Source of the DNA: a virus | DNA: 41,960 nt | Direction: 5' to 3' (one strand) | Virus record (IMG/VR): IMGVR_UViG_3300044642_000328 | Span: 1 to 41,960 of that record | Part shown: positions 1 through 41,960 of the stretch, one piece after another | Layout of the letters: every line of letters starts with the position of its first letter | Numbering within the stretch: position 1 is the stretch's first letter | Program-made: the position numbers and the translations under genes | The notes under the pieces: model-generated | Database searches by the model: none | What the model was told of the DNA's origin: nothing | What the model saw: only the letters and a program-made list of their open reading frames with translations

Positions 1-1
1 C

Positions 2-2284
2 AATGTAGTTATTATAGATACTAATAAGTTATATAATGTAATCGGATTTACAGAAAGCTCATCTTCTGTTACTGAAGGTGGAACAATAATACTGACATTC
101 ACTGCACATAACGTACCTGCAGGAACAATATTCTATTATTCCACTGAAGGAAATACAACAACAGCTACATTCGCAAGTGCAAATACTGGTTCATTTGTAA
201 TGAACGGATTATCTAATACTATATCATTAGTTACAGCAAGTGTGCCATATGGAATAACACAAAACTTTAACGTTAAGATTAGAGAAGGTTCGCCTACAGG
301 TACATTGTTAGCAACAAGTAATAATTTGATAGTTGTAGATCCCGCAGCAATTAATTATATGTCTGCTACAGGTGGCACAATAGTAGATAGCGGCGGTTAT
401 AGGGTGCATACGTTTACAACATCCGGTAATCTAACAGTTTCTGCCCTGGGGGATGCTCCAAGTAACTTTCTTGATTATCTAGTAGTTGCAGGTGGAGGTG
501 GTGCAACAACTTATAGTGGAGCCGGCGCCGGAGGTTTTAGAGAAGTATCTGGGTTGTCTGTTATACAAGGAACCACTTACACTGTTATTGTAGGTGCCGG
601 CGGTTCGGGTACTAACCAGCCAGTAGGATCGTATGGTTCAGATTCTACATTCAGTACTATTACGAGCACAGGCGGCGGTAGAGGTGTCGCCGGAGGGCCA
701 GGTGTTGGTGGGGATGGAGGATCGGGCGGCGGCGGCTACGGTGGATTGTCGCCCGGCACTGCAGGGGGTTCTGGAAATACACCAAGCACCTCGCCCCCAC
801 AAGGAAATCCCGGTGGCAGAGGATTAACAGATAATATTAACTATACTGCCAGTGGCGGCGGTGGTGGTGCAGGTGCTGTTGGAGGAAATGCAGCATACCA
901 AGCTGGCGGCAATGGAGGTAGCGGCGCACCGTCCTCTATCTCAGGTTCTAACGTTATGTATGCAGGCGGAGGCGGAGGACGTTCTAATGCAGGATCTTCT
1001 GGATCTGGCGGAACTGGAGGTGGCGGCCCAGCTACAAACACTGGCGTTGGAACACCCGGTACTATTAATACCGGAGGTGGTGGAGGTGGCGGTGGCCTTT
1101 CCCCGGGTGGAAGCGGTGGTTCAGGTATCATTATTGTCCGTTACCCATATGTGCCACCTGTGACAATTTCAAATGTAGTAACAACATCAAACGTATTTTC
1201 TGTTGGTTCAAACATTACATTCACAGTTAATGCGGTAAATGCAAACGCAACAACACTTTACTATTCTACTGATGGCAATGTAACAGCAACAAACTTTATT
1301 GGCGGCAATACTGGTTCATTTGTTGCAAATACTACAGGTGCAGTAATTACATTAAGAGCAAATACAAATATTCCTACAAATGAATCTAGATATTTTGCTC
1401 TACAAATCAGACAGGATTCAACTACAGGATTCATATCAGGATCAAGTGCAAATGTTACTATTGATGGATTTGCGTCACAAATATTTGCAACAGGTGGCAA
1501 CGTTATAACTGCTGATGGTTATAGAATACATACATTTACTTCATCTAATAGTTTTGTAATTACCAAAACTCCACAAGTTCAAGGAAATGTTGAAATATTA
1601 TTAGTAGGCGGCGGTGGCGGACCTGGAGGCTGGTCAACCGGAGTTCAACAAGGGAGTGGCGGCGGCGGCGCTGGCGGCGTTCTTTATAGAGCAAATGCAA
1701 CATTATCTGCACAGACATATCCTATCGTAGTTGGAGCAGGTGGCGGTGGTGGCGGGCCCGTGCCTGGCGTAAATGGTGCTAATACTACAGCATTTGGAGT
1801 AATAGCATTAGGCGGCGGCCACGGCGGCTTTAATCCTGGCCAATCAGTCCCATTGAGAGTAGGTAACCCGGGTGGTTCAGGAGGTGGCGGGGGTGCCGGC
1901 GGTGTTAATCCGGGTGGAAATACAATTCAAATTTCATTTGCAGAATGGTTTAAATATGGAAATCCTGGTGTAAGAGGAGGCGGATTATCTGGATATAATT
2001 ATGGCGGCGCAGGCGGTGGTGCTGGAGGCGCCGGTATTATAAATGATACTCAATTTGGCAATTTAGGTGCCGGAGGCGCCGGTATTAATTTTAATATTTC
2101 GGGGTCTAACGTAACATATGCAGCAGGGGGAACTGGTCTTATTGCTGGTCCTGCTATTTCGGCAATACCTGGTTCAGGTAACGGAGGAAATGGAACTTCT
2201 CAAAATACCCCTAGTAACCCCGGTGGCCCATGGGCTTCTGCGGGATCACCCGGTATCGTTATTATCCGTTATCCCTATAGTTAA
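2..2284 (+). CDS. Tail-fibre/adhesin protein, Calx-beta and glycine-rich (5' partial)
   Basis: The reading frame is open from the window edge, so the start is missing; 760 residues are visible. The visible order is: Calx-beta-like beta-sandwich (residues 1-117; YYSTEGN and NTGSF motifs), glycine-rich domain (118-380), second Calx-beta-like domain (381-496), second glycine-rich domain (497-760). Each glycine-rich domain opens with a VVAGGGG or LLVGGGG strand and closes with GSGI(I/V)IIRYPY, the usual end of this family in marine phage tail proteins. By analogy it should be a distal fibre or adhesin subunit that contacts the host surface. Its architecture matches the C-terminal part of the gene at 8210-11341, and the last 33 bases plus the downstream spacer are identical to the end of that gene. 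Family recognition is firm; the receptor and exact virion position are unknown. Confidence 0.85.
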   Translation, partial: NVVIIDTNKLYNVIGFTESSSSVTEGGTIILTFTAHNVPAGTIFYYSTEGNTTTATFASANTGSFVMNGLSNTISLVTASVPYGITQNFNVKIREGSPTGTLLATSNNLIVVDPAAINYMSATGGTIVDSGGYRVHTFTTSGNLTVSALGDAPSNFLDYLVVAGGGGATTYSGAGAGGFREVSGLSVIQGTTYTVIVGAGGSGTNQPVGSYGSDSTFSTITSTGGGRGVAGGPGVGGDGGSGGGGYGGLSPGTAGGSGNTPSTSPPQGNPGGRGLTDNINYTASGGGGGAGAVGGNAAYQAGGNGGSGAPSSISGSNVMYAGGGGGRSNAGSSGSGGTGGGGPATNTGVGTPGTINTGGGGGGGGLSPGGSGGSGIIIVRYPYVPPVTISNVVTTSNVFSVGSNITFTVNAVNANATTLYYSTDGNVTATNFIGGNTGSFVANTTGAVITLRANTNIPTNESRYFALQIRQDSTTGFISGSSANVTIDGFASQIFATGGNVITADGYRIHTFTSSNSFVITKTPQVQGNVEILLVGGGGGPGGWSTGVQQGSGGGGAGGVLYRANATLSAQTYPIVVGAGGGGGGPVPGVNGANTTAFGVIALGGGHGGFNPGQSVPLRVGNPGGSGGGGGAGGVNPGGNTIQISFAEWFKYGNPGVRGGGLSGYNYGGAGGGAGGAGIINDTQFGNLGAGGAGINFNISGSNVTYAAGGTGLIAGPAISAIPGSGNGGNGTSQNTPSNPGGPWASAGSPGIVIIRYPYS

Positions 2285-2332
2285 TGAACCATAAATAATA
2301 AGTATCGTATAAAGTAAAAGAGAACATGCCAA
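2252..2332 (+). repeat. Fibre-module junction repeat, copy 1
   Basis: Bases 2252-2305 are identical to 11309-11362 (54 bp, spanning a gene end, its stop and the late-promoter box). Bases 2291-2332 are identical to 6348-6389 (42 bp, spanning the promoter box and the first codons of the next gene). These blocks lie exactly at the joins between paralogous fibre modules, as expected for duplication or homologous exchange of cassettes. Confidence 0.9.
2290..2297 (+). promoter_or_regulatory. T4-late-like promoter box, CATAAATA
   Basis: CATAAATA differs by one base from the T4 late core TATAAATA and lies 28 bases upstream of the ATG at 2326. The same box recurs in the homologous spacer at 11347. 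No sigma70 -35 element is present. Assignment rests on similarity and placement; transcript start mapping would settle it. Confidence 0.55.
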
Positions 2333-4077
2333 TAATTAACAAAGGTATTTTTGATACAGGCGACGCATTCCTTAGACAAACGGGGAATGATTGGCCTACT
2401 GCTCAAGTTATTTCAACCGCAGACGTAATTGAGTCTAGTAGTAATCTATATTTTACTAATACAAGAGCAATACAAGCATTAACAATCGGCACTGTTACTG
2501 GTAATATTTCTATTACAGGTAGTTTAATTGCCAATGGTCTTATTATACGAAATATTGCAGTTTCTGATTCTGTATTAACAGGATCTACTTCTGCAAACAA
2601 CGTTGTTGCCGATACTATAACAGCGAACATTTGGAATAGATTATATTCATCAAATGTTGTAGAATTAAATAATTTATACTATACAAATGCAAGAGTAGTA
2701 ACAGCAGTTACACCATTACTAACAACAGCAAATGTAATTGAAACCTCCGCTAATCTTTACTTTACATTACCAAGAGCAAGAACTGCGTTTACCGAAGGTT
2801 CGGGTATTGCAATTTCTGCAAACGGTGTTATTTCTACTAGAGGAAATGATACCGGTCTAGGAATGTTTAATTCCGGCATTAATCTTGAAGGTAATGCTGT
2901 TACATCTTCGATATTCTCAAATGTTAAGATTTTTAACGGTACCGAAGGTAATTCTTTCTTAGCATTCTCAATGCATGTCACAAACCTAAGTGGTAATACA
3001 TCTTATCTCACAGGTAGAACTTTAACTGATGGTAATACTGTATTATTTGCCAATCTGTTAGAAGTTCCGGTTGGCGGCAGTTTAGAAATATTCACAAAAC
3101 CGCAAGTATTTAGAATTGGTGATAGTATTCAGGTACAGAGTTTAAACCAATTCAAAGTTGCCGATAATGATTTGATATCTACATACTTGTCATATCAAGG
3201 CACAACTGACGATAATTTCAGAAGAAGCGCAATAACATTAACAGACAATACACTTGTTCCTGTATATCAAACAGTTGGTAGAATTTCTATTATTGAAAGT
3301 ATTAACCTAGTAAATCTAGGTCCAGATATTATTCCTGCCACAGTAACATTAACTGATGCTAGCGATAATATTATAGCAACACTTGCATCTAATCTGCGAA
3401 TTCCTGCATATTCATCCGTAGAACTTTGCGAATATCCAAAGACACTATCTGAAAATTGCAAAATCAAAACACAGAAATTTGGTAGTTCGTCAGGTGGATT
3501 ATCGGTATATACTTCTTCCAAATTTACATCTTCATATTCTGTAGCTCCAGATGTATCTACAATGGAAGAATCTGGTCAAATTGTATTTGATATCGTAACC
3601 ACAAACTTGATAGACGGTACGGTGTTGTGGTACGAAACGCAAGCTGTATCGGGTAACGTAACTGCTGCAGACTTTGTAACCGCAAATACAGGATACTTAA
3701 CAATACAAAATAGCGGAGCAAGATTAACATTGGTTGCAAATGCAGATTTGAATACTGCATATGAGGGTGACGAAACCTTTAAGTTAATATTAAGAAGAGC
3801 ATCTAATGTTGGCTCTATCGTAACCACAACAAACACTCTGACATTAAGAGATACATCAAATACTATTGTCTACAATAGTTTGGTTGAAACTAGCGATACA
3901 ATTGCAGAAGGTGCTAGTGCAACGTTTGTGCTTGATACTACAAACTTAGGTCCGAATGTAGTTTTATACTATACGACACTGGGTAATGTAACTAGTGCAG
4001 ATTTTGTAACAGGCAATACTGGATCATTTATTTCGACCGGTAATACATATACGCTTGTTCTTACAACCACTGGTTAA
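2326..4077 (+). CDS. Tail-fibre protein, N-terminal half of a split pair
   Basis: This 583-residue protein has the N-terminus MPIINKG...NDWPTAQV shared with the genes at 6383 and 11384, which suggests a common attachment site. Three copies of a NLY(F/Y)T motif follow (about residues 41, 107 and 144; motif known from marine T4-like phage fibres). A beta-rich region (about 185-400, with VPVGGSLEIF) leads to a Calx-beta-like domain (about 405-515). A second Calx-beta-like domain starts near 520 but is cut by TAA after NTYTLVLTTTG. The missing half of that domain is encoded in the same frame immediately downstream (4087-6348). Start chosen at ATG 2326 because the MPxINKG N-terminus aligns in all three paralogues. 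Likely late-expressed and structural. Confidence 0.85.
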   Translation: MPIINKGIFDTGDAFLRQTGNDWPTAQVISTADVIESSSNLYFTNTRAIQALTIGTVTGNISITGSLIANGLIIRNIAVSDSVLTGSTSANNVVADTITANIWNRLYSSNVVELNNLYYTNARVVTAVTPLLTTANVIETSANLYFTLPRARTAFTEGSGIAISANGVISTRGNDTGLGMFNSGINLEGNAVTSSIFSNVKIFNGTEGNSFLAFSMHVTNLSGNTSYLTGRTLTDGNTVLFANLLEVPVGGSLEIFTKPQVFRIGDSIQVQSLNQFKVADNDLISTYLSYQGTTDDNFRRSAITLTDNTLVPVYQTVGRISIIESINLVNLGPDIIPATVTLTDASDNIIATLASNLRIPAYSSVELCEYPKTLSENCKIKTQKFGSSSGGLSVYTSSKFTSSYSVAPDVSTMEESGQIVFDIVTTNLIDGTVLWYETQAVSGNVTAADFVTANTGYLTIQNSGARLTLVANADLNTAYEGDETFKLILRRASNVGSIVTTTNTLTLRDTSNTIVYNSLVETSDTIAEGASATFVLDTTNLGPNVVLYYTTLGNVTSADFVTGNTGSFISTGNTYTLVLTTTG

Positions 4078-4089
4078 GGAGTAGAAATG
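4072..4089 (+). promoter_or_regulatory. Stop-Shine-Dalgarno-restart junction within a domain
   Basis: The stop TAA (4075-4077) is part of TAAGGAG, a near-perfect Shine-Dalgarno sequence, five bases before ATG 4087. Upstream and downstream reading frames are the same. The junction therefore looks built for termination followed by re-initiation, not for a simple nonsense mutation. Confidence 0.75.
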
Positions 4090-6348
4090 CCAATTCCAGA
4101 TAACGAAACACGATTTTTTCAATTACAGATACGAACTGGATCTCTTACAGGACCAGTGCAAATAACAAGTAATGTTGTTACTGTTGTAGATAGTCAACAG
4201 GCATTTATACAAGCCACGGGTGGTTTTGTCACATTAGAAGATGGATATAAGACGCACCATTTTAATACTTCTAATACTTTCCAAGTTCTTGGATTAGGTA
4301 TTCCTGCAAATAGAAATATAGAATATTTTGTTGTTGCCGGTGGTGGTGGAGGCGGACAAGCTCCGTCTGTATATAACGAAGGCGGTGGCGGTGCGGGGGG
4401 TATTCAAAGTGGCAACATTACTCTAACATCTACAGGCAATTATGTAGCCTTAGTGGGTTCAGGTGGACAAGTTAATCAGAGAGGATCAAACTCAAATATT
4501 TCCTTGTCTGGTTCGTTATCGGTGGTGGCATTTGGTGGCGGCAGCGGCGGTTCATTTAACTTGGCTGCAAATATAGGTGGTTCTGGAGGCGGCGGACGGC
4601 AACAGGGTGGTGTTGGTGCTGCAGGTTGGTCTGGTCAAGGATTCCCGGGCGGAAACGGTCATCCAAGTTCACCACTTGGCGCAGGTGGTGGCGGCGGCGC
4701 CGGACAAGCAGGTCTTGCAGGATTGGCTAATTTTGGTGGCGGTGATATATGGAATCCTTCTGGTCAAGGTGGAAACGGTATTAGCCGATCATGGATTTTT
4801 CCATCGTACGGAGTACCAAGTTTAAGAGGGTCTTTACATTTAGTAAACAACACAGTTACTTCTGATAGATGGTTTGGTGGCGGTGGAGGTGGTGGCACCG
4901 ACGCAGGTAATCCAACCTCAGGAAGTAACCAAGCTCTAGGTTGGGGCGGCAAAGGTGGGGGTGGAGGAACAAGTTTAACTGCTGCAGAAAGCCCAAGAAT
5001 ACTTTACTATGATGTAAATGGAGCGGCAACAACAGGTGGTGGTGGTGCAGGAAAACAAGCTTCATATCCTCCAGCTGCGGGCGCGGGTGGTTCAGGATTC
5101 ATCGCAATTCGATACCCATATACTGTAGAAACATACAATGATGATGATAATATAGGTGCAGCAAAAGCAACAGTAGACAATTCGAATGTTGTTTACACAC
5201 TAACAACGGTTAACGTATCAAATGCAACTGTATTGTATTGGACGTTGTCTGGTAATGTTTCTAATACTGATGTATTGGGTGGCAATACTGGATCGTTCAC
5301 AATAATAAATGCTAACGCTACATTTACTATAAGATTAGCAAATAATATTGTTAGTGGAACAAATACTAAAGTATATACTCCTCAGTTAAGAAAGAATTCT
5401 ATAACAGGACCGGTTATATCAACAAGTAATACAATAGTAATCTATTCTTCTTCCAATAGAAATAACTTTATTAATGCAACAGGTGGTAATGTAATCACTA
5501 ATGGAGGTTTTAGAACTCACATATTTACCTCATCTAATAATTTTGCTGTATCTAGTGTAGGAGTATTGGGTGGATATGTAGAATACTTAACAGTTGCTGG
5601 CGGTGGCGGAGCTCCAAGCGGCGGTGCACCTACCGGTATACCAGGTGGCGGTGGCGGAGCAGGCGGATTATTAACCGGCATAATTACAATAACTGCACAA
5701 ACTTATGTTGCAAACGTTGGTGCAGGTGGTACTGGAGGTAGTCCGGGTTGGAATTTGCCAGGATCTAATGGTGGCAATTCAGATATCTTTGGAATACTTA
5801 CGGTTGGCGGTGGAGCAGGAGGCGTTTATACTCAAAGTGGCGGCCAACACGCAAGCGCAGGTGGTTCTGGAGGTGGAGCTTTTGGTGGAGTCAACAGCGG
5901 CGACACTAAATATGGTGGTAATTCTTATATAGGACAAGGAAATCCAGGTGGATATATAACTGGTTCTAATCCTAGCGGCGGATCGTCTACGGGTGGTGGC
6001 GGCGCTGGTGCAGCAGGATCAAATCATGGTGCCTTCGCAGACGGCCCGCGAGATGGTGGAATAGGTCGACCAATTTCTTGGGTACCGGGCTTCTATGGTA
6101 CACCTGGACCTGCTTCAGGTAGATGGTTTGCTGGTGGCGGTGGTGGCGGCACTTCTCAAAATACAGGTAACCCAGGCGTCGGTGGCGCTGGCGGTGGTGG
6201 CAGAGGTGTTATGTCTGGACCGCAAGCACAACCTGCATTTAGCGGAAACGTATTTACAGGCGGTGGCGGTGGTGGCGGTGCAGGTCCATCATATCCTGCG
6301 GGTGCTGGTGGTTCAGGTATCATTATTATCCGTTACCCATATGTCTAA
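4087..6348 (+). CDS. Glycine-rich tail-fibre/adhesin protein, C-terminal half of a split pair
   Basis: This 753-residue protein begins in the middle of a Calx-beta-like domain: MPIPDNETRFFQLQIR matches the second half of intact domains such as IPTNESRYFALQIR in the first gene. It continues with a glycine-rich domain (about 41-345), a complete Calx-beta-like domain (346-460) and a second glycine-rich domain (461-753) ending SGIIIIRYPYV. It is in the same frame as the preceding gene with only three sense codons between the TAA and its ATG. The Shine-Dalgarno TAAGGAG supports independent initiation. Probably a host-contact subunit. Whether it is also made as a readthrough fusion with the upstream protein cannot be told from DNA. 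Confidence 0.85.
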   Translation: MPIPDNETRFFQLQIRTGSLTGPVQITSNVVTVVDSQQAFIQATGGFVTLEDGYKTHHFNTSNTFQVLGLGIPANRNIEYFVVAGGGGGGQAPSVYNEGGGGAGGIQSGNITLTSTGNYVALVGSGGQVNQRGSNSNISLSGSLSVVAFGGGSGGSFNLAANIGGSGGGGRQQGGVGAAGWSGQGFPGGNGHPSSPLGAGGGGGAGQAGLAGLANFGGGDIWNPSGQGGNGISRSWIFPSYGVPSLRGSLHLVNNTVTSDRWFGGGGGGGTDAGNPTSGSNQALGWGGKGGGGGTSLTAAESPRILYYDVNGAATTGGGGAGKQASYPPAAGAGGSGFIAIRYPYTVETYNDDDNIGAAKATVDNSNVVYTLTTVNVSNATVLYWTLSGNVSNTDVLGGNTGSFTIINANATFTIRLANNIVSGTNTKVYTPQLRKNSITGPVISTSNTIVIYSSSNRNNFINATGGNVITNGGFRTHIFTSSNNFAVSSVGVLGGYVEYLTVAGGGGAPSGGAPTGIPGGGGGAGGLLTGIITITAQTYVANVGAGGTGGSPGWNLPGSNGGNSDIFGILTVGGGAGGVYTQSGGQHASAGGSGGGAFGGVNSGDTKYGGNSYIGQGNPGGYITGSNPSGGSSTGGGGAGAAGSNHGAFADGPRDGGIGRPISWVPGFYGTPGPASGRWFAGGGGGGTSQNTGNPGVGGAGGGGRGVMSGPQAQPAFSGNVFTGGGGGGGAGPSYPAGAGGSGIIIIRYPYV

Positions 6349-6354
6349 TAAATA
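6347..6354 (+). promoter_or_regulatory. T4-late-like promoter box, AATAAATA
   Basis: AATAAATA overlaps the stop of the preceding fibre gene and precedes the ATG at 6383 with the same geometry as the boxes at 2290 and 11347. The 42 bp from 6348 to 6389 are identical to 2291-2332. Confidence 0.5.
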
Positions 6355-6382
6355 ATAAGTATCGTATAAAGTAAAAGAGAAC

Positions 6383-8206
6383 ATGCCAACAATTAACAAA
6401 GGTAGATTTAGATTAACCGACGTATCTCTGCGCCAGGCAGGTAACGATTGGCCTACGGCTCAGGTTACTACAACGTCTGACGTAATTGAATCTACTTCCA
6501 ATTTATACTTTACAAATACTCGCGTAGTGTCGGCATTAATTGCTGGTCAAAATATTATTATTGAAGCCAATGGTAGAATTTCTTCTACATCGGGTGCTGG
6601 AGATCTTACAACCGCAGATGTTCGCGAAACAAGTAACTTATATTATACCAACGCAAGAGTTATTTTTGCTGCGATTCCTGCAGTAACAGAATTAACAGTA
6701 ACTACTCCAGTATTTAACTACAATATTGATCAATACTCTGGAGATAATCCAGCAATATATGTTTCTGCTGGAGAAACTATAGCATTCAATTTAAATGTTA
6801 GTGGATCCCATCCTTTTAATATTAGAGTATCGAACGGTGGTAGTAATTATGATACCGGGTTAACTCATGTTGCACAAGACGGTACAATAAGCACAGAATC
6901 CGCTGCACAAGGTAAAGTTACAGGTAAATTATTCTGGAAAATTCCATATGTATTAGCAGGAAATACATATGTTTATCAATGCTCAAATCATAGTAGTATG
7001 GTTGGTAGTATTGTTATACAAAGACCAGTAAGTACTATAACTACTGATAATGTAGCAGAAGGAAGTAACTTATACTATACAAATGTAAGAGTATTTGATG
7101 CCCTTACTATTGGTACAATTCAAGGCGATATATCGGCTAGCGGAAATCTAATTGCAAATGGTTTAATAATCAGAAACATAAATGTATCTGATAATGTTCT
7201 TGCTGGAAATATTACTGCAGGTGCTTCCGTATCAAATACCATTGTTGCTGATAGTATAACTTCTAATATATGGAACGGATTATATACAGCTAACGTAATA
7301 GAAACTAGTACTAATCTATACTTTACTAATGCAAGATCAAGATCAGCATTTACTGCAGGTCGCGGCATAATTATAATGAACGACGGTACTATAAAAAGTA
7401 CTATCGGCACAGAAACATTTAATACTGCAATAGATGGTGGAAGAGATTATAAAGTAACTTCTGCAATGGGTGGTTTGACATTTACCTCGGCCGTTGCGGG
7501 CGATAGATTCTTATTGAGATCATTGCACGTCACAAACATATCTGATAATACTGCATATATCTCATCTAATGTTTTATATGCTGGTGGTAATACTGCATAC
7601 ATGGGCAATTTAATACCTGTTCCTGTAGGTTCTGTCGTAGAGTTTATGGACAGACCACAGATTATGCAACCTGGCGATACCGTAAATCTTCAAGGGTTTG
7701 ATCAAAGTTTAGCCCCAACAAGTAACATATTGCATTCATATTTTACATTTGAATCCATTAATAATGATACGACGTATGTGGGTGTTGGACAGAATTTAGC
7801 TCAATCAAATACCAATATTCAAATTGCAGTTGCAGATCAATCTGACACCGTTTTTGAAAGTATCAAGTTTGTAAATCTGCAATCATATTCAATACCTGTT
7901 AAATTATATTTTGGTTCTGCAAACGGTGCACCTAGATCATATCTTGCATATAATATGCAAGTACCACCTAATTCTTCAATGGAAATGTTGCAGTCACCTA
8001 AATTATTAAAATATCTTGATGTAGCATATGCCAGTTACTCCAACGCAAGCGAGGGCGATTCTATAGCTGTATTCTCATCATATAGAAGAACTGCAGTAAC
8101 ATCAACATTTGGTACCACCTCATCCGCAGTAGCGCTAGGTAACATTCAAGCATCCTTCCTAACAACGATTCCTGATGGAACAACGTTATATTACACCCTG
8201 GAATAA
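6383..8206 (+). CDS. Tail-fibre protein with a cupredoxin-like domain, N-terminal half of a split pair
   Basis: This 607-residue protein has the shared MPTINKG...NDWPTAQV N-terminus and four NLY(F/Y)TN motifs. Between the second and third motif lies an inserted beta-domain (about residues 108-215) with a cupredoxin pattern: H143 in GSHPF and C200-x2-H203-x2-M206 in YQCSNHSSMVG. That is the ligand set and loop spacing of amicyanin-type blue copper proteins, although copper binding is inferred. A second stretch resembling the N-terminal module and a beta-rich region (about 340-585) follow. The protein ends inside a Calx-beta-like domain at GTTLYYTLE; the domain continues in the same frame after the TAA (8210-11341). 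The start is set by alignment with its paralogues. Confidence 0.83.
   Translation: MPTINKGRFRLTDVSLRQAGNDWPTAQVTTTSDVIESTSNLYFTNTRVVSALIAGQNIIIEANGRISSTSGAGDLTTADVRETSNLYYTNARVIFAAIPAVTELTVTTPVFNYNIDQYSGDNPAIYVSAGETIAFNLNVSGSHPFNIRVSNGGSNYDTGLTHVAQDGTISTESAAQGKVTGKLFWKIPYVLAGNTYVYQCSNHSSMVGSIVIQRPVSTITTDNVAEGSNLYYTNVRVFDALTIGTIQGDISASGNLIANGLIIRNINVSDNVLAGNITAGASVSNTIVADSITSNIWNGLYTANVIETSTNLYFTNARSRSAFTAGRGIIIMNDGTIKSTIGTETFNTAIDGGRDYKVTSAMGGLTFTSAVAGDRFLLRSLHVTNISDNTAYISSNVLYAGGNTAYMGNLIPVPVGSVVEFMDRPQIMQPGDTVNLQGFDQSLAPTSNILHSYFTFESINNDTTYVGVGQNLAQSNTNIQIAVADQSDTVFESIKFVNLQSYSIPVKLYFGSANGAPRSYLAYNMQVPPNSSMEMLQSPKLLKYLDVAYASYSNASEGDSIAVFSSYRRTAVTSTFGTTSSAVALGNIQASFLTTIPDGTTLYYTLE
6440..6474 (+). 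repeat. 35-bp block identical to 11441-11475
   Basis: This segment codes for the GNDWPTAQVTTT part of the shared fibre N-terminus and is identical at nucleotide level to 11441-11475, although flanking sequence has diverged. That suggests recent duplication or gene conversion between modules. Confidence 0.9.
7100..7140 (+). repeat. 41-bp block identical to 11534-11574
   Basis: It encodes ALTIGTIQGDISAS in two fibre paralogues (6383-8206 and 11384-12814). Exact nucleotide identity over 41 bp, with divergence outside, points to homologous exchange between the modules. Confidence 0.9.
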
Positions 8207-8209
8207 GAA

Positions 8210-11200
8210 ATGCCATTATTAGCAAGTAATTTTACATCAAATTCTCTTCAAGGAACCGTAGTAGTATCTGGTGGCTGGGCAAATATTGATTTGCAAGTCG
8301 ATGCTTTTGCCTTTGAAGGAGATAAATCTTTCACTGTTAAACTTCGTAAAGATAGTACAACAGGGCAAGTTATTGGCACATCCAATACTATTGCAATCTA
8401 TGATTATTCCGGTATTGTTAGTTTAACAGCAAATACTGCCACAGTTAACGAAGGCAATTTGGTTGGATTTACTTTAACTACAACCAACGTTGCAAATTAC
8501 ACAAACGTATTTTATTCTGTGTTACCAGTAACATCTAATGTTACATTGGGAGATTTTGTTGCTAACACCGGCGTTGTTACAATTATTAATAATGTTGGAA
8601 CGTTTGCGTTAAGAGCTAATTCTGATTTATCCTTAATGGATGAGACAGGCGAAACTTTTAAACTACAAGTTAGAACCAACTCTCCAACAGGAAATATTGT
8701 TTACGTATCATCGAATGTTGCAATCGCCGATGTATCTAAAGGCTTTAATATAATAAGCTTCGTTGAAAATAGTTCATCAGTTGCAGAAGGCGGTACATTG
8801 GCATTGACATTCAATGCCACAAATATACCGGTTGGTACATTGTTATATTATTCCACTGACGGAAACGCAACAACATCTACATTTACTGGCGGCAATACTG
8901 GTTCATTTGTAATGAATGGATTGTCGAATACAGTTACATTATTGCCAACAGCTGTTCCATATGGCATCACTCAAAACTTTACAGTACAAATTAGAAGAGA
9001 TTCATTAACAGGAACCGTATTAGCCACAAGTAATAATATTATAGCTATAGATTCTTCGATGGCATATATGACTGCAACTGGAGGTACAATAGTAGATAGC
9101 GGCGGTTATAGAACACACGCATTTACAACTTCTGGCAATTTAACTATTAGTGTTCTTGGCGCAAGTCCGACACAAAATCTTTTAGACTACTTAGTAGTTG
9201 CAGGCGGTGGGGGCGGTGGAGCTGGTGGTAGTAATTTTGGAAATCCATATCAATATTCTGGCGGAGGTGGAGGTGGCGCCGGAGGATTGTTAACTAGTAA
9301 TGTAGTAATTACCACTACAGGAAATACTGTGATTTTAGTTGGAAGTGGTGGTATAGGTAAAGGTGCGTATGGCCCATTAGCTGGAGGTTATACACCTGGT
9401 ACTAGTGGTAGTAATACTTCAGTTGCATTTGCATCGGGTCCTTCATTGATTGCTTTTGGCGGCGGCGGCGGTAGTGGAGGAGATTTTAATCTGCCCGTAG
9501 GATCAACAAATGGTACAGGTAGACCGGGTGGTTCAGGTGGCGGAACAACTGCATTCAATAATTATTCTCCAGCACCACCTGCGGGTTCTGGGACACCCGG
9601 ACAAGGATATCCTGGTGGCAAATCCTCTCCGCTCAATTTTGGTGGCGTACAAAGTACCGGTGCAGGCGGTGGTGGCGGCGGTGCTGGCGAGGCAGGTCAT
9701 TATCAACCAACGGATCCAGTATCTCCTTTGTCTACTACAACACAGGCAGGTGGTAATGGTTTAGCTATACCATGGGCACCCCCTGCATATGGCACATCTG
9801 GACCGGCTCCGGGTAGATGGTTCGCAGGCGGCGGAGGTGGCGGTGGCTGGCCTGGCGGATCAGCATATCTATTAGGTGGCGGTGCAGGTGGTGGTGGCGC
9901 TGGCGGATTCTATCCACCCGGATATCCAACAAGCGCATTTAATTCTGGTGCTGCAATTAGCGCACAAGATAGTGGCGCAAATGCAACTATTAATACAGGT
10001 GGGGGTGGCGGCGGTGTTGGTTCAGCAGGTGCAGCTACAGCTTATGGTGTTGGTGGACGTGGCGCTTCGGGCATTGTACTTATCCGTTATCCATACGTTG
10101 CACCTGCAACAATTTCAAATGTAGTAACCACATCAAACGTATTTTCTGTTGGTTCAAACATTACATTCACAATCAATGCTCTAAATGCAAATGCACAAAC
10201 ACTTTACTATTCTACAGATGGTAATGTAATAGCATCAAACTTTATTGGTGGTAACACAGGTTCATTTGTTGCAAATGCATCGGGTGGAATAGTTACATTA
10301 CAAGCTAATACAAATATACCATTGAATGAATCTAGATCGTTTAGATTACAAATTAGACAAGATTCTACTACAGGATTTATATCCGGATCTAGTGCAAATG
10401 TTACTATTGATGGTTTTGCATCACAAATATCTGCAACAGGTGGTACAATTACAACGGCAGGTGGTTATAGAACACACACATTCTTAACTTCTAATAATTT
10501 TGTTTTAAGTAAAAAATCAACAGATAACATCGAATATTTAATAGTTGCAGGTGGTGGATCGGGTGGCCCATCTTATGGCGGCGGCGGCGGAGCTGGCGGA
10601 ATGCTATATGGTAATTTAACTTATCAACAAATATCTTCTGGAACGTATTCTATTGTTGTTGGTGCTGGCGGCACGTCGGCAATAAATGGTAGTAATTCTT
10701 CTGGTTTAGGTATTTTATCTATAGGCGGTGGCGCAGGCGGCAATTATTCACCCGTCAACTCGCCCGTCGCCCAAGCCGCCGCCAGAGCCAAAAATGGAGG
10801 ATCGGGTGGAGGTGGACATTCTGGATATAACGGATATCAAGATATGCCGGGTACCCCTTCAGCGACAAACGCAGGATGGGCGGGTGGCCGAGGTGTTGTT
10901 GGTCAAGGATTTGCTGGAGGCGATAGATTAGCTCCGATTGGTAATGAGGGAGGAGGATATGAAGGCGCCGGCGGTGGCGGCGCAGGCAGCATCGGCGCCA
11001 ATGTATCTGTTAGAAGCGAAAAAGGTGGTAACGGAGGAATTGGCCTACAATGGGTAAATGGTACATACTATGCAGGCGGTGGAGGAGGATGGGGATATCA
11101 ATCTCCTACTGCAGATGCACCTACATATTCAAATACTCCATATACACAAAGTCTTGGTTTAGGTGGTTTAGGTGGTGGCGGAAACGGAACAAAATATTAT

Positions 11201-11341
11201 CCAGGTGCACCGACAATATTCTTTAATTCAACTAGCGGAACTGTAAATACTGGTGGCGGTGGCGGTGGCGCAGATAGTGGAAGCATAGCTAACACCTCCG
11301 GCGGATCAGGTATCGTTATTATCCGTTATCCCTATAGTTAA
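8210..11341 (+). CDS. Large glycine-rich tail-fibre/adhesin protein, C-terminal half of a split pair
   Basis: This 1043-residue protein starts inside a Calx-beta-like domain: MPLLASNF...EGDKSFTVKLRKDSTTG supplies the strands missing from the end of the upstream protein. Two complete Calx-beta-like domains (about 66-175 and 180-285), a glycine-rich domain (286-627), another Calx-beta-like domain (628-741) and a final glycine-rich domain (742-1043, ending GSGIVIIRYPYS) follow. It is the full-length counterpart of the partial gene at the left edge. Only GAA separates the upstream TAA from its ATG and the ribosome-binding site is weak, so translational coupling is likely. The role in host recognition is inferred from the family. 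Confidence 0.85.
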   Translation: MPLLASNFTSNSLQGTVVVSGGWANIDLQVDAFAFEGDKSFTVKLRKDSTTGQVIGTSNTIAIYDYSGIVSLTANTATVNEGNLVGFTLTTTNVANYTNVFYSVLPVTSNVTLGDFVANTGVVTIINNVGTFALRANSDLSLMDETGETFKLQVRTNSPTGNIVYVSSNVAIADVSKGFNIISFVENSSSVAEGGTLALTFNATNIPVGTLLYYSTDGNATTSTFTGGNTGSFVMNGLSNTVTLLPTAVPYGITQNFTVQIRRDSLTGTVLATSNNIIAIDSSMAYMTATGGTIVDSGGYRTHAFTTSGNLTISVLGASPTQNLLDYLVVAGGGGGGAGGSNFGNPYQYSGGGGGGAGGLLTSNVVITTTGNTVILVGSGGIGKGAYGPLAGGYTPGTSGSNTSVAFASGPSLIAFGGGGGSGGDFNLPVGSTNGTGRPGGSGGGTTAFNNYSPAPPAGSGTPGQGYPGGKSSPLNFGGVQSTGAGGGGGGAGEAGHYQPTDPVSPLSTTTQAGGNGLAIPWAPPAYGTSGPAPGRWFAGGGGGGGWPGGSAYLLGGGAGGGGAGGFYPPGYPTSAFNSGAAISAQDSGANATINTGGGGGGVGSAGAATAYGVGGRGASGIVLIRYPYVAPATISNVVTTSNVFSVGSNITFTINALNANAQTLYYSTDGNVIASNFIGGNTGSFVANASGGIVTLQANTNIPLNESRSFRLQIRQDSTTGFISGSSANVTIDGFASQISATGGTITTAGGYRTHTFLTSNNFVLSKKSTDNIEYLIVAGGGSGGPSYGGGGGAGGMLYGNLTYQQISSGTYSIVVGAGGTSAINGSNSSGLGILSIGGGAGGNYSPVNSPVAQAAARAKNGGSGGGGHSGYNGYQDMPGTPSATNAGWAGGRGVVGQGFAGGDRLAPIGNEGGGYEGAGGGGAGSIGANVSVRSEKGGNGGIGLQWVNGTYYAGGGGGWGYQSPTADAPTYSNTPYTQSLGLGGLGGGGNGTKYYPGAPTIFFNSTSGTVNTGGGGGGADSGSIANTSGGSGIVIIRYPYS

Positions 11342-11362
11342 TGAACCATAAATAATAAGTAT
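11309..11362 (+). repeat. Fibre-module junction repeat, copy 3
   Basis: This 54-bp segment is identical to 2252-2305 and spans the end of one fibre gene, its stop codon and the late-promoter box of the next. It is the most exact evidence for tandem duplication of the fibre module. Confidence 0.92.
11347..11354 (+). promoter_or_regulatory. T4-late-like promoter box, CATAAATA
   Basis: Same box and spacing (30 bases to the ATG at 11384) as upstream of the other two MPxINKG fibre genes. No sigma70 -35 element is visible. Confidence 0.55.
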
Positions 11363-11383
11363 TGTATAAAGTAAAAAAGAAAA

Positions 11384-12814
11384 ATGCCAATTATAAACAA
11401 AGGTATATTATCCTCTAGGGATGCCTATTTAAAGCAATTAGGTAACGATTGGCCTACGGCTCAGGTTACTACAACATCTGATGTATTAGAGGTATCTTCT
11501 AACTTATACTTCACTAACACCAGAGCAATTAATGCCCTTACTATTGGTACAATTCAAGGCGATATATCGGCTAGTGGAAATCTAGTTGCAAATGGTTTAA
11601 TAATTAGAAATATTATTGTTACGGATTCTGTTCTTTTAGGTTCAGGTGGTATATCCGGAAACATATACACCGCTAACGTAATTGAGACAAGTGGTAATTT
11701 ATATTACACCAATGCAAGAGTAGTTACCACTGTTACTCCTCTATTGACTACGGGCAATGTAATTGAAACATCTGCTAATTTATATTTTACTACAGCAAGA
11801 GCAAGAGCTGCTTTTACCGCTGGGCAAAATATTACAATTGAAAACGGTACTATTTCGGCGTTGACACAATCGGTAGTTGTTAACGAAAGCGATATAATAA
11901 CTGTATTAGCAAATACCACTAGTTATACATTATCTAGAAACATATCCGATCCAAAATCTATTCTTGTAATTAATGAAGGATTGATACAAATACCTACAGT
12001 AGATTATACTGTATCCGGTATAACATTAACAACCACAACTCAATATCCAGTTGGATCAAATATTGAAGTTAGATATTTTGGCGTAGATTCGACAACATCG
12101 GGTGCATACACTTCCACATTATCTATATCATTGAATTCTTTTATCGGTGACGGTTCGAATGTAAATTATCAATTAAATAGCAATCCATCTTCTACTGCAT
12201 ATACCATAATAAATATAGATGGTGTTGAACAATTAACTACTGCATATTCTTTGAATGGTAGTTTATTGACATTCTCAGAGCCTCCTAGCAACGGAGCAAA
12301 TATAGATGTCAGAGTGTTCGGCGGAATTGTTGGACAACCATACAATACGAGAAATTACGTAGGCGACGGTGTTACTGTAAACTGGCCAATAAGCACAGGA
12401 TTTACAGAAAATAATATTTTAGTATTTGAAAACGGTGTTGCTCAAGTTCCATCGATAGATTATACAGTAAGTCCAACATCAAATGTAGTACTAACTAATG
12501 CGACTGCGGCCAATGTAAATATTCAAATTAGAGAACTTGGACAAACCGCAGCTAACCTTGTTAATTCTATACAAGGCATGGACGTTATTTTAGGAAACAT
12601 AACTCCTAAAATAACAGGTGTTTATAATATAGGATCTGCAAATTTAGCATACAACAAGTTATATCTAACAGGCTCAAATTCATTGGTACTTGGTAATACT
12701 ATAGTTAGTATATCGGGTAGCACATTAACACTAAGTACTGCAGGTACAACTACGGTAGTAGGAGCTTCTTCTGGTACAGACAATATTAGTCCATTCTTGT
12801 TGATGGGCGCTTAA
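11384..12814 (+). CDS. Tail-fibre protein, third MPxINKG paralogue
   Basis: This 476-residue protein has the shared N-terminus MPIINKG...NDWPTAQV and three NLY(F/Y)T motifs (about residues 41, 103 and 140). It lacks Calx-beta and glycine-rich domains. The middle (about 165-400) has three beta-repeat segments with alternating hydrophobic strands, recognisable from PxxDYTVS, NSFIGDGSNVNY and RNYVGDGVTVNW, a pattern seen in phage fibre shafts. The end (YNIGSANLAYNKLYL) is typical of phage fibre C-terminal modules. It may be a shorter fibre or connector attaching at the same site as the two split pairs. The next gene follows after eight bases. Confidence 0.8.
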   Translation: MPIINKGILSSRDAYLKQLGNDWPTAQVTTTSDVLEVSSNLYFTNTRAINALTIGTIQGDISASGNLVANGLIIRNIIVTDSVLLGSGGISGNIYTANVIETSGNLYYTNARVVTTVTPLLTTGNVIETSANLYFTTARARAAFTAGQNITIENGTISALTQSVVVNESDIITVLANTTSYTLSRNISDPKSILVINEGLIQIPTVDYTVSGITLTTTTQYPVGSNIEVRYFGVDSTTSGAYTSTLSISLNSFIGDGSNVNYQLNSNPSSTAYTIINIDGVEQLTTAYSLNGSLLTFSEPPSNGANIDVRVFGGIVGQPYNTRNYVGDGVTVNWPISTGFTENNILVFENGVAQVPSIDYTVSPTSNVVLTNATAANVNIQIRELGQTAANLVNSIQGMDVILGNITPKITGVYNIGSANLAYNKLYLTGSNSLVLGNTIVSISGSTLTLSTAGTTTVVGASSGTDNISPFLLMGA

Positions 12815-12822
12815 GGAAAAAT

Positions 12823-13152
12823 ATGGCGATAAAATACAAAGTTCTAGGTCAATCTTTACCTGTTTCAAATACTTTTACTACTTTATATACTGTACCTGCA
12901 GGAAATAGTGCGGTTGTTTCTACATTGAATGTATGCAATCAATCTACATCTAATGTTACATTTAGGATTGCCGTTAGACCTGCAAATGAAACATTGGTCG
13001 GTAAACACTATGTTGCCTTTGATGTTCCATTGCCTGCACAAGATGCTATTGCTCTTACTATGGGTATGTCATTGGATGCAACAGATGTTGTTACAGTATT
13101 CTCATGGCAAGGTAATGTTTCATTTAATCTATTTGGAACTGAGATTTATTAA
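12823..13152 (+). CDS. Small phage structural protein, beta-rich
   Basis: This is a 109-residue protein with no signal peptide, rich in beta-branched residues (TLYTVPAGNSAVVSTLNVCNQ; then FRIAVRP). Similar small proteins with the pattern 'TLYTVP..NSAVVSTL.VCN' sit among tail genes of marine phages, where they are presumed virion components. Its stop overlaps the next ATG by one base (TAATG), so the two are translationally coupled. Specific function is not known. Confidence 0.75.
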   Translation: MAIKYKVLGQSLPVSNTFTTLYTVPAGNSAVVSTLNVCNQSTSNVTFRIAVRPANETLVGKHYVAFDVPLPAQDAIALTMGMSLDATDVVTVFSWQGNVSFNLFGTEIY

Positions 13153-14012
13153 TGTCAACTTCTCGTTATAGTTTAAGGACGACCTCATCTAAAAAGATGA
13201 ATTCAGGAAACATTCCTTATATACTTTCAGCATTTTTACCTCCGGTAGTTACTTATTTGGTAGTAGCGGGTGGCGGCGGCGGATCAAATTATGGTGCAGG
13301 TGGCGGTGGGGGGTTTTTAACTTCAGATATTCCTGTTATTGTAGGATCTAACATTATAATAACAGTAGGTGCTGGAGGCTCAGGTGGAACTACCGGTACT
13401 ATAGGGGCAAATAGTTCTATTAGTGGTTCTGGATTTACTACCGTCACATCTATCGGTGGAGGTCGTGGCGGTGTAGGAAATGCTGGCGCAGGAACTTCGG
13501 GTGGATCTGGCGGCGGTGGCGGGTTTAATGCCGGCGCGGGCGGTGCGAACACTGCTGGGCAAGGTTATATTGGTGGCGCAGGTTTTGCTGCCTCTGGTCC
13601 GTTTATGGGTGGTGGTGGTGGTGGTGCCGGCGCTGTGGGCGGAAACGGTATTTCTACAAAAGGCGGAAATGGCGGCCAAGGCGCCGTATTTATATCAGCA
13701 ACTTACGGTGGTGGCGGAGGCGGAGGCGGTTTTGACACAGTATTAGCTGCTTCTGGCGGAGCAGGCGGTGGCGGTAACGGCGGCACCTCTGGTACAGGTA
13801 CAGGTGCAGGAACTGTAAATACTGGCGGTGGCGGGGGCGGCGCAGGTAACTCGCCTTCCGCAGGTGGCTCAGGCGGTTCGGGTGTTGTAATTATTGCATA
13901 TCCTTCATCTTTTAATCCAGCAAACAGTACAACAGGATCAAATGTATTATATGTCAATGGTGGTGGATTCCAAACATATACATTCTATAGCTCTGGTTCA
14001 ATAACATTCTAA
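13152..14012 (+). CDS. Glycine-rich tail protein
   Basis: This 286-residue protein has a short basic N-terminal segment followed by a single glycine-rich domain from residue 35 (TYLVVAGGGGG) to about 257 (GSGVVIIAYPSS) and a beta-tail ending FYSSGSITF. It belongs to the same glycine-rich family as the large fibre proteins but without Calx-beta domains. It overlaps the previous gene by one base. The same FxSSG(S/T)ITF ending occurs at 36797. Probably a small virion adhesin or decoration; this is inferred. Confidence 0.8.
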   Translation: MSTSRYSLRTTSSKKMNSGNIPYILSAFLPPVVTYLVVAGGGGGSNYGAGGGGGFLTSDIPVIVGSNIIITVGAGGSGGTTGTIGANSSISGSGFTTVTSIGGGRGGVGNAGAGTSGGSGGGGGFNAGAGGANTAGQGYIGGAGFAASGPFMGGGGGGAGAVGGNGISTKGGNGGQGAVFISATYGGGGGGGGFDTVLAASGGAGGGGNGGTSGTGTGAGTVNTGGGGGGAGNSPSAGGSGGSGVVIIAYPSSFNPANSTTGSNVLYVNGGGFQTYTFYSSGSITF

Positions 14013-14018
14013 TAAATA
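14011..14018 (+). promoter_or_regulatory. Possible late promoter box, AATAAATA
   Basis: AATAAATATAAA overlaps the stop of the preceding gene and lies only nine bases before the ATG at 14027, leaving almost no leader. It may be a late promoter giving a near-leaderless mRNA, or AT-rich spacer. Confidence 0.3.
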
Positions 14019-14026
14019 TAAAGCAA

Positions 14027-14866
14027 ATGGCAAGAGCAATATACAAAACACAAATTAACGATATAGGCAATTTGCTTATAGCAGGAAAATTTATTACCAT
14101 TGAAGCCAATGGTCGTATATCTTCGGACGGCGGTATTGCGCCCAATAGTAATGTTGAGGGTAACATTAGGTTTACTGGTTCAGTAACAGCAAATTCTTAT
14201 GTATCAACAGGAGTTGGTGTACCTACAATATCATCTGCAACTAATGTTAATTTATCTGCAAATGGTACTAACGGTGGTGCAGTCGTAGTTACAAACTCAC
14301 CATTAAGACTAAGATCATATAGTACAGCAAATCGTGGAAATATCGTTGCTTCTACCGGCGACACAATTTATAATTCTACTGTTAATTCACCTGAATATTA
14401 TAACGGAAACACTTGGTCAACAGCAGTGGTTGCTGGTCCTGCGTTTAGTGCTTACGCAAACGCTACCCTACAAACAATTACTAGTGGTTCACAACAAAAA
14501 GTTTTGTTTCAAGTAGAAGAATTTGATACTAATAACAATTATAGCAGTTCAAGATTTACTCCAACTGTTGCGGGATATTATCAATTAAACGCAGAAGTTC
14601 GACTGGATGGCGCAAGTGGCACCGGCGAAATGATGATCGTTATTTTGAAAAATGGAGCAGAGTACAAACGTGGAACAAATCAACAAGGCAGCAATATTGC
14701 TGCAAACTTCTGGGCAATGCAAATAAGTTCTCTGGTTTATGCAAATGGTACAGGTGATTATTTTGAAATATATGTTCAACAGGGGCTTGGATCAGATTTA
14801 ACTGTCACAACAGTTAATAACCCAGCTATTACTTGGTTCAATGGCTGTATGCTACGAGGCGCATAA
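14027..14866 (+). CDS. Virion protein with C-terminal C1q-like domain
   Basis: This is a 279-residue protein. The N-terminal segment ([11 protein letters not shown]) resembles the linker segments of the large fibre proteins. From about residue 140 the sequence matches a C1q/TNF-like jelly roll: AFSAYANAT, then [30 protein letters not shown] and a closing WFNGCML. C1q-like domains in phages normally form trimeric fibre tips. It follows the glycine-rich protein by 14 bases and precedes the collagen-like fibre by five bases, so it belongs to the tail-fibre unit. Domain assignment is from motif recognition. Confidence 0.75.
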
Positions 14867-14871
14867 TAAAA

Positions 14872-16523
<1,652 letters not shown>

Positions 16524-16524
<1 letters not shown>

Positions 16525-17606
16525 TGTCACTTAATACTTCAGGTAATATAAGTTTAGGTGGCGATGTAGTTGGCGAATCTATTAACCTTGAACTTGGCCG
16601 TCCTCCCTTCCAAACTATAGAAATTAATGATGCAAATGTGCGCCAACTTGCACAGATTGAATCTGGCTCTATTTCTTTAGGCGATTTTCAGGGAAAAGAA
16701 CGATATTTGAATTATGGCCAAGAAGAATATACAACTCCTGGAACATATCAATGGTTGTGTCCAAGTAATGTATCTGCAATATCTGTAGTTGTAGTAGGCG
16801 GCGGTGGCGGCGGCGATGCAGGTTCAGATTTATTAGGAGTAGGCGGAGGTGGCGGTGGGGGCGCCTTAGCTTATAGAAACAATGTTAGCGTTATCTCTGG
16901 AGTATATTATACTATAGTTGTTGGCAATAGAGGAAATGCACAAATTACTATAGACGGTGCAACAGTTCAAGTAAGTACAAGCGGCGAGGCATCTAATGCC
17001 TTTTCCTGTGTAGCGGGCGGTGGTGCACAAGGATCTAGAGGAAACGTTCAAGTTAGTATTGGTTCCTTTAATGCTCAAGGCGGTTCTATATCTGGCATAT
17101 ATGATGGTGGCGGCGCCGGAGGTTTTGGCGGTACTATAGATACTTCTGAAATTGGTTTTAGACCTCCAGGAGGTGGCGGCGCAGGCGGATATTCTGGCAC
17201 AGGTGGATATGGTGCCAGAGGACAACGAGAAGCAGGATCTCCTGCTACTTCTGAAAGTTATAGCGGAGATAGTGCAGCCAATGATAGTGGCGGCGGTGGC
17301 GGTGGCGGCGCAGGATATTCAAGCGATGTTATTAGAATTTCTACAGGCTCTAGAGGCGGCGGTGTCGGATTGTATGGTAAAGGTTCCACAGGGGCCGGCG
17401 GCGTAGGTGGTAGTATTTCTGTAAACTCTACTCAAGGCGGCGACGGATCTGCAGACTATGGCAGCAGTGCAAATTTTGGCGCAGGTGGTGGGGGAGGAAC
17501 AGGAACAAATAATCGTAGTGGCGAATATGGTCAACCTGGCGCAGTACGAATTATTTGGCCTGGTCAAATACGTAGATTTCCTTTTTCTGGGACCTTAGAT
17601 GCTTAA
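16524..17606 (+). CDS. Glycine-rich tail protein with conserved marine-phage N-terminus
   Basis: This is a 360-residue protein. The N-terminus (ISLGGDVVGESINLELG, then NDANVRQLA and SGSISLGDFQGK) is a recurrent module of marine phage tail proteins. A glycine-rich domain (about 85-350; ISVVVVGGGGGG to GAVRIIWPG) follows. It differs from the other glycine-rich domains in its TPGTYQWLCPSNV entry, the variant often seen with a tryptophan and cysteine before the first strand. It overlaps the protease gene by eight bases. A virion role is inferred. Confidence 0.8.
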
Positions 17607-19188
17607 AGAATATATTGTTAGTTTAAAAAAAGATGTAGACTATGACATCTTTTGGAATGAAATTGAAAATGAAAACGATTCAGATTCATTCGTTCCGTCT
17701 AGACGTGTTGAAATAGTTAATAACAGAGACGGAAGTACTCGCAATTGCCACTATTCATTAACAGATGAAGAAGCAGAAACATTAAGACAAGATCCTAGAA
17801 TATATTCTGTAGAAATACCTCCTTGGCAAAGAGATGATGTAATAATTGGTTTGCGAGGCCAGCAAATATCTAATTTTACAAAAACTTCATCATCCTCAGG
17901 TGATTTTGTAAATTGGGGATTGAATAGAGTAAACAATCCAACCAACAATTATGGTTTAGGTCTTACTTCCGATAATGCATACAATTATGTTTTAGATGGA
18001 TCAGGCGTAGACGTAGTAATTCAAGATAGTGGTATTGAAGTATATCATCCAGAATTTACAGATGATAACGGAAATACAAGAGTACAACAAATAAATTGGT
18101 ACACAGAATCTGGATTGGCGGGAACACAATCTGCCAATCATTATAGAGATTTTGATGGACATGGAACACACGTTGCCGGCATAGTTGCAGGAAAAACTTT
18201 TGGTTGGGCAAAAAATTCAAGAATTTATTCTCTAAAAGTTTCTGGTTTAGAAGGTGCAGGAGATTCAGGTACAGGCATTTCTATAGGTGATTGTTTTGAT
18301 GTTATTAAATTATGGCACAGAAATAAACCAATTGATCCTGCCACTGGATTTAAACGACCAACAATAGTTAATATGAGTTGGGGATATACATTATCATATT
18401 CTTCGGTTACTAGAGTATTACATAGAGGCAATATATATACTGATGCGACCACAACATCGAATGCCGCTTATCGTTGGACCAATTACGGATTGGTAAATAT
18501 AACAAGTGGTGGAAACTTTATTACTAATTTTAGATCTGGTGCTGTGGATGTAGATATACAGGAATTATTAGACGAAGGCGTACATGTTGTAATCGCTGGA
18601 GGAAATAATTATCACAAAATAGATAAAATAGATGGTATAGATTATAATAATAGTTTTAGAACAGGTGGGGTAGATTATACATACCACAGAGGATCTAGTC
18701 CATTGGACCAAGATGCAATAAAGGTTGGTAGTATAGATAGTACAGCATTTTCTGAATATGAAGATCAAAAAGCACATTCAAGTGAAACTGGTCCTGGAAT
18801 AGATATTTGGGCACCGGGTGCGAATGTTGTTAGTTGTTGTAGTAATACTAATAATTTTAGTGCTGTTTCTTATTTTAAAGATTCGGGATTTAAACAGATT
18901 AATTTATCTGGAACATCAATGGCTTCCCCTCAAGTATGTGGTGTGTCGGCATTGTATTTACAACTTAATCCTAGTATAAGTCCAGCATCATTAAAAAATT
19001 GGTTAATTAAATCTGCAGTTAGTAATACTACAATTTATACTTCAAATCTTAATAATGACTATACGAATACAAGATCTTTGATGGGTGGTACTGGAATATT
19101 TTTACATAACGTTTTTAATATAGAAAAAGATGTTGTTTTGTCTGGCAGTATATCTATAATAAACGGAGCATTTAATCTAATAAGATAA
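17599..19188 (+). CDS. Subtilisin-like serine protease (S8)
   Basis: This 529-residue protein has all three catalytic motifs: D143 in VIQDSGIE, H188 in DGHGTHVAGI and S440 in GTSMASPQVCG. VIAGGNN supplies the oxyanion-region asparagine. Residues 1-110 resemble a propeptide region (YSLTDEEAETLRQDPRIYSVEIP), so autoprocessing is plausible. No signal peptide is visible. Its place at the end of the fibre cluster, coupled by an eight-base overlap, suggests it acts in the virion: maturing fibre proteins, or degrading host surface proteins during adsorption. Neither is shown by sequence. The C-terminal 40 residues are not typical subtilase and could be a beta-rich virion anchor. Confidence 0.92.
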   Translation: MLKEYIVSLKKDVDYDIFWNEIENENDSDSFVPSRRVEIVNNRDGSTRNCHYSLTDEEAETLRQDPRIYSVEIPPWQRDDVIIGLRGQQISNFTKTSSSSGDFVNWGLNRVNNPTNNYGLGLTSDNAYNYVLDGSGVDVVIQDSGIEVYHPEFTDDNGNTRVQQINWYTESGLAGTQSANHYRDFDGHGTHVAGIVAGKTFGWAKNSRIYSLKVSGLEGAGDSGTGISIGDCFDVIKLWHRNKPIDPATGFKRPTIVNMSWGYTLSYSSVTRVLHRGNIYTDATTTSNAAYRWTNYGLVNITSGGNFITNFRSGAVDVDIQELLDEGVHVVIAGGNNYHKIDKIDGIDYNNSFRTGGVDYTYHRGSSPLDQDAIKVGSIDSTAFSEYEDQKAHSSETGPGIDIWAPGANVVSCCSNTNNFSAVSYFKDSGFKQINLSGTSMASPQVCGVSALYLQLNPSISPASLKNWLIKSAVSNTTIYTSNLNNDYTNTRSLMGGTGIFLHNVFNIEKDVVLSGSISIINGAFNLIR

Positions 19189-19194
19189 ACAAAA

Positions 19195-19584
19195 ATGATA
19201 ATTGAATTGACTGAAGATAACTTTACAATGTATGCTATTAAGCATTATGACAATCCCTCTTGTAAGGGAATGGATGAATTCTTAAATGATCTTAAAAGAT
19301 TTAAGTATATAAAAAGACTATTAAGAAAACATAATGTGGGTAAAGAGCTTAAAGAGAGATTAATACTCAACCATATAATTGTATTAGGTAATCTATTTGG
19401 TATAGAGGCAACAACCAAGATGCTATTTTATAAGCTGGAAGAAAAGTTCTGGCCTCAGGTAAAAACATTCTTGGTATTTTTAAACTATATGCCATTAAAA
19501 GTAATAGTATCACCGGGTATAGAAATATTAGATAAAGATATTTCTATAGACGAAACAATCTTAGAAAATTTAAAGAGACTGTAA
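19195..19584 (+). CDS. Conserved hypothetical phage protein
   Basis: This is a 129-residue acidic/basic mixed, mostly helical protein (ELTEDNFTMYAIKHYDNPSC; KRFKYIKRLLRKHN). Proteins of this form are regularly found in marine T4-like phages next to the following gene, but I know of no function. It follows the protease by six bases and overlaps the next start by one base, so it could be late-expressed with the tail genes. Confidence 0.75.
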   Translation: MIIELTEDNFTMYAIKHYDNPSCKGMDEFLNDLKRFKYIKRLLRKHNVGKELKERLILNHIIVLGNLFGIEATTKMLFYKLEEKFWPQVKTFLVFLNYMPLKVIVSPGIEILDKDISIDETILENLKRL

Positions 19585-20141
19585 TGGGTAAATTTGTAGA
19601 CTCAATCATAGCATTTAGAATTTTGCACATGCTGGTTCAAAATTTTGAAGACACACCTGCATTTAAAATGGGCATCATTGATAAAACAGGCAAAGAATTA
19701 ATTCCAATGCGAAATCTCAACACGGTAGAAAAGCGTGATGCTTATACATTACTGCACCGATTAGTGTTTAGACTAAAAAGAATTATAAACAAAGTACCTA
19801 TCGAAAATAAAAAAATTGCCTCTCTTGCTGCGGCGTATGCTTTGGTTAAAGAAGATCTTGCCAAAGGTAAAGAGTCAATTAATCTTGAAGAAAAATTCTT
19901 AAAGAAATTAGATGAAGATTTAACAGATGAAATTAACGAACTAAATGAAGCAATGGATAAAAATAAAATCCTATCATTTAGACAATTTTCCGAAGAAATG
20001 GGAGCAGTTGCACCGGCTAATAATGCTGCAGCAACAGGCGGCGTAGCCGGTCTAGATAAAGATGTTCCAGTAAGTAAGAAGGCTCAGAAAAAATGGACTT
20101 CTTCAAATCAAATGTTCCGAAGAGGTAAACCAAATGCCTGA
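19584..20141 (+). CDS. Conserved hypothetical phage protein
   Basis: This 185-residue protein has a predicted helical N-terminal half (FVDSIIAFRILHMLVQNFEDT; RDAYTLLHRLVFRLKRII) and a charged linker with an alanine-rich, low-complexity C-terminus ending in basic residues. It is a common neighbour of the preceding gene in T4-like marine phages. Function unknown. It overlaps the next gene by eight bases. Confidence 0.75.
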   Translation: MGKFVDSIIAFRILHMLVQNFEDTPAFKMGIIDKTGKELIPMRNLNTVEKRDAYTLLHRLVFRLKRIINKVPIENKKIASLAAAYALVKEDLAKGKESINLEEKFLKKLDEDLTDEINELNEAMDKNKILSFRQFSEEMGAVAPANNAAATGGVAGLDKDVPVSKKAQKKWTSSNQMFRRGKPNA

Positions 20142-20490
20142 GACAAATAACATACGAAGCCTTGACACCGATGTGCGTGTTTCAGTTTTAGAAACACAAG
20201 TCACCTCCATTTCAAGTTCCATGGAAAAATTGGAAGAAAAGATAGACACAAATTATGCGACACTGCATCACAGAATTAGCGATATGAGAGATGATTTACA
20301 TAAAGACATTGAATCTAAACATGATAAACTCATGGAAAAATTAGATTTTCAAACAAAAGCAAGTACAGAACAACATAAACAAATAGCCGAAAAATTACAC
20401 GCTGTTGAAAAATGGCGCTGGATGATAATGGGCGGTGCTATAGTTATTGGTTATGTTTTGGCTCACTTAAAATTGGAAAAGCTGTTCTAA
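20134..20490 (+). CDS. Membrane-anchored coiled-coil protein
   Basis: This 118-residue protein has a long coiled coil (about 15-88; heptad-like VSVLETQVTSISSSMEKLEEKI) followed by one C-terminal membrane span (WRWMIMGGAIVIGYVLAHL). The layout resembles XhlA-like hemolysin/holin-associated proteins, but also generic phage membrane tethers; I cannot decide between them. It ends 35 bases before a strong promoter region. Confidence 0.7.
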   Translation: MPETNNIRSLDTDVRVSVLETQVTSISSSMEKLEEKIDTNYATLHHRISDMRDDLHKDIESKHDKLMEKLDFQTKASTEQHKQIAEKLHAVEKWRWMIMGGAIVIGYVLAHLKLEKLF

Positions 20491-20494
20491 CTGC

Positions 20495-20523
20495 TTGACT
20501 CCTGCCTAAAATTATATTATAAT
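20495..20523 (+). promoter_or_regulatory. Sigma70 promoter upstream of primase
   Basis: TTGACT (20495-20500), 17-bp spacer, TATAAT (20518-20523): one mismatch from consensus at ideal spacing. It lies directly upstream of the primase ribosome-binding site and separates the late structural cluster from the early/middle replication genes. Confidence 0.88.
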
Positions 20524-20535
20524 GAGTGACTCTTA

Positions 20536-20552
20536 AAGGAGTCTCAATTTTG
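20536..20552 (+). promoter_or_regulatory. Ribosome-binding site that fixes the primase TTG start
   Basis: AAGGAG (20536-20541) is eight bases before TTG 20550. The upstream alternative GTG 20526 would overlap the -10 region of the promoter's transcript start and places the SD inside the gene. GACTC (20528-20532) and GAGTC (20539-20543) can pair across TTAAAG, so part of the SD could be occluded in a small hairpin. Confidence 0.7.
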
Positions 20553-21572
20553 TCATTATTCACTGATCTAAAATACTTAAAACTGATAAGTAATCGTCTT
20601 CCGCTTTTTACTCAAAAGAGCGAACGCCTATGGAATTGTAGGTGTGTTCTTTGCGGCGATTCTACAAAGAAAAAGAACAAAGCACGCGGATTTTTCTATC
20701 CATCTAAAAATGATTTATACTACAAGTGCCACAACTGTAGCGCAGCTATGCATTTTGGTTCATTCTTGAAGCAATTGGATAGCATGCAATATAATCAATA
20801 TGTAATGGAACGATATAATGAAGGCTTGCCCTCAAAGAAGCCGCATCAAAAGATTGAAGATAAATTTAAAATGGAACAACCAGTATTTGAGAAAACAGAT
20901 GAAACTCTGTTAGATAAATTATTGGACAGACTTGATACTTTACCAGAAGATCATGAGGCTGTGCAGTTCTGTTTGAAAAGAAAAATTCCGAAAGAAAAAT
21001 TCAAACGATTATACTTCATTAAAAATATGAAGGATATTGGACAATTAAGTGATAAATACAAAGATAAGATCACAACCGAAGAACCAAGATTGGTTATCCC
21101 CTTCTACAATAGTATCGGTCAATTATCAGGTGTAACTTGTAGAGCATTGCGAGGCGAATCATTGCGCTATGTTCTAATCAAAATTAAAGAAGATGATGTA
21201 CTGGTATTTGGTATGAACGAAGTAGATAAGACAAAACCTATCCATGTGGTTGAAGGTCCTCTTGATAGTTTGTTTTTACCAAACGCAATCGCAGTTGGTG
21301 GTACATCTTTTGGTAAGATGGAAATGGTTGGTTTGCCAAAAGATAAATTGGTTATGATTGTTGATAATCAGCCTCGCAATAAAGATGTTGCCCGTGTGCT
21401 TGACAAAATCATTGCGAGCAATTATAATGTGGTTATCTGGCCTCAGAACATTGAAGAAAAAGATATCAATGACATGGTGCTCAATAATATTGATCCTGTC
21501 AAAGTTATCTCTAAAAATATGTTCTCTGGCTTACAAGCTAAACTTAAATTTACGGAGTGGAAAAGATGTTGA
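20550..21572 (+). CDS. DNA primase, T4 gp61-like
   Basis: This 340-residue protein is counted from TTG 20550 (MSLFTDLKYLKLISNRLPLF). A zinc-binding domain is at residues 28-62: C-x2-C in CRCVLCGD and C-x2-C in YKCHNC. A Toprim-like part follows with VVEGPLDSLF (Glu and Asp), AVGGTSFG and MIVDNQPRNKD, the expected acidic motif residues. T4 gp61 synthesises the pentaribonucleotide primers on the lagging strand together with the gp41 helicase; this protein is of the usual length. It has its own sigma70 promoter. Its C-terminal coding region holds a second perfect promoter for the genes that follow. The N-terminus strongly favours the TTG start. Confidence 0.9.
   Translation: MSLFTDLKYLKLISNRLPLFTQKSERLWNCRCVLCGDSTKKKNKARGFFYPSKNDLYYKCHNCSAAMHFGSFLKQLDSMQYNQYVMERYNEGLPSKKPHQKIEDKFKMEQPVFEKTDETLLDKLLDRLDTLPEDHEAVQFCLKRKIPKEKFKRLYFIKNMKDIGQLSDKYKDKITTEEPRLVIPFYNSIGQLSGVTCRALRGESLRYVLIKIKEDDVLVFGMNEVDKTKPIHVVEGPLDSLFLPNAIAVGGTSFGKMEMVGLPKDKLVMIVDNQPRNKDVARVLDKIIASNYNVVIWPQNIEEKDINDMVLNNIDPVKVISKNMFSGLQAKLKFTEWKRC
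21400..21428 (+). promoter_or_regulatory. Perfect-consensus sigma70 promoter inside the primase gene
   Basis: TTGACA (21400-21405), 17-bp spacer, TATAAT (21423-21428), 12 of 12 consensus bases. It lies within the primase coding sequence (codons for LDKIIASNYN), about 138 bases upstream of ATG 21566. It should drive the DpnD-like gene and those following independently of primase. Confidence 0.8.
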
Positions 21573-22006
21573 GACAAATTGTGACCTTACAAGAAGACCC
21601 CGATACTAACGAATTGATATTGCCTCTTACCGATGAGATGCTAGCTGAGCTAGGTTGGAAAATTGGTGATACTTTGGAATGGCTCGATGGTAAAGATGGA
21701 AGCTGGTCTATTAAAAAGAAAGATAACACTGAAACTGAATTTGTACTTGTTGAATGTGTTTCTACATTCCGTCAACGGTATATGGTTGAAGTTCCAAAAG
21801 GTAAATCCGAATGGGCCCTTGATACAGTAACACTGAATGAGGCCATGGAATTTAGCCAAGAACATATTGGTGAGCAAATCATTAGTCACCGTGTTGTTTC
21901 GAAAGATGAAGTATTGGCTTTATGTGATAAAGACAATGACTATGCTAAAGCGTGGAATGATGAACACAAATTTAATACTTTCGTAACACCTTGGAAAGAA
22001 GAATGA
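21566..22006 (+). CDS. DpnD/PcfM-like protein with AbrB-like N-terminus
   Basis: This is a 146-residue protein. Start at ATG 21566 with CGGAG eight bases upstream; it overlaps the primase end by seven bases. Residues 1-45 (ELILPLTDEMLAELGWKIGD) resemble a SpoVT/AbrB-type swapped-hairpin DNA-binding domain. Residues 50-140 (FVLVECVSTFRQRYMVEVP, EWALDTVT, AMEFSQEHIGE, ISHRVVSKDE) resemble the DpnD/PcfM family. No enzymatic role is known for the family. A regulatory role is only a guess from the AbrB-like part. Confidence 0.6.
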   Translation: MLRQIVTLQEDPDTNELILPLTDEMLAELGWKIGDTLEWLDGKDGSWSIKKKDNTETEFVLVECVSTFRQRYMVEVPKGKSEWALDTVTLNEAMEFSQEHIGEQIISHRVVSKDEVLALCDKDNDYAKAWNDEHKFNTFVTPWKEE

Positions 22007-22728
22007 AAGTTTATATAAGCGGATATCGAGATCATTGGATCTCACCTTACACCATGTTAGACTACATGTTCTTCTGGACTGACTGGTCAAAGTGTTCTCG
22101 TTGGAAACTTGAACAAACACTAGAAGATGAACGTCGAGAAAAATCTCTGTATGTGGAACGTCCAGACTGGTGCGAAAAGTGGGTAGACCGTCTTACACCC
22201 ATCAGCCGAGGTATCATGTGGGTGCTAGATCGTGTGCATCCAGCGATCAACTATGTAAAGATTGACCGTTATGACACCTGGAGCATGGATTCGACCTTGG
22301 CACCAATCATCCTGCCCATGCTCAAGCAATTGAAAGAAAAAAAGCATGGCGCACCGTTTGTGGATGATGAAGATGTGCCCGAAGAATTGAAGTCAACCTC
22401 TGCACCGGCCAAAGAAAACGAATATGACACAGATGCCAACCATTTTGCACGTTGGGACTGGGTCATGGATGAAATGATCTTTGCATTTGAGTGCAAAGTG
22501 GATGACTCATGGCAAGATGCTTTCCGCGAAGGTGAACATGATATACTGTGGGTGCCAGTGGATAAAGATGGTAATGAAGTTGCCAAAGGTGACCACAAGT
22601 ACTGGCAAATGGGTCACGGCCCCAACGACACTTACAAGTGCGATTATGAAGGCATGAAAGTGGTAGAAACACGCATCCAAAACGGCTTTCGACTGTTTGG
22701 AAAATACTACCAAGGACTGTGGGATTGA
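22003..22728 (+). CDS. Conserved phage hypothetical, GC-rich gene
   Basis: This is a 241-residue protein. ATG 22003 overlaps the previous stop (ATGA); MKVYISGYRDHWISPYTMLD is the conserved N-terminus of a family frequent in phages of many hosts, with later motifs DRYDTWSMDSTLAPIILPML, HGAPFVDDEDVP and NGFRLFGKYYQGLWD. Function unknown; the many Trp and acidic residues do not identify an enzyme. Composition is odd: sampled 60-base lines are near 48-50% GC, against about 27% immediately downstream, so it looks recently acquired from a higher-GC phage. Confidence 0.85.
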   Translation: MKVYISGYRDHWISPYTMLDYMFFWTDWSKCSRWKLEQTLEDERREKSLYVERPDWCEKWVDRLTPISRGIMWVLDRVHPAINYVKIDRYDTWSMDSTLAPIILPMLKQLKEKKHGAPFVDDEDVPEELKSTSAPAKENEYDTDANHFARWDWVMDEMIFAFECKVDDSWQDAFREGEHDILWVPVDKDGNEVAKGDHKYWQMGHGPNDTYKCDYEGMKVVETRIQNGFRLFGKYYQGLWD

Positions 22729-22729
22729 T

Positions 22730-22897
22730 ATGAATGAAGATATACAAGCATTTGATACTTGGTTGTTTGATACTTTTAAATTAAGAGAATTACCCGATAA
22801 CAATATTAGAGATCTATTGTGGCAAGCATGGCAAGCTGCAATAGAATATGAACAAAATAAACCAATAAGAAAATATAGATGGGACGGCATTATATGA
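22730..22897 (+). CDS. Small hypothetical protein
   Basis: This is a 55-residue protein from ATG 22730 (MNEDIQAFDTWLFDTF). It has the pattern 'LLWQAWQAAIEYE' near residues 29-41, seen in small phage proteins of the Ea59/'WQAA' type. It lies immediately after the GC-rich gene and overlaps the ThyX start (ATGA). Codon use is AT-rich like the rest of the genome. Function unknown. Confidence 0.65.
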   Translation: MNEDIQAFDTWLFDTFKLRELPDNNIRDLLWQAWQAAIEYEQNKPIRKYRWDGII

Positions 22898-23559
22898 AAG
22901 TGGAAATTATTTCCTATTCACAGCCAGCACAATACTTTGCAGAAAATATGACGGAACTTGTAGCATTTTGTGCTCGAGTTTCTAATCCATCTAATCAAAA
23001 CAATAAAGGCACATCTGAAAAATTAATTAAATATTTGATTGCCAACAAACATTGGTCTCCTTTGGAGATGGTATCATTGACACTTGAGATTGAAACAACA
23101 CGAGACATTGCAAGACAAATGCTTCGCCATCGTTCATTCTCATTTCAAGAGTTTAGTCAGCGTTATGCTGACCCTACGCAAGATTTAGATTTCGTAACTC
23201 GCGAAGCAAGATTGCAGGATACTAAAAATAGACAAAACTCTATTGAGCTAGACGTACTAAATAATCTAGAACATAGAGAATTAAATAATTGGTGGGAAGA
23301 AAAACAACGAGAAATTATTAAACTGACAAGAGAAGTTTATAAACAAGCAACTGATATGGGAATTGCAAAAGAACAAGCTCGAGCAGTTCTTCCTGAAGGT
23401 TTAACAGTTTCTAAGCTTTATATGGCCGGGACTCTTCGTAGTTGGATTCACTATATTCAACTTCGTTCGGAAAATGGCACACAAAAAGAACACATTGAAG
23501 TTGCCAAAGCATGCGCTAAGGTGATTGCTGAGGTGTTCCCTATGTCTGCAGAATTGTAA
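22894..23559 (+). CDS. thyX: FAD-dependent thymidylate synthase ThyX
   Basis: This is a 221-residue protein. It makes dTMP from dUMP using methylene-tetrahydrofolate and reduced FAD. The signature RHRx7S is present as R78-H79-R80...S88 (RHRSFSFQEFSQRY). A later LPEGLTVSKLYM...LRSWIHYIQLR segment carries the dUMP-binding arginines. Length is normal. Start at ATG 22894 (MKVEIISYSQ) overlaps the previous stop. With RNR and dCMP deaminase elsewhere in the window it forms the phage's own dTTP supply route. Confident. Confidence 0.96.
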   Translation: MKVEIISYSQPAQYFAENMTELVAFCARVSNPSNQNNKGTSEKLIKYLIANKHWSPLEMVSLTLEIETTRDIARQMLRHRSFSFQEFSQRYADPTQDLDFVTREARLQDTKNRQNSIELDVLNNLEHRELNNWWEEKQREIIKLTREVYKQATDMGIAKEQARAVLPEGLTVSKLYMAGTLRSWIHYIQLRSENGTQKEHIEVAKACAKVIAEVFPMSAEL

Positions 23560-23565
23560 AATTGC

Positions 23566-23597
23566 AATACTAATAAATAAAAGAACAAAATAGTATT
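23566..23597 (+). promoter_or_regulatory. AATACTA/TAGTATT inverted repeat around a late-type box
   Basis: AATACTA (23566-23572) and TAGTATT (23591-23597) form a 7-bp inverted repeat with an 18-bp centre that contains AATAAATA (23572-23579). The box is the likely late promoter for the next structural gene. The repeat could be a transcript hairpin or a protein site; weak evidence. Confidence 0.4.
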
Positions 23598-23602
23598 ACC
23601 AC

Positions 23603-23959
23603 ATGACAACCAAAGTAACTTTAGCAAATTTTGATAGTAGGCTTATAGCATTAACACAAGGCCAAATTTTAGACGGCCCAACAATTGCCAACGTAATAGT
23701 AACGGATTCTAGTTATGTTTCATCTGGAGGTTCATTATCTAATGTTACTGGTGGATATTTAAAGATATTAGGAACAAATTTTGAAATAGGGTGTCAAGTC
23801 TCAGTAAGACGAGGCGCTTTAAAAACAGCAACAACTGTCACACGTGTTGACTCTACGGAAATTAGAGCATCTATGCCATCATCGAATGTAGGTATTAATT
23901 TATTATTTGTGACCAACCCAACCGGCGCATCTGCGGTAACAAGTATAACTTACGTATAA
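23603..23959 (+). CDS. Small virion protein with IPT/TIG-like domain
   Basis: This is a 118-residue protein. Residues 25-118 have the IPT/TIG immunoglobulin-like pattern: VTGGYLKILGTNF, VTRVDSTEIRASMP, LLFVTNPTGASAV. It is paralogous to the N-terminal domain of the next protein (IVDSQY...GGGYIIINGQSF). Preceded by a late-type AATAAATA box. Likely a tail or capsid decoration protein; the exact place is unknown. Confidence 0.75.
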   Translation: MTTKVTLANFDSRLIALTQGQILDGPTIANVIVTDSSYVSSGGSLSNVTGGYLKILGTNFEIGCQVSVRRGALKTATTVTRVDSTEIRASMPSSNVGINLLFVTNPTGASAVTSITYV

Positions 23960-23961
23960 AA

Positions 23962-26865
23962 ATGACAACAAAACTAACGGTAAATAATTTAACTCCAGAA
24001 ACTCTAGCAGCAATATCTGGTCCTCGCATTAGTAATGTACAAATAGTAGACAGTCAATACAACACACTTGACGATACTGCTGCTAATGTGGGAGGGGGTT
24101 ACATTATTATTAATGGTCAAAGTTTTAATAGCGCCGCTCAAGTTCTAATAGATCAAACACCTGCAACAACTATTACCTGGGTATCCAATACGCAAATACG
24201 AGCAGAAATTCCCGCTTCTACGGAAGGTGCAAGCAAATCTGTATATGTAATTAATCCGGATGGATCTTTAGCATTACTTGTTAACGGGCTTACGTACTCA
24301 GCTTTCCCTGCTTGGAGTACGGGTAGTACATTAACATCAAGTGAAGCGTTGGTGCCAATATCTATACAATTAAGTGCACCTTCTGCAACAGTGTATACTT
24401 TGGCTGCGGCAAACACCTTGCCTTCTTCATTATCATTATATGCAAACGGATTAATTGCAGGCACAGTTGCGGCAAATACCACAACCAATTATAACTTTAC
24501 AGTAAATGCTAAAGACGCAGAGAATCAAGATACATCTAGAAATTTTACATTGCCAATTACACGAAATGTCGAACCTGCTTGGACAACTGCTGCTAATCTA
24601 GGATCAGCACTTGTAAACGAGAATTATTCAAATACTCTTGTTGCAACAGACCTATCCAGTATAACATATTCTGTTGCAGTAGGATCTTCTCTACCTGCAA
24701 ACCTCACACTTGCAGCAAACGGTTTGTTATCTGGTTCCGTTTCTTCTGCTAATACATATTCATTTGCTATAGTTGCAACTGATACTGCAAATCTATCTAA
24801 CACCAGAACATTTTCAATATCTATTACGCAGGGGGAACCATACTCACCATATACTACTTTATTATTGAACGGCGAAGGTACCGCATCAACTAATGGGGCC
24901 AACAACAATGTATTCATAGATAGTAGCACCAATAACTTTAATATACAAAGAAATGGTAATACAAGTCAAGGTACTTTTAGTCCGTATGGTAGTAATTGGA
25001 GTAACTACTTTGATGGTACTGGGGATTATTTAAATACTCCCTATTCAGCAACAATGTTGTTCAGTGCAAATAATTTTACAATAGAAGCATTTATATATCC
25101 AACAACAGCCGGTGTGTTAAGAGGTGTTTGTAATAACTGGCAATCAGGCGGTGAATTTTATCTTGATATTACTTCCGGCAACGTTATGAGATTTGGATAC
25201 AATAATGCGGCTTCAGGTCTTGGTACAGTAGACTATATAGGCACTACTCAAATTAGTGCTACTGTTTGGACTCACGTAGCTGTTGTAAGAAACGGAAACA
25301 GCTTATCTATGTATATTAATGGTGTACTAGATGCAAGTGGAAGCAGGGATGTTACTGGTCAAACTCTTTATTATTATAATGGCGCTAATAAGGATTTTAG
25401 AATAGGTGTTAGTGCAGATTTAACTGGGTACTTTACTGGATATATTAGCAACCTACGAGTAGTTAATGGTACAGCAGTCTATACCTCAGCATTCACCCCA
25501 CCTACTTCACCACTAACAGCAATAGCAAACACAAGTTTATTGACATGTCAATCAAATAGGTTAATTGATAAAAGTACTAACAATTTTACATTAACTAGAA
25601 ACGGTGATGTATCAGTTCAAGCCTTCCATCCATTTTTACAATCTGCAACAAATTATACTCCTAGCGTTAATGGTGGTAGTGCATACTTTGATGGTACGGG
25701 TGACTATTTAACGGCGTTATATAATTCTAATTATAATATACCTGCAAGCACACCATTCACTCTTGAAGGTTGGGCGTACACTACAGCTACCTCAGAGTTT
25801 CATTTTGTAAATAGAAATTGGAACTACGGTGGTACCGGGCCAACTTATGCGTTTTATTTAGCTAGTGGAACTACTCCAAATTGGAGTATCGCGGGTGCAG
25901 GTTCTGCTACTTATGTTATGATGAATCCTGGTACAGCAGGAATACTTGGACAATGGAATCATTATGCTTGGACAAGAGATGCCAATAATGTTTGTAGAAT
26001 CTTTACGAACGGAGTTGAAGCAACCGGATCAACTAGAACAGATTCCCAAGCATTGACCTCTAGTTCGGGTAATATGTTTATTGGAGTTTCTAGTAATTTA
26101 GCTTCAAACTATACAAATGGTTATCTTTCAGATTTACGACTTGTGGTTGGTACTTGTATATATACCGGTAACTTTATACCACCCACAAGTCCACTAACAG
26201 CAATTGCAAATACAAGTTTATTGACAAATTTTACTAATGCAGGTATTATTGACCAAACCGGTAAAAATAATTTAGAAACTCTTGGCGGCGCACAATTAAG
26301 TACCGCGGTTAAAAAGTATAACAACGCTAGTATATATTTTGATGGAACTGGGGATTACTTATATTCACCTCCAAACTTAAATTATGCTATGGGTTCTGGT
26401 AACTTTACAATAGAATTTTGGTACTATCCTGTTACACATACCAACACTGACCCTACTATTATGGGAAATTATAACGCAACATGGACAAGTAACAAATGGG
26501 CATTTCACGCTCCACATGCTAGTTATGCTAGTAAGTATAGTTTTTGGGTGAATAATTATGCAGCTGGTTCAGCAATATTAGTTAGCACATCTAATATAAC
26601 GAACGGTGCTTGGGCACATATAGCAATAACACGTTCAGGTAGTACATGGAGAATGTTTGTCAATGGTACTATACAAGCTACTACTACGTCAAGCGTGGCA
26701 TTAGACGGTGGCACTGCGGCAAGTATGGATGGATTCTACATTGGTGCTAATTTCTATTCAAGTGGTGGAGGACGACATATAAATGCCTACATAGACGATT
26801 TAAGAATCACTAAGGGATATGCACGATATACAGCTAACGTTACTCCCCCTACTGCTATAACTTGA
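23962..26865 (+). CDS. Large adhesin-like virion protein: IPT, Ig-like, three LamG domains
   Basis: This is a 967-residue protein. Order: IPT/TIG domain (about 20-112), two putative Ig/cadherin-like repeats (115-205 and 206-290; YTLAAANTLPSSLSLYANGL, YSVAVGSSLPANLTL), then three laminin-G/concanavalin-like domains, each beginning FDGTGDYL at about residues 349, 575 and 792 and ending in DLR(V/L/I)-type strands followed by TPPTSPLTA. LamG folds commonly bind glycans, so a host-surface binding or fibre role is likely. The start lies two bases after the preceding stop. Domains recognised by motif, not by search. Confidence 0.82.
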   Translation: MTTKLTVNNLTPETLAAISGPRISNVQIVDSQYNTLDDTAANVGGGYIIINGQSFNSAAQVLIDQTPATTITWVSNTQIRAEIPASTEGASKSVYVINPDGSLALLVNGLTYSAFPAWSTGSTLTSSEALVPISIQLSAPSATVYTLAAANTLPSSLSLYANGLIAGTVAANTTTNYNFTVNAKDAENQDTSRNFTLPITRNVEPAWTTAANLGSALVNENYSNTLVATDLSSITYSVAVGSSLPANLTLAANGLLSGSVSSANTYSFAIVATDTANLSNTRTFSISITQGEPYSPYTTLLLNGEGTASTNGANNNVFIDSSTNNFNIQRNGNTSQGTFSPYGSNWSNYFDGTGDYLNTPYSATMLFSANNFTIEAFIYPTTAGVLRGVCNNWQSGGEFYLDITSGNVMRFGYNNAASGLGTVDYIGTTQISATVWTHVAVVRNGNSLSMYINGVLDASGSRDVTGQTLYYYNGANKDFRIGVSADLTGYFTGYISNLRVVNGTAVYTSAFTPPTSPLTAIANTSLLTCQSNRLIDKSTNNFTLTRNGDVSVQAFHPFLQSATNYTPSVNGGSAYFDGTGDYLTALYNSNYNIPASTPFTLEGWAYTTATSEFHFVNRNWNYGGTGPTYAFYLASGTTPNWSIAGAGSATYVMMNPGTAGILGQWNHYAWTRDANNVCRIFTNGVEATGSTRTDSQALTSSSGNMFIGVSSNLASNYTNGYLSDLRLVVGTCIYTGNFIPPTSPLTAIANTSLLTNFTNAGIIDQTGKNNLETLGGAQLSTAVKKYNNASIYFDGTGDYLYSPPNLNYAMGSGNFTIEFWYYPVTHTNTDPTIMGNYNATWTSNKWAFHAPHASYASKYSFWVNNYAAGSAILVSTSNITNGAWAHIAITRSGSTWRMFVNGTIQATTTSSVALDGGTAASMDGFYIGANFYSSGGGRHINAYIDDLRITKGYARYTANVTPPTAIT

Positions 26866-26872
26866 TAATAAT

Positions 26873-27319
26873 ATGTGGATTCTAAGTTTTCTTCCTGATT
26901 GGATTTTTCATGCGATTGTAATTGCTGGTCTAGTAGCAGTAATCGTCGGGACATTTCTCAAATCAATACCAATAATAAATAACTACTCATTACCCATAAA
27001 GGTAATTGGATATATTGCACTTGCACTTGGAATCTTTTTAGAAGGTGGTCTTAATAACGAAAAAGTATGGCAAGCAAGAGTGAAAGAAGTTGAGGCAAAA
27101 TTGGCTATCGCGGAACAGCAATCTAAAGAAGAAAATGTTAAAATAGAAACTAAAGTTATAACAAAGACTCAGGTTATTAGAACTAGAGGAAAAGACATTG
27201 TTAAATACGTAGACAGAGAGATAGTAAAATACGATACTAAATTTGCACCTGGCGGAGTTTGTGAGATTCCTAAAGAATTTATTAAAGCACATAACGATGC
27301 AGCTGAGGCACCAAAATGA
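26873..27319 (+). CDS. Inner-membrane spanin (Rz-like)
   Basis: This is a 148-residue protein. Two hydrophobic spans (about 8-29 and 42-59) are followed by a coiled-coil periplasmic part (NEKVWQARVKEVEAKLAIAEQ) and a conserved end (CEIPKEFIKAHNDAAE) that is typical for marine phage i-spanins. It would bridge the periplasm to the outer-membrane partner encoded next and fuse the membranes at lysis. ATGA overlap with the lipoprotein gene is the usual i-spanin/o-spanin arrangement. Confidence 0.8.
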   Translation: MWILSFLPDWIFHAIVIAGLVAVIVGTFLKSIPIINNYSLPIKVIGYIALALGIFLEGGLNNEKVWQARVKEVEAKLAIAEQQSKEENVKIETKVITKTQVIRTRGKDIVKYVDREIVKYDTKFAPGGVCEIPKEFIKAHNDAAEAPK

Positions 27320-27579
27320 AATATATTAGCATTGCACTTTTAACACTATTGATAGGCTGTTCAACTACTGTGCCTGTAACTGCAAAGTTTCCAGAAGTAC
27401 CAGAAAGGTTAATGAAAACATGCCCTCAATTAGAAAAATTAGAAAACGACGCAAAGTTAAGCGACATATCAAAAACAATCACAATTAATTATTCAACATA
27501 TTATGAATGTGCAGTCAAGAATGATGGCTGGATAGAGTGGTATAATATTCAAAAGAATATTTTTGAATCTGTAAAATAA
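27316..27579 (+). CDS. Outer-membrane spanin lipoprotein (Rz1-like)
   Basis: This 87-residue protein has a short signal peptide and lipobox LLIGC (C15), so it is a predicted outer-membrane lipoprotein. The mature part (FPEVPERLMKTCPQLEKL, then INYSTYYECAVKNDGWIEWY) matches o-spanins of marine phages. It starts within the end of the i-spanin gene. The two together are the last step of lysis of a Gram-negative cell. Confidence 0.8.
   Translation: MKYISIALLTLLIGCSTTVPVTAKFPEVPERLMKTCPQLEKLENDAKLSDISKTITINYSTYYECAVKNDGWIEWYNIQKNIFESVK
27547..27568 (+). terminator. Possible hairpin at end of spanin gene
   Basis: ATTCAAAA (27547-27554) and TTTTGAAT (27561-27568) pair across a six-base loop, within the last codons of the o-spanin gene and before nrdA. 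There is no U-run, so termination is uncertain; it may be a weak attenuator or processing site. Confidence 0.3.
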
Positions 27580-27600
27580 AAAATAAAAACTGGAGAGAAG

Positions 27601-29400
27601 ATGACTAAAGATGTAGTCCATGGGATTAATGTCGATTATTCTAAAGATAATCTGTTCGATGAATTAGGTATTAAAAGATTAAAAGAAAGCTATATGAAGG
27701 ATGAGGAAGTATCTCCTCAAGAAAGATTTGCATATGTATCAGCCGCTTTTGGAAGTAATAAAAAACATTCTCAGCGCCTTTACGATTACGCCAGTAATCA
27801 TTGGCTCAGCTACAGTACTCCTATTCTTAGCTACGGTCGTAGCAAGCGCGGCTTACCTATCTCTTGCTTTCTACCGTATCTTGATGACAGCGCAGAAGGC
27901 CTTGTTAGTACATTATCAGAAGTAAATTGGCTCAGCATGCTGGGAGGAGGAGTTGGAATTGGCATTGGTATTCGTTCTTCTGATGATAAGTCTGTTGGTG
28001 TTATGCCTCATCTTCGCACCTATGACGCGTCATCGCTTGCTTATAGACAAGGTAGGACACGTCGTGGCTCATATGCTGCTTATTTGGACATTAGTCATCC
28101 TGATATCCTCATCTTTTTAGAGATGAGAAAACCAACAGGCGATCCTAATATGAGGACGCTTAATTTGCATCACGGCATTAATATCACTGACGACTTTATG
28201 GCGTTGGTTGAAAAATGTATGATAGATAAAGATGCAGATGATATATGGGAATTAAAAGACCCTCATTCAGGTGAAGTTCGTGATACTATCTCTGCCAGAG
28301 AATTATGGCAACGTATTATTGAAATGAGAATGCAGACAGGCGAACCATATCTACATTTTATTGATACAAGTAACAGAGCAATGCCGGAATTTCAGAAGAA
28401 GCTTGGTCTAAGTATTAAACAGTCTAATCTATGCTCTGAAATTATTTTACCTACAGACAAAGAACGTACTGCAGTATGTTGCCTATCATCTTTAAACTTA
28501 GAATATTATGATGAATGGAAAAACAATAAGTTATTCCTAAGAGATGTTGCTGAAATGCTAGACAATGTCCTGGAATATTTCATTAATAATGCACCCAAGG
28601 CAATTTCTAGGGCAATATACTCTGCTATTCGTGAGCGTTCTATTGGCATTGGTGCTTTAGGGTGGCATGCTTATTTGCAGAAAAATAATATACCATGGGA
28701 ATCTGCATTAGCTGTAGGCAGAAACAATCAAATCTTTAAACATATTAGACAAGGTTTAGATCATGCAAATATTGAATTGGGTAAAGAAAGAGGGGAAGCT
28801 CCGGATGCCGTTGGCACTGGGCGTCGTTTTAGCCATATGCTTGCTATTGCACCTAATGCAAGTTCAAGTATTATCATGGGTAATACTAGTCCCAGTATTG
28901 AACCTTTGCGTGCTAATGCTTATAGACAAGATACGTTATCGGGGTCAATGCTCAACAAAAATAAATGGCTAGATAGAATTATACAGAAACATGCTGAGAT
29001 TCATCCCGAAGGTTGGGCAGACGAGGTTTGGTCAAGCATCATTGCGAATGATGGTTCAGTTCAACATATAGAATGGTTAAGTGATTGGGAAAGAGATGTG
29101 TTTAAAACATCTATGGAAATAGATCAACGATGGGTTATTCAACATGCCGCAGATCGTCAACAATATATAGATCAAGCGCAGTCTGTTAATCTATTCTTTA
29201 GACCAGACTCTAATATTAAATACTTGCACGCTGTGCATTTTATGGCATGGAAAATGGGGTTGAAAACACTTTACTATTGCCGTTCTGAAAAGATCGGTAA
29301 AGCGGATAAAGTATCTAAAAAGATCGAACGAGAAGTCATCAAAGAACTTGATATGAAGGCCATGGTCGACGGTGATATTTGTATTGCGTGTGAGGGATAA
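27601..29400 (+). CDS. nrdA: Ribonucleotide reductase class I, large subunit
   Basis: This 599-residue protein reduces ribonucleotides to deoxyribonucleotides. Active-site residues: C89 (SCFL), N276-x-C278-x-E280 (NLCSEI; C278 is the thiyl-radical cysteine), C293/C294 (AVCCLSSLNL), the paired tyrosines of TLYYC for radical transfer, and C-terminal C594-x2-C597 (CIACEG) for reduction by thioredoxin. It is much shorter than E. coli NrdA and the N-terminal ATP-cone is absent, so dATP overall-activity control is probably lost. A good SD (GGAGAG) precedes ATG 27601. It heads an operon that ends with nrdB. Confidence 0.96.
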   Translation: MTKDVVHGINVDYSKDNLFDELGIKRLKESYMKDEEVSPQERFAYVSAAFGSNKKHSQRLYDYASNHWLSYSTPILSYGRSKRGLPISCFLPYLDDSAEGLVSTLSEVNWLSMLGGGVGIGIGIRSSDDKSVGVMPHLRTYDASSLAYRQGRTRRGSYAAYLDISHPDILIFLEMRKPTGDPNMRTLNLHHGINITDDFMALVEKCMIDKDADDIWELKDPHSGEVRDTISARELWQRIIEMRMQTGEPYLHFIDTSNRAMPEFQKKLGLSIKQSNLCSEIILPTDKERTAVCCLSSLNLEYYDEWKNNKLFLRDVAEMLDNVLEYFINNAPKAISRAIYSAIRERSIGIGALGWHAYLQKNNIPWESALAVGRNNQIFKHIRQGLDHANIELGKERGEAPDAVGTGRRFSHMLAIAPNASSSIIMGNTSPSIEPLRANAYRQDTLSGSMLNKNKWLDRIIQKHAEIHPEGWADEVWSSIIANDGSVQHIEWLSDWERDVFKTSMEIDQRWVIQHAADRQQYIDQAQSVNLFFRPDSNIKYLHAVHFMAWKMGLKTLYYCRSEKIGKADKVSKKIEREVIKELDMKAMVDGDICIACEG

Positions 29401-29724
29401 ATGATAACAATAACCGAATCAGCAAAAGAGAAAATTATTGATATAATGATAGATGAAAATGATCCATCATTATCTTTGAGAACTTTTGTCCAAGGTGGTG
29501 GGTGTTCTGGTTTTACTTATGGGTTCACGTTGGATAGTGTTAAAAATGAAGACGATTATGAATACGAGGTAGACCGTTTCAAAATATTTGTCGACAGTAT
29601 CAGTATGCAATATTTGAACGGAGCAACAATAGATTATAAGGAAGAACTTATGTCTAAGCAATTTGTAATTACTAATCCAAACGCAAAACACACCTGTGGT
29701 TGTGGTAGTAGTTTTACTGTATAA
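29401..29724 (+). CDS. A-type iron-sulfur carrier (IscA/ErpA-like)
   Basis: This 107-residue protein has the three conserved cysteines of the family: C35 (GGGCSG) and C99-x-C101 (HTCGCG). A-type carriers bind iron or Fe-S clusters and hand them to target enzymes. It starts directly at the nrdA stop, inside the RNR operon, so a role in iron supply to the NrdB diiron site is an attractive inference. Distinguishing IscA from ErpA or SufA is not possible here. Confidence 0.92.
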   Translation: MITITESAKEKIIDIMIDENDPSLSLRTFVQGGGCSGFTYGFTLDSVKNEDDYEYEVDRFKIFVDSISMQYLNGATIDYKEELMSKQFVITNPNAKHTCGCGSSFTV

Positions 29725-29730
29725 AAGAAT

Positions 29731-30372
29731 ATGGCACACTTAGTAGCAAATTTACCACCAATTCACGGTTGGATAAGAAGAGAATTCTTATATGACTTTG
29801 AAAAAGGTCACGGCGAATATGAACCTTGTATATGGATAACCTTAAAAAGTATCAGGGGCCAAGCATTTCGTATTGAGGCATATTTACCTAATTATGGTGC
29901 TTTGTATGATAAATTACCTTTACATGCTTTTGTATCTAGAACAGAAAATTTAGACGAAAGTAAATTTTTAGATTTAGACGCGCTTCAAATTTGGGATTGC
30001 TTTAGTTACGATTTTACAGTAATCCAAAAGTCATTTATGAGAAATTTAAGTTGTAAGTTCTATGCTAAGGATAAAAATTTTTACAGCGGAGACTATTTAT
30101 TTACTGTAGATCATTCCTCTCCTGATATGAATATCTTAGATACAAGTTATGCTGAATGGCCTGAAGATCACAAAAGTTTTAACTTTATACAATTGGACAA
30201 CGGTCAATATGCAGCACAGCCAAACAATCGTTGTCTATTTTTAGACGCAGCTAGCAATCCAAAAGAATTAAAATTCCCAGATTTTAGAGTATGCACAAAG
30301 AAATATGTTGTAGAAACAAACCCAAAATGGTTTTTGGGAGACAGTAACACAGTAATGTACGAAAAGGAATAA
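29731..30372 (+). CDS. Conserved hypothetical protein of phage RNR clusters
   Basis: This is a 213-residue protein. N-terminus LPPIHGWIRREFLYDFEKGHGEY recurs in marine T4-like phages, usually close to nrd and Fe-S carrier genes. It shows scattered conserved W, F and D residues (LQIWDCFSYDF, TSYAEWPEDH) but no recognised catalytic motif. No signal peptide. Function unknown; the steady neighbourhood suggests a link to nucleotide metabolism, but this is only contextual. Confidence 0.75.
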   Translation: MAHLVANLPPIHGWIRREFLYDFEKGHGEYEPCIWITLKSIRGQAFRIEAYLPNYGALYDKLPLHAFVSRTENLDESKFLDLDALQIWDCFSYDFTVIQKSFMRNLSCKFYAKDKNFYSGDYLFTVDHSSPDMNILDTSYAEWPEDHKSFNFIQLDNGQYAAQPNNRCLFLDAASNPKELKFPDFRVCTKKYVVETNPKWFLGDSNTVMYEKE

Positions 30373-30374
30373 AA

Positions 30375-30539
30375 ATGCCAGAACAATTTTTACACGAAAG
30401 ATATATCAGATATAAATGTAAATGCGGATGCGAACAACATTGTGGGCACAGTTGCTCTACTGAAGGTTGCAACTGTACAGAATGTGAATGTAAACAATGT
30501 TCCGACACTGATAAGAATATTGAAAAAGGATACAACTAA
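30375..30539 (+). CDS. Cysteine-rich miniprotein
   Basis: This is a 54-residue protein with 10 cysteines and two histidines between residues 15 and 42 (C15, 17, 19, 23, 27, 32, 34, 37, 39, 42; H22, H25), in the style of CKCGCEQHCGHSC. That density suggests metal binding (zinc or iron), perhaps metallothionein-like. It starts three bases after the previous stop and its stop overlaps the thioredoxin start (TAATG), so it is a coupled operon member. I do not recognise the family. Confidence 0.72.
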   Translation: MPEQFLHERYIRYKCKCGCEQHCGHSCSTEGCNCTECECKQCSDTDKNIEKGYN

Positions 30540-30790
30540 TGAAAAAGATTTTAAGATTTACGGCATCATGGTGTGGTCCTTGTAAAGCATTGGCAACAAA
30601 CCTAGAAAAAGCAGACATTAAAACTCCTATTGAAGTAATTGATGTGGATGAGAATAATGCTTTGGCCGCAGAATATGGCATTCGAGGTGTTCCAACTCTA
30701 ATTATGATTGACGAAAATATTGAGGTTAAAAGAATGTCAGGTAACAAAACTGTAGAAGAACTAAAAGAGTGGGTAGGCGATGGTAACTAA
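30539..30790 (+). CDS. Thioredoxin-like protein
   Basis: This 83-residue protein has the CGPC motif (C12-x2-C15 in TASWCGPCKA) and a cis-proline in GVPT (P52). It is shorter than bacterial thioredoxins, as usual for phage ones. It lies between nrdA and nrdB and overlaps nrdB by 11 bases. The natural role is to re-reduce the NrdA C-terminal cysteines. Glutaredoxin is less likely because of WCGPC. Confidence 0.9.
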   Translation: MKKILRFTASWCGPCKALATNLEKADIKTPIEVIDVDENNALAAEYGIRGVPTLIMIDENIEVKRMSGNKTVEELKEWVGDGN

Positions 30791-31772
30791 ACCTAAAAGC
30801 AGATTAACAGATAATAGAAATTCTTTTAAGCCTTTTAATTATCCATGGGCATATGATGCTTGGCTTAAACATGAACAAAGTCATTGGTTACACACCGAAG
30901 TACCAATGCTTGAAGATGTTAAGGATTGGAAAAAGAAATTAAATAAAGAAGAGAAAGAATTTTTAACTCACATCTTTAGATTCTTCACCCAAGGTGATAT
31001 TGACGTTGCTGGCGGCTATGTTAAAAATTATTTGCCTTATTTTCCGCAACCTGAAGTACGTATGATGTTGATGGGATTTGCTGCAAGAGAAGCTTTACAT
31101 ATTGCAGCATATAGTCATCTAATTGAAACATTAGGGTTGCCCGATACTACATACAATCAGTTTATGGAATATCAGGAGATGAAAGATAAACATGATTACG
31201 TACTTGACATTAGTTCTCGGAATGGTGACACTAGTTCTACTGCAACACACATCGCAGTCTTCTCAGCTTTTACAGAAGGTATGCAACTTTTTAGTTCTTT
31301 TATTATGTTGCTTAACTTTCCTAGAATGGGTAAAATGAAAGGTATGGGCCAGATTGTAACCTGGTCTATCGTTGACGAAACACAGCATGCAGAATCTATG
31401 ATTAAATTATTCCGAACATACGTAGAAGAAAACAAGGAGATATGGAATGATGAGCTCAAAGGGAAGATCTACACGATTGCGGAGAAAATGGTTGATTTGG
31501 AAGATAAGTTTATTGAACTGTCTTTCCGAACTGGCGCGATACAGGGCCTAACAGAAAACGATGTAAAGGAATATATTCGTTACATTGCTGATAGACGTCT
31601 AATTAGTCTTGGATTAAAAGGAATCTTTAAACGTAAAAAGAATCCTTTGCCGTGGGTCGAAGAAATGATTAATGCTCCAACGCATACTAATTTCTTTGAG
31701 AACAGAGCAACAGATTATGCCAAAGGTGCATTATCAGGTGATTGGCATGATGTTTGGGGAAGTGCTACATGA
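30780..31772 (+). CDS. nrdB: Ribonucleotide reductase class I, small subunit
   Basis: This 330-residue protein generates and holds the radical for NrdA. Ligand residues are visible: an acidic residue in TQGDIDV, E104 and H107 (REALH), E166 (FTEGMQ), E200 and H203 (DETQH). Y111 lies four residues after H107, the position of the radical tyrosine. The C-terminal tail is GDWHDVWG. It overlaps the thioredoxin gene and, by ATGA, the following Zn-finger gene. The radical type (class Ia against other subclasses) is not certain from sequence, but the tyrosine is present. Confidence 0.95.
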   Translation: MVTKPKSRLTDNRNSFKPFNYPWAYDAWLKHEQSHWLHTEVPMLEDVKDWKKKLNKEEKEFLTHIFRFFTQGDIDVAGGYVKNYLPYFPQPEVRMMLMGFAAREALHIAAYSHLIETLGLPDTTYNQFMEYQEMKDKHDYVLDISSRNGDTSSTATHIAVFSAFTEGMQLFSSFIMLLNFPRMGKMKGMGQIVTWSIVDETQHAESMIKLFRTYVEENKEIWNDELKGKIYTIAEKMVDLEDKFIELSFRTGAIQGLTENDVKEYIRYIADRRLISLGLKGIFKRKKNPLPWVEEMINAPTHTNFFENRATDYAKGALSGDWHDVWGSAT

Positions 31773-31948
31773 CAGAAGAAACTATATCATATGTGGATAA
31801 GCGCAGAGAAATTTGCGACAAATGCGAACATAAGAAAATTATAATCGGTGCGAAATTTTGTGAGGAATGTGGTTGTGCTATTTGGGGTAAGACTCTGATT
31901 AAGTTTCAATCATGTCCTAAAGGTAAATGGAATGCCGAAGAAAATTGA
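31769..31948 (+). CDS. Small zinc-finger protein
   Basis: This is a 59-residue protein from ATG 31769, overlapping the nrdB stop. Cysteines: C-x2-C (REICDKCE), C-x2-C-x-C (FCEECGC) and a late CP (SCPKGKW). The pattern 'IC.KC...G...C..CGC.....CP.GKW' is that of small phage zinc-binding proteins of unknown role. Overlaps dCMP deaminase by 17 bases. Confidence 0.75.
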   Translation: MTEETISYVDKRREICDKCEHKKIIIGAKFCEECGCAIWGKTLIKFQSCPKGKWNAEEN

Positions 31949-32399
31949 TCATGCACATATGAATGCGGCGGAGGGGTATGCTAAACTATCTCATGCTCGC
32001 AGATTGCAAGTTGGTGCTATTATAACTAAAGATGATAGAGTTATATCAATAGGATATAACGGCACACCTGCAGGTTGGGACAATAATTGTGAAGATGAAA
32101 TAGAAGAAAAATTCACATACGTTATTGATTATGGCGGTGAACAATATGAAGGCGCTAACATTAGTTTAAAGACTAAAGCTGAAGTTATACACGCCGAATC
32201 AAATGCTATAGGTAAATTAGCTCGTTCATCTGAATCAGGTGAAGGTGCAACGATGTATATTACCCATGCCCCTTGTTTTGATTGTGCTAAATTAATTCAT
32301 GTGGCGGGCATAAATAAAGTATTCTATCGCAATCAGTATAGAAACACAGATGGCATAGACTTTTTAAATAAATGTAATATTGAAGTGGAGTTAATATGA
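31932..32399 (+). CDS. dCMP deaminase
   Basis: This 155-residue protein converts dCMP to dUMP, the substrate of ThyX. Zinc and catalytic residues: H87-A-E89 (VIHAESNA) and C115-x2-C118 (APCFDCAK). It also has SIGYNGTP, typical of the family. Overlaps both neighbours (17 bases before, ATGA after), inside the nucleotide operon. Confidence 0.93.
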   Translation: MPKKIDHAHMNAAEGYAKLSHARRLQVGAIITKDDRVISIGYNGTPAGWDNNCEDEIEEKFTYVIDYGGEQYEGANISLKTKAEVIHAESNAIGKLARSSESGEGATMYITHAPCFDCAKLIHVAGINKVFYRNQYRNTDGIDFLNKCNIEVELI

Positions 32400-32896
32400 G
32401 TAAATTAAATGCTAAAAGAATTGGAATAACTTGCAGTTCGTTTGATCTTTTCCACGCAGGCCATGTGGTCATGCTTGAAGAAGCAAAACGACAGTGTGAT
32501 TACTTAATTGCAGCAATACAATCTGATCCAACGATTGATAGGGAAACAAAAAATAAACCTGTTCAGTCTATTATCGAAAGACAGATTCAAGTATCAGCTT
32601 GCAAGCACGTAGATGAAATTATCGTTTACACAACAGAAAAAGAGTTAGAAGATATTCTAATGGCTTTGCCTATTGATGTTCGTATTCTTGGTGAAGAATA
32701 TAGAGATACAGAATTTACAGGTAAAGAGATTTGTATGAAACGAGGAATCGAGTTGTATTTTAATAAAAGAGATCATTTCTTTAGTTCATCGGATTTAAGA
32801 ACTAGAGTATATGATGCAGAAGCTAAGAAAAGGGGAATTACATGGCAAGGAAACAACATTACGAATGTGTCGAGTGTGATGCCGTCTTCAAGATAA
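32396..32896 (+). CDS. Cytidylyltransferase-like protein (TagD/RfaE family)
   Basis: This 166-residue protein has the HxGH motif (FDLFHAGH; H20, H23) and a later FSSSDLRTR segment corresponding to the second nucleotide-binding motif. The family transfers CMP or AMP to small phosphorylated substrates such as glycerol-3-phosphate; the substrate here is unknown. It starts on the dCMP deaminase stop and its last 55 bases overlap the next gene. Could modify nucleotides, lipids or host surface precursors. Confidence 0.8.
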   Translation: MSKLNAKRIGITCSSFDLFHAGHVVMLEEAKRQCDYLIAAIQSDPTIDRETKNKPVQSIIERQIQVSACKHVDEIIVYTTEKELEDILMALPIDVRILGEEYRDTEFTGKEICMKRGIELYFNKRDHFFSSSDLRTRVYDAEAKKRGITWQGNNITNVSSVMPSSR

Positions 32897-33021
32897 ATTA
32901 CGACTTAGATGATAAGTATTACAAAGTAGAATTCTGTCCATTCTGCGGTGCTGGTATGGATGAAGATCAGCATGACCAACAATACGAAGACCTCGACAAC
33001 GAAGACGAAGACCTGTCCTAA
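32842..33021 (+). CDS. Zinc-ribbon miniprotein in an overlapping frame
   Basis: This 59-residue protein has two C-x2-C pairs (YECVECDA and FCPFCGAG) and a very acidic C-terminus (EDLDNEDEDLS). It overlaps the cytidylyltransferase by 55 bases and the following zinc-finger gene by about 50. Comparable small zinc-ribbon proteins with acidic tails are common in marine T4-like phages. Possibly a transcription or replication accessory; unknown. Confidence 0.7.
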   Translation: MARKQHYECVECDAVFKINYDLDDKYYKVEFCPFCGAGMDEDQHDQQYEDLDNEDEDLS

Positions 33022-33337
33022 ATGTGAGACAGAACATAAGAAGCCCGGGAAGTTTTGCTCTCGGGCTTGTGCCAATTCAAGGCAATGGACAGAAGAACAT
33101 AAACAAGTGTTCTCAGAAAAGCAAAAAGAATATATGGCTCGCGACGAGTCAGAATATCACAGATATAAGAAATCTATACAAACAACAATGCTTCACAAAA
33201 CTGGTGCTATGGGCAACGGCCTAGCAACAGAACGAGCTGAAGATGTAATGACAGATCCCGAAGATTATTTCCTTGTCCCGCCCCGAGATGATGGAGATAA
33301 GTTCGTAGAAGGCGGAGATGTATGGGAGATTATGTAA
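32972..33337 (+). CDS. Zinc-finger protein, possible homing-endonuclease fragment
   Basis: This is a 121-residue protein from ATG 32972 (MTNNTKTS); 32960 and GTG 32948 are alternatives. Cysteines in CPKCETEHKKPGKFCSRACANS form the zinc finger that normally opens HNH/NUMOD homing endonucleases in phages. No HNH catalytic motif is visible after it, so it is either a small DNA-binding protein or a remnant. It ends with a charged C-terminus. Confidence 0.65.
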   Translation: MTNNTKTSTTKTKTCPKCETEHKKPGKFCSRACANSRQWTEEHKQVFSEKQKEYMARDESEYHRYKKSIQTTMLHKTGAMGNGLATERAEDVMTDPEDYFLVPPRDDGDKFVEGGDVWEIM

Positions 33338-33345
33338 TATAAATA
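33338..33345 (+). promoter_or_regulatory. T4 late promoter box, TATAAATA
   Basis: Exact T4 late core TATAAATA followed by C, 22 bases upstream of ATG 33368. It overlaps the end of the nucleotide-metabolism operon and heads the second structural block. Confidence 0.7.
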
Positions 33346-33367
33346 CTAATTTAGAATTGGTATTTAG

Positions 33368-33766
33368 ATGTGGTTATATAAAGATTCTCCATTCGAGATT
33401 GTTCCAGAAGATGCTTACGGTTATGTTTATTTGATAACTAACACTGTTACCGGTCGTAAGTATATAGGTAAAAAGTTATTCTGGTTCAAACGAACTAAAG
33501 TAGTCAAGGGCAAGAAAAAAAGACTAAAGATAGAATCTGATTGGCGAGACTATTGGTCATCGTCAGATGAAGTTAAAGCAGATGTTGAAGCAAACGGTGC
33601 TGATAAATTTATAAGAGAAATACTTCATATTTGCCCCAATAAAGGTTTATGTAATTATTTAGAAGCCAGAGAACAAATGGATCGACGGGTTCTAGAAACT
33701 GATGATTACTACAACGGTCAAGTTCAATGTCGAGTTCATAAAACTCATATAAAGAATTTAAAATAA
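33368..33766 (+). CDS. GIY-YIG nuclease-like protein (Seg-like)
   Basis: This 132-residue protein has a GIY-YIG core at residues 17-36 (YGYVYLITNTVTGRKYIGKK), then basic stretches (KVVKGKKKRLKIESDWRDYW) and the expected Glu in LEAREQMDRRVL. It resembles the small Seg-like proteins of T4-like phages. Whether it is a homing endonuclease or a resolvase-like nuclease is unclear. A perfect TATAAATA box lies upstream. Confidence 0.8.
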   Translation: MWLYKDSPFEIVPEDAYGYVYLITNTVTGRKYIGKKLFWFKRTKVVKGKKKRLKIESDWRDYWSSSDEVKADVEANGADKFIREILHICPNKGLCNYLEAREQMDRRVLETDDYYNGQVQCRVHKTHIKNLK

Positions 33767-33783
33767 AGTTTACAAGGATATAT

Positions 33784-34512
33784 ATGCAAATAACTGGTGG
33801 ATTATCGATAGTGGGAGGAACAACAATAATAAACCCCGTTGTAATTTTATCATTATTAAGCGGTGATGCCAATGTTAGTATTGGCACAACAGTAGAATGG
33901 TCATCTAATACTTGGCTGTATCTTGCAGAAGGACAATCAAATGTAGCTGCTCAAGATTATACAACAGATACAAATAATATAGTTTGGCAATTGTTTTATG
34001 CTCACAAATCTATCAAATTGCCGGTCAGTCAAGGCAACGTAGATTACGTAGGTGGCGGCGGCGCAAGATGGAGCACTATTACAAGGAACGATGGCGCTAA
34101 TGAAATAACTTTATATGGAGCAATAGGCGGCGAAGGCGCAAATAAAACAAATTTTAAATCCAACACCGATACTGTTATAGCTACTGCCAATTATTTAGTT
34201 TATCCTCTGGCAAATGCTGCAGCATTATATCCAGGTAATATAACAACACAATTTATTGTTCCGGAAAATAGATTTTTTATGTTAGGTTTTTCAAGCGGAC
34301 CTTTCTTTAAAAATTATAGAAGAACTGCAAATAATTATACCGCAGTTAATGGCGGAATGCCGATATTTACCGTTTTAAATGAAGTATATTCTGGCAATTG
34401 GCCCACTGGACCAATTAGAGGAATACCTAATTTATTTGGGGGCAACACCACAAACTTTACCAAATTAACAAGTAACATTTTATTATCTGCAGTTAAATTT
34501 GAAGTAGTATGA
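33784..34512 (+). CDS. Putative virion protein, unknown fold
   Basis: This 242-residue protein is beta-rich and has no charge bias (MQITGGLSIVGGTTIINPV; VEWSSNTWLYLAEGQ; NRFFMLGFSSGPFFKNYRR). The opening MQITGGxSIxGG is typical of marine phage structural proteins that often start with such a strand. AAGGA precedes the ATG. It overlaps the membrane protein by four bases. Late expression from 33338 is likely. Confidence 0.6.
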   Translation: MQITGGLSIVGGTTIINPVVILSLLSGDANVSIGTTVEWSSNTWLYLAEGQSNVAAQDYTTDTNNIVWQLFYAHKSIKLPVSQGNVDYVGGGGARWSTITRNDGANEITLYGAIGGEGANKTNFKSNTDTVIATANYLVYPLANAAALYPGNITTQFIVPENRFFMLGFSSGPFFKNYRRTANNYTAVNGGMPIFTVLNEVYSGNWPTGPIRGIPNLFGGNTTNFTKLTSNILLSAVKFEVV

Positions 34513-35264
34513 TCTTTGCAATAATTTTATTATTAACAGCTTTAGCAATTTCAGGTATAGCAGGATATTTTTCAATCATAGGATTGGCACATATATTCTC
34601 AGCTAATCCTATGCCTATTATAGTAATGGGTTGTTTTCTTGAAATAGGCAAATTGGTAACAGCTTCATTTGTATATAGACAATGGGATAAGATTAATTTT
34701 ATAATGAAGACGTACTTTGTCTCCAGTGTAGTTATATTATCAATTATCACATCACTTGGTATATTTGGATACTTATCAAAATCCTACACATCTGATTCTG
34801 CTGCAATATATGATAGTGAGACTAAATTAAGTACCACACAAAGTCTAATAGAAATTGAAAAGAAGAGATTAGATAATCTAATGCAGCAACAAGCAAAACG
34901 AGATCTACCGAATAAACGAATAGAACTAGATATTAAAGAATCTCAGAATAAAATATCTGAGCTGACGAAAGAAATGGGTGTTGTCCAAAAGGATAAGAAC
35001 AAACAGAACTCCGAGATAGGCCCTATACGTTATATTTCGGAATTGGTTTATCAGAAAAATGATATGGGTACGATTGATAGGGCGGTTCGTTTAATAATTA
35101 TATCATTGATGTTTGTATTCGATCCGTTGGCTATTTTATTAGTTGTTGCAGCCAATATGCTATTAAAGGCAGAAAAGCGAAAAAACAGGCCAAAAATGTC
35201 AAAATATTCGATAGAAATTGATAAAAGTGACGTTTTTAACATCAAAAATAAAGACTTAAGCTGA
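34509..35264 (+). CDS. Membrane protein with internal coiled coil
   Basis: This is a 251-residue protein. N-terminal spans at about 3-24, 34-53 and 69-89, a central coiled coil (about 105-165; LIEIEKKRLDNLMQQQ) and a further span near 193-215 (FVFDPLAILLVVAANM). Such proteins, with conserved IMG.LE.GKL and DPLA.LL..AAN motifs, are common in marine T4-like phages; function unknown. A cell-envelope role in superinfection exclusion or lysis is possible but not shown. Confidence 0.75.
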   Translation: MIFAIILLLTALAISGIAGYFSIIGLAHIFSANPMPIIVMGCFLEIGKLVTASFVYRQWDKINFIMKTYFVSSVVILSIITSLGIFGYLSKSYTSDSAAIYDSETKLSTTQSLIEIEKKRLDNLMQQQAKRDLPNKRIELDIKESQNKISELTKEMGVVQKDKNKQNSEIGPIRYISELVYQKNDMGTIDRAVRLIIISLMFVFDPLAILLVVAANMLLKAEKRKNRPKMSKYSIEIDKSDVFNIKNKDLS

Positions 35265-35272
35265 TATAAATA
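35265..35272 (+). promoter_or_regulatory. T4 late promoter box, TATAAATA
   Basis: Exact TATAAATA, 27 bases upstream of ATG 35292, with GGAGA as ribosome-binding site. It should drive the four structural genes that follow. Confidence 0.75.
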
Positions 35273-35291
35273 TATAGAAATCGGAGAAATT

Positions 35292-35471
35292 ATGCCATTA
35301 ACAAGAATTAAAACATCTGGACTAACAGCAAATGTTGTATATCAATCTATCGTTGCTGGTACTGGTATAACAGTTACTGCTAATAGTGCTACACAGGTAG
35401 TTATTTCATCTAGCGGCGGTGGCGGCAATAATGCAAGAACAACAGGATACAGTCTAGTATTCGGAGGATAA
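35292..35471 (+). CDS. Small fibre-like structural protein
   Basis: This 59-residue protein starts MPLTRIKTSGL, an N-terminus seen in marine phage fibre and tail proteins, with a short beta-rich part (TGITVTANSATQVVISS) and a GGGG turn. It has its own SD (GGAGA) and late promoter, so it is a real gene in spite of its small size. It may be an adaptor to the tail; inferred. Confidence 0.7.
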   Translation: MPLTRIKTSGLTANVVYQSIVAGTGITVTANSATQVVISSSGGGGNNARTTGYSLVFGG

Positions 35472-35477
35472 TAACAA

Positions 35478-35849
35478 ATGGCATCACCAAATTTAATTAG
35501 CGCAAATTTAATTATAGGAAAAACTTCTGGTATATTACTTTCCAATACTAACGAAATAAGTGTATTGGAAAATCCTACAAGTTCCGGTAAATGTTTAAAA
35601 ATTAATACGTTAAATTTAGCTAACTACGGAAGTTCCGCAACAGCTGTTACTGTTAATTTTCATAATGCAACTGGGTTAGGTGGTAGCAGTTTTGCCATTA
35701 CCGGTAATGTTTCAGTTCCACCTTCATCTACTATGAATATTATAGATAAAACCAGTCAATATTATTTAGATGAGAACACAAGCATAGGAGCGAAAGCAGG
35801 CAGCGCAGGAAATATTGTGGTTACTGTTAGTTATGAGGAAATAAGCTAA
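35478..35849 (+). CDS. Small beta-rich tail protein
   Basis: This 123-residue protein has the conserved start MASPNLISANLIIGKT and end VTVSYEEIS, with SVPPSSTMNIIDK in the middle. This protein type is frequent in marine phages and is found near tail and glycine-rich proteins; presumed virion component. It abuts the next gene, whose ATG follows the stop directly. Confidence 0.75.
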   Translation: MASPNLISANLIIGKTSGILLSNTNEISVLENPTSSGKCLKINTLNLANYGSSATAVTVNFHNATGLGGSSFAITGNVSVPPSSTMNIIDKTSQYYLDENTSIGAKAGSAGNIVVTVSYEEIS

Positions 35850-36797
35850 ATGGTAAAACGCTACGCAGGTGGATTGATATCGAGCACTAAAGTTTCTACC
35901 GGGGAATTTTCTGCCAGTGGGGTTTTCAATACATCTGATGCCGCTCAAGGTTTATCTGCAGGTCTATGGCCGGTACCTAGAAATCGTGCAACTGTTATAG
36001 ATTATATTGTTGTTGCAGGTGGCGCTGGTGGTGGTGGATATTATAACGCAGGCGGCGGCGGCGCAGGAGGAGTTCTATTCGCAAATAATGTTTCTGTAGG
36101 TCAGGTTACATTCACACTTACAATAGGCGCTGGAGGCGCAGCTGGAACCGCTGACACAAAGGGAGGTACTGGGGTAAACACTTCTATAGCTGCTCCAGGA
36201 TTTTCTACGGTCACCGCAAGTGGAGGTGGTGGCGGAGGTGGTGGCTCCGGCAGCCCGGGCGGCAACCCTGGAGGATCAGGTGGAGGTAATAGTGGTTATA
36301 CTACAGCTGCTACATATGGCAACGGCACGCCGGGGCAAGGAAACAGAGGTGGAACGGGTGGTAGCTACGGTGGCGGTGGCGGGGGTGGAGCCGTACAAGT
36401 AGGCTTTAATGGCACTTCAACTGTAGGTGGCCGAGGTGGTAACGGTATTGTTTGGTTTAATAGTACCTATTACGGAGGCGGTGGCGGTGGCGCAGCATAT
36501 GACGGTTCTGCTCCTGCGGAACCTATTGCACCAGGAGGTTTAGGTGGCGGTGGTGCTGGTTCTACTTTTGGTATAGCTGGCGCTCCTGGAGATGCAAGTA
36601 CCGGAGGTGGTGGCGGTGGCGCTAATGGATATTCGCCCGTTAGTCAATTTGCTGGTAGTGGAGGAAGTGGTGTAGTAGTATTAAGATATCCTGCAGTATT
36701 TACTCGTGCGTTATCTACAACTGGCGCAAACACTTATACAGTATCTGAAGGATATCGCTATTATACGTTCACATCATCCGGTACAATAACATTCTAA
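35850..36797 (+). CDS. Glycine-rich tail protein
   Basis: This 315-residue protein has the N-terminus MVKRYAGGLISSTKV with a SASGVFNTSDAAQ helix, as seen in many marine phage glycine-rich proteins. A glycine-rich domain (about 50-275; DYIVVAGGAGGGG to GSGVVVLRYPAVF) follows and the end is FTSSGTITF. It is the same family as 13152-14012 and lies in the second structural cluster. Likely adhesin or decoration. Confidence 0.8.
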   Translation: MVKRYAGGLISSTKVSTGEFSASGVFNTSDAAQGLSAGLWPVPRNRATVIDYIVVAGGAGGGGYYNAGGGGAGGVLFANNVSVGQVTFTLTIGAGGAAGTADTKGGTGVNTSIAAPGFSTVTASGGGGGGGGSGSPGGNPGGSGGGNSGYTTAATYGNGTPGQGNRGGTGGSYGGGGGGGAVQVGFNGTSTVGGRGGNGIVWFNSTYYGGGGGGAAYDGSAPAEPIAPGGLGGGGAGSTFGIAGAPGDASTGGGGGGANGYSPVSQFAGSGGSGVVVLRYPAVFTRALSTTGANTYTVSEGYRYYTFTSSGTITF

Positions 36798-36803
36798 AAG
36801 TAT

Positions 36804-36881
36804 ATGACAACAAAAGTATTAGTATCACAATTATCAGTTCCACCTGGCGTAGCAACGCAATCTGGTTCAATAACATTTTAA
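36804..36881 (+). CDS. 25-residue mini-ORF with chimeric ends
   Basis: The ORF encodes 25 residues. It begins MTTKV, as do the genes at 23603 and (MTTKL) 23962, and ends SGSITF, as the glycine-rich genes at 14012 and (SSGTITF) 36797 do. No Shine-Dalgarno is obvious. It may be the residue of a deletion between two such genes, or a very short real protein. Confidence 0.35.
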   Translation: MTTKVLVSQLSVPPGVATQSGSITF

Positions 36882-36913
36882 TAAATAAATTAACATAGTT
36901 GCTTATTAAGCAA
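36880..36913 (+). promoter_or_regulatory. Late-type box and palindrome before 36935 gene
   Basis: AATAAATA (36880-36887) is followed by the near-perfect palindrome TTGCTTATTAAGCAA (36899-36913), then AGGAG (36922-36926) before ATG 36935. The palindrome could be a transcript hairpin insulating the mRNA or a protein site. Confidence 0.45.
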
Positions 36914-36934
36914 ATTTAAATAGGAGAAAGAAAA

Positions 36935-37330
36935 ATGGCACATTATGCTCAAGTAGTAAACGGAATCGTAGCACAAGTAATTGTTGCAGAACAAGATTTC
37001 ATTGATTCAGGCGCAGTTGGAAGCCCAGCAGACTGGGTTCAAACAAGCTATAACACACAAGGTGGAGTACATCGTAATGGTGGAACACCACTAAGAAAAA
37101 ATTATGCAGGTATCGGCTTTGTATATGATGCAGGTAGAGATGCATTCTATGCACCTCAACCATATCCAAGCTGGGTTTTAGATGAGGCAACATGCTATTG
37201 GAATGCACCAATCGCACAACCAGAGAGTATACCTCCAACCGAAACGGAAGCAGGTACATTCTATACATGGGATGAATCCATTGTAAATTGGAAAGCTGAA
37301 ACAGTTCCAGCATTAGGAACACCAGCCTAA
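36935..37330 (+). CDS. Conserved phage structural protein
   Basis: This is a 131-residue protein. MAHYAQVVNGIVAQVIVAEQ, WVQTSYNTQGGVHRNGG, RKNYAGIGFVYD, FYAPQPYPSWVLDE and the closing YTWDES are hallmarks of a small protein found throughout T4-like marine phages and thought to be a virion component. It has a good SD. It ends immediately upstream of a hairpin and the endolysin promoter, so it closes the structural cluster. Confidence 0.82.
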   Translation: MAHYAQVVNGIVAQVIVAEQDFIDSGAVGSPADWVQTSYNTQGGVHRNGGTPLRKNYAGIGFVYDAGRDAFYAPQPYPSWVLDEATCYWNAPIAQPESIPPTETEAGTFYTWDESIVNWKAETVPALGTPA

Positions 37331-37345
37331 TTTGGTTAAATTAGG

Positions 37346-37366
37346 GGCCCGGCACCTTGCCGGGTC
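37346..37366 (+). terminator. GC-rich hairpin (terminator-like)
   Basis: GCCCGGCA pairs with TGCCGGGT around CCT, 7 Watson-Crick pairs (37348-37354 with 37358-37364) plus a G-T and a G-C pair. It has no U-run but lies between the end of the structural cluster and the next promoter, and is the most GC-rich intergenic structure in the window. Confidence 0.6.
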
Positions 37367-37368
37367 GG

Positions 37369-37397
37369 TTGACATCTACTGTCAACTATTATATAAT
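37369..37397 (+). promoter_or_regulatory. Perfect sigma70 promoter with palindrome over -35
   Basis: TTGACA (37369-37374), 17 bp, TATAAT (37392-37397): full consensus. The -35 is one arm of an inverted repeat GTTGACA-5 bp-TGTCAAC (37368-37386), so a dimeric repressor could cover it. Drives the endolysin-holin pair. Confidence 0.9.
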
Positions 37398-37416
37398 TTG
37401 TCTGTGATTAATAAAT

Positions 37417-37465
37417 CCCCCAGAAAATCCTGACTGAAGCAGTCTTTGTCTCAGTTATTTTGGGA
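37417..37465 (+). promoter_or_regulatory. Structured 5' leader of the endolysin mRNA
   Basis: Downstream of the promoter the leader can fold: CCC/GGG (37419-37421 with 37462-37464), AAAAT/ATTTT (37424-37428 with 37457-37461) and inner GACTG/CAGTC (37432-37436 with 37440-37444). The SD AGGAG (37476-37480) is just outside. It might control translation or stability. No known riboswitch recognised. Confidence 0.5.
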
Positions 37466-37485
37466 GATCAACCATAGGAGAAAAT

Positions 37486-38064
37486 ATGAATATTAGTGCA
37501 AAAATTAGCAATGATTTTCTTGTTAGTTTTACATCAAAATTCTTACGAATATTTGGATTCATTGTTGTTATGTTTGTAGTTGTGCAGGCATGCAACGCAA
37601 AAATAGATAATTTGAAATTGGAAAATTCTACTTTAGCTGCAAATTATGTACCAGCAAAAGATGTTTTAAAACAATTAGATTGTTTAACTCGTAACATATA
37701 TTGGGAAGCGGGATCCGAACCGTTTGAAGGTAAAGTAGGTGTAGCGCAAGTAACAATGAATAGACTAAATGATGGACGTTTCGCAGATTCAGTTTGCGGT
37801 GTCGTATATCAGAAAAATGTAGTTTATGAAAAGGTTATTTGTCAATTTAGTTGGTATTGCGAAACCCCCGGACAATTAAGACCTATTAGTAAACCTTTAT
37901 GGAAAGAAAGTGAAGAAGTAGCTAAGAAAGTTTTGTTAGAAGATTTTAGGTTACCCTCACTCAAAAATGCTCTTTATTTCCATGCAGATTATATTAATCC
38001 AAATTGGAATAAACCAAAAATTGATAAAATAGGCAGACATATTTTTTATGGAGACAAATCGTGA
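37486..38064 (+). CDS. Membrane-anchored SleB-like cell wall hydrolase (endolysin)
   Basis: This is a 192-residue protein. An N-terminal span (about 18-36; FLRIFGFIVVMFVVVQACNA) is followed by a Hydrolase_2/SleB domain (from about 65: LTRNIYWEAGSEPFEGKVGVAQVTMNRL, with the conserved Glu of YWEA). Later ICQFSWYCE and LYFHADYINP belong to the same family. An N-terminal anchor would give signal-arrest-release style control. With the putative holin next to it and the spanins at 26.9 kb it makes a lysis set. The promoter is sigma70, not late-type. Confidence 0.85.
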   Translation: MNISAKISNDFLVSFTSKFLRIFGFIVVMFVVVQACNAKIDNLKLENSTLAANYVPAKDVLKQLDCLTRNIYWEAGSEPFEGKVGVAQVTMNRLNDGRFADSVCGVVYQKNVVYEKVICQFSWYCETPGQLRPISKPLWKESEEVAKKVLLEDFRLPSLKNALYFHADYINPNWNKPKIDKIGRHIFYGDKS

Positions 38065-38357
38065 ATATAAACGCAGTAAGAAACTTTCTACATGAACATC
38101 TGCATAAAATTTCCGCAGATACATTAGGTTGGTTAGCAGCAATAGTAATTCATTGTGCAACCATTCCCAGTCTTATAGCTTTGCTAACAGGTTTAAGCGA
38201 TAGAACTCCGGGTTTAGATATTATTATGTTCATGTGGGGAGGCTTAGTATTATTGTTTGCAAGAGCGGTAGTATTAAAAGATGCATTGAACATAATCACA
38301 ATCGGCATTGGATTTATTATTCAAGCCACTCTAATGGCACTTATTCTTTTTAAATAA
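38061..38357 (+). CDS. Small membrane protein, putative holin
   Basis: This is a 98-residue protein from GTG 38061, overlapping the endolysin stop. Three hydrophobic spans (about 23-43, 52-69 and 75-95) are typical of a class I-like holin, and the motif KISADTLGWLA is common in marine phages. Next to an endolysin, a holin role is plausible, but sequence alone does not prove it. Confidence 0.65.
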   Translation: MNINAVRNFLHEHLHKISADTLGWLAAIVIHCATIPSLIALLTGLSDRTPGLDIIMFMWGGLVLLFARAVVLKDALNIITIGIGFIIQATLMALILFK

Positions 38358-38361
38358 TATC

Positions 38362-38589
38362 ATGAGCAAACTAGAATTGTACGGAAGAAATTACGTAGTA
38401 TTCGATGCAACAAACAAAGATCATCGAAAATGGTTTGCTGAATTTAATAAGTCATTATCATGGGGTCATTGCCCTGTTAGATTTGTGATAGATAATGATC
38501 ACGGTGATTTGGTTACTATGATTCAACGCAGTTTAATTCAATATTATGTAGATAAAGAGTTTAAGACTGGCACATTCAAACGAGGTTGA
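38362..38589 (+). CDS. Small conserved hypothetical protein
   Basis: This 75-residue soluble protein (MSKLELYGRNYVVFDATNKDHRKW; VTMIQRSLIQYYVDKEF) is not recognised. It has no signal or span. It ends immediately upstream of the phosphoesterase promoter, so it is the last gene of the endolysin unit. Confidence 0.65.
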   Translation: MSKLELYGRNYVVFDATNKDHRKWFAEFNKSLSWGHCPVRFVIDNDHGDLVTMIQRSLIQYYVDKEFKTGTFKRG

Positions 38590-38614
38590 CACCTGACCAA
38601 AAAGGTGTTAAAAT
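38586..38614 (+). promoter_or_regulatory. Sigma70 promoter of the phosphoesterase (leaderless)
   Basis: TTGACA (38586-38591), 17 bp, TAAAAT (38609-38614), with TGT just before (TG-type extended -10). The ATG is at 38621, the expected transcription start, so the mRNA seems leaderless. ACACCT/AGGTGT (38589-38594 and 38603-38608) form an inverted repeat in the spacer. Confidence 0.8.
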
Positions 38615-38620
38615 TAAGAC

Positions 38621-39502
38621 ATGAAAATTGCACTTACATCAGACATTCATCTTGAGTTTGGAGAATGGGTTCCAGTTAATCCAGAGAATGCCGACGTCTT
38701 AATCTTATCTGGCGACATCTGTGTTGTTAGAGATTTAGCAGATAGAGATGTAAATAATTTAATGGGTGAGAATACTCGCAGTGCTATGTACCATAGATTC
38801 TTTTCTAATTGTTGCGAAACATATAAGAATGTTATCTATGTAATGGGCAACCATGAGCATTACCATAGTGATTTTGCTAAGTCTCATAAAACACTAAAAG
38901 ACAAATTAGGGTATTTGAAGAACCTACACATCTTAGAAAAAGAAATCGTAAAGATTGATGATGTAACATTCATCGGTGGTACTCTTTGGACTGATATGAA
39001 CAAAGAAGATCCTATCACCCTACATTCCATGACTCGTATGATGAATGATTTCCGATGTGTGGATAACAGCAATCGTGTTGTTAACTACAGGGCCTTTGAC
39101 GATGCAAATAAAAATATTCCTACCTTCAGGGAACGCGCGGCACGTTTCTCTCCAGAAGATGCAGTGAAAGAACATAAGGATATGCTTGCCTACATCAAAG
39201 AAATTGTATCTGAAAAATACGATCAAAAGTTTGTTGTGGTTGGGCATCATGCACCTAGTAGACAAAGCACGCATCCTCGTTACAAAGATGAAACTATCAT
39301 GAACGGCGGATATTCATCTGATCTAACAGATTTCATTTTAGATAGACCACAGATCAAAGCATGGACACATGGTCATACACATGAACTGTTTGATTATAAT
39401 ATTGGCAGTACTAGAGTAATATGCAATCCACGAGGATATGTACTTTATGAAAGAGACACTGATGAAAAACAACCTTATTTACCACACGTGTTTGAAGTAT
39501 GA
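38621..39502 (+). CDS. Calcineurin-like metallophosphoesterase
   Basis: This is a 293-residue protein. Metal-binding motifs in order: D8-x-H10 (SDIH), G31-D32 (LSGD), GNHEHY, GHHAP and GHTHE. Dimetal-dependent hydrolase of phosphate esters; the substrate is unknown (nucleotides, RNA and phosphoproteins are all possible). The start is fixed by MKIALTSDIHLEFG, the usual N-terminus. It overlaps the next small gene by four bases. Confidence 0.9.
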   Translation: MKIALTSDIHLEFGEWVPVNPENADVLILSGDICVVRDLADRDVNNLMGENTRSAMYHRFFSNCCETYKNVIYVMGNHEHYHSDFAKSHKTLKDKLGYLKNLHILEKEIVKIDDVTFIGGTLWTDMNKEDPITLHSMTRMMNDFRCVDNSNRVVNYRAFDDANKNIPTFRERAARFSPEDAVKEHKDMLAYIKEIVSEKYDQKFVVVGHHAPSRQSTHPRYKDETIMNGGYSSDLTDFILDRPQIKAWTHGHTHELFDYNIGSTRVICNPRGYVLYERDTDEKQPYLPHVFEV

Positions 39503-39645
39503 CAGACGAAGAAATGATTCAAATATATAATGAAATGGTTGAACGGTATGGGGATAAACTACCTAATCCCGAACATCAACCTATTGAATTCAAATACTAT
39601 TTGAAATTATTTCTCTATTATAGAAATAGGACAGTGCAATTATGA
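39499..39645 (+). CDS. 48-residue hypothetical protein
   Basis: It starts ATGA on the phosphoesterase stop and ends ATGA on the next start, so it is coupled on both sides. The protein (MTDEEMIQIYNEMVERYG...FKYYLKLFLYYRNRT) is helical and charged, without recognised family. The tight packing is the evidence that it is translated. Confidence 0.6.
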   Translation: MTDEEMIQIYNEMVERYGDKLPNPEHQPIEFKYYLKLFLYYRNRTVQL

Positions 39646-39857
39646 TAACCCTTAAAGAAATGTTTGAGCGAATCAAAGGTCTTACTTACCATGAAGTAAC
39701 TATTGAACTACATGAGCCACTAAGGTTTAATGGCACTGTACCTTTTAACACTAAAATTGTGGGAGACATGGCAACATTCTCGGTTCTTGCCGAAACATAT
39801 GCAGAAGCGGAATGTAAGGTATGGGACTACATAAGGAGCCTAGATGAGGACACCTAA
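39642..39857 (+). CDS. Small hypothetical protein
   Basis: This is a 71-residue protein with alternating charged/hydrophobic strands (EVTIELHEPLRFNGTV; TFSVLAETYAEAECKVWDYI), suggesting a small alpha/beta protein. Overlaps the previous gene by four and the next by 14 bases. Not recognised. Confidence 0.65.
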   Translation: MITLKEMFERIKGLTYHEVTIELHEPLRFNGTVPFNTKIVGDMATFSVLAETYAEAECKVWDYIRSLDEDT

Positions 39858-40059
39858 GGATAGAACAGACTTACTATATAAGTTTTCTCTAACAGATTAT
39901 GTACCGGAAACACATTGGAACACGTCTAGAATATTTGAAATAGATCCTAATATGAATAAACAATTTTTTGATGTAGATAAAGATTTAATTAAATACAATA
40001 TAACAATGCCAGATGCTCCTAAGTTTACTCTTTGGAACATTCCGCAACATACGAAATGA
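39844..40059 (+). CDS. Small hypothetical protein
   Basis: This is a 71-residue protein starting at ATG 39844 (MRTPKDRTDLLYKFSLTDYV). Rich in aromatic and Asp residues, no signal, no recognised motif. Its stop overlaps the start of the DD-carboxypeptidase-like gene (ATGA). Confidence 0.6.
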   Translation: MRTPKDRTDLLYKFSLTDYVPETHWNTSRIFEIDPNMNKQFFDVDKDLIKYNITMPDAPKFTLWNIPQHTK

Positions 40060-40862
40060 AATTTCTATTAGCACTCCTAATCTTTGTGACTAATTCTGTA
40101 TTTGCCAAAGGCTCATACTTATTATATGATTATGAATTAGACACCTCACAAGTTGCATATAATATAGATCAAGTTAGACCAATTGCTAGTATAACGAAAC
40201 TGTTCACTGCTATTGTCATACTAAGAAGCGGTGTAGAGATGGAAGAGAAAGTAAAAGTTCAGGGTAAGAGCAGAGGCAAATTCCCTCGAGGTTCGCAAGT
40301 TACAAGAATGAACTTGATGCGAGCCATGCTTATTAGCTCAGACAACCTCGCGGCACAGACATTAGCAAATACATATCCTGGCGGATTCAATCAATTTATC
40401 ATAGACACAAATATCTATGTAAATGGTATGGGGTTGATTAATACTAAAATTGTAGATAGCTCAGGATTACTTGCAGGCAATGTAAGTACAGCAAAGGATT
40501 TAGCAAGGTTTCTTTGGATTATCAAAAACAATCCTACAATTAGGGAAATTTCAAATGAACCAAATAAAGTTATATCTATACCTAAAGGTAAAAGAACATT
40601 AAAGATTCATCTGCGCAATACAAATCCAAGCATTTTTGTTTTTGATAATATATTAATATCTAAAACAGGTTTTACTAGTCCTGCAGGTAGATGTGTTGTG
40701 ATGTTAGTTGAAAAGAATGGTACATATAATGCTGTGATTGTTTTGGGACAAAAGAACGTAAAAGCCAGATCTAGAATTGCAAATGATTTGATAACGGCGG
40801 ATCCATTAGAAAAACCAAAAGAAACAGTACATGAACCTATAGAGTTCAATTTTGGAATGTGA
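40056..40862 (+). CDS. Periplasmic D-Ala-D-Ala carboxypeptidase-like (S11) protein
   Basis: This is a 268-residue protein. A signal peptide (1-17; cleavage after VFA) is followed by the three S11 motifs: S45-x2-K48 (SITK), S95-D-N97 (SSDN) and K203-T-G205 (KTGFTSPAG). Family enzymes trim D-alanine from peptidoglycan stem peptides in the periplasm. Start at ATG 40056 gives the signal peptide. Possible roles are wall remodelling during infection or blocking other phages; neither is known. A substitute beta-lactamase function is unlikely with KTG and SDN in this context. Confidence 0.88.
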   Translation: MKFLLALLIFVTNSVFAKGSYLLYDYELDTSQVAYNIDQVRPIASITKLFTAIVILRSGVEMEEKVKVQGKSRGKFPRGSQVTRMNLMRAMLISSDNLAAQTLANTYPGGFNQFIIDTNIYVNGMGLINTKIVDSSGLLAGNVSTAKDLARFLWIIKNNPTIREISNEPNKVISIPKGKRTLKIHLRNTNPSIFVFDNILISKTGFTSPAGRCVVMLVEKNGTYNAVIVLGQKNVKARSRIANDLITADPLEKPKETVHEPIEFNFGM

Positions 40863-40890
40863 GTACCTATACAAATGGAAAGGGTATTGC

Positions 40891-40919
40891 TTGACATACT
40901 ATCCGCAAGGTGTTATAAT
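40891..40919 (+). promoter_or_regulatory. Perfect sigma70 promoter of the right-end cluster
   Basis: TTGACA (40891-40896), 17 bp, TATAAT (40914-40919) with AAGGTGT directly upstream of the -10, as in the promoter at 38586. The upstream 28 bases (40863-40890) show nothing else. Followed by the SD AAAGGA before ATG 40950. Confidence 0.92.
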
Positions 40920-40949
40920 ATAGACATAGCAATCTTAAAGGACATTGTA

Positions 40950-41186
40950 ATGAATTTGACGATTAATGGCTTGACGCTTGAACAGGTTGAGATGCTCGAT
41001 ATGATGTGGTCTCATGATACAGAAGAAGAGTTTCTCGGATGGTATGAATCATTATCCAGTAAAGAAATGCACCAGTGCGATCTTTTGCAACGTCTTATCT
41101 TGATGGAATCTTTAGATACAGCAATGGAACAGGAAAATAATTATTCCGAAGCAAAGAGCGCTTTGGCAAAATTCCGATTGAACTAA
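40950..41186 (+). CDS. Small hypothetical protein
   Basis: This is a 78-residue protein from ATG 40950, because AAAGGA lies a few bases upstream and an earlier start would span the promoter. Sequence MNLTINGLTLEQVEMLDMMW is common at the start of small phage proteins of unknown role; the rest is helical and acidic. First gene of the right-end unit; it ends just before the next ATG. Confidence 0.75.
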   Translation: MNLTINGLTLEQVEMLDMMWSHDTEEEFLGWYESLSSKEMHQCDLLQRLILMESLDTAMEQENNYSEAKSALAKFRLN

Positions 41187-41405
41187 ATGAACGAACGAAT
41201 TAAAGAATTGGAAAAACAATGTTGGTCTCATCGAGTCGAAGGTGCGCTGGTGGATGGCAATCTACATTTCGATACAAAAAAATTCGCCGAGTTGATTATT
41301 AAAGAATGTATCCATGCATGTGTTGCTGACATAGCAGATCCTAGAGATACAATTGAACTTAAATGTGCAAAGAAGATTAAAGAACATTTTGGAATTGAAG
41401 AATGA
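41187..41405 (+). CDS. Small conserved phage protein
   Basis: This is a 72-residue protein; MNERIKELEKQCW, HFDTKKFAELIIKECIHAC and KIKEHFGIEE form a pattern widespread in phages of many Gram-negative hosts, with unknown function. Four-base overlap with the next gene. Confidence 0.75.
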   Translation: MNERIKELEKQCWSHRVEGALVDGNLHFDTKKFAELIIKECIHACVADIADPRDTIELKCAKKIKEHFGIEE

Positions 41406-41623
41406 CTGAATTAGAAATTGCACTGCAAGCACATGACTGGAGCTTAGATGGTTGGCGCACAAGACCTCAAGTGGACCAATTGATGAAGAGTCACCCAGAT
41501 CCTGCAGAAGCCCAGGCACTATGGCAACAGTATTGCCCTTGGAGCAACAGCAATGGCGGGTATGTTGCATGGTCAAAAAAATTCATACAAGACAATGCCA
41601 CAATGATATGGAGTTATCAATGA
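41402..41623 (+). CDS. Small hypothetical protein, GC-rich
   Basis: This is a 73-residue protein with many Trp and Gln (HDWSLDGWRTRPQVDQLM; WQQYCPWSNSNGGYVAW). The DNA is GC-rich (about 50% in a sampled line), unlike its surroundings, as with the gene at 22003. Not recognised. Confidence 0.65.
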   Translation: MTELEIALQAHDWSLDGWRTRPQVDQLMKSHPDPAEAQALWQQYCPWSNSNGGYVAWSKKFIQDNATMIWSYQ

Positions 41624-41913
41624 CACCAGATTACAATTTACTATGCCAAACAAGGTCCTTGTACAACGAACCATATCACACTGTGAGACCATTGTTGCCA
41701 ATAAGAATGCAACATGGTGCAGACATGATGGTCTGGGCTGAACAGACATTTGGACCAGCGGGTCACAGAGTCAAAAGCATTGTGGGACAAACCGTAAAGA
41801 TTGCAGAACCCGGTCTACGATACTATGTCGATCCCACTGCATTTTGGTTTAGACACACTAAAGACCGAGATAGTTTTGTTATACATTGGACAAAGGAATT
41901 ACACTGTGATTAA
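41620..41913 (+). CDS. Small hypothetical protein, GC-rich
   Basis: This is a 97-residue protein starting at ATG 41620, overlapping the previous stop; an upstream open frame in the same register is a shadow of the previous gene. Contains HTVRPLLPIRMQHG and GHRVKSIVGQTVKI, and a beta-rich end. GC-rich like the previous gene, so they may have been acquired together. Not recognised. Confidence 0.65.
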   Translation: MTPDYNLLCQTRSLYNEPYHTVRPLLPIRMQHGADMMVWAEQTFGPAGHRVKSIVGQTVKIAEPGLRYYVDPTAFWFRHTKDRDSFVIHWTKELHCD

Positions 41914-41960
41914 AATTATATTGGCATTTTTTATTGCATTTGGTATTTGTTATTTTGGAA
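41906..41960 (+). CDS. Membrane or exported protein, 3' partial
   Basis: The frame runs off the right edge. It starts GTG 41906, overlapping the previous gene by eight bases (GTGATTAA). Eighteen visible residues, all hydrophobic after IK (ILAFFIAFGICYFG), suggest a signal peptide or membrane span. Nothing else can be said. Confidence 0.5.
   Translation, partial: MIKIILAFFIAFGICYFG

Follow-up and report, generated by a model that had tools for sequence, protein, structure and literature searches.

Introduction

When a gene undergoes fission, the break is usually expected to fall at a domain border, so that each piece can fold alone. In T4-like phages, genes in pieces have been described for nrdA of Aeh1, the T4 topoisomerase gene 60 and gene 43A/43B, and the pieces of nrdA and of gene 43 have been shown to cooperate (PMC2988022). 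Those splits concern enzymes and come with a homing endonuclease or an intercistronic insert. Outside phages, the split mitochondrial cox2 of Campsomeris gives complementary polypeptides that are thought to form a heterodimer (PMC5374615). In regard to function, phages of the T2/S16 type carry the adhesin gp38 on the tip of the gp37 trimer, as a separate glycine-rich protein attached by its N-terminus (PMC12892980, citing Dunne et al. 2018). The match with the stalk is specific, as a foreign gp38 worked with T2 gp37 only once its N-terminus had been swapped (PMC12892980).

Here we describe the fibre genes of a stretch of DNA of 41,960 bases, an IMG/VR virus record referred to in its whole length as the window, together with those of related IMG/VR contigs. 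In these genes, a stalk gene (A) is directly followed by a gene for an adhesin-like head (B), and the sequence of one beta-sandwich domain is divided between the two. Here gp38 on the gp37 tip is the nearest functional parallel, likened by role and not by homology. In both cases a separate glycine-rich adhesin is held on a fibre, a glycine-rich head being present in both B proteins of the window, B1 and B2; gp38, however, binds as a separate protein, whereas the joint between A and B would consist of one domain divided between chains. The nearest genetic parallel is given by split nrdA and gene 43, where a contiguous phage gene has likewise become two complementary polypeptides with unsplit homologues in relatives. 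The fibre splits differ from them in affecting a structural protein, in having gaps of 0-9 nt and no mobile element, and in recurring at different loops. The split of cox2 differs as well, being a single event in an organelle enzyme whose pieces lie a 3-kb cluster apart.

In the donor-strand complementation of chaperone-usher pili, one N-terminal extension strand fills the groove of the neighbouring subunit, and the chain repeats. The likeness to the fibre proteins lies in an Ig-like fold completed by a second chain, while the difference is that B starts inside the domain with several strands, a loop being cut, and that growth would end after one partner. Within the partial coverage of our literature search, no paper combined Calx-beta with phage and tail fiber, or donor strand complementation with phage tail fiber, and the available parts of the papers on gp38 and on genes in pieces hold no description of a domain divided between two fibre genes.

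Results

Organization of the fibre genes

The fibre genes occupy the left third of the window, and all features given below lie on the plus strand. Gene A1 (2326-4077, 583 aa) encodes a fibre stalk, a knob, an intact Calx-beta-like sandwich domain, d1 (3529-3864; HMM score 91.1 bits), and the first part of a second sandwich, d2. The rest of d2 is found in gene B1 (4087-6348, 753 aa; phrog_2295), followed by another sandwich domain and glycine-rich adhesin-like modules (PF21722 Gly_rich_2, 111.6 bits). The first-pass annotation, made from the sequence alone, had spoken of a "first pair", and a second pair is indeed present: A2 (6383-8206; phrog_677, baseplate wedge tail fiber connector, 6.9e-24) is a second stalk gene terminating in a half-domain, and B2 (8210-11341; phrog_2295; PF21722, 56.9 bits) holds the rest of this domain, more sandwich domains and glycine-rich modules. 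A third A-type gene (11384-12814) has neither a terminal half-domain nor a B partner. Stalk and knob are carried by A proteins and the glycine-rich head, with its PF21722 and phrog_2295 matches, by B proteins; PF21722 was also matched in B proteins of the related contigs L226 and L224. A supposed break at the start of the gene at 200-2284 was rejected, that frame being merely open to the left edge of the window. The rest of the window holds genes for baseplate, ribonucleotide reductase, primase and other T4-like phage genes, and the phages carrying split fibre genes are T4-like and probably marine; all split-gene sequences are metagenomic.

The T4-type late promoter has the sequence TATAAATA. 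A motif of similar appearance, ATAAATAATAAGTAT, occurs in exact copies only at 2291-2305, 20 nt upstream of A1, at 6348-6362, upstream of A2, and at 11348, ahead of the third A-type gene, and it precedes no B gene; with up to 2 mismatches, 0.72 chance matches were expected in the scan. Given its presence before A genes only and its likeness to T4-type late promoters, the A and B genes of a pair are probably cotranscribed.

One domain divided between two genes

At the first junction the frame of A1 runs across TAA 4075-4077, which is in frame with the ATG at 4087, into 4087-6348, with the peptides LYYTTLGNVTSADF and GNTGSF before the stop and NETRFFQLQIRTGSLTG after it, all as read in the first-pass annotation. 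The junction TAA GGA GTA GAA ATG (4075-4089) consists of the stop, the Shine-Dalgarno sequence GGAG (4078-4081), which ends 5 nt ahead of the ATG, and the start. The strong ribosome-binding site proposed for this junction is therefore present, and it is special to pair 1, the Shine-Dalgarno being weak or absent at the other junctions. A seed HMM made from 7 uninterrupted domain copies only matched the A half of d2 (3868-4074) at positions 2-67 with 60.2 bits and the B half (4087-4188) at positions 71-104 with 37.0 bits, without overlap. The joined halves reached 105.6 bits at positions 2-104, while joining them in the wrong order, B then A, gave only 58.7 bits and no gain. With strands taken from the joined-domain model, the A half comprises strands A to E and the B half strands F and G, so the break lies between the E and F strands of an Ig/Calx-beta-like sandwich; an E-F break was seen in this contig only.

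The second junction, TAA GAA ATG (8204-8212; stop 8204-8206, start from 8210), is also in frame and lies in the C-D loop. Here the A half (8126-8203; strands A-C, ending LYYTLE) matched HMM positions 3-36 with 10.7 bits alone, the B half (8210-8401; strands D-G) matched positions 43-103 with 42.9 bits, and the joined domain scored 55.3 bits.

At all 14 C-D and E-F junctions scored with the same seed HMM, the two halves cover complementary positions without overlapping, and joining them gives a score close to the sum of theirs, the A half alone giving just 5-14 bits in the C-D breaks (38 in L003). A domain spanning the boundary was detected in 14 of the 142 adjacent ORF pairs from 13 loci, and all 14 are A/B fibre pairs; the earlier suggestion that both flanks of the stop make one domain is in this way borne out beyond chance. 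Most of the d1-d2 stretch is filled by domain sequence, however, and a random break "inside a domain" is for that reason not in itself improbable.

The search for intact homologues in relatives yielded an unbroken orthologue at 3469-5928 of contig L002, with the same gene at 1784-4243 of the near-identical contig L001, where knob, d1, d2 and glycine-rich head are contained in one chain of 819 aa. A1 is 59% identical to this orthologue, and the joined d2 of the window shows 63% identity to the unsplit L002 copy and 70% to a copy in L003 that is likewise unbroken. At the break, the unsplit orthologue reads LTTTST-IPDNETRYF and the window LTTTG*GVEMPIPDNETRFF, the alignment requiring a single insertion in the window, namely the five codons of the TAA GGA GTA GAA ATG junction.

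Recurrence and position of the breaks

Besides pair 1, 13 A/B junctions in the window and eight related IMG/VR contigs break the same type of domain, all of them in the C-D loop: pair 2 of the window, one junction each in L002, L003, L013, L226 and L255, two each in L014 and L224, and three in L004. Some of these contigs are near-identical, as are L013 and L014 at their shared junction. At C-D breaks, A typically ends with GTxLYYTIE and B typically starts with M[AP]xxxxxNFxSNSLxG. Several A/B pairs stand in tandem in the window, L004 and L224. Another break, L299 5784/5785 on the L003 contig, divides the glycine-rich head within its first hairpin (joined score 52.7 bits, E 1.7e-15). Furthermore, L003_A1 (7677/7678) probably has a break in the A-B loop of d2, which was left out of the count, being plausible by eye and having an A side without HMM score.

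The tree of the knob region presented two clades. One comprises 10 members, all C-D broken and with the common end YY[TS][IL]E, while the other (100/100) unites the unbroken L002 gene, window A1 (E-F break, d2), L003_A2 (C-D break, d1) and L003_A1. As orthologues of one clade are unbroken, C-D broken or E-F broken, more than one event of breakage or loss is implied, and the sequences suggest that breaks in fibre gene orthologues arose more than once, in few independent events. The idea of one designed split site fits less well with breaks at different loops in orthologues, which are better described as a fission that is tolerated, or used, solely within a domain.

Searching isolate phages by tblastn gave knob or glycine-rich matches only and no isolate with such an A/B pair; in relatives with a knob match, the gene stops after the knob, without the half-domain. 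A DNA scan for the pattern YY[TS]xE-stop-ATG returned mostly chance matches and already known contigs, a further alignment-based search for relatives gave no new contig, and the search of genome contigs gave one irrelevant match.

Conservation of the halves and predicted fold

All A proteins of the C-D clade retain a tail of equal length and end. In diverged pairs, synonymous sites approach saturation (pS about 0.44-0.83), yet the A halves show pN of about 0.23-0.46, like the knob. Distances between A halves and B halves correlate with r 0.86, and those between knob and B half with 0.96, both values being inflated by near-identical pairs.

AlphaFold2 was given each domain as a single joined chain, with the stop as Gln and guided by unbroken homologues, an input that tests compatibility and not two-chain binding. 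Joined pair 1 was modelled as a sandwich (pLDDT 92.7, pTM 0.85) in which the junction falls in the loop connecting strands 64-71 and 86-93, and joined pair 2 (pLDDT 82.1, pTM 0.74) has its junction at the end of strand 38-45, so that both window junctions are predicted to sit in loops of a compatible fold. For the pair 2 model, the top PDB matches were the Calx-beta domains of CALX, NCX1 and integrin beta4 (E 1.2e-4 and up, TM about 0.5), and for the pair 1 model Calx-beta was within the top six PDB matches, mixed with other Ig-like folds. The label "Calx-beta-like" given to the domain at first inspection can thus be kept by fold, but not by Pfam sequence match, as neither the window proteins nor the joined pair 1 domain matched PF03160 above the Pfam cut-off; L019, a relative in which these repeats also occur, passes the cut-off of 27 with a score of 29. 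The Calx-beta domains of integrin beta4, CALX CBD1 and NCX1 (PDB 3fq4, 3rb7 and 3us9) have the fold in common with the rejoined phage domain, yet they are single-chain, whereas the window copies are split and lack the PF03160 match.

Discussion

In regard to the mechanism, we consider it probable that the A and B cistrons are translationally coupled and that their proteins fold together into a single split domain, so forming a non-covalent joint between stalk and head. Stalk and adhesin head would originally have been one chain, which short stop-start junctions in loops of the linking beta-sandwich would have divided into A and B. The B protein would then be translated by termination-reinitiation, aided in pair 1 by the strong Shine-Dalgarno sequence, and the tail of A and the head of B would fold together into one domain fastening the head to the stalk. 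Were the break between domains, the head would come free, whereas an intradomain break keeps the two chains together; this would account for the intradomain position of the breaks. One sandwich comes from two polypeptides, relatives have it unsplit, and the split has been maintained; these facts are best read as a joint linking segments of the fibre. The original proposal, that the halves complete one sandwich joining fibre segments, is retained in this respect, but not in regard to one special site. Its analogy with donor-strand complementation is inexact, because no single strand is placed in a groove and a loop is cut (E-F in pair 1, C-D in pair 2) into multi-strand pieces; split-protein complementation fits better. 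The split may be adaptive, in assembly, dosage or head exchange, or it may be a tolerated fission that cannot be lost.

The way in which the junctions are read is central to the alternatives. Recoding, by stop readthrough or frameshift, would make a full-length A-B fusion the main product and leave free A as a minority, and it would suit both window junctions, which are in frame and open for >400 codons beyond a TAA that could allow low-rate readthrough. These two, however, are the only junctions in phase 0 among the 13 checked; nine are at +1 and two at +2, and in those 11 the next stop follows within 0-12 codons. Mixed phases and early stops rule out readthrough, frameshift or an alternative code as the common mechanism, and the readthrough fusion named in the first-pass annotation could apply at the two window junctions only. 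Both TAA and TAG are used, in pair 1 a proper ribosome-binding site precedes the ATG, and no RNA structure stands out at the junction of this pair (z 0.39), all of which makes recoding quite improbable. What is conserved is the stop, the close start, with stop-start gaps of 1-9 nt at the junctions considered here and of 0-9 nt when all are counted, and the two halves, and not the relation of reading frames (phases 0, +1 and +2), which suggests termination-reinitiation and two chains. Sequencing or assembly error, or decay of a formerly intact gene, could be thought of for an E-F break found in one contig and having an intact orthologue; yet a 15-nt in-frame insertion of stop, Shine-Dalgarno and start is atypical of errors, both reading frames remain open, and similar breaks, with constraint retained, recur in several gene copies and in eight further contigs, so that such an origin is extremely improbable.

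Alternatively, A and B could be independent proteins, the A tail being an inert remnant and B folding or attaching alone via its later domains. In the C-D breaks the A half has only about 33 aa and scores weakly, and most B proteins have intact sandwich domains downstream, as such independence would lead one to expect. Against this, the length, end motif and constraint of the A half are kept across 10 diverged genes, the B head is without strands A-C, and the distances of A correlate with those of B (r 0.86-0.96, a range that near-identical pairs inflate), and we find independence unlikely. Polymerisation by donor-strand exchange or domain swapping, in which half-domains would string numerous fibre subunits together end to end in the manner of chaperone-usher pili, seems very improbable: although the half-domains encoded at gene ends might also find non-cognate partners and consecutive A/B pairs exist in the window, L004 and L224, the cut yields multi-strand pieces, with at least 3 strands in A, instead of one donor strand. 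No B protein terminates in an A-type half, and consequently the chain could not continue, leaving one B per A.

If co-folding of A and B into a split domain is accepted, the split sandwich could also be imagined as a reusable quick-connect joint, allowing cross-pairing of heads and stalks, mixed adhesins per virion and head exchange by recombination. Several pairs per genome are cut at the same C-D loop, by which heads and stalks could pair across gene pairs; on the other hand, partners have diverged in a correlated way, which favours mostly cognate A-B pairing, and this extension is speculative and rather unlikely.

Gene callers and domain searches will miss split domains of this kind, owing to the weak score of each half. 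The fibre genes are broken inside domains, at different loops and more than once, with both halves kept, in contrast to the expectation that fissions fall at domain borders. If the two chains do co-fold, these phages would present a natural and recurrent case in which split-protein complementation serves as a mechanical joint of the virion, and their unbroken and differently broken orthologues would offer a ready comparison of covalent and non-covalent versions.

Other glycine-rich genes and domain junctions

Two additional genes of the window (13152-14012, directly preceded by a 109-aa gene at 12823-13152, and 35850-36797) encode glycine-rich phrog_2295 proteins devoid of stalk parts. A ferredoxin-family gene (phrog_3704, 29731-30372) separates the genes for the large and the small subunit of ribonucleotide reductase.

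On related contigs, a single unbroken gene (L019:7420-10425) carries a series of closely similar sandwich repeats, which attain the Pfam Calx-beta cut-off. At L003:7677-7678, the second sandwich domain is probably broken in the A-B loop, with the A side lacking HMM support. At L299:5784-5785 (contig IMGVR_UViG_3300016471_000236), the glycine-rich head has a gene boundary within its first hairpin, TAA being followed immediately by ATG (upstream '...ATGGTITEIVI*', downstream 'MARYKVHTFLTSNSF...'). This fission is located outside the Calx-beta-like domain.

Follow-up and report, generated by a model that had tools for sequence, protein, structure and literature searches.

Thioredoxin and Fe-S biogenesis genes between nrdA and nrdB in a group of T4-like phages

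A-type Fe-S carriers and IscU are enriched between the class I RNR subunit genes nrdA and nrdB in relatives of the virus analyzed here, and they arrived there more than once and in differing gene orders. The virus comes from environmental DNA and is represented by a 41,960-base record (the window, meaning this whole stretch of DNA), whose products include a phage primase as well as tail and baseplate proteins of the T4 type. We propose that in this T4-like phage group the nrdA-nrdB interval may be a flexible accessory slot in a dNTP-synthesis operon, which would be filled selectively with thioredoxin as a reductant and with proteins of Fe-S biogenesis, namely ErpA and, in some relatives, also IscU and IscA. 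Taken as a whole, with ErpA acting indirectly on the NrdB cofactor, the miniprotein M as a metal-thiolate protein and protein U as a separate module, this is the best explanation that we can offer, and we give it about an even chance of being right. Its direct support comes from linkage, gap enrichment, and conserved residues. How class I RNRs acquire and retain their metal cofactor in vivo is understood only in part, and RNR is an enzyme on which phages rely heavily; a phage operon that combines RNR with Fe-S biogenesis (up to IscU, ErpA, and IscA in the gap) could be a natural experiment on whether Fe-S supply limits dNTP synthesis in infection.

Gene content of the nrdA-nrdB interval

The genes between positions 27601 and 31772 lie on the plus strand in the order nrdA, erpA, U, M, trx, nrdB (Table 1), with successive spacings of 0, 6, 2, -1, and -11 bp. 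The erpA ATG immediately follows the nrdA stop, M and trx share a 1-bp overlap, and trx and nrdB overlap by 11 bp. An earlier note on this sequence had described four genes tightly packed between nrdA and nrdB, and all of the ORFs are found where it had placed them. Close packing by itself is unremarkable for a T4-like phage, and a 2013 report had already noted that functionally uncharacterized genes can lie among phage nrdA and nrdB (PMC3653736). The gene content of the gap does exceed chance, because the densities of carriers, U, and thioredoxin differ between the gap and its flanks.

Table 1. Genes of the nrdA-nrdB interval of the window
Gene	Product	Coordinates	Strand	Evidence
nrdA	class I RNR large subunit, 599 aa, short form	27601..29400	+	PF02867 3.6e-103; NF006577 743.6 bits, cut-off 620
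erpA	A-type Fe-S carrier, 107 aa	29401..29724	+	NF010147 ErpA 142.7 bits; PF01521 1.6e-19; PDB 2apn 2.7e-29
U	phrog_3704 family, 213 aa, two small beta-barrels (model)	29731..30372	+	phrog_3704 E 1.5e-85
M	54-aa Cys-rich, metallothionein-like miniprotein	30375..30539	+	alignment of 10 homologues; pN/pS about 0.2
trx	thioredoxin, CGPC, 83 aa	30539..30790	+	PF00085 4e-18
nrdB	class I RNR small subunit	30780..31772	+	PF00268 9.1e-76; candidate dimetal ligands and Tyr

NrdA, the carrier, thioredoxin, and NrdB all have unambiguous Pfam or NCBIfam matches. Motifs locate the candidate catalytic residues of NrdA (Cys89, Cys278, Glu280, and Cys293/294), its candidate radical-relay tyrosines (Tyr558/559), and a C-terminal CxxC that is kept (Cys594, Cys597). 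The candidate ligands and radical tyrosine of NrdB are likewise present (Asp73, Glu104, His107, Tyr111, Glu166, Glu200, and His203) and are consistent with a dimetal-tyrosyl enzyme, although the sequence does not decide between iron and manganese as the metal. For both subunits, equivalence to the Escherichia coli numbering is based on motif recognition and alignment to PDB chains. A small zinc-ribbon-like protein (phrog_13558; 31754-31948) overlaps the end of nrdB and is conserved 3' of nrdB in several relatives.

By its profile scores, the carrier is specifically of the ErpA type: it passes the cut-off of the ErpA equivalog model (117 bits) and scores below the cut-offs of the NCBIfam models for IscA and SufA. 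Its nearest solved relative is Haemophilus HI1723 (2apn), with which the cluster-type cysteines (C ... CxC; Cys35, Cys99, and Cys101) are aligned, and Fe-S binding and transfer are predicted.

Enrichment of thioredoxin and Fe-S biogenesis genes in the gap

Because loci retrieved with U, M, or ErpA over-represent these three genes, the survey of gap content was anchored on NrdB. The resulting set comprises 80 loci with NrdB identities of 82-100%, both subunits being present in 62. Of these 62 gaps, 33 contain thioredoxin, 28 a BPL_N/GATase-like protein, 21 U, 11 an SNase-like protein, 9 an A-type carrier (ATC), 5 IscU, and 3 M, with family names assigned from representatives. When gap and flanks of the NrdB-anchored loci are compared, thioredoxin accounts for 40 genes versus 0, carriers for 12 versus 7 (0.184 versus 0.019 per kb, about 10 times; p 2.5e-6), U for 21 versus 5 (0.32 versus 0.014 per kb; p 1.8e-13), IscU for 5 versus 5 (p 0.01), and M for 3 versus 0, where the p-values treat loci as independent although the loci are related. 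Among the contigs of this set longer than 15 kb (n=21), 11 contain an ATC, which in 8 is located in the gap, and IscU is in the gap in 4/4. The BPL_N/GATase-like protein (L016:9231-9869 and 27 other gaps), the second commonest gap resident, has no obvious link to RNR.

The order of the genes in the gap varies. The loci L169 and L170 read nrdA-iscU-erpA-U-M-(small ORF)-iscA-trx-nrdB, an arrangement (IscU-ErpA-U-M-x-IscA-Trx) that L169 shares with L370, while L401 has Isc-IscU-Trx, L390 has IscU-Isc-GATase, and L380 has GATase-Isc. An ATC lies within 300 bp of IscU in 45 of the 51 IscU cases. In the IscU of L169 and L170, the last conserved cysteine is preceded by LPPVK, the motif tied to the HscA chaperone. 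The carrier tree implies 7 changes between gap and outside (bootstrap range 7-8) when truncated contigs are counted as gap, 6 when they are left out, and 9 when they are labeled as outside; at least 3 are forced by well-supported branches, and single nodes are weak because the alignment has only 107 columns.

The main rival explanation is that the gap is a generic accessory hot spot which tolerates insertions, so that ErpA, U, and M would be cargo useful elsewhere, ErpA and IscU for instance to radical-SAM or other Fe-S enzymes of the phage. Gap content is indeed highly variable, and since unrelated genes, GATase-like and SNase-like ones among them, are found in the slot as well, it may be such an insertion hot spot. 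Most of the fetched ATCs are moreover found elsewhere in the genome (27 in the gap and 94/121 outside nrd, in loci from several queries, so that these ratios describe the sample). Radical-SAM genes are present on many of the contigs with an ATC outside nrd, although differences in contig size confound the comparison, and for marine phages, in which ATC together with radical-SAM genes had been reported before, a use in such enzymes was proposed by Nishimura et al. (PMC5332604). Set against this are the finding that the gap is repeatedly enriched in Fe-S and thioredoxin genes and several gap-type contigs (G000, G060, G065, G066, and G069) with no radical-SAM match, all of which are fragments. 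We regard the hot spot as a serious possibility but lean away from it.

Thioredoxin belongs to the nrd operon. Considering both the general role of its family and its near-exclusive linkage, it can be proposed that thioredoxin re-reduces the C-terminal CxxC of NrdA. It could alternatively be speculated that thioredoxin, ErpA, and the thiol-rich M guard the infected cell against ROS and that their linkage to nrd reflects a shared timing of expression. ROS-defence genes, thioredoxin and ferritin among them, are numerous in freshwater phages (PMC6802176), and a Dps/ferritin-like gene recurs near U; however, thioredoxin is confined to the nrd gap and not spread among the other genes of the loci, and we consider this alternative very unlikely.

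If the slot is selectively filled, ErpA would supplement host Fe-S trafficking such that iron-dependent dNTP synthesis keeps pace in infection. What is described for known A-type carriers is the transport of Fe-S clusters, not the feeding of diiron sites. The action of ErpA would most likely be indirect: it would keep YfaE-type Fe-S electron donors of the host loaded and not pass iron straight to NrdB, and the loaded donors would allow the diiron-tyrosyl cofactor of NrdB to be assembled and re-reduced. IscU, where present, would join ErpA in the Fe-S supply for upkeep of this cofactor. A role of YfaE for class Ia NrdB is documented (PMC4009431, PMC5126785). No Fer2 (YfaE-like) ferredoxin was found in 36 related records, and the donor in the last link would therefore have to be a host protein.

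Comparison with known systems

The same ATC and IscU families have been reported as auxiliary genes of tailed phages (Nishimura et al. 2017, PMC5332604; HMO-2011-type phages, PMC9038755). The portions of these two reports considered here either connect the genes with Fe-S enzymes, radical-SAM proteins among them, or name no client, and do not describe a placement between nrdA and nrdB. The E. coli nrdAB-yfaE operon likewise links class I nrdAB to an Fe-S-related gene that maintains the diiron-tyrosyl cofactor, but YfaE is a [2Fe-2S] ferredoxin, whereas the Fe-S gene of the window encodes an A-type carrier. The class Ib operon nrdHIEF is similar in providing RNR with its own redoxin and cofactor-maintenance protein; in contrast, U and M of the window match no NrdH or NrdI model, and for the RNR subunits the best-scoring models are not those of class Ib. 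Two features appear to be new, neither of them found described in the literature searched: the location of genes for Fe-S biogenesis within a phage nrd operon, and the pairing of U with Cys-rich proteins.

Protein U and its Cys-rich neighbors

The earlier note had treated U and M as undescribed members of the cassette. As a family, U has been described: it is phrog_3704, which occurs in 114 phage records. U has no Pfam or NCBIfam match, and it is labeled as ferredoxin (PHROGs) or as PurM (cyanophage records in GenBank), with NC_019516.2 and NC_006884.2 among the phage records that bear one of these labels. We reject both identities. There is no invariant cysteine among 253 U sequences and no Fer2 match, and the lack of any Pfam or NCBIfam match for the window protein is accompanied by the lack of a Pfam PurM match among 22 relatives. 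These unsupported labels are carried by phrog_3704 across many public phage records. Invariant across the 253 sequences are instead His147 and a PNNR motif.

The AF2 model of U (pLDDT 80, pTM 0.76) is mostly strand, and its two halves (residues about 3-73 and 100-172) match many small Tudor/SH3/KOW-like barrels with middling Z. The best match by VIA-align has a Z of 6.8 and an rmsd of 2.1 over 59 residues, with many barrel families tied. A Foldseek search of the PDB with the model gave nothing under 1e-3 (best E 0.05), and among viral models only unnamed or uncharacterised proteins fell under this value. As the barrel matches are spread over many families, they fix neither family nor function; U would probably bind another protein or nucleic acid.

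The distribution of U places it in several contexts. In loci gathered with several queries, so that the ratios describe the sample, 67 copies are in the gap and 250/317 are outside nrd. U adjoins polA in pelagiphage-type loci (polA is annotated in HTVC027P) and gp25/gp6-like baseplate genes, named by sequence reading and not by profile, in cyanophage-type loci. It is present in the complete Pelagibacter phage HTVC027P, where the RNR barrel domain is absent (no PF02867 match in the complete genome), while in Pelagibacter phage HTVC008M it lies between both subunits (nrdA-hyp-U-nrdB). Genome contigs yielded only 32 loci with a relative of U, largely from MAG or single-cell contigs. Because U occurs outside nrd, including in a phage lacking the RNR barrel, it is not RNR-specific; it is an independent phage module, often but not always in the nrd slot.

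M is a real gene, as judged from its pN/pS of 0.11-0.25 between relatives and from its ten cysteines and His22, none of which varies among 10 homologues with identities as low as 36%. Searches of Pfam, PHROGs, NCBIfam, PDB, and INPHARED gave no match for M, and its AF2 model is uninformative (pLDDT 49). M has the metallothionein trait of a small, Cys-rich protein with conserved CxC/CxxC candidate ligands but matches no described metallothionein family among Pfam, NCBIfam, PHROGs, and PDB sequences; we therefore call it metallothionein-like, with putative metal binding. It would seem to resemble bacterial metallothioneins of the SmtA/BmtA type, which are short proteins rich in cysteines at CxC and CxxC spacing and also contain a His, and to differ from them in the pattern of its ten conserved cysteines and in having no Pfam match. 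Among the papers listed in a literature search, none was relevant to metallothioneins in phages. The composition and conservation of M suggest a small metal-thiolate protein that might buffer or store metal or protect thiols for the nrd operon.

M is nearly nrd-restricted, with 20/27 detections in nrd gaps and 7 outside, several of the 7 being at truncated contig ends, in a sample drawn from several queries. It probably belongs to the nrd operon. In L139 (9805-9960, minus strand) and L140, the gene for a divergent relative of M stands head-to-head with that for a phage A-type carrier, and no RNR gene was found on the contig, a fragment.

The proposal in the earlier note was that of a complete kit for RNR, in which ErpA hands iron directly to NrdB and both U and M serve RNR as dedicated accessory proteins. 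Physical linkage, the gene order in HTVC008M, and the strong preference of M for nrd gaps all agree with it. The polA and baseplate neighbors of U and its presence in HTVC027P do not, nor do the properties of A-type carriers noted above or the relatives of M without nrd nearby (L070, L139, and L140), and we find the complete kit unlikely. The observation behind it is thus confirmed, and its interpretation is partly supported: thioredoxin, the carriers and IscU with their repeated arrival in the gap, and M fit a link to RNR, while U as an RNR-specific member does not. The note had named an occurrence of the genes mostly independent of nrdA and nrdB as the observation that would refute the kit; in the loci fetched, this is what is seen for U and the carrier family at large, but not for thioredoxin or M.

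Under the explanation that we favor, U is a separate module which in some lineages may work with the Cys-rich miniprotein encoded directly after it. In 19 of 80 pelagiphage-type (polA-context) loci, spanning 689 kb, a Cys-rich ORF of 45-67 aa lies within 200 bp downstream of U, and no such ORF is found elsewhere on the same strand in those 80 loci. M likewise directly follows U in window-type loci, and both kinds of miniprotein share a CxC-rich composition. We do not claim homology between M and the podovirus-type miniproteins, whose BLASTP similarity is limited to a CDCNEC motif (E 0.003). The occurrence of a Cys-rich ORF after U in polA context suggests that U and its partner constitute a module independent of the nrd cassette. 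A bolder and rather improbable extension would be that the pair is a widespread, undescribed two-component module, a beta-barrel adaptor with a metal-thiolate partner, and that it joins the replication machinery present in the given phage, which would be RNR in T4-like phages and DNA polymerase A in podoviruses of the pelagiphage type, its nrd version recruiting Fe-S carriers to mature the RNR cofactor.

Other genes also recur around U. The Dps/ferritin-like gene is located a few genes away in window-type loci (L076:5011-5442 and similar). A small basic protein (phrog_516; L320:7816-7953) that ends in KYRGQGR adjoins U in many cyanophage-type loci, and short proteins with similar endings adjoin it in some window-type loci.
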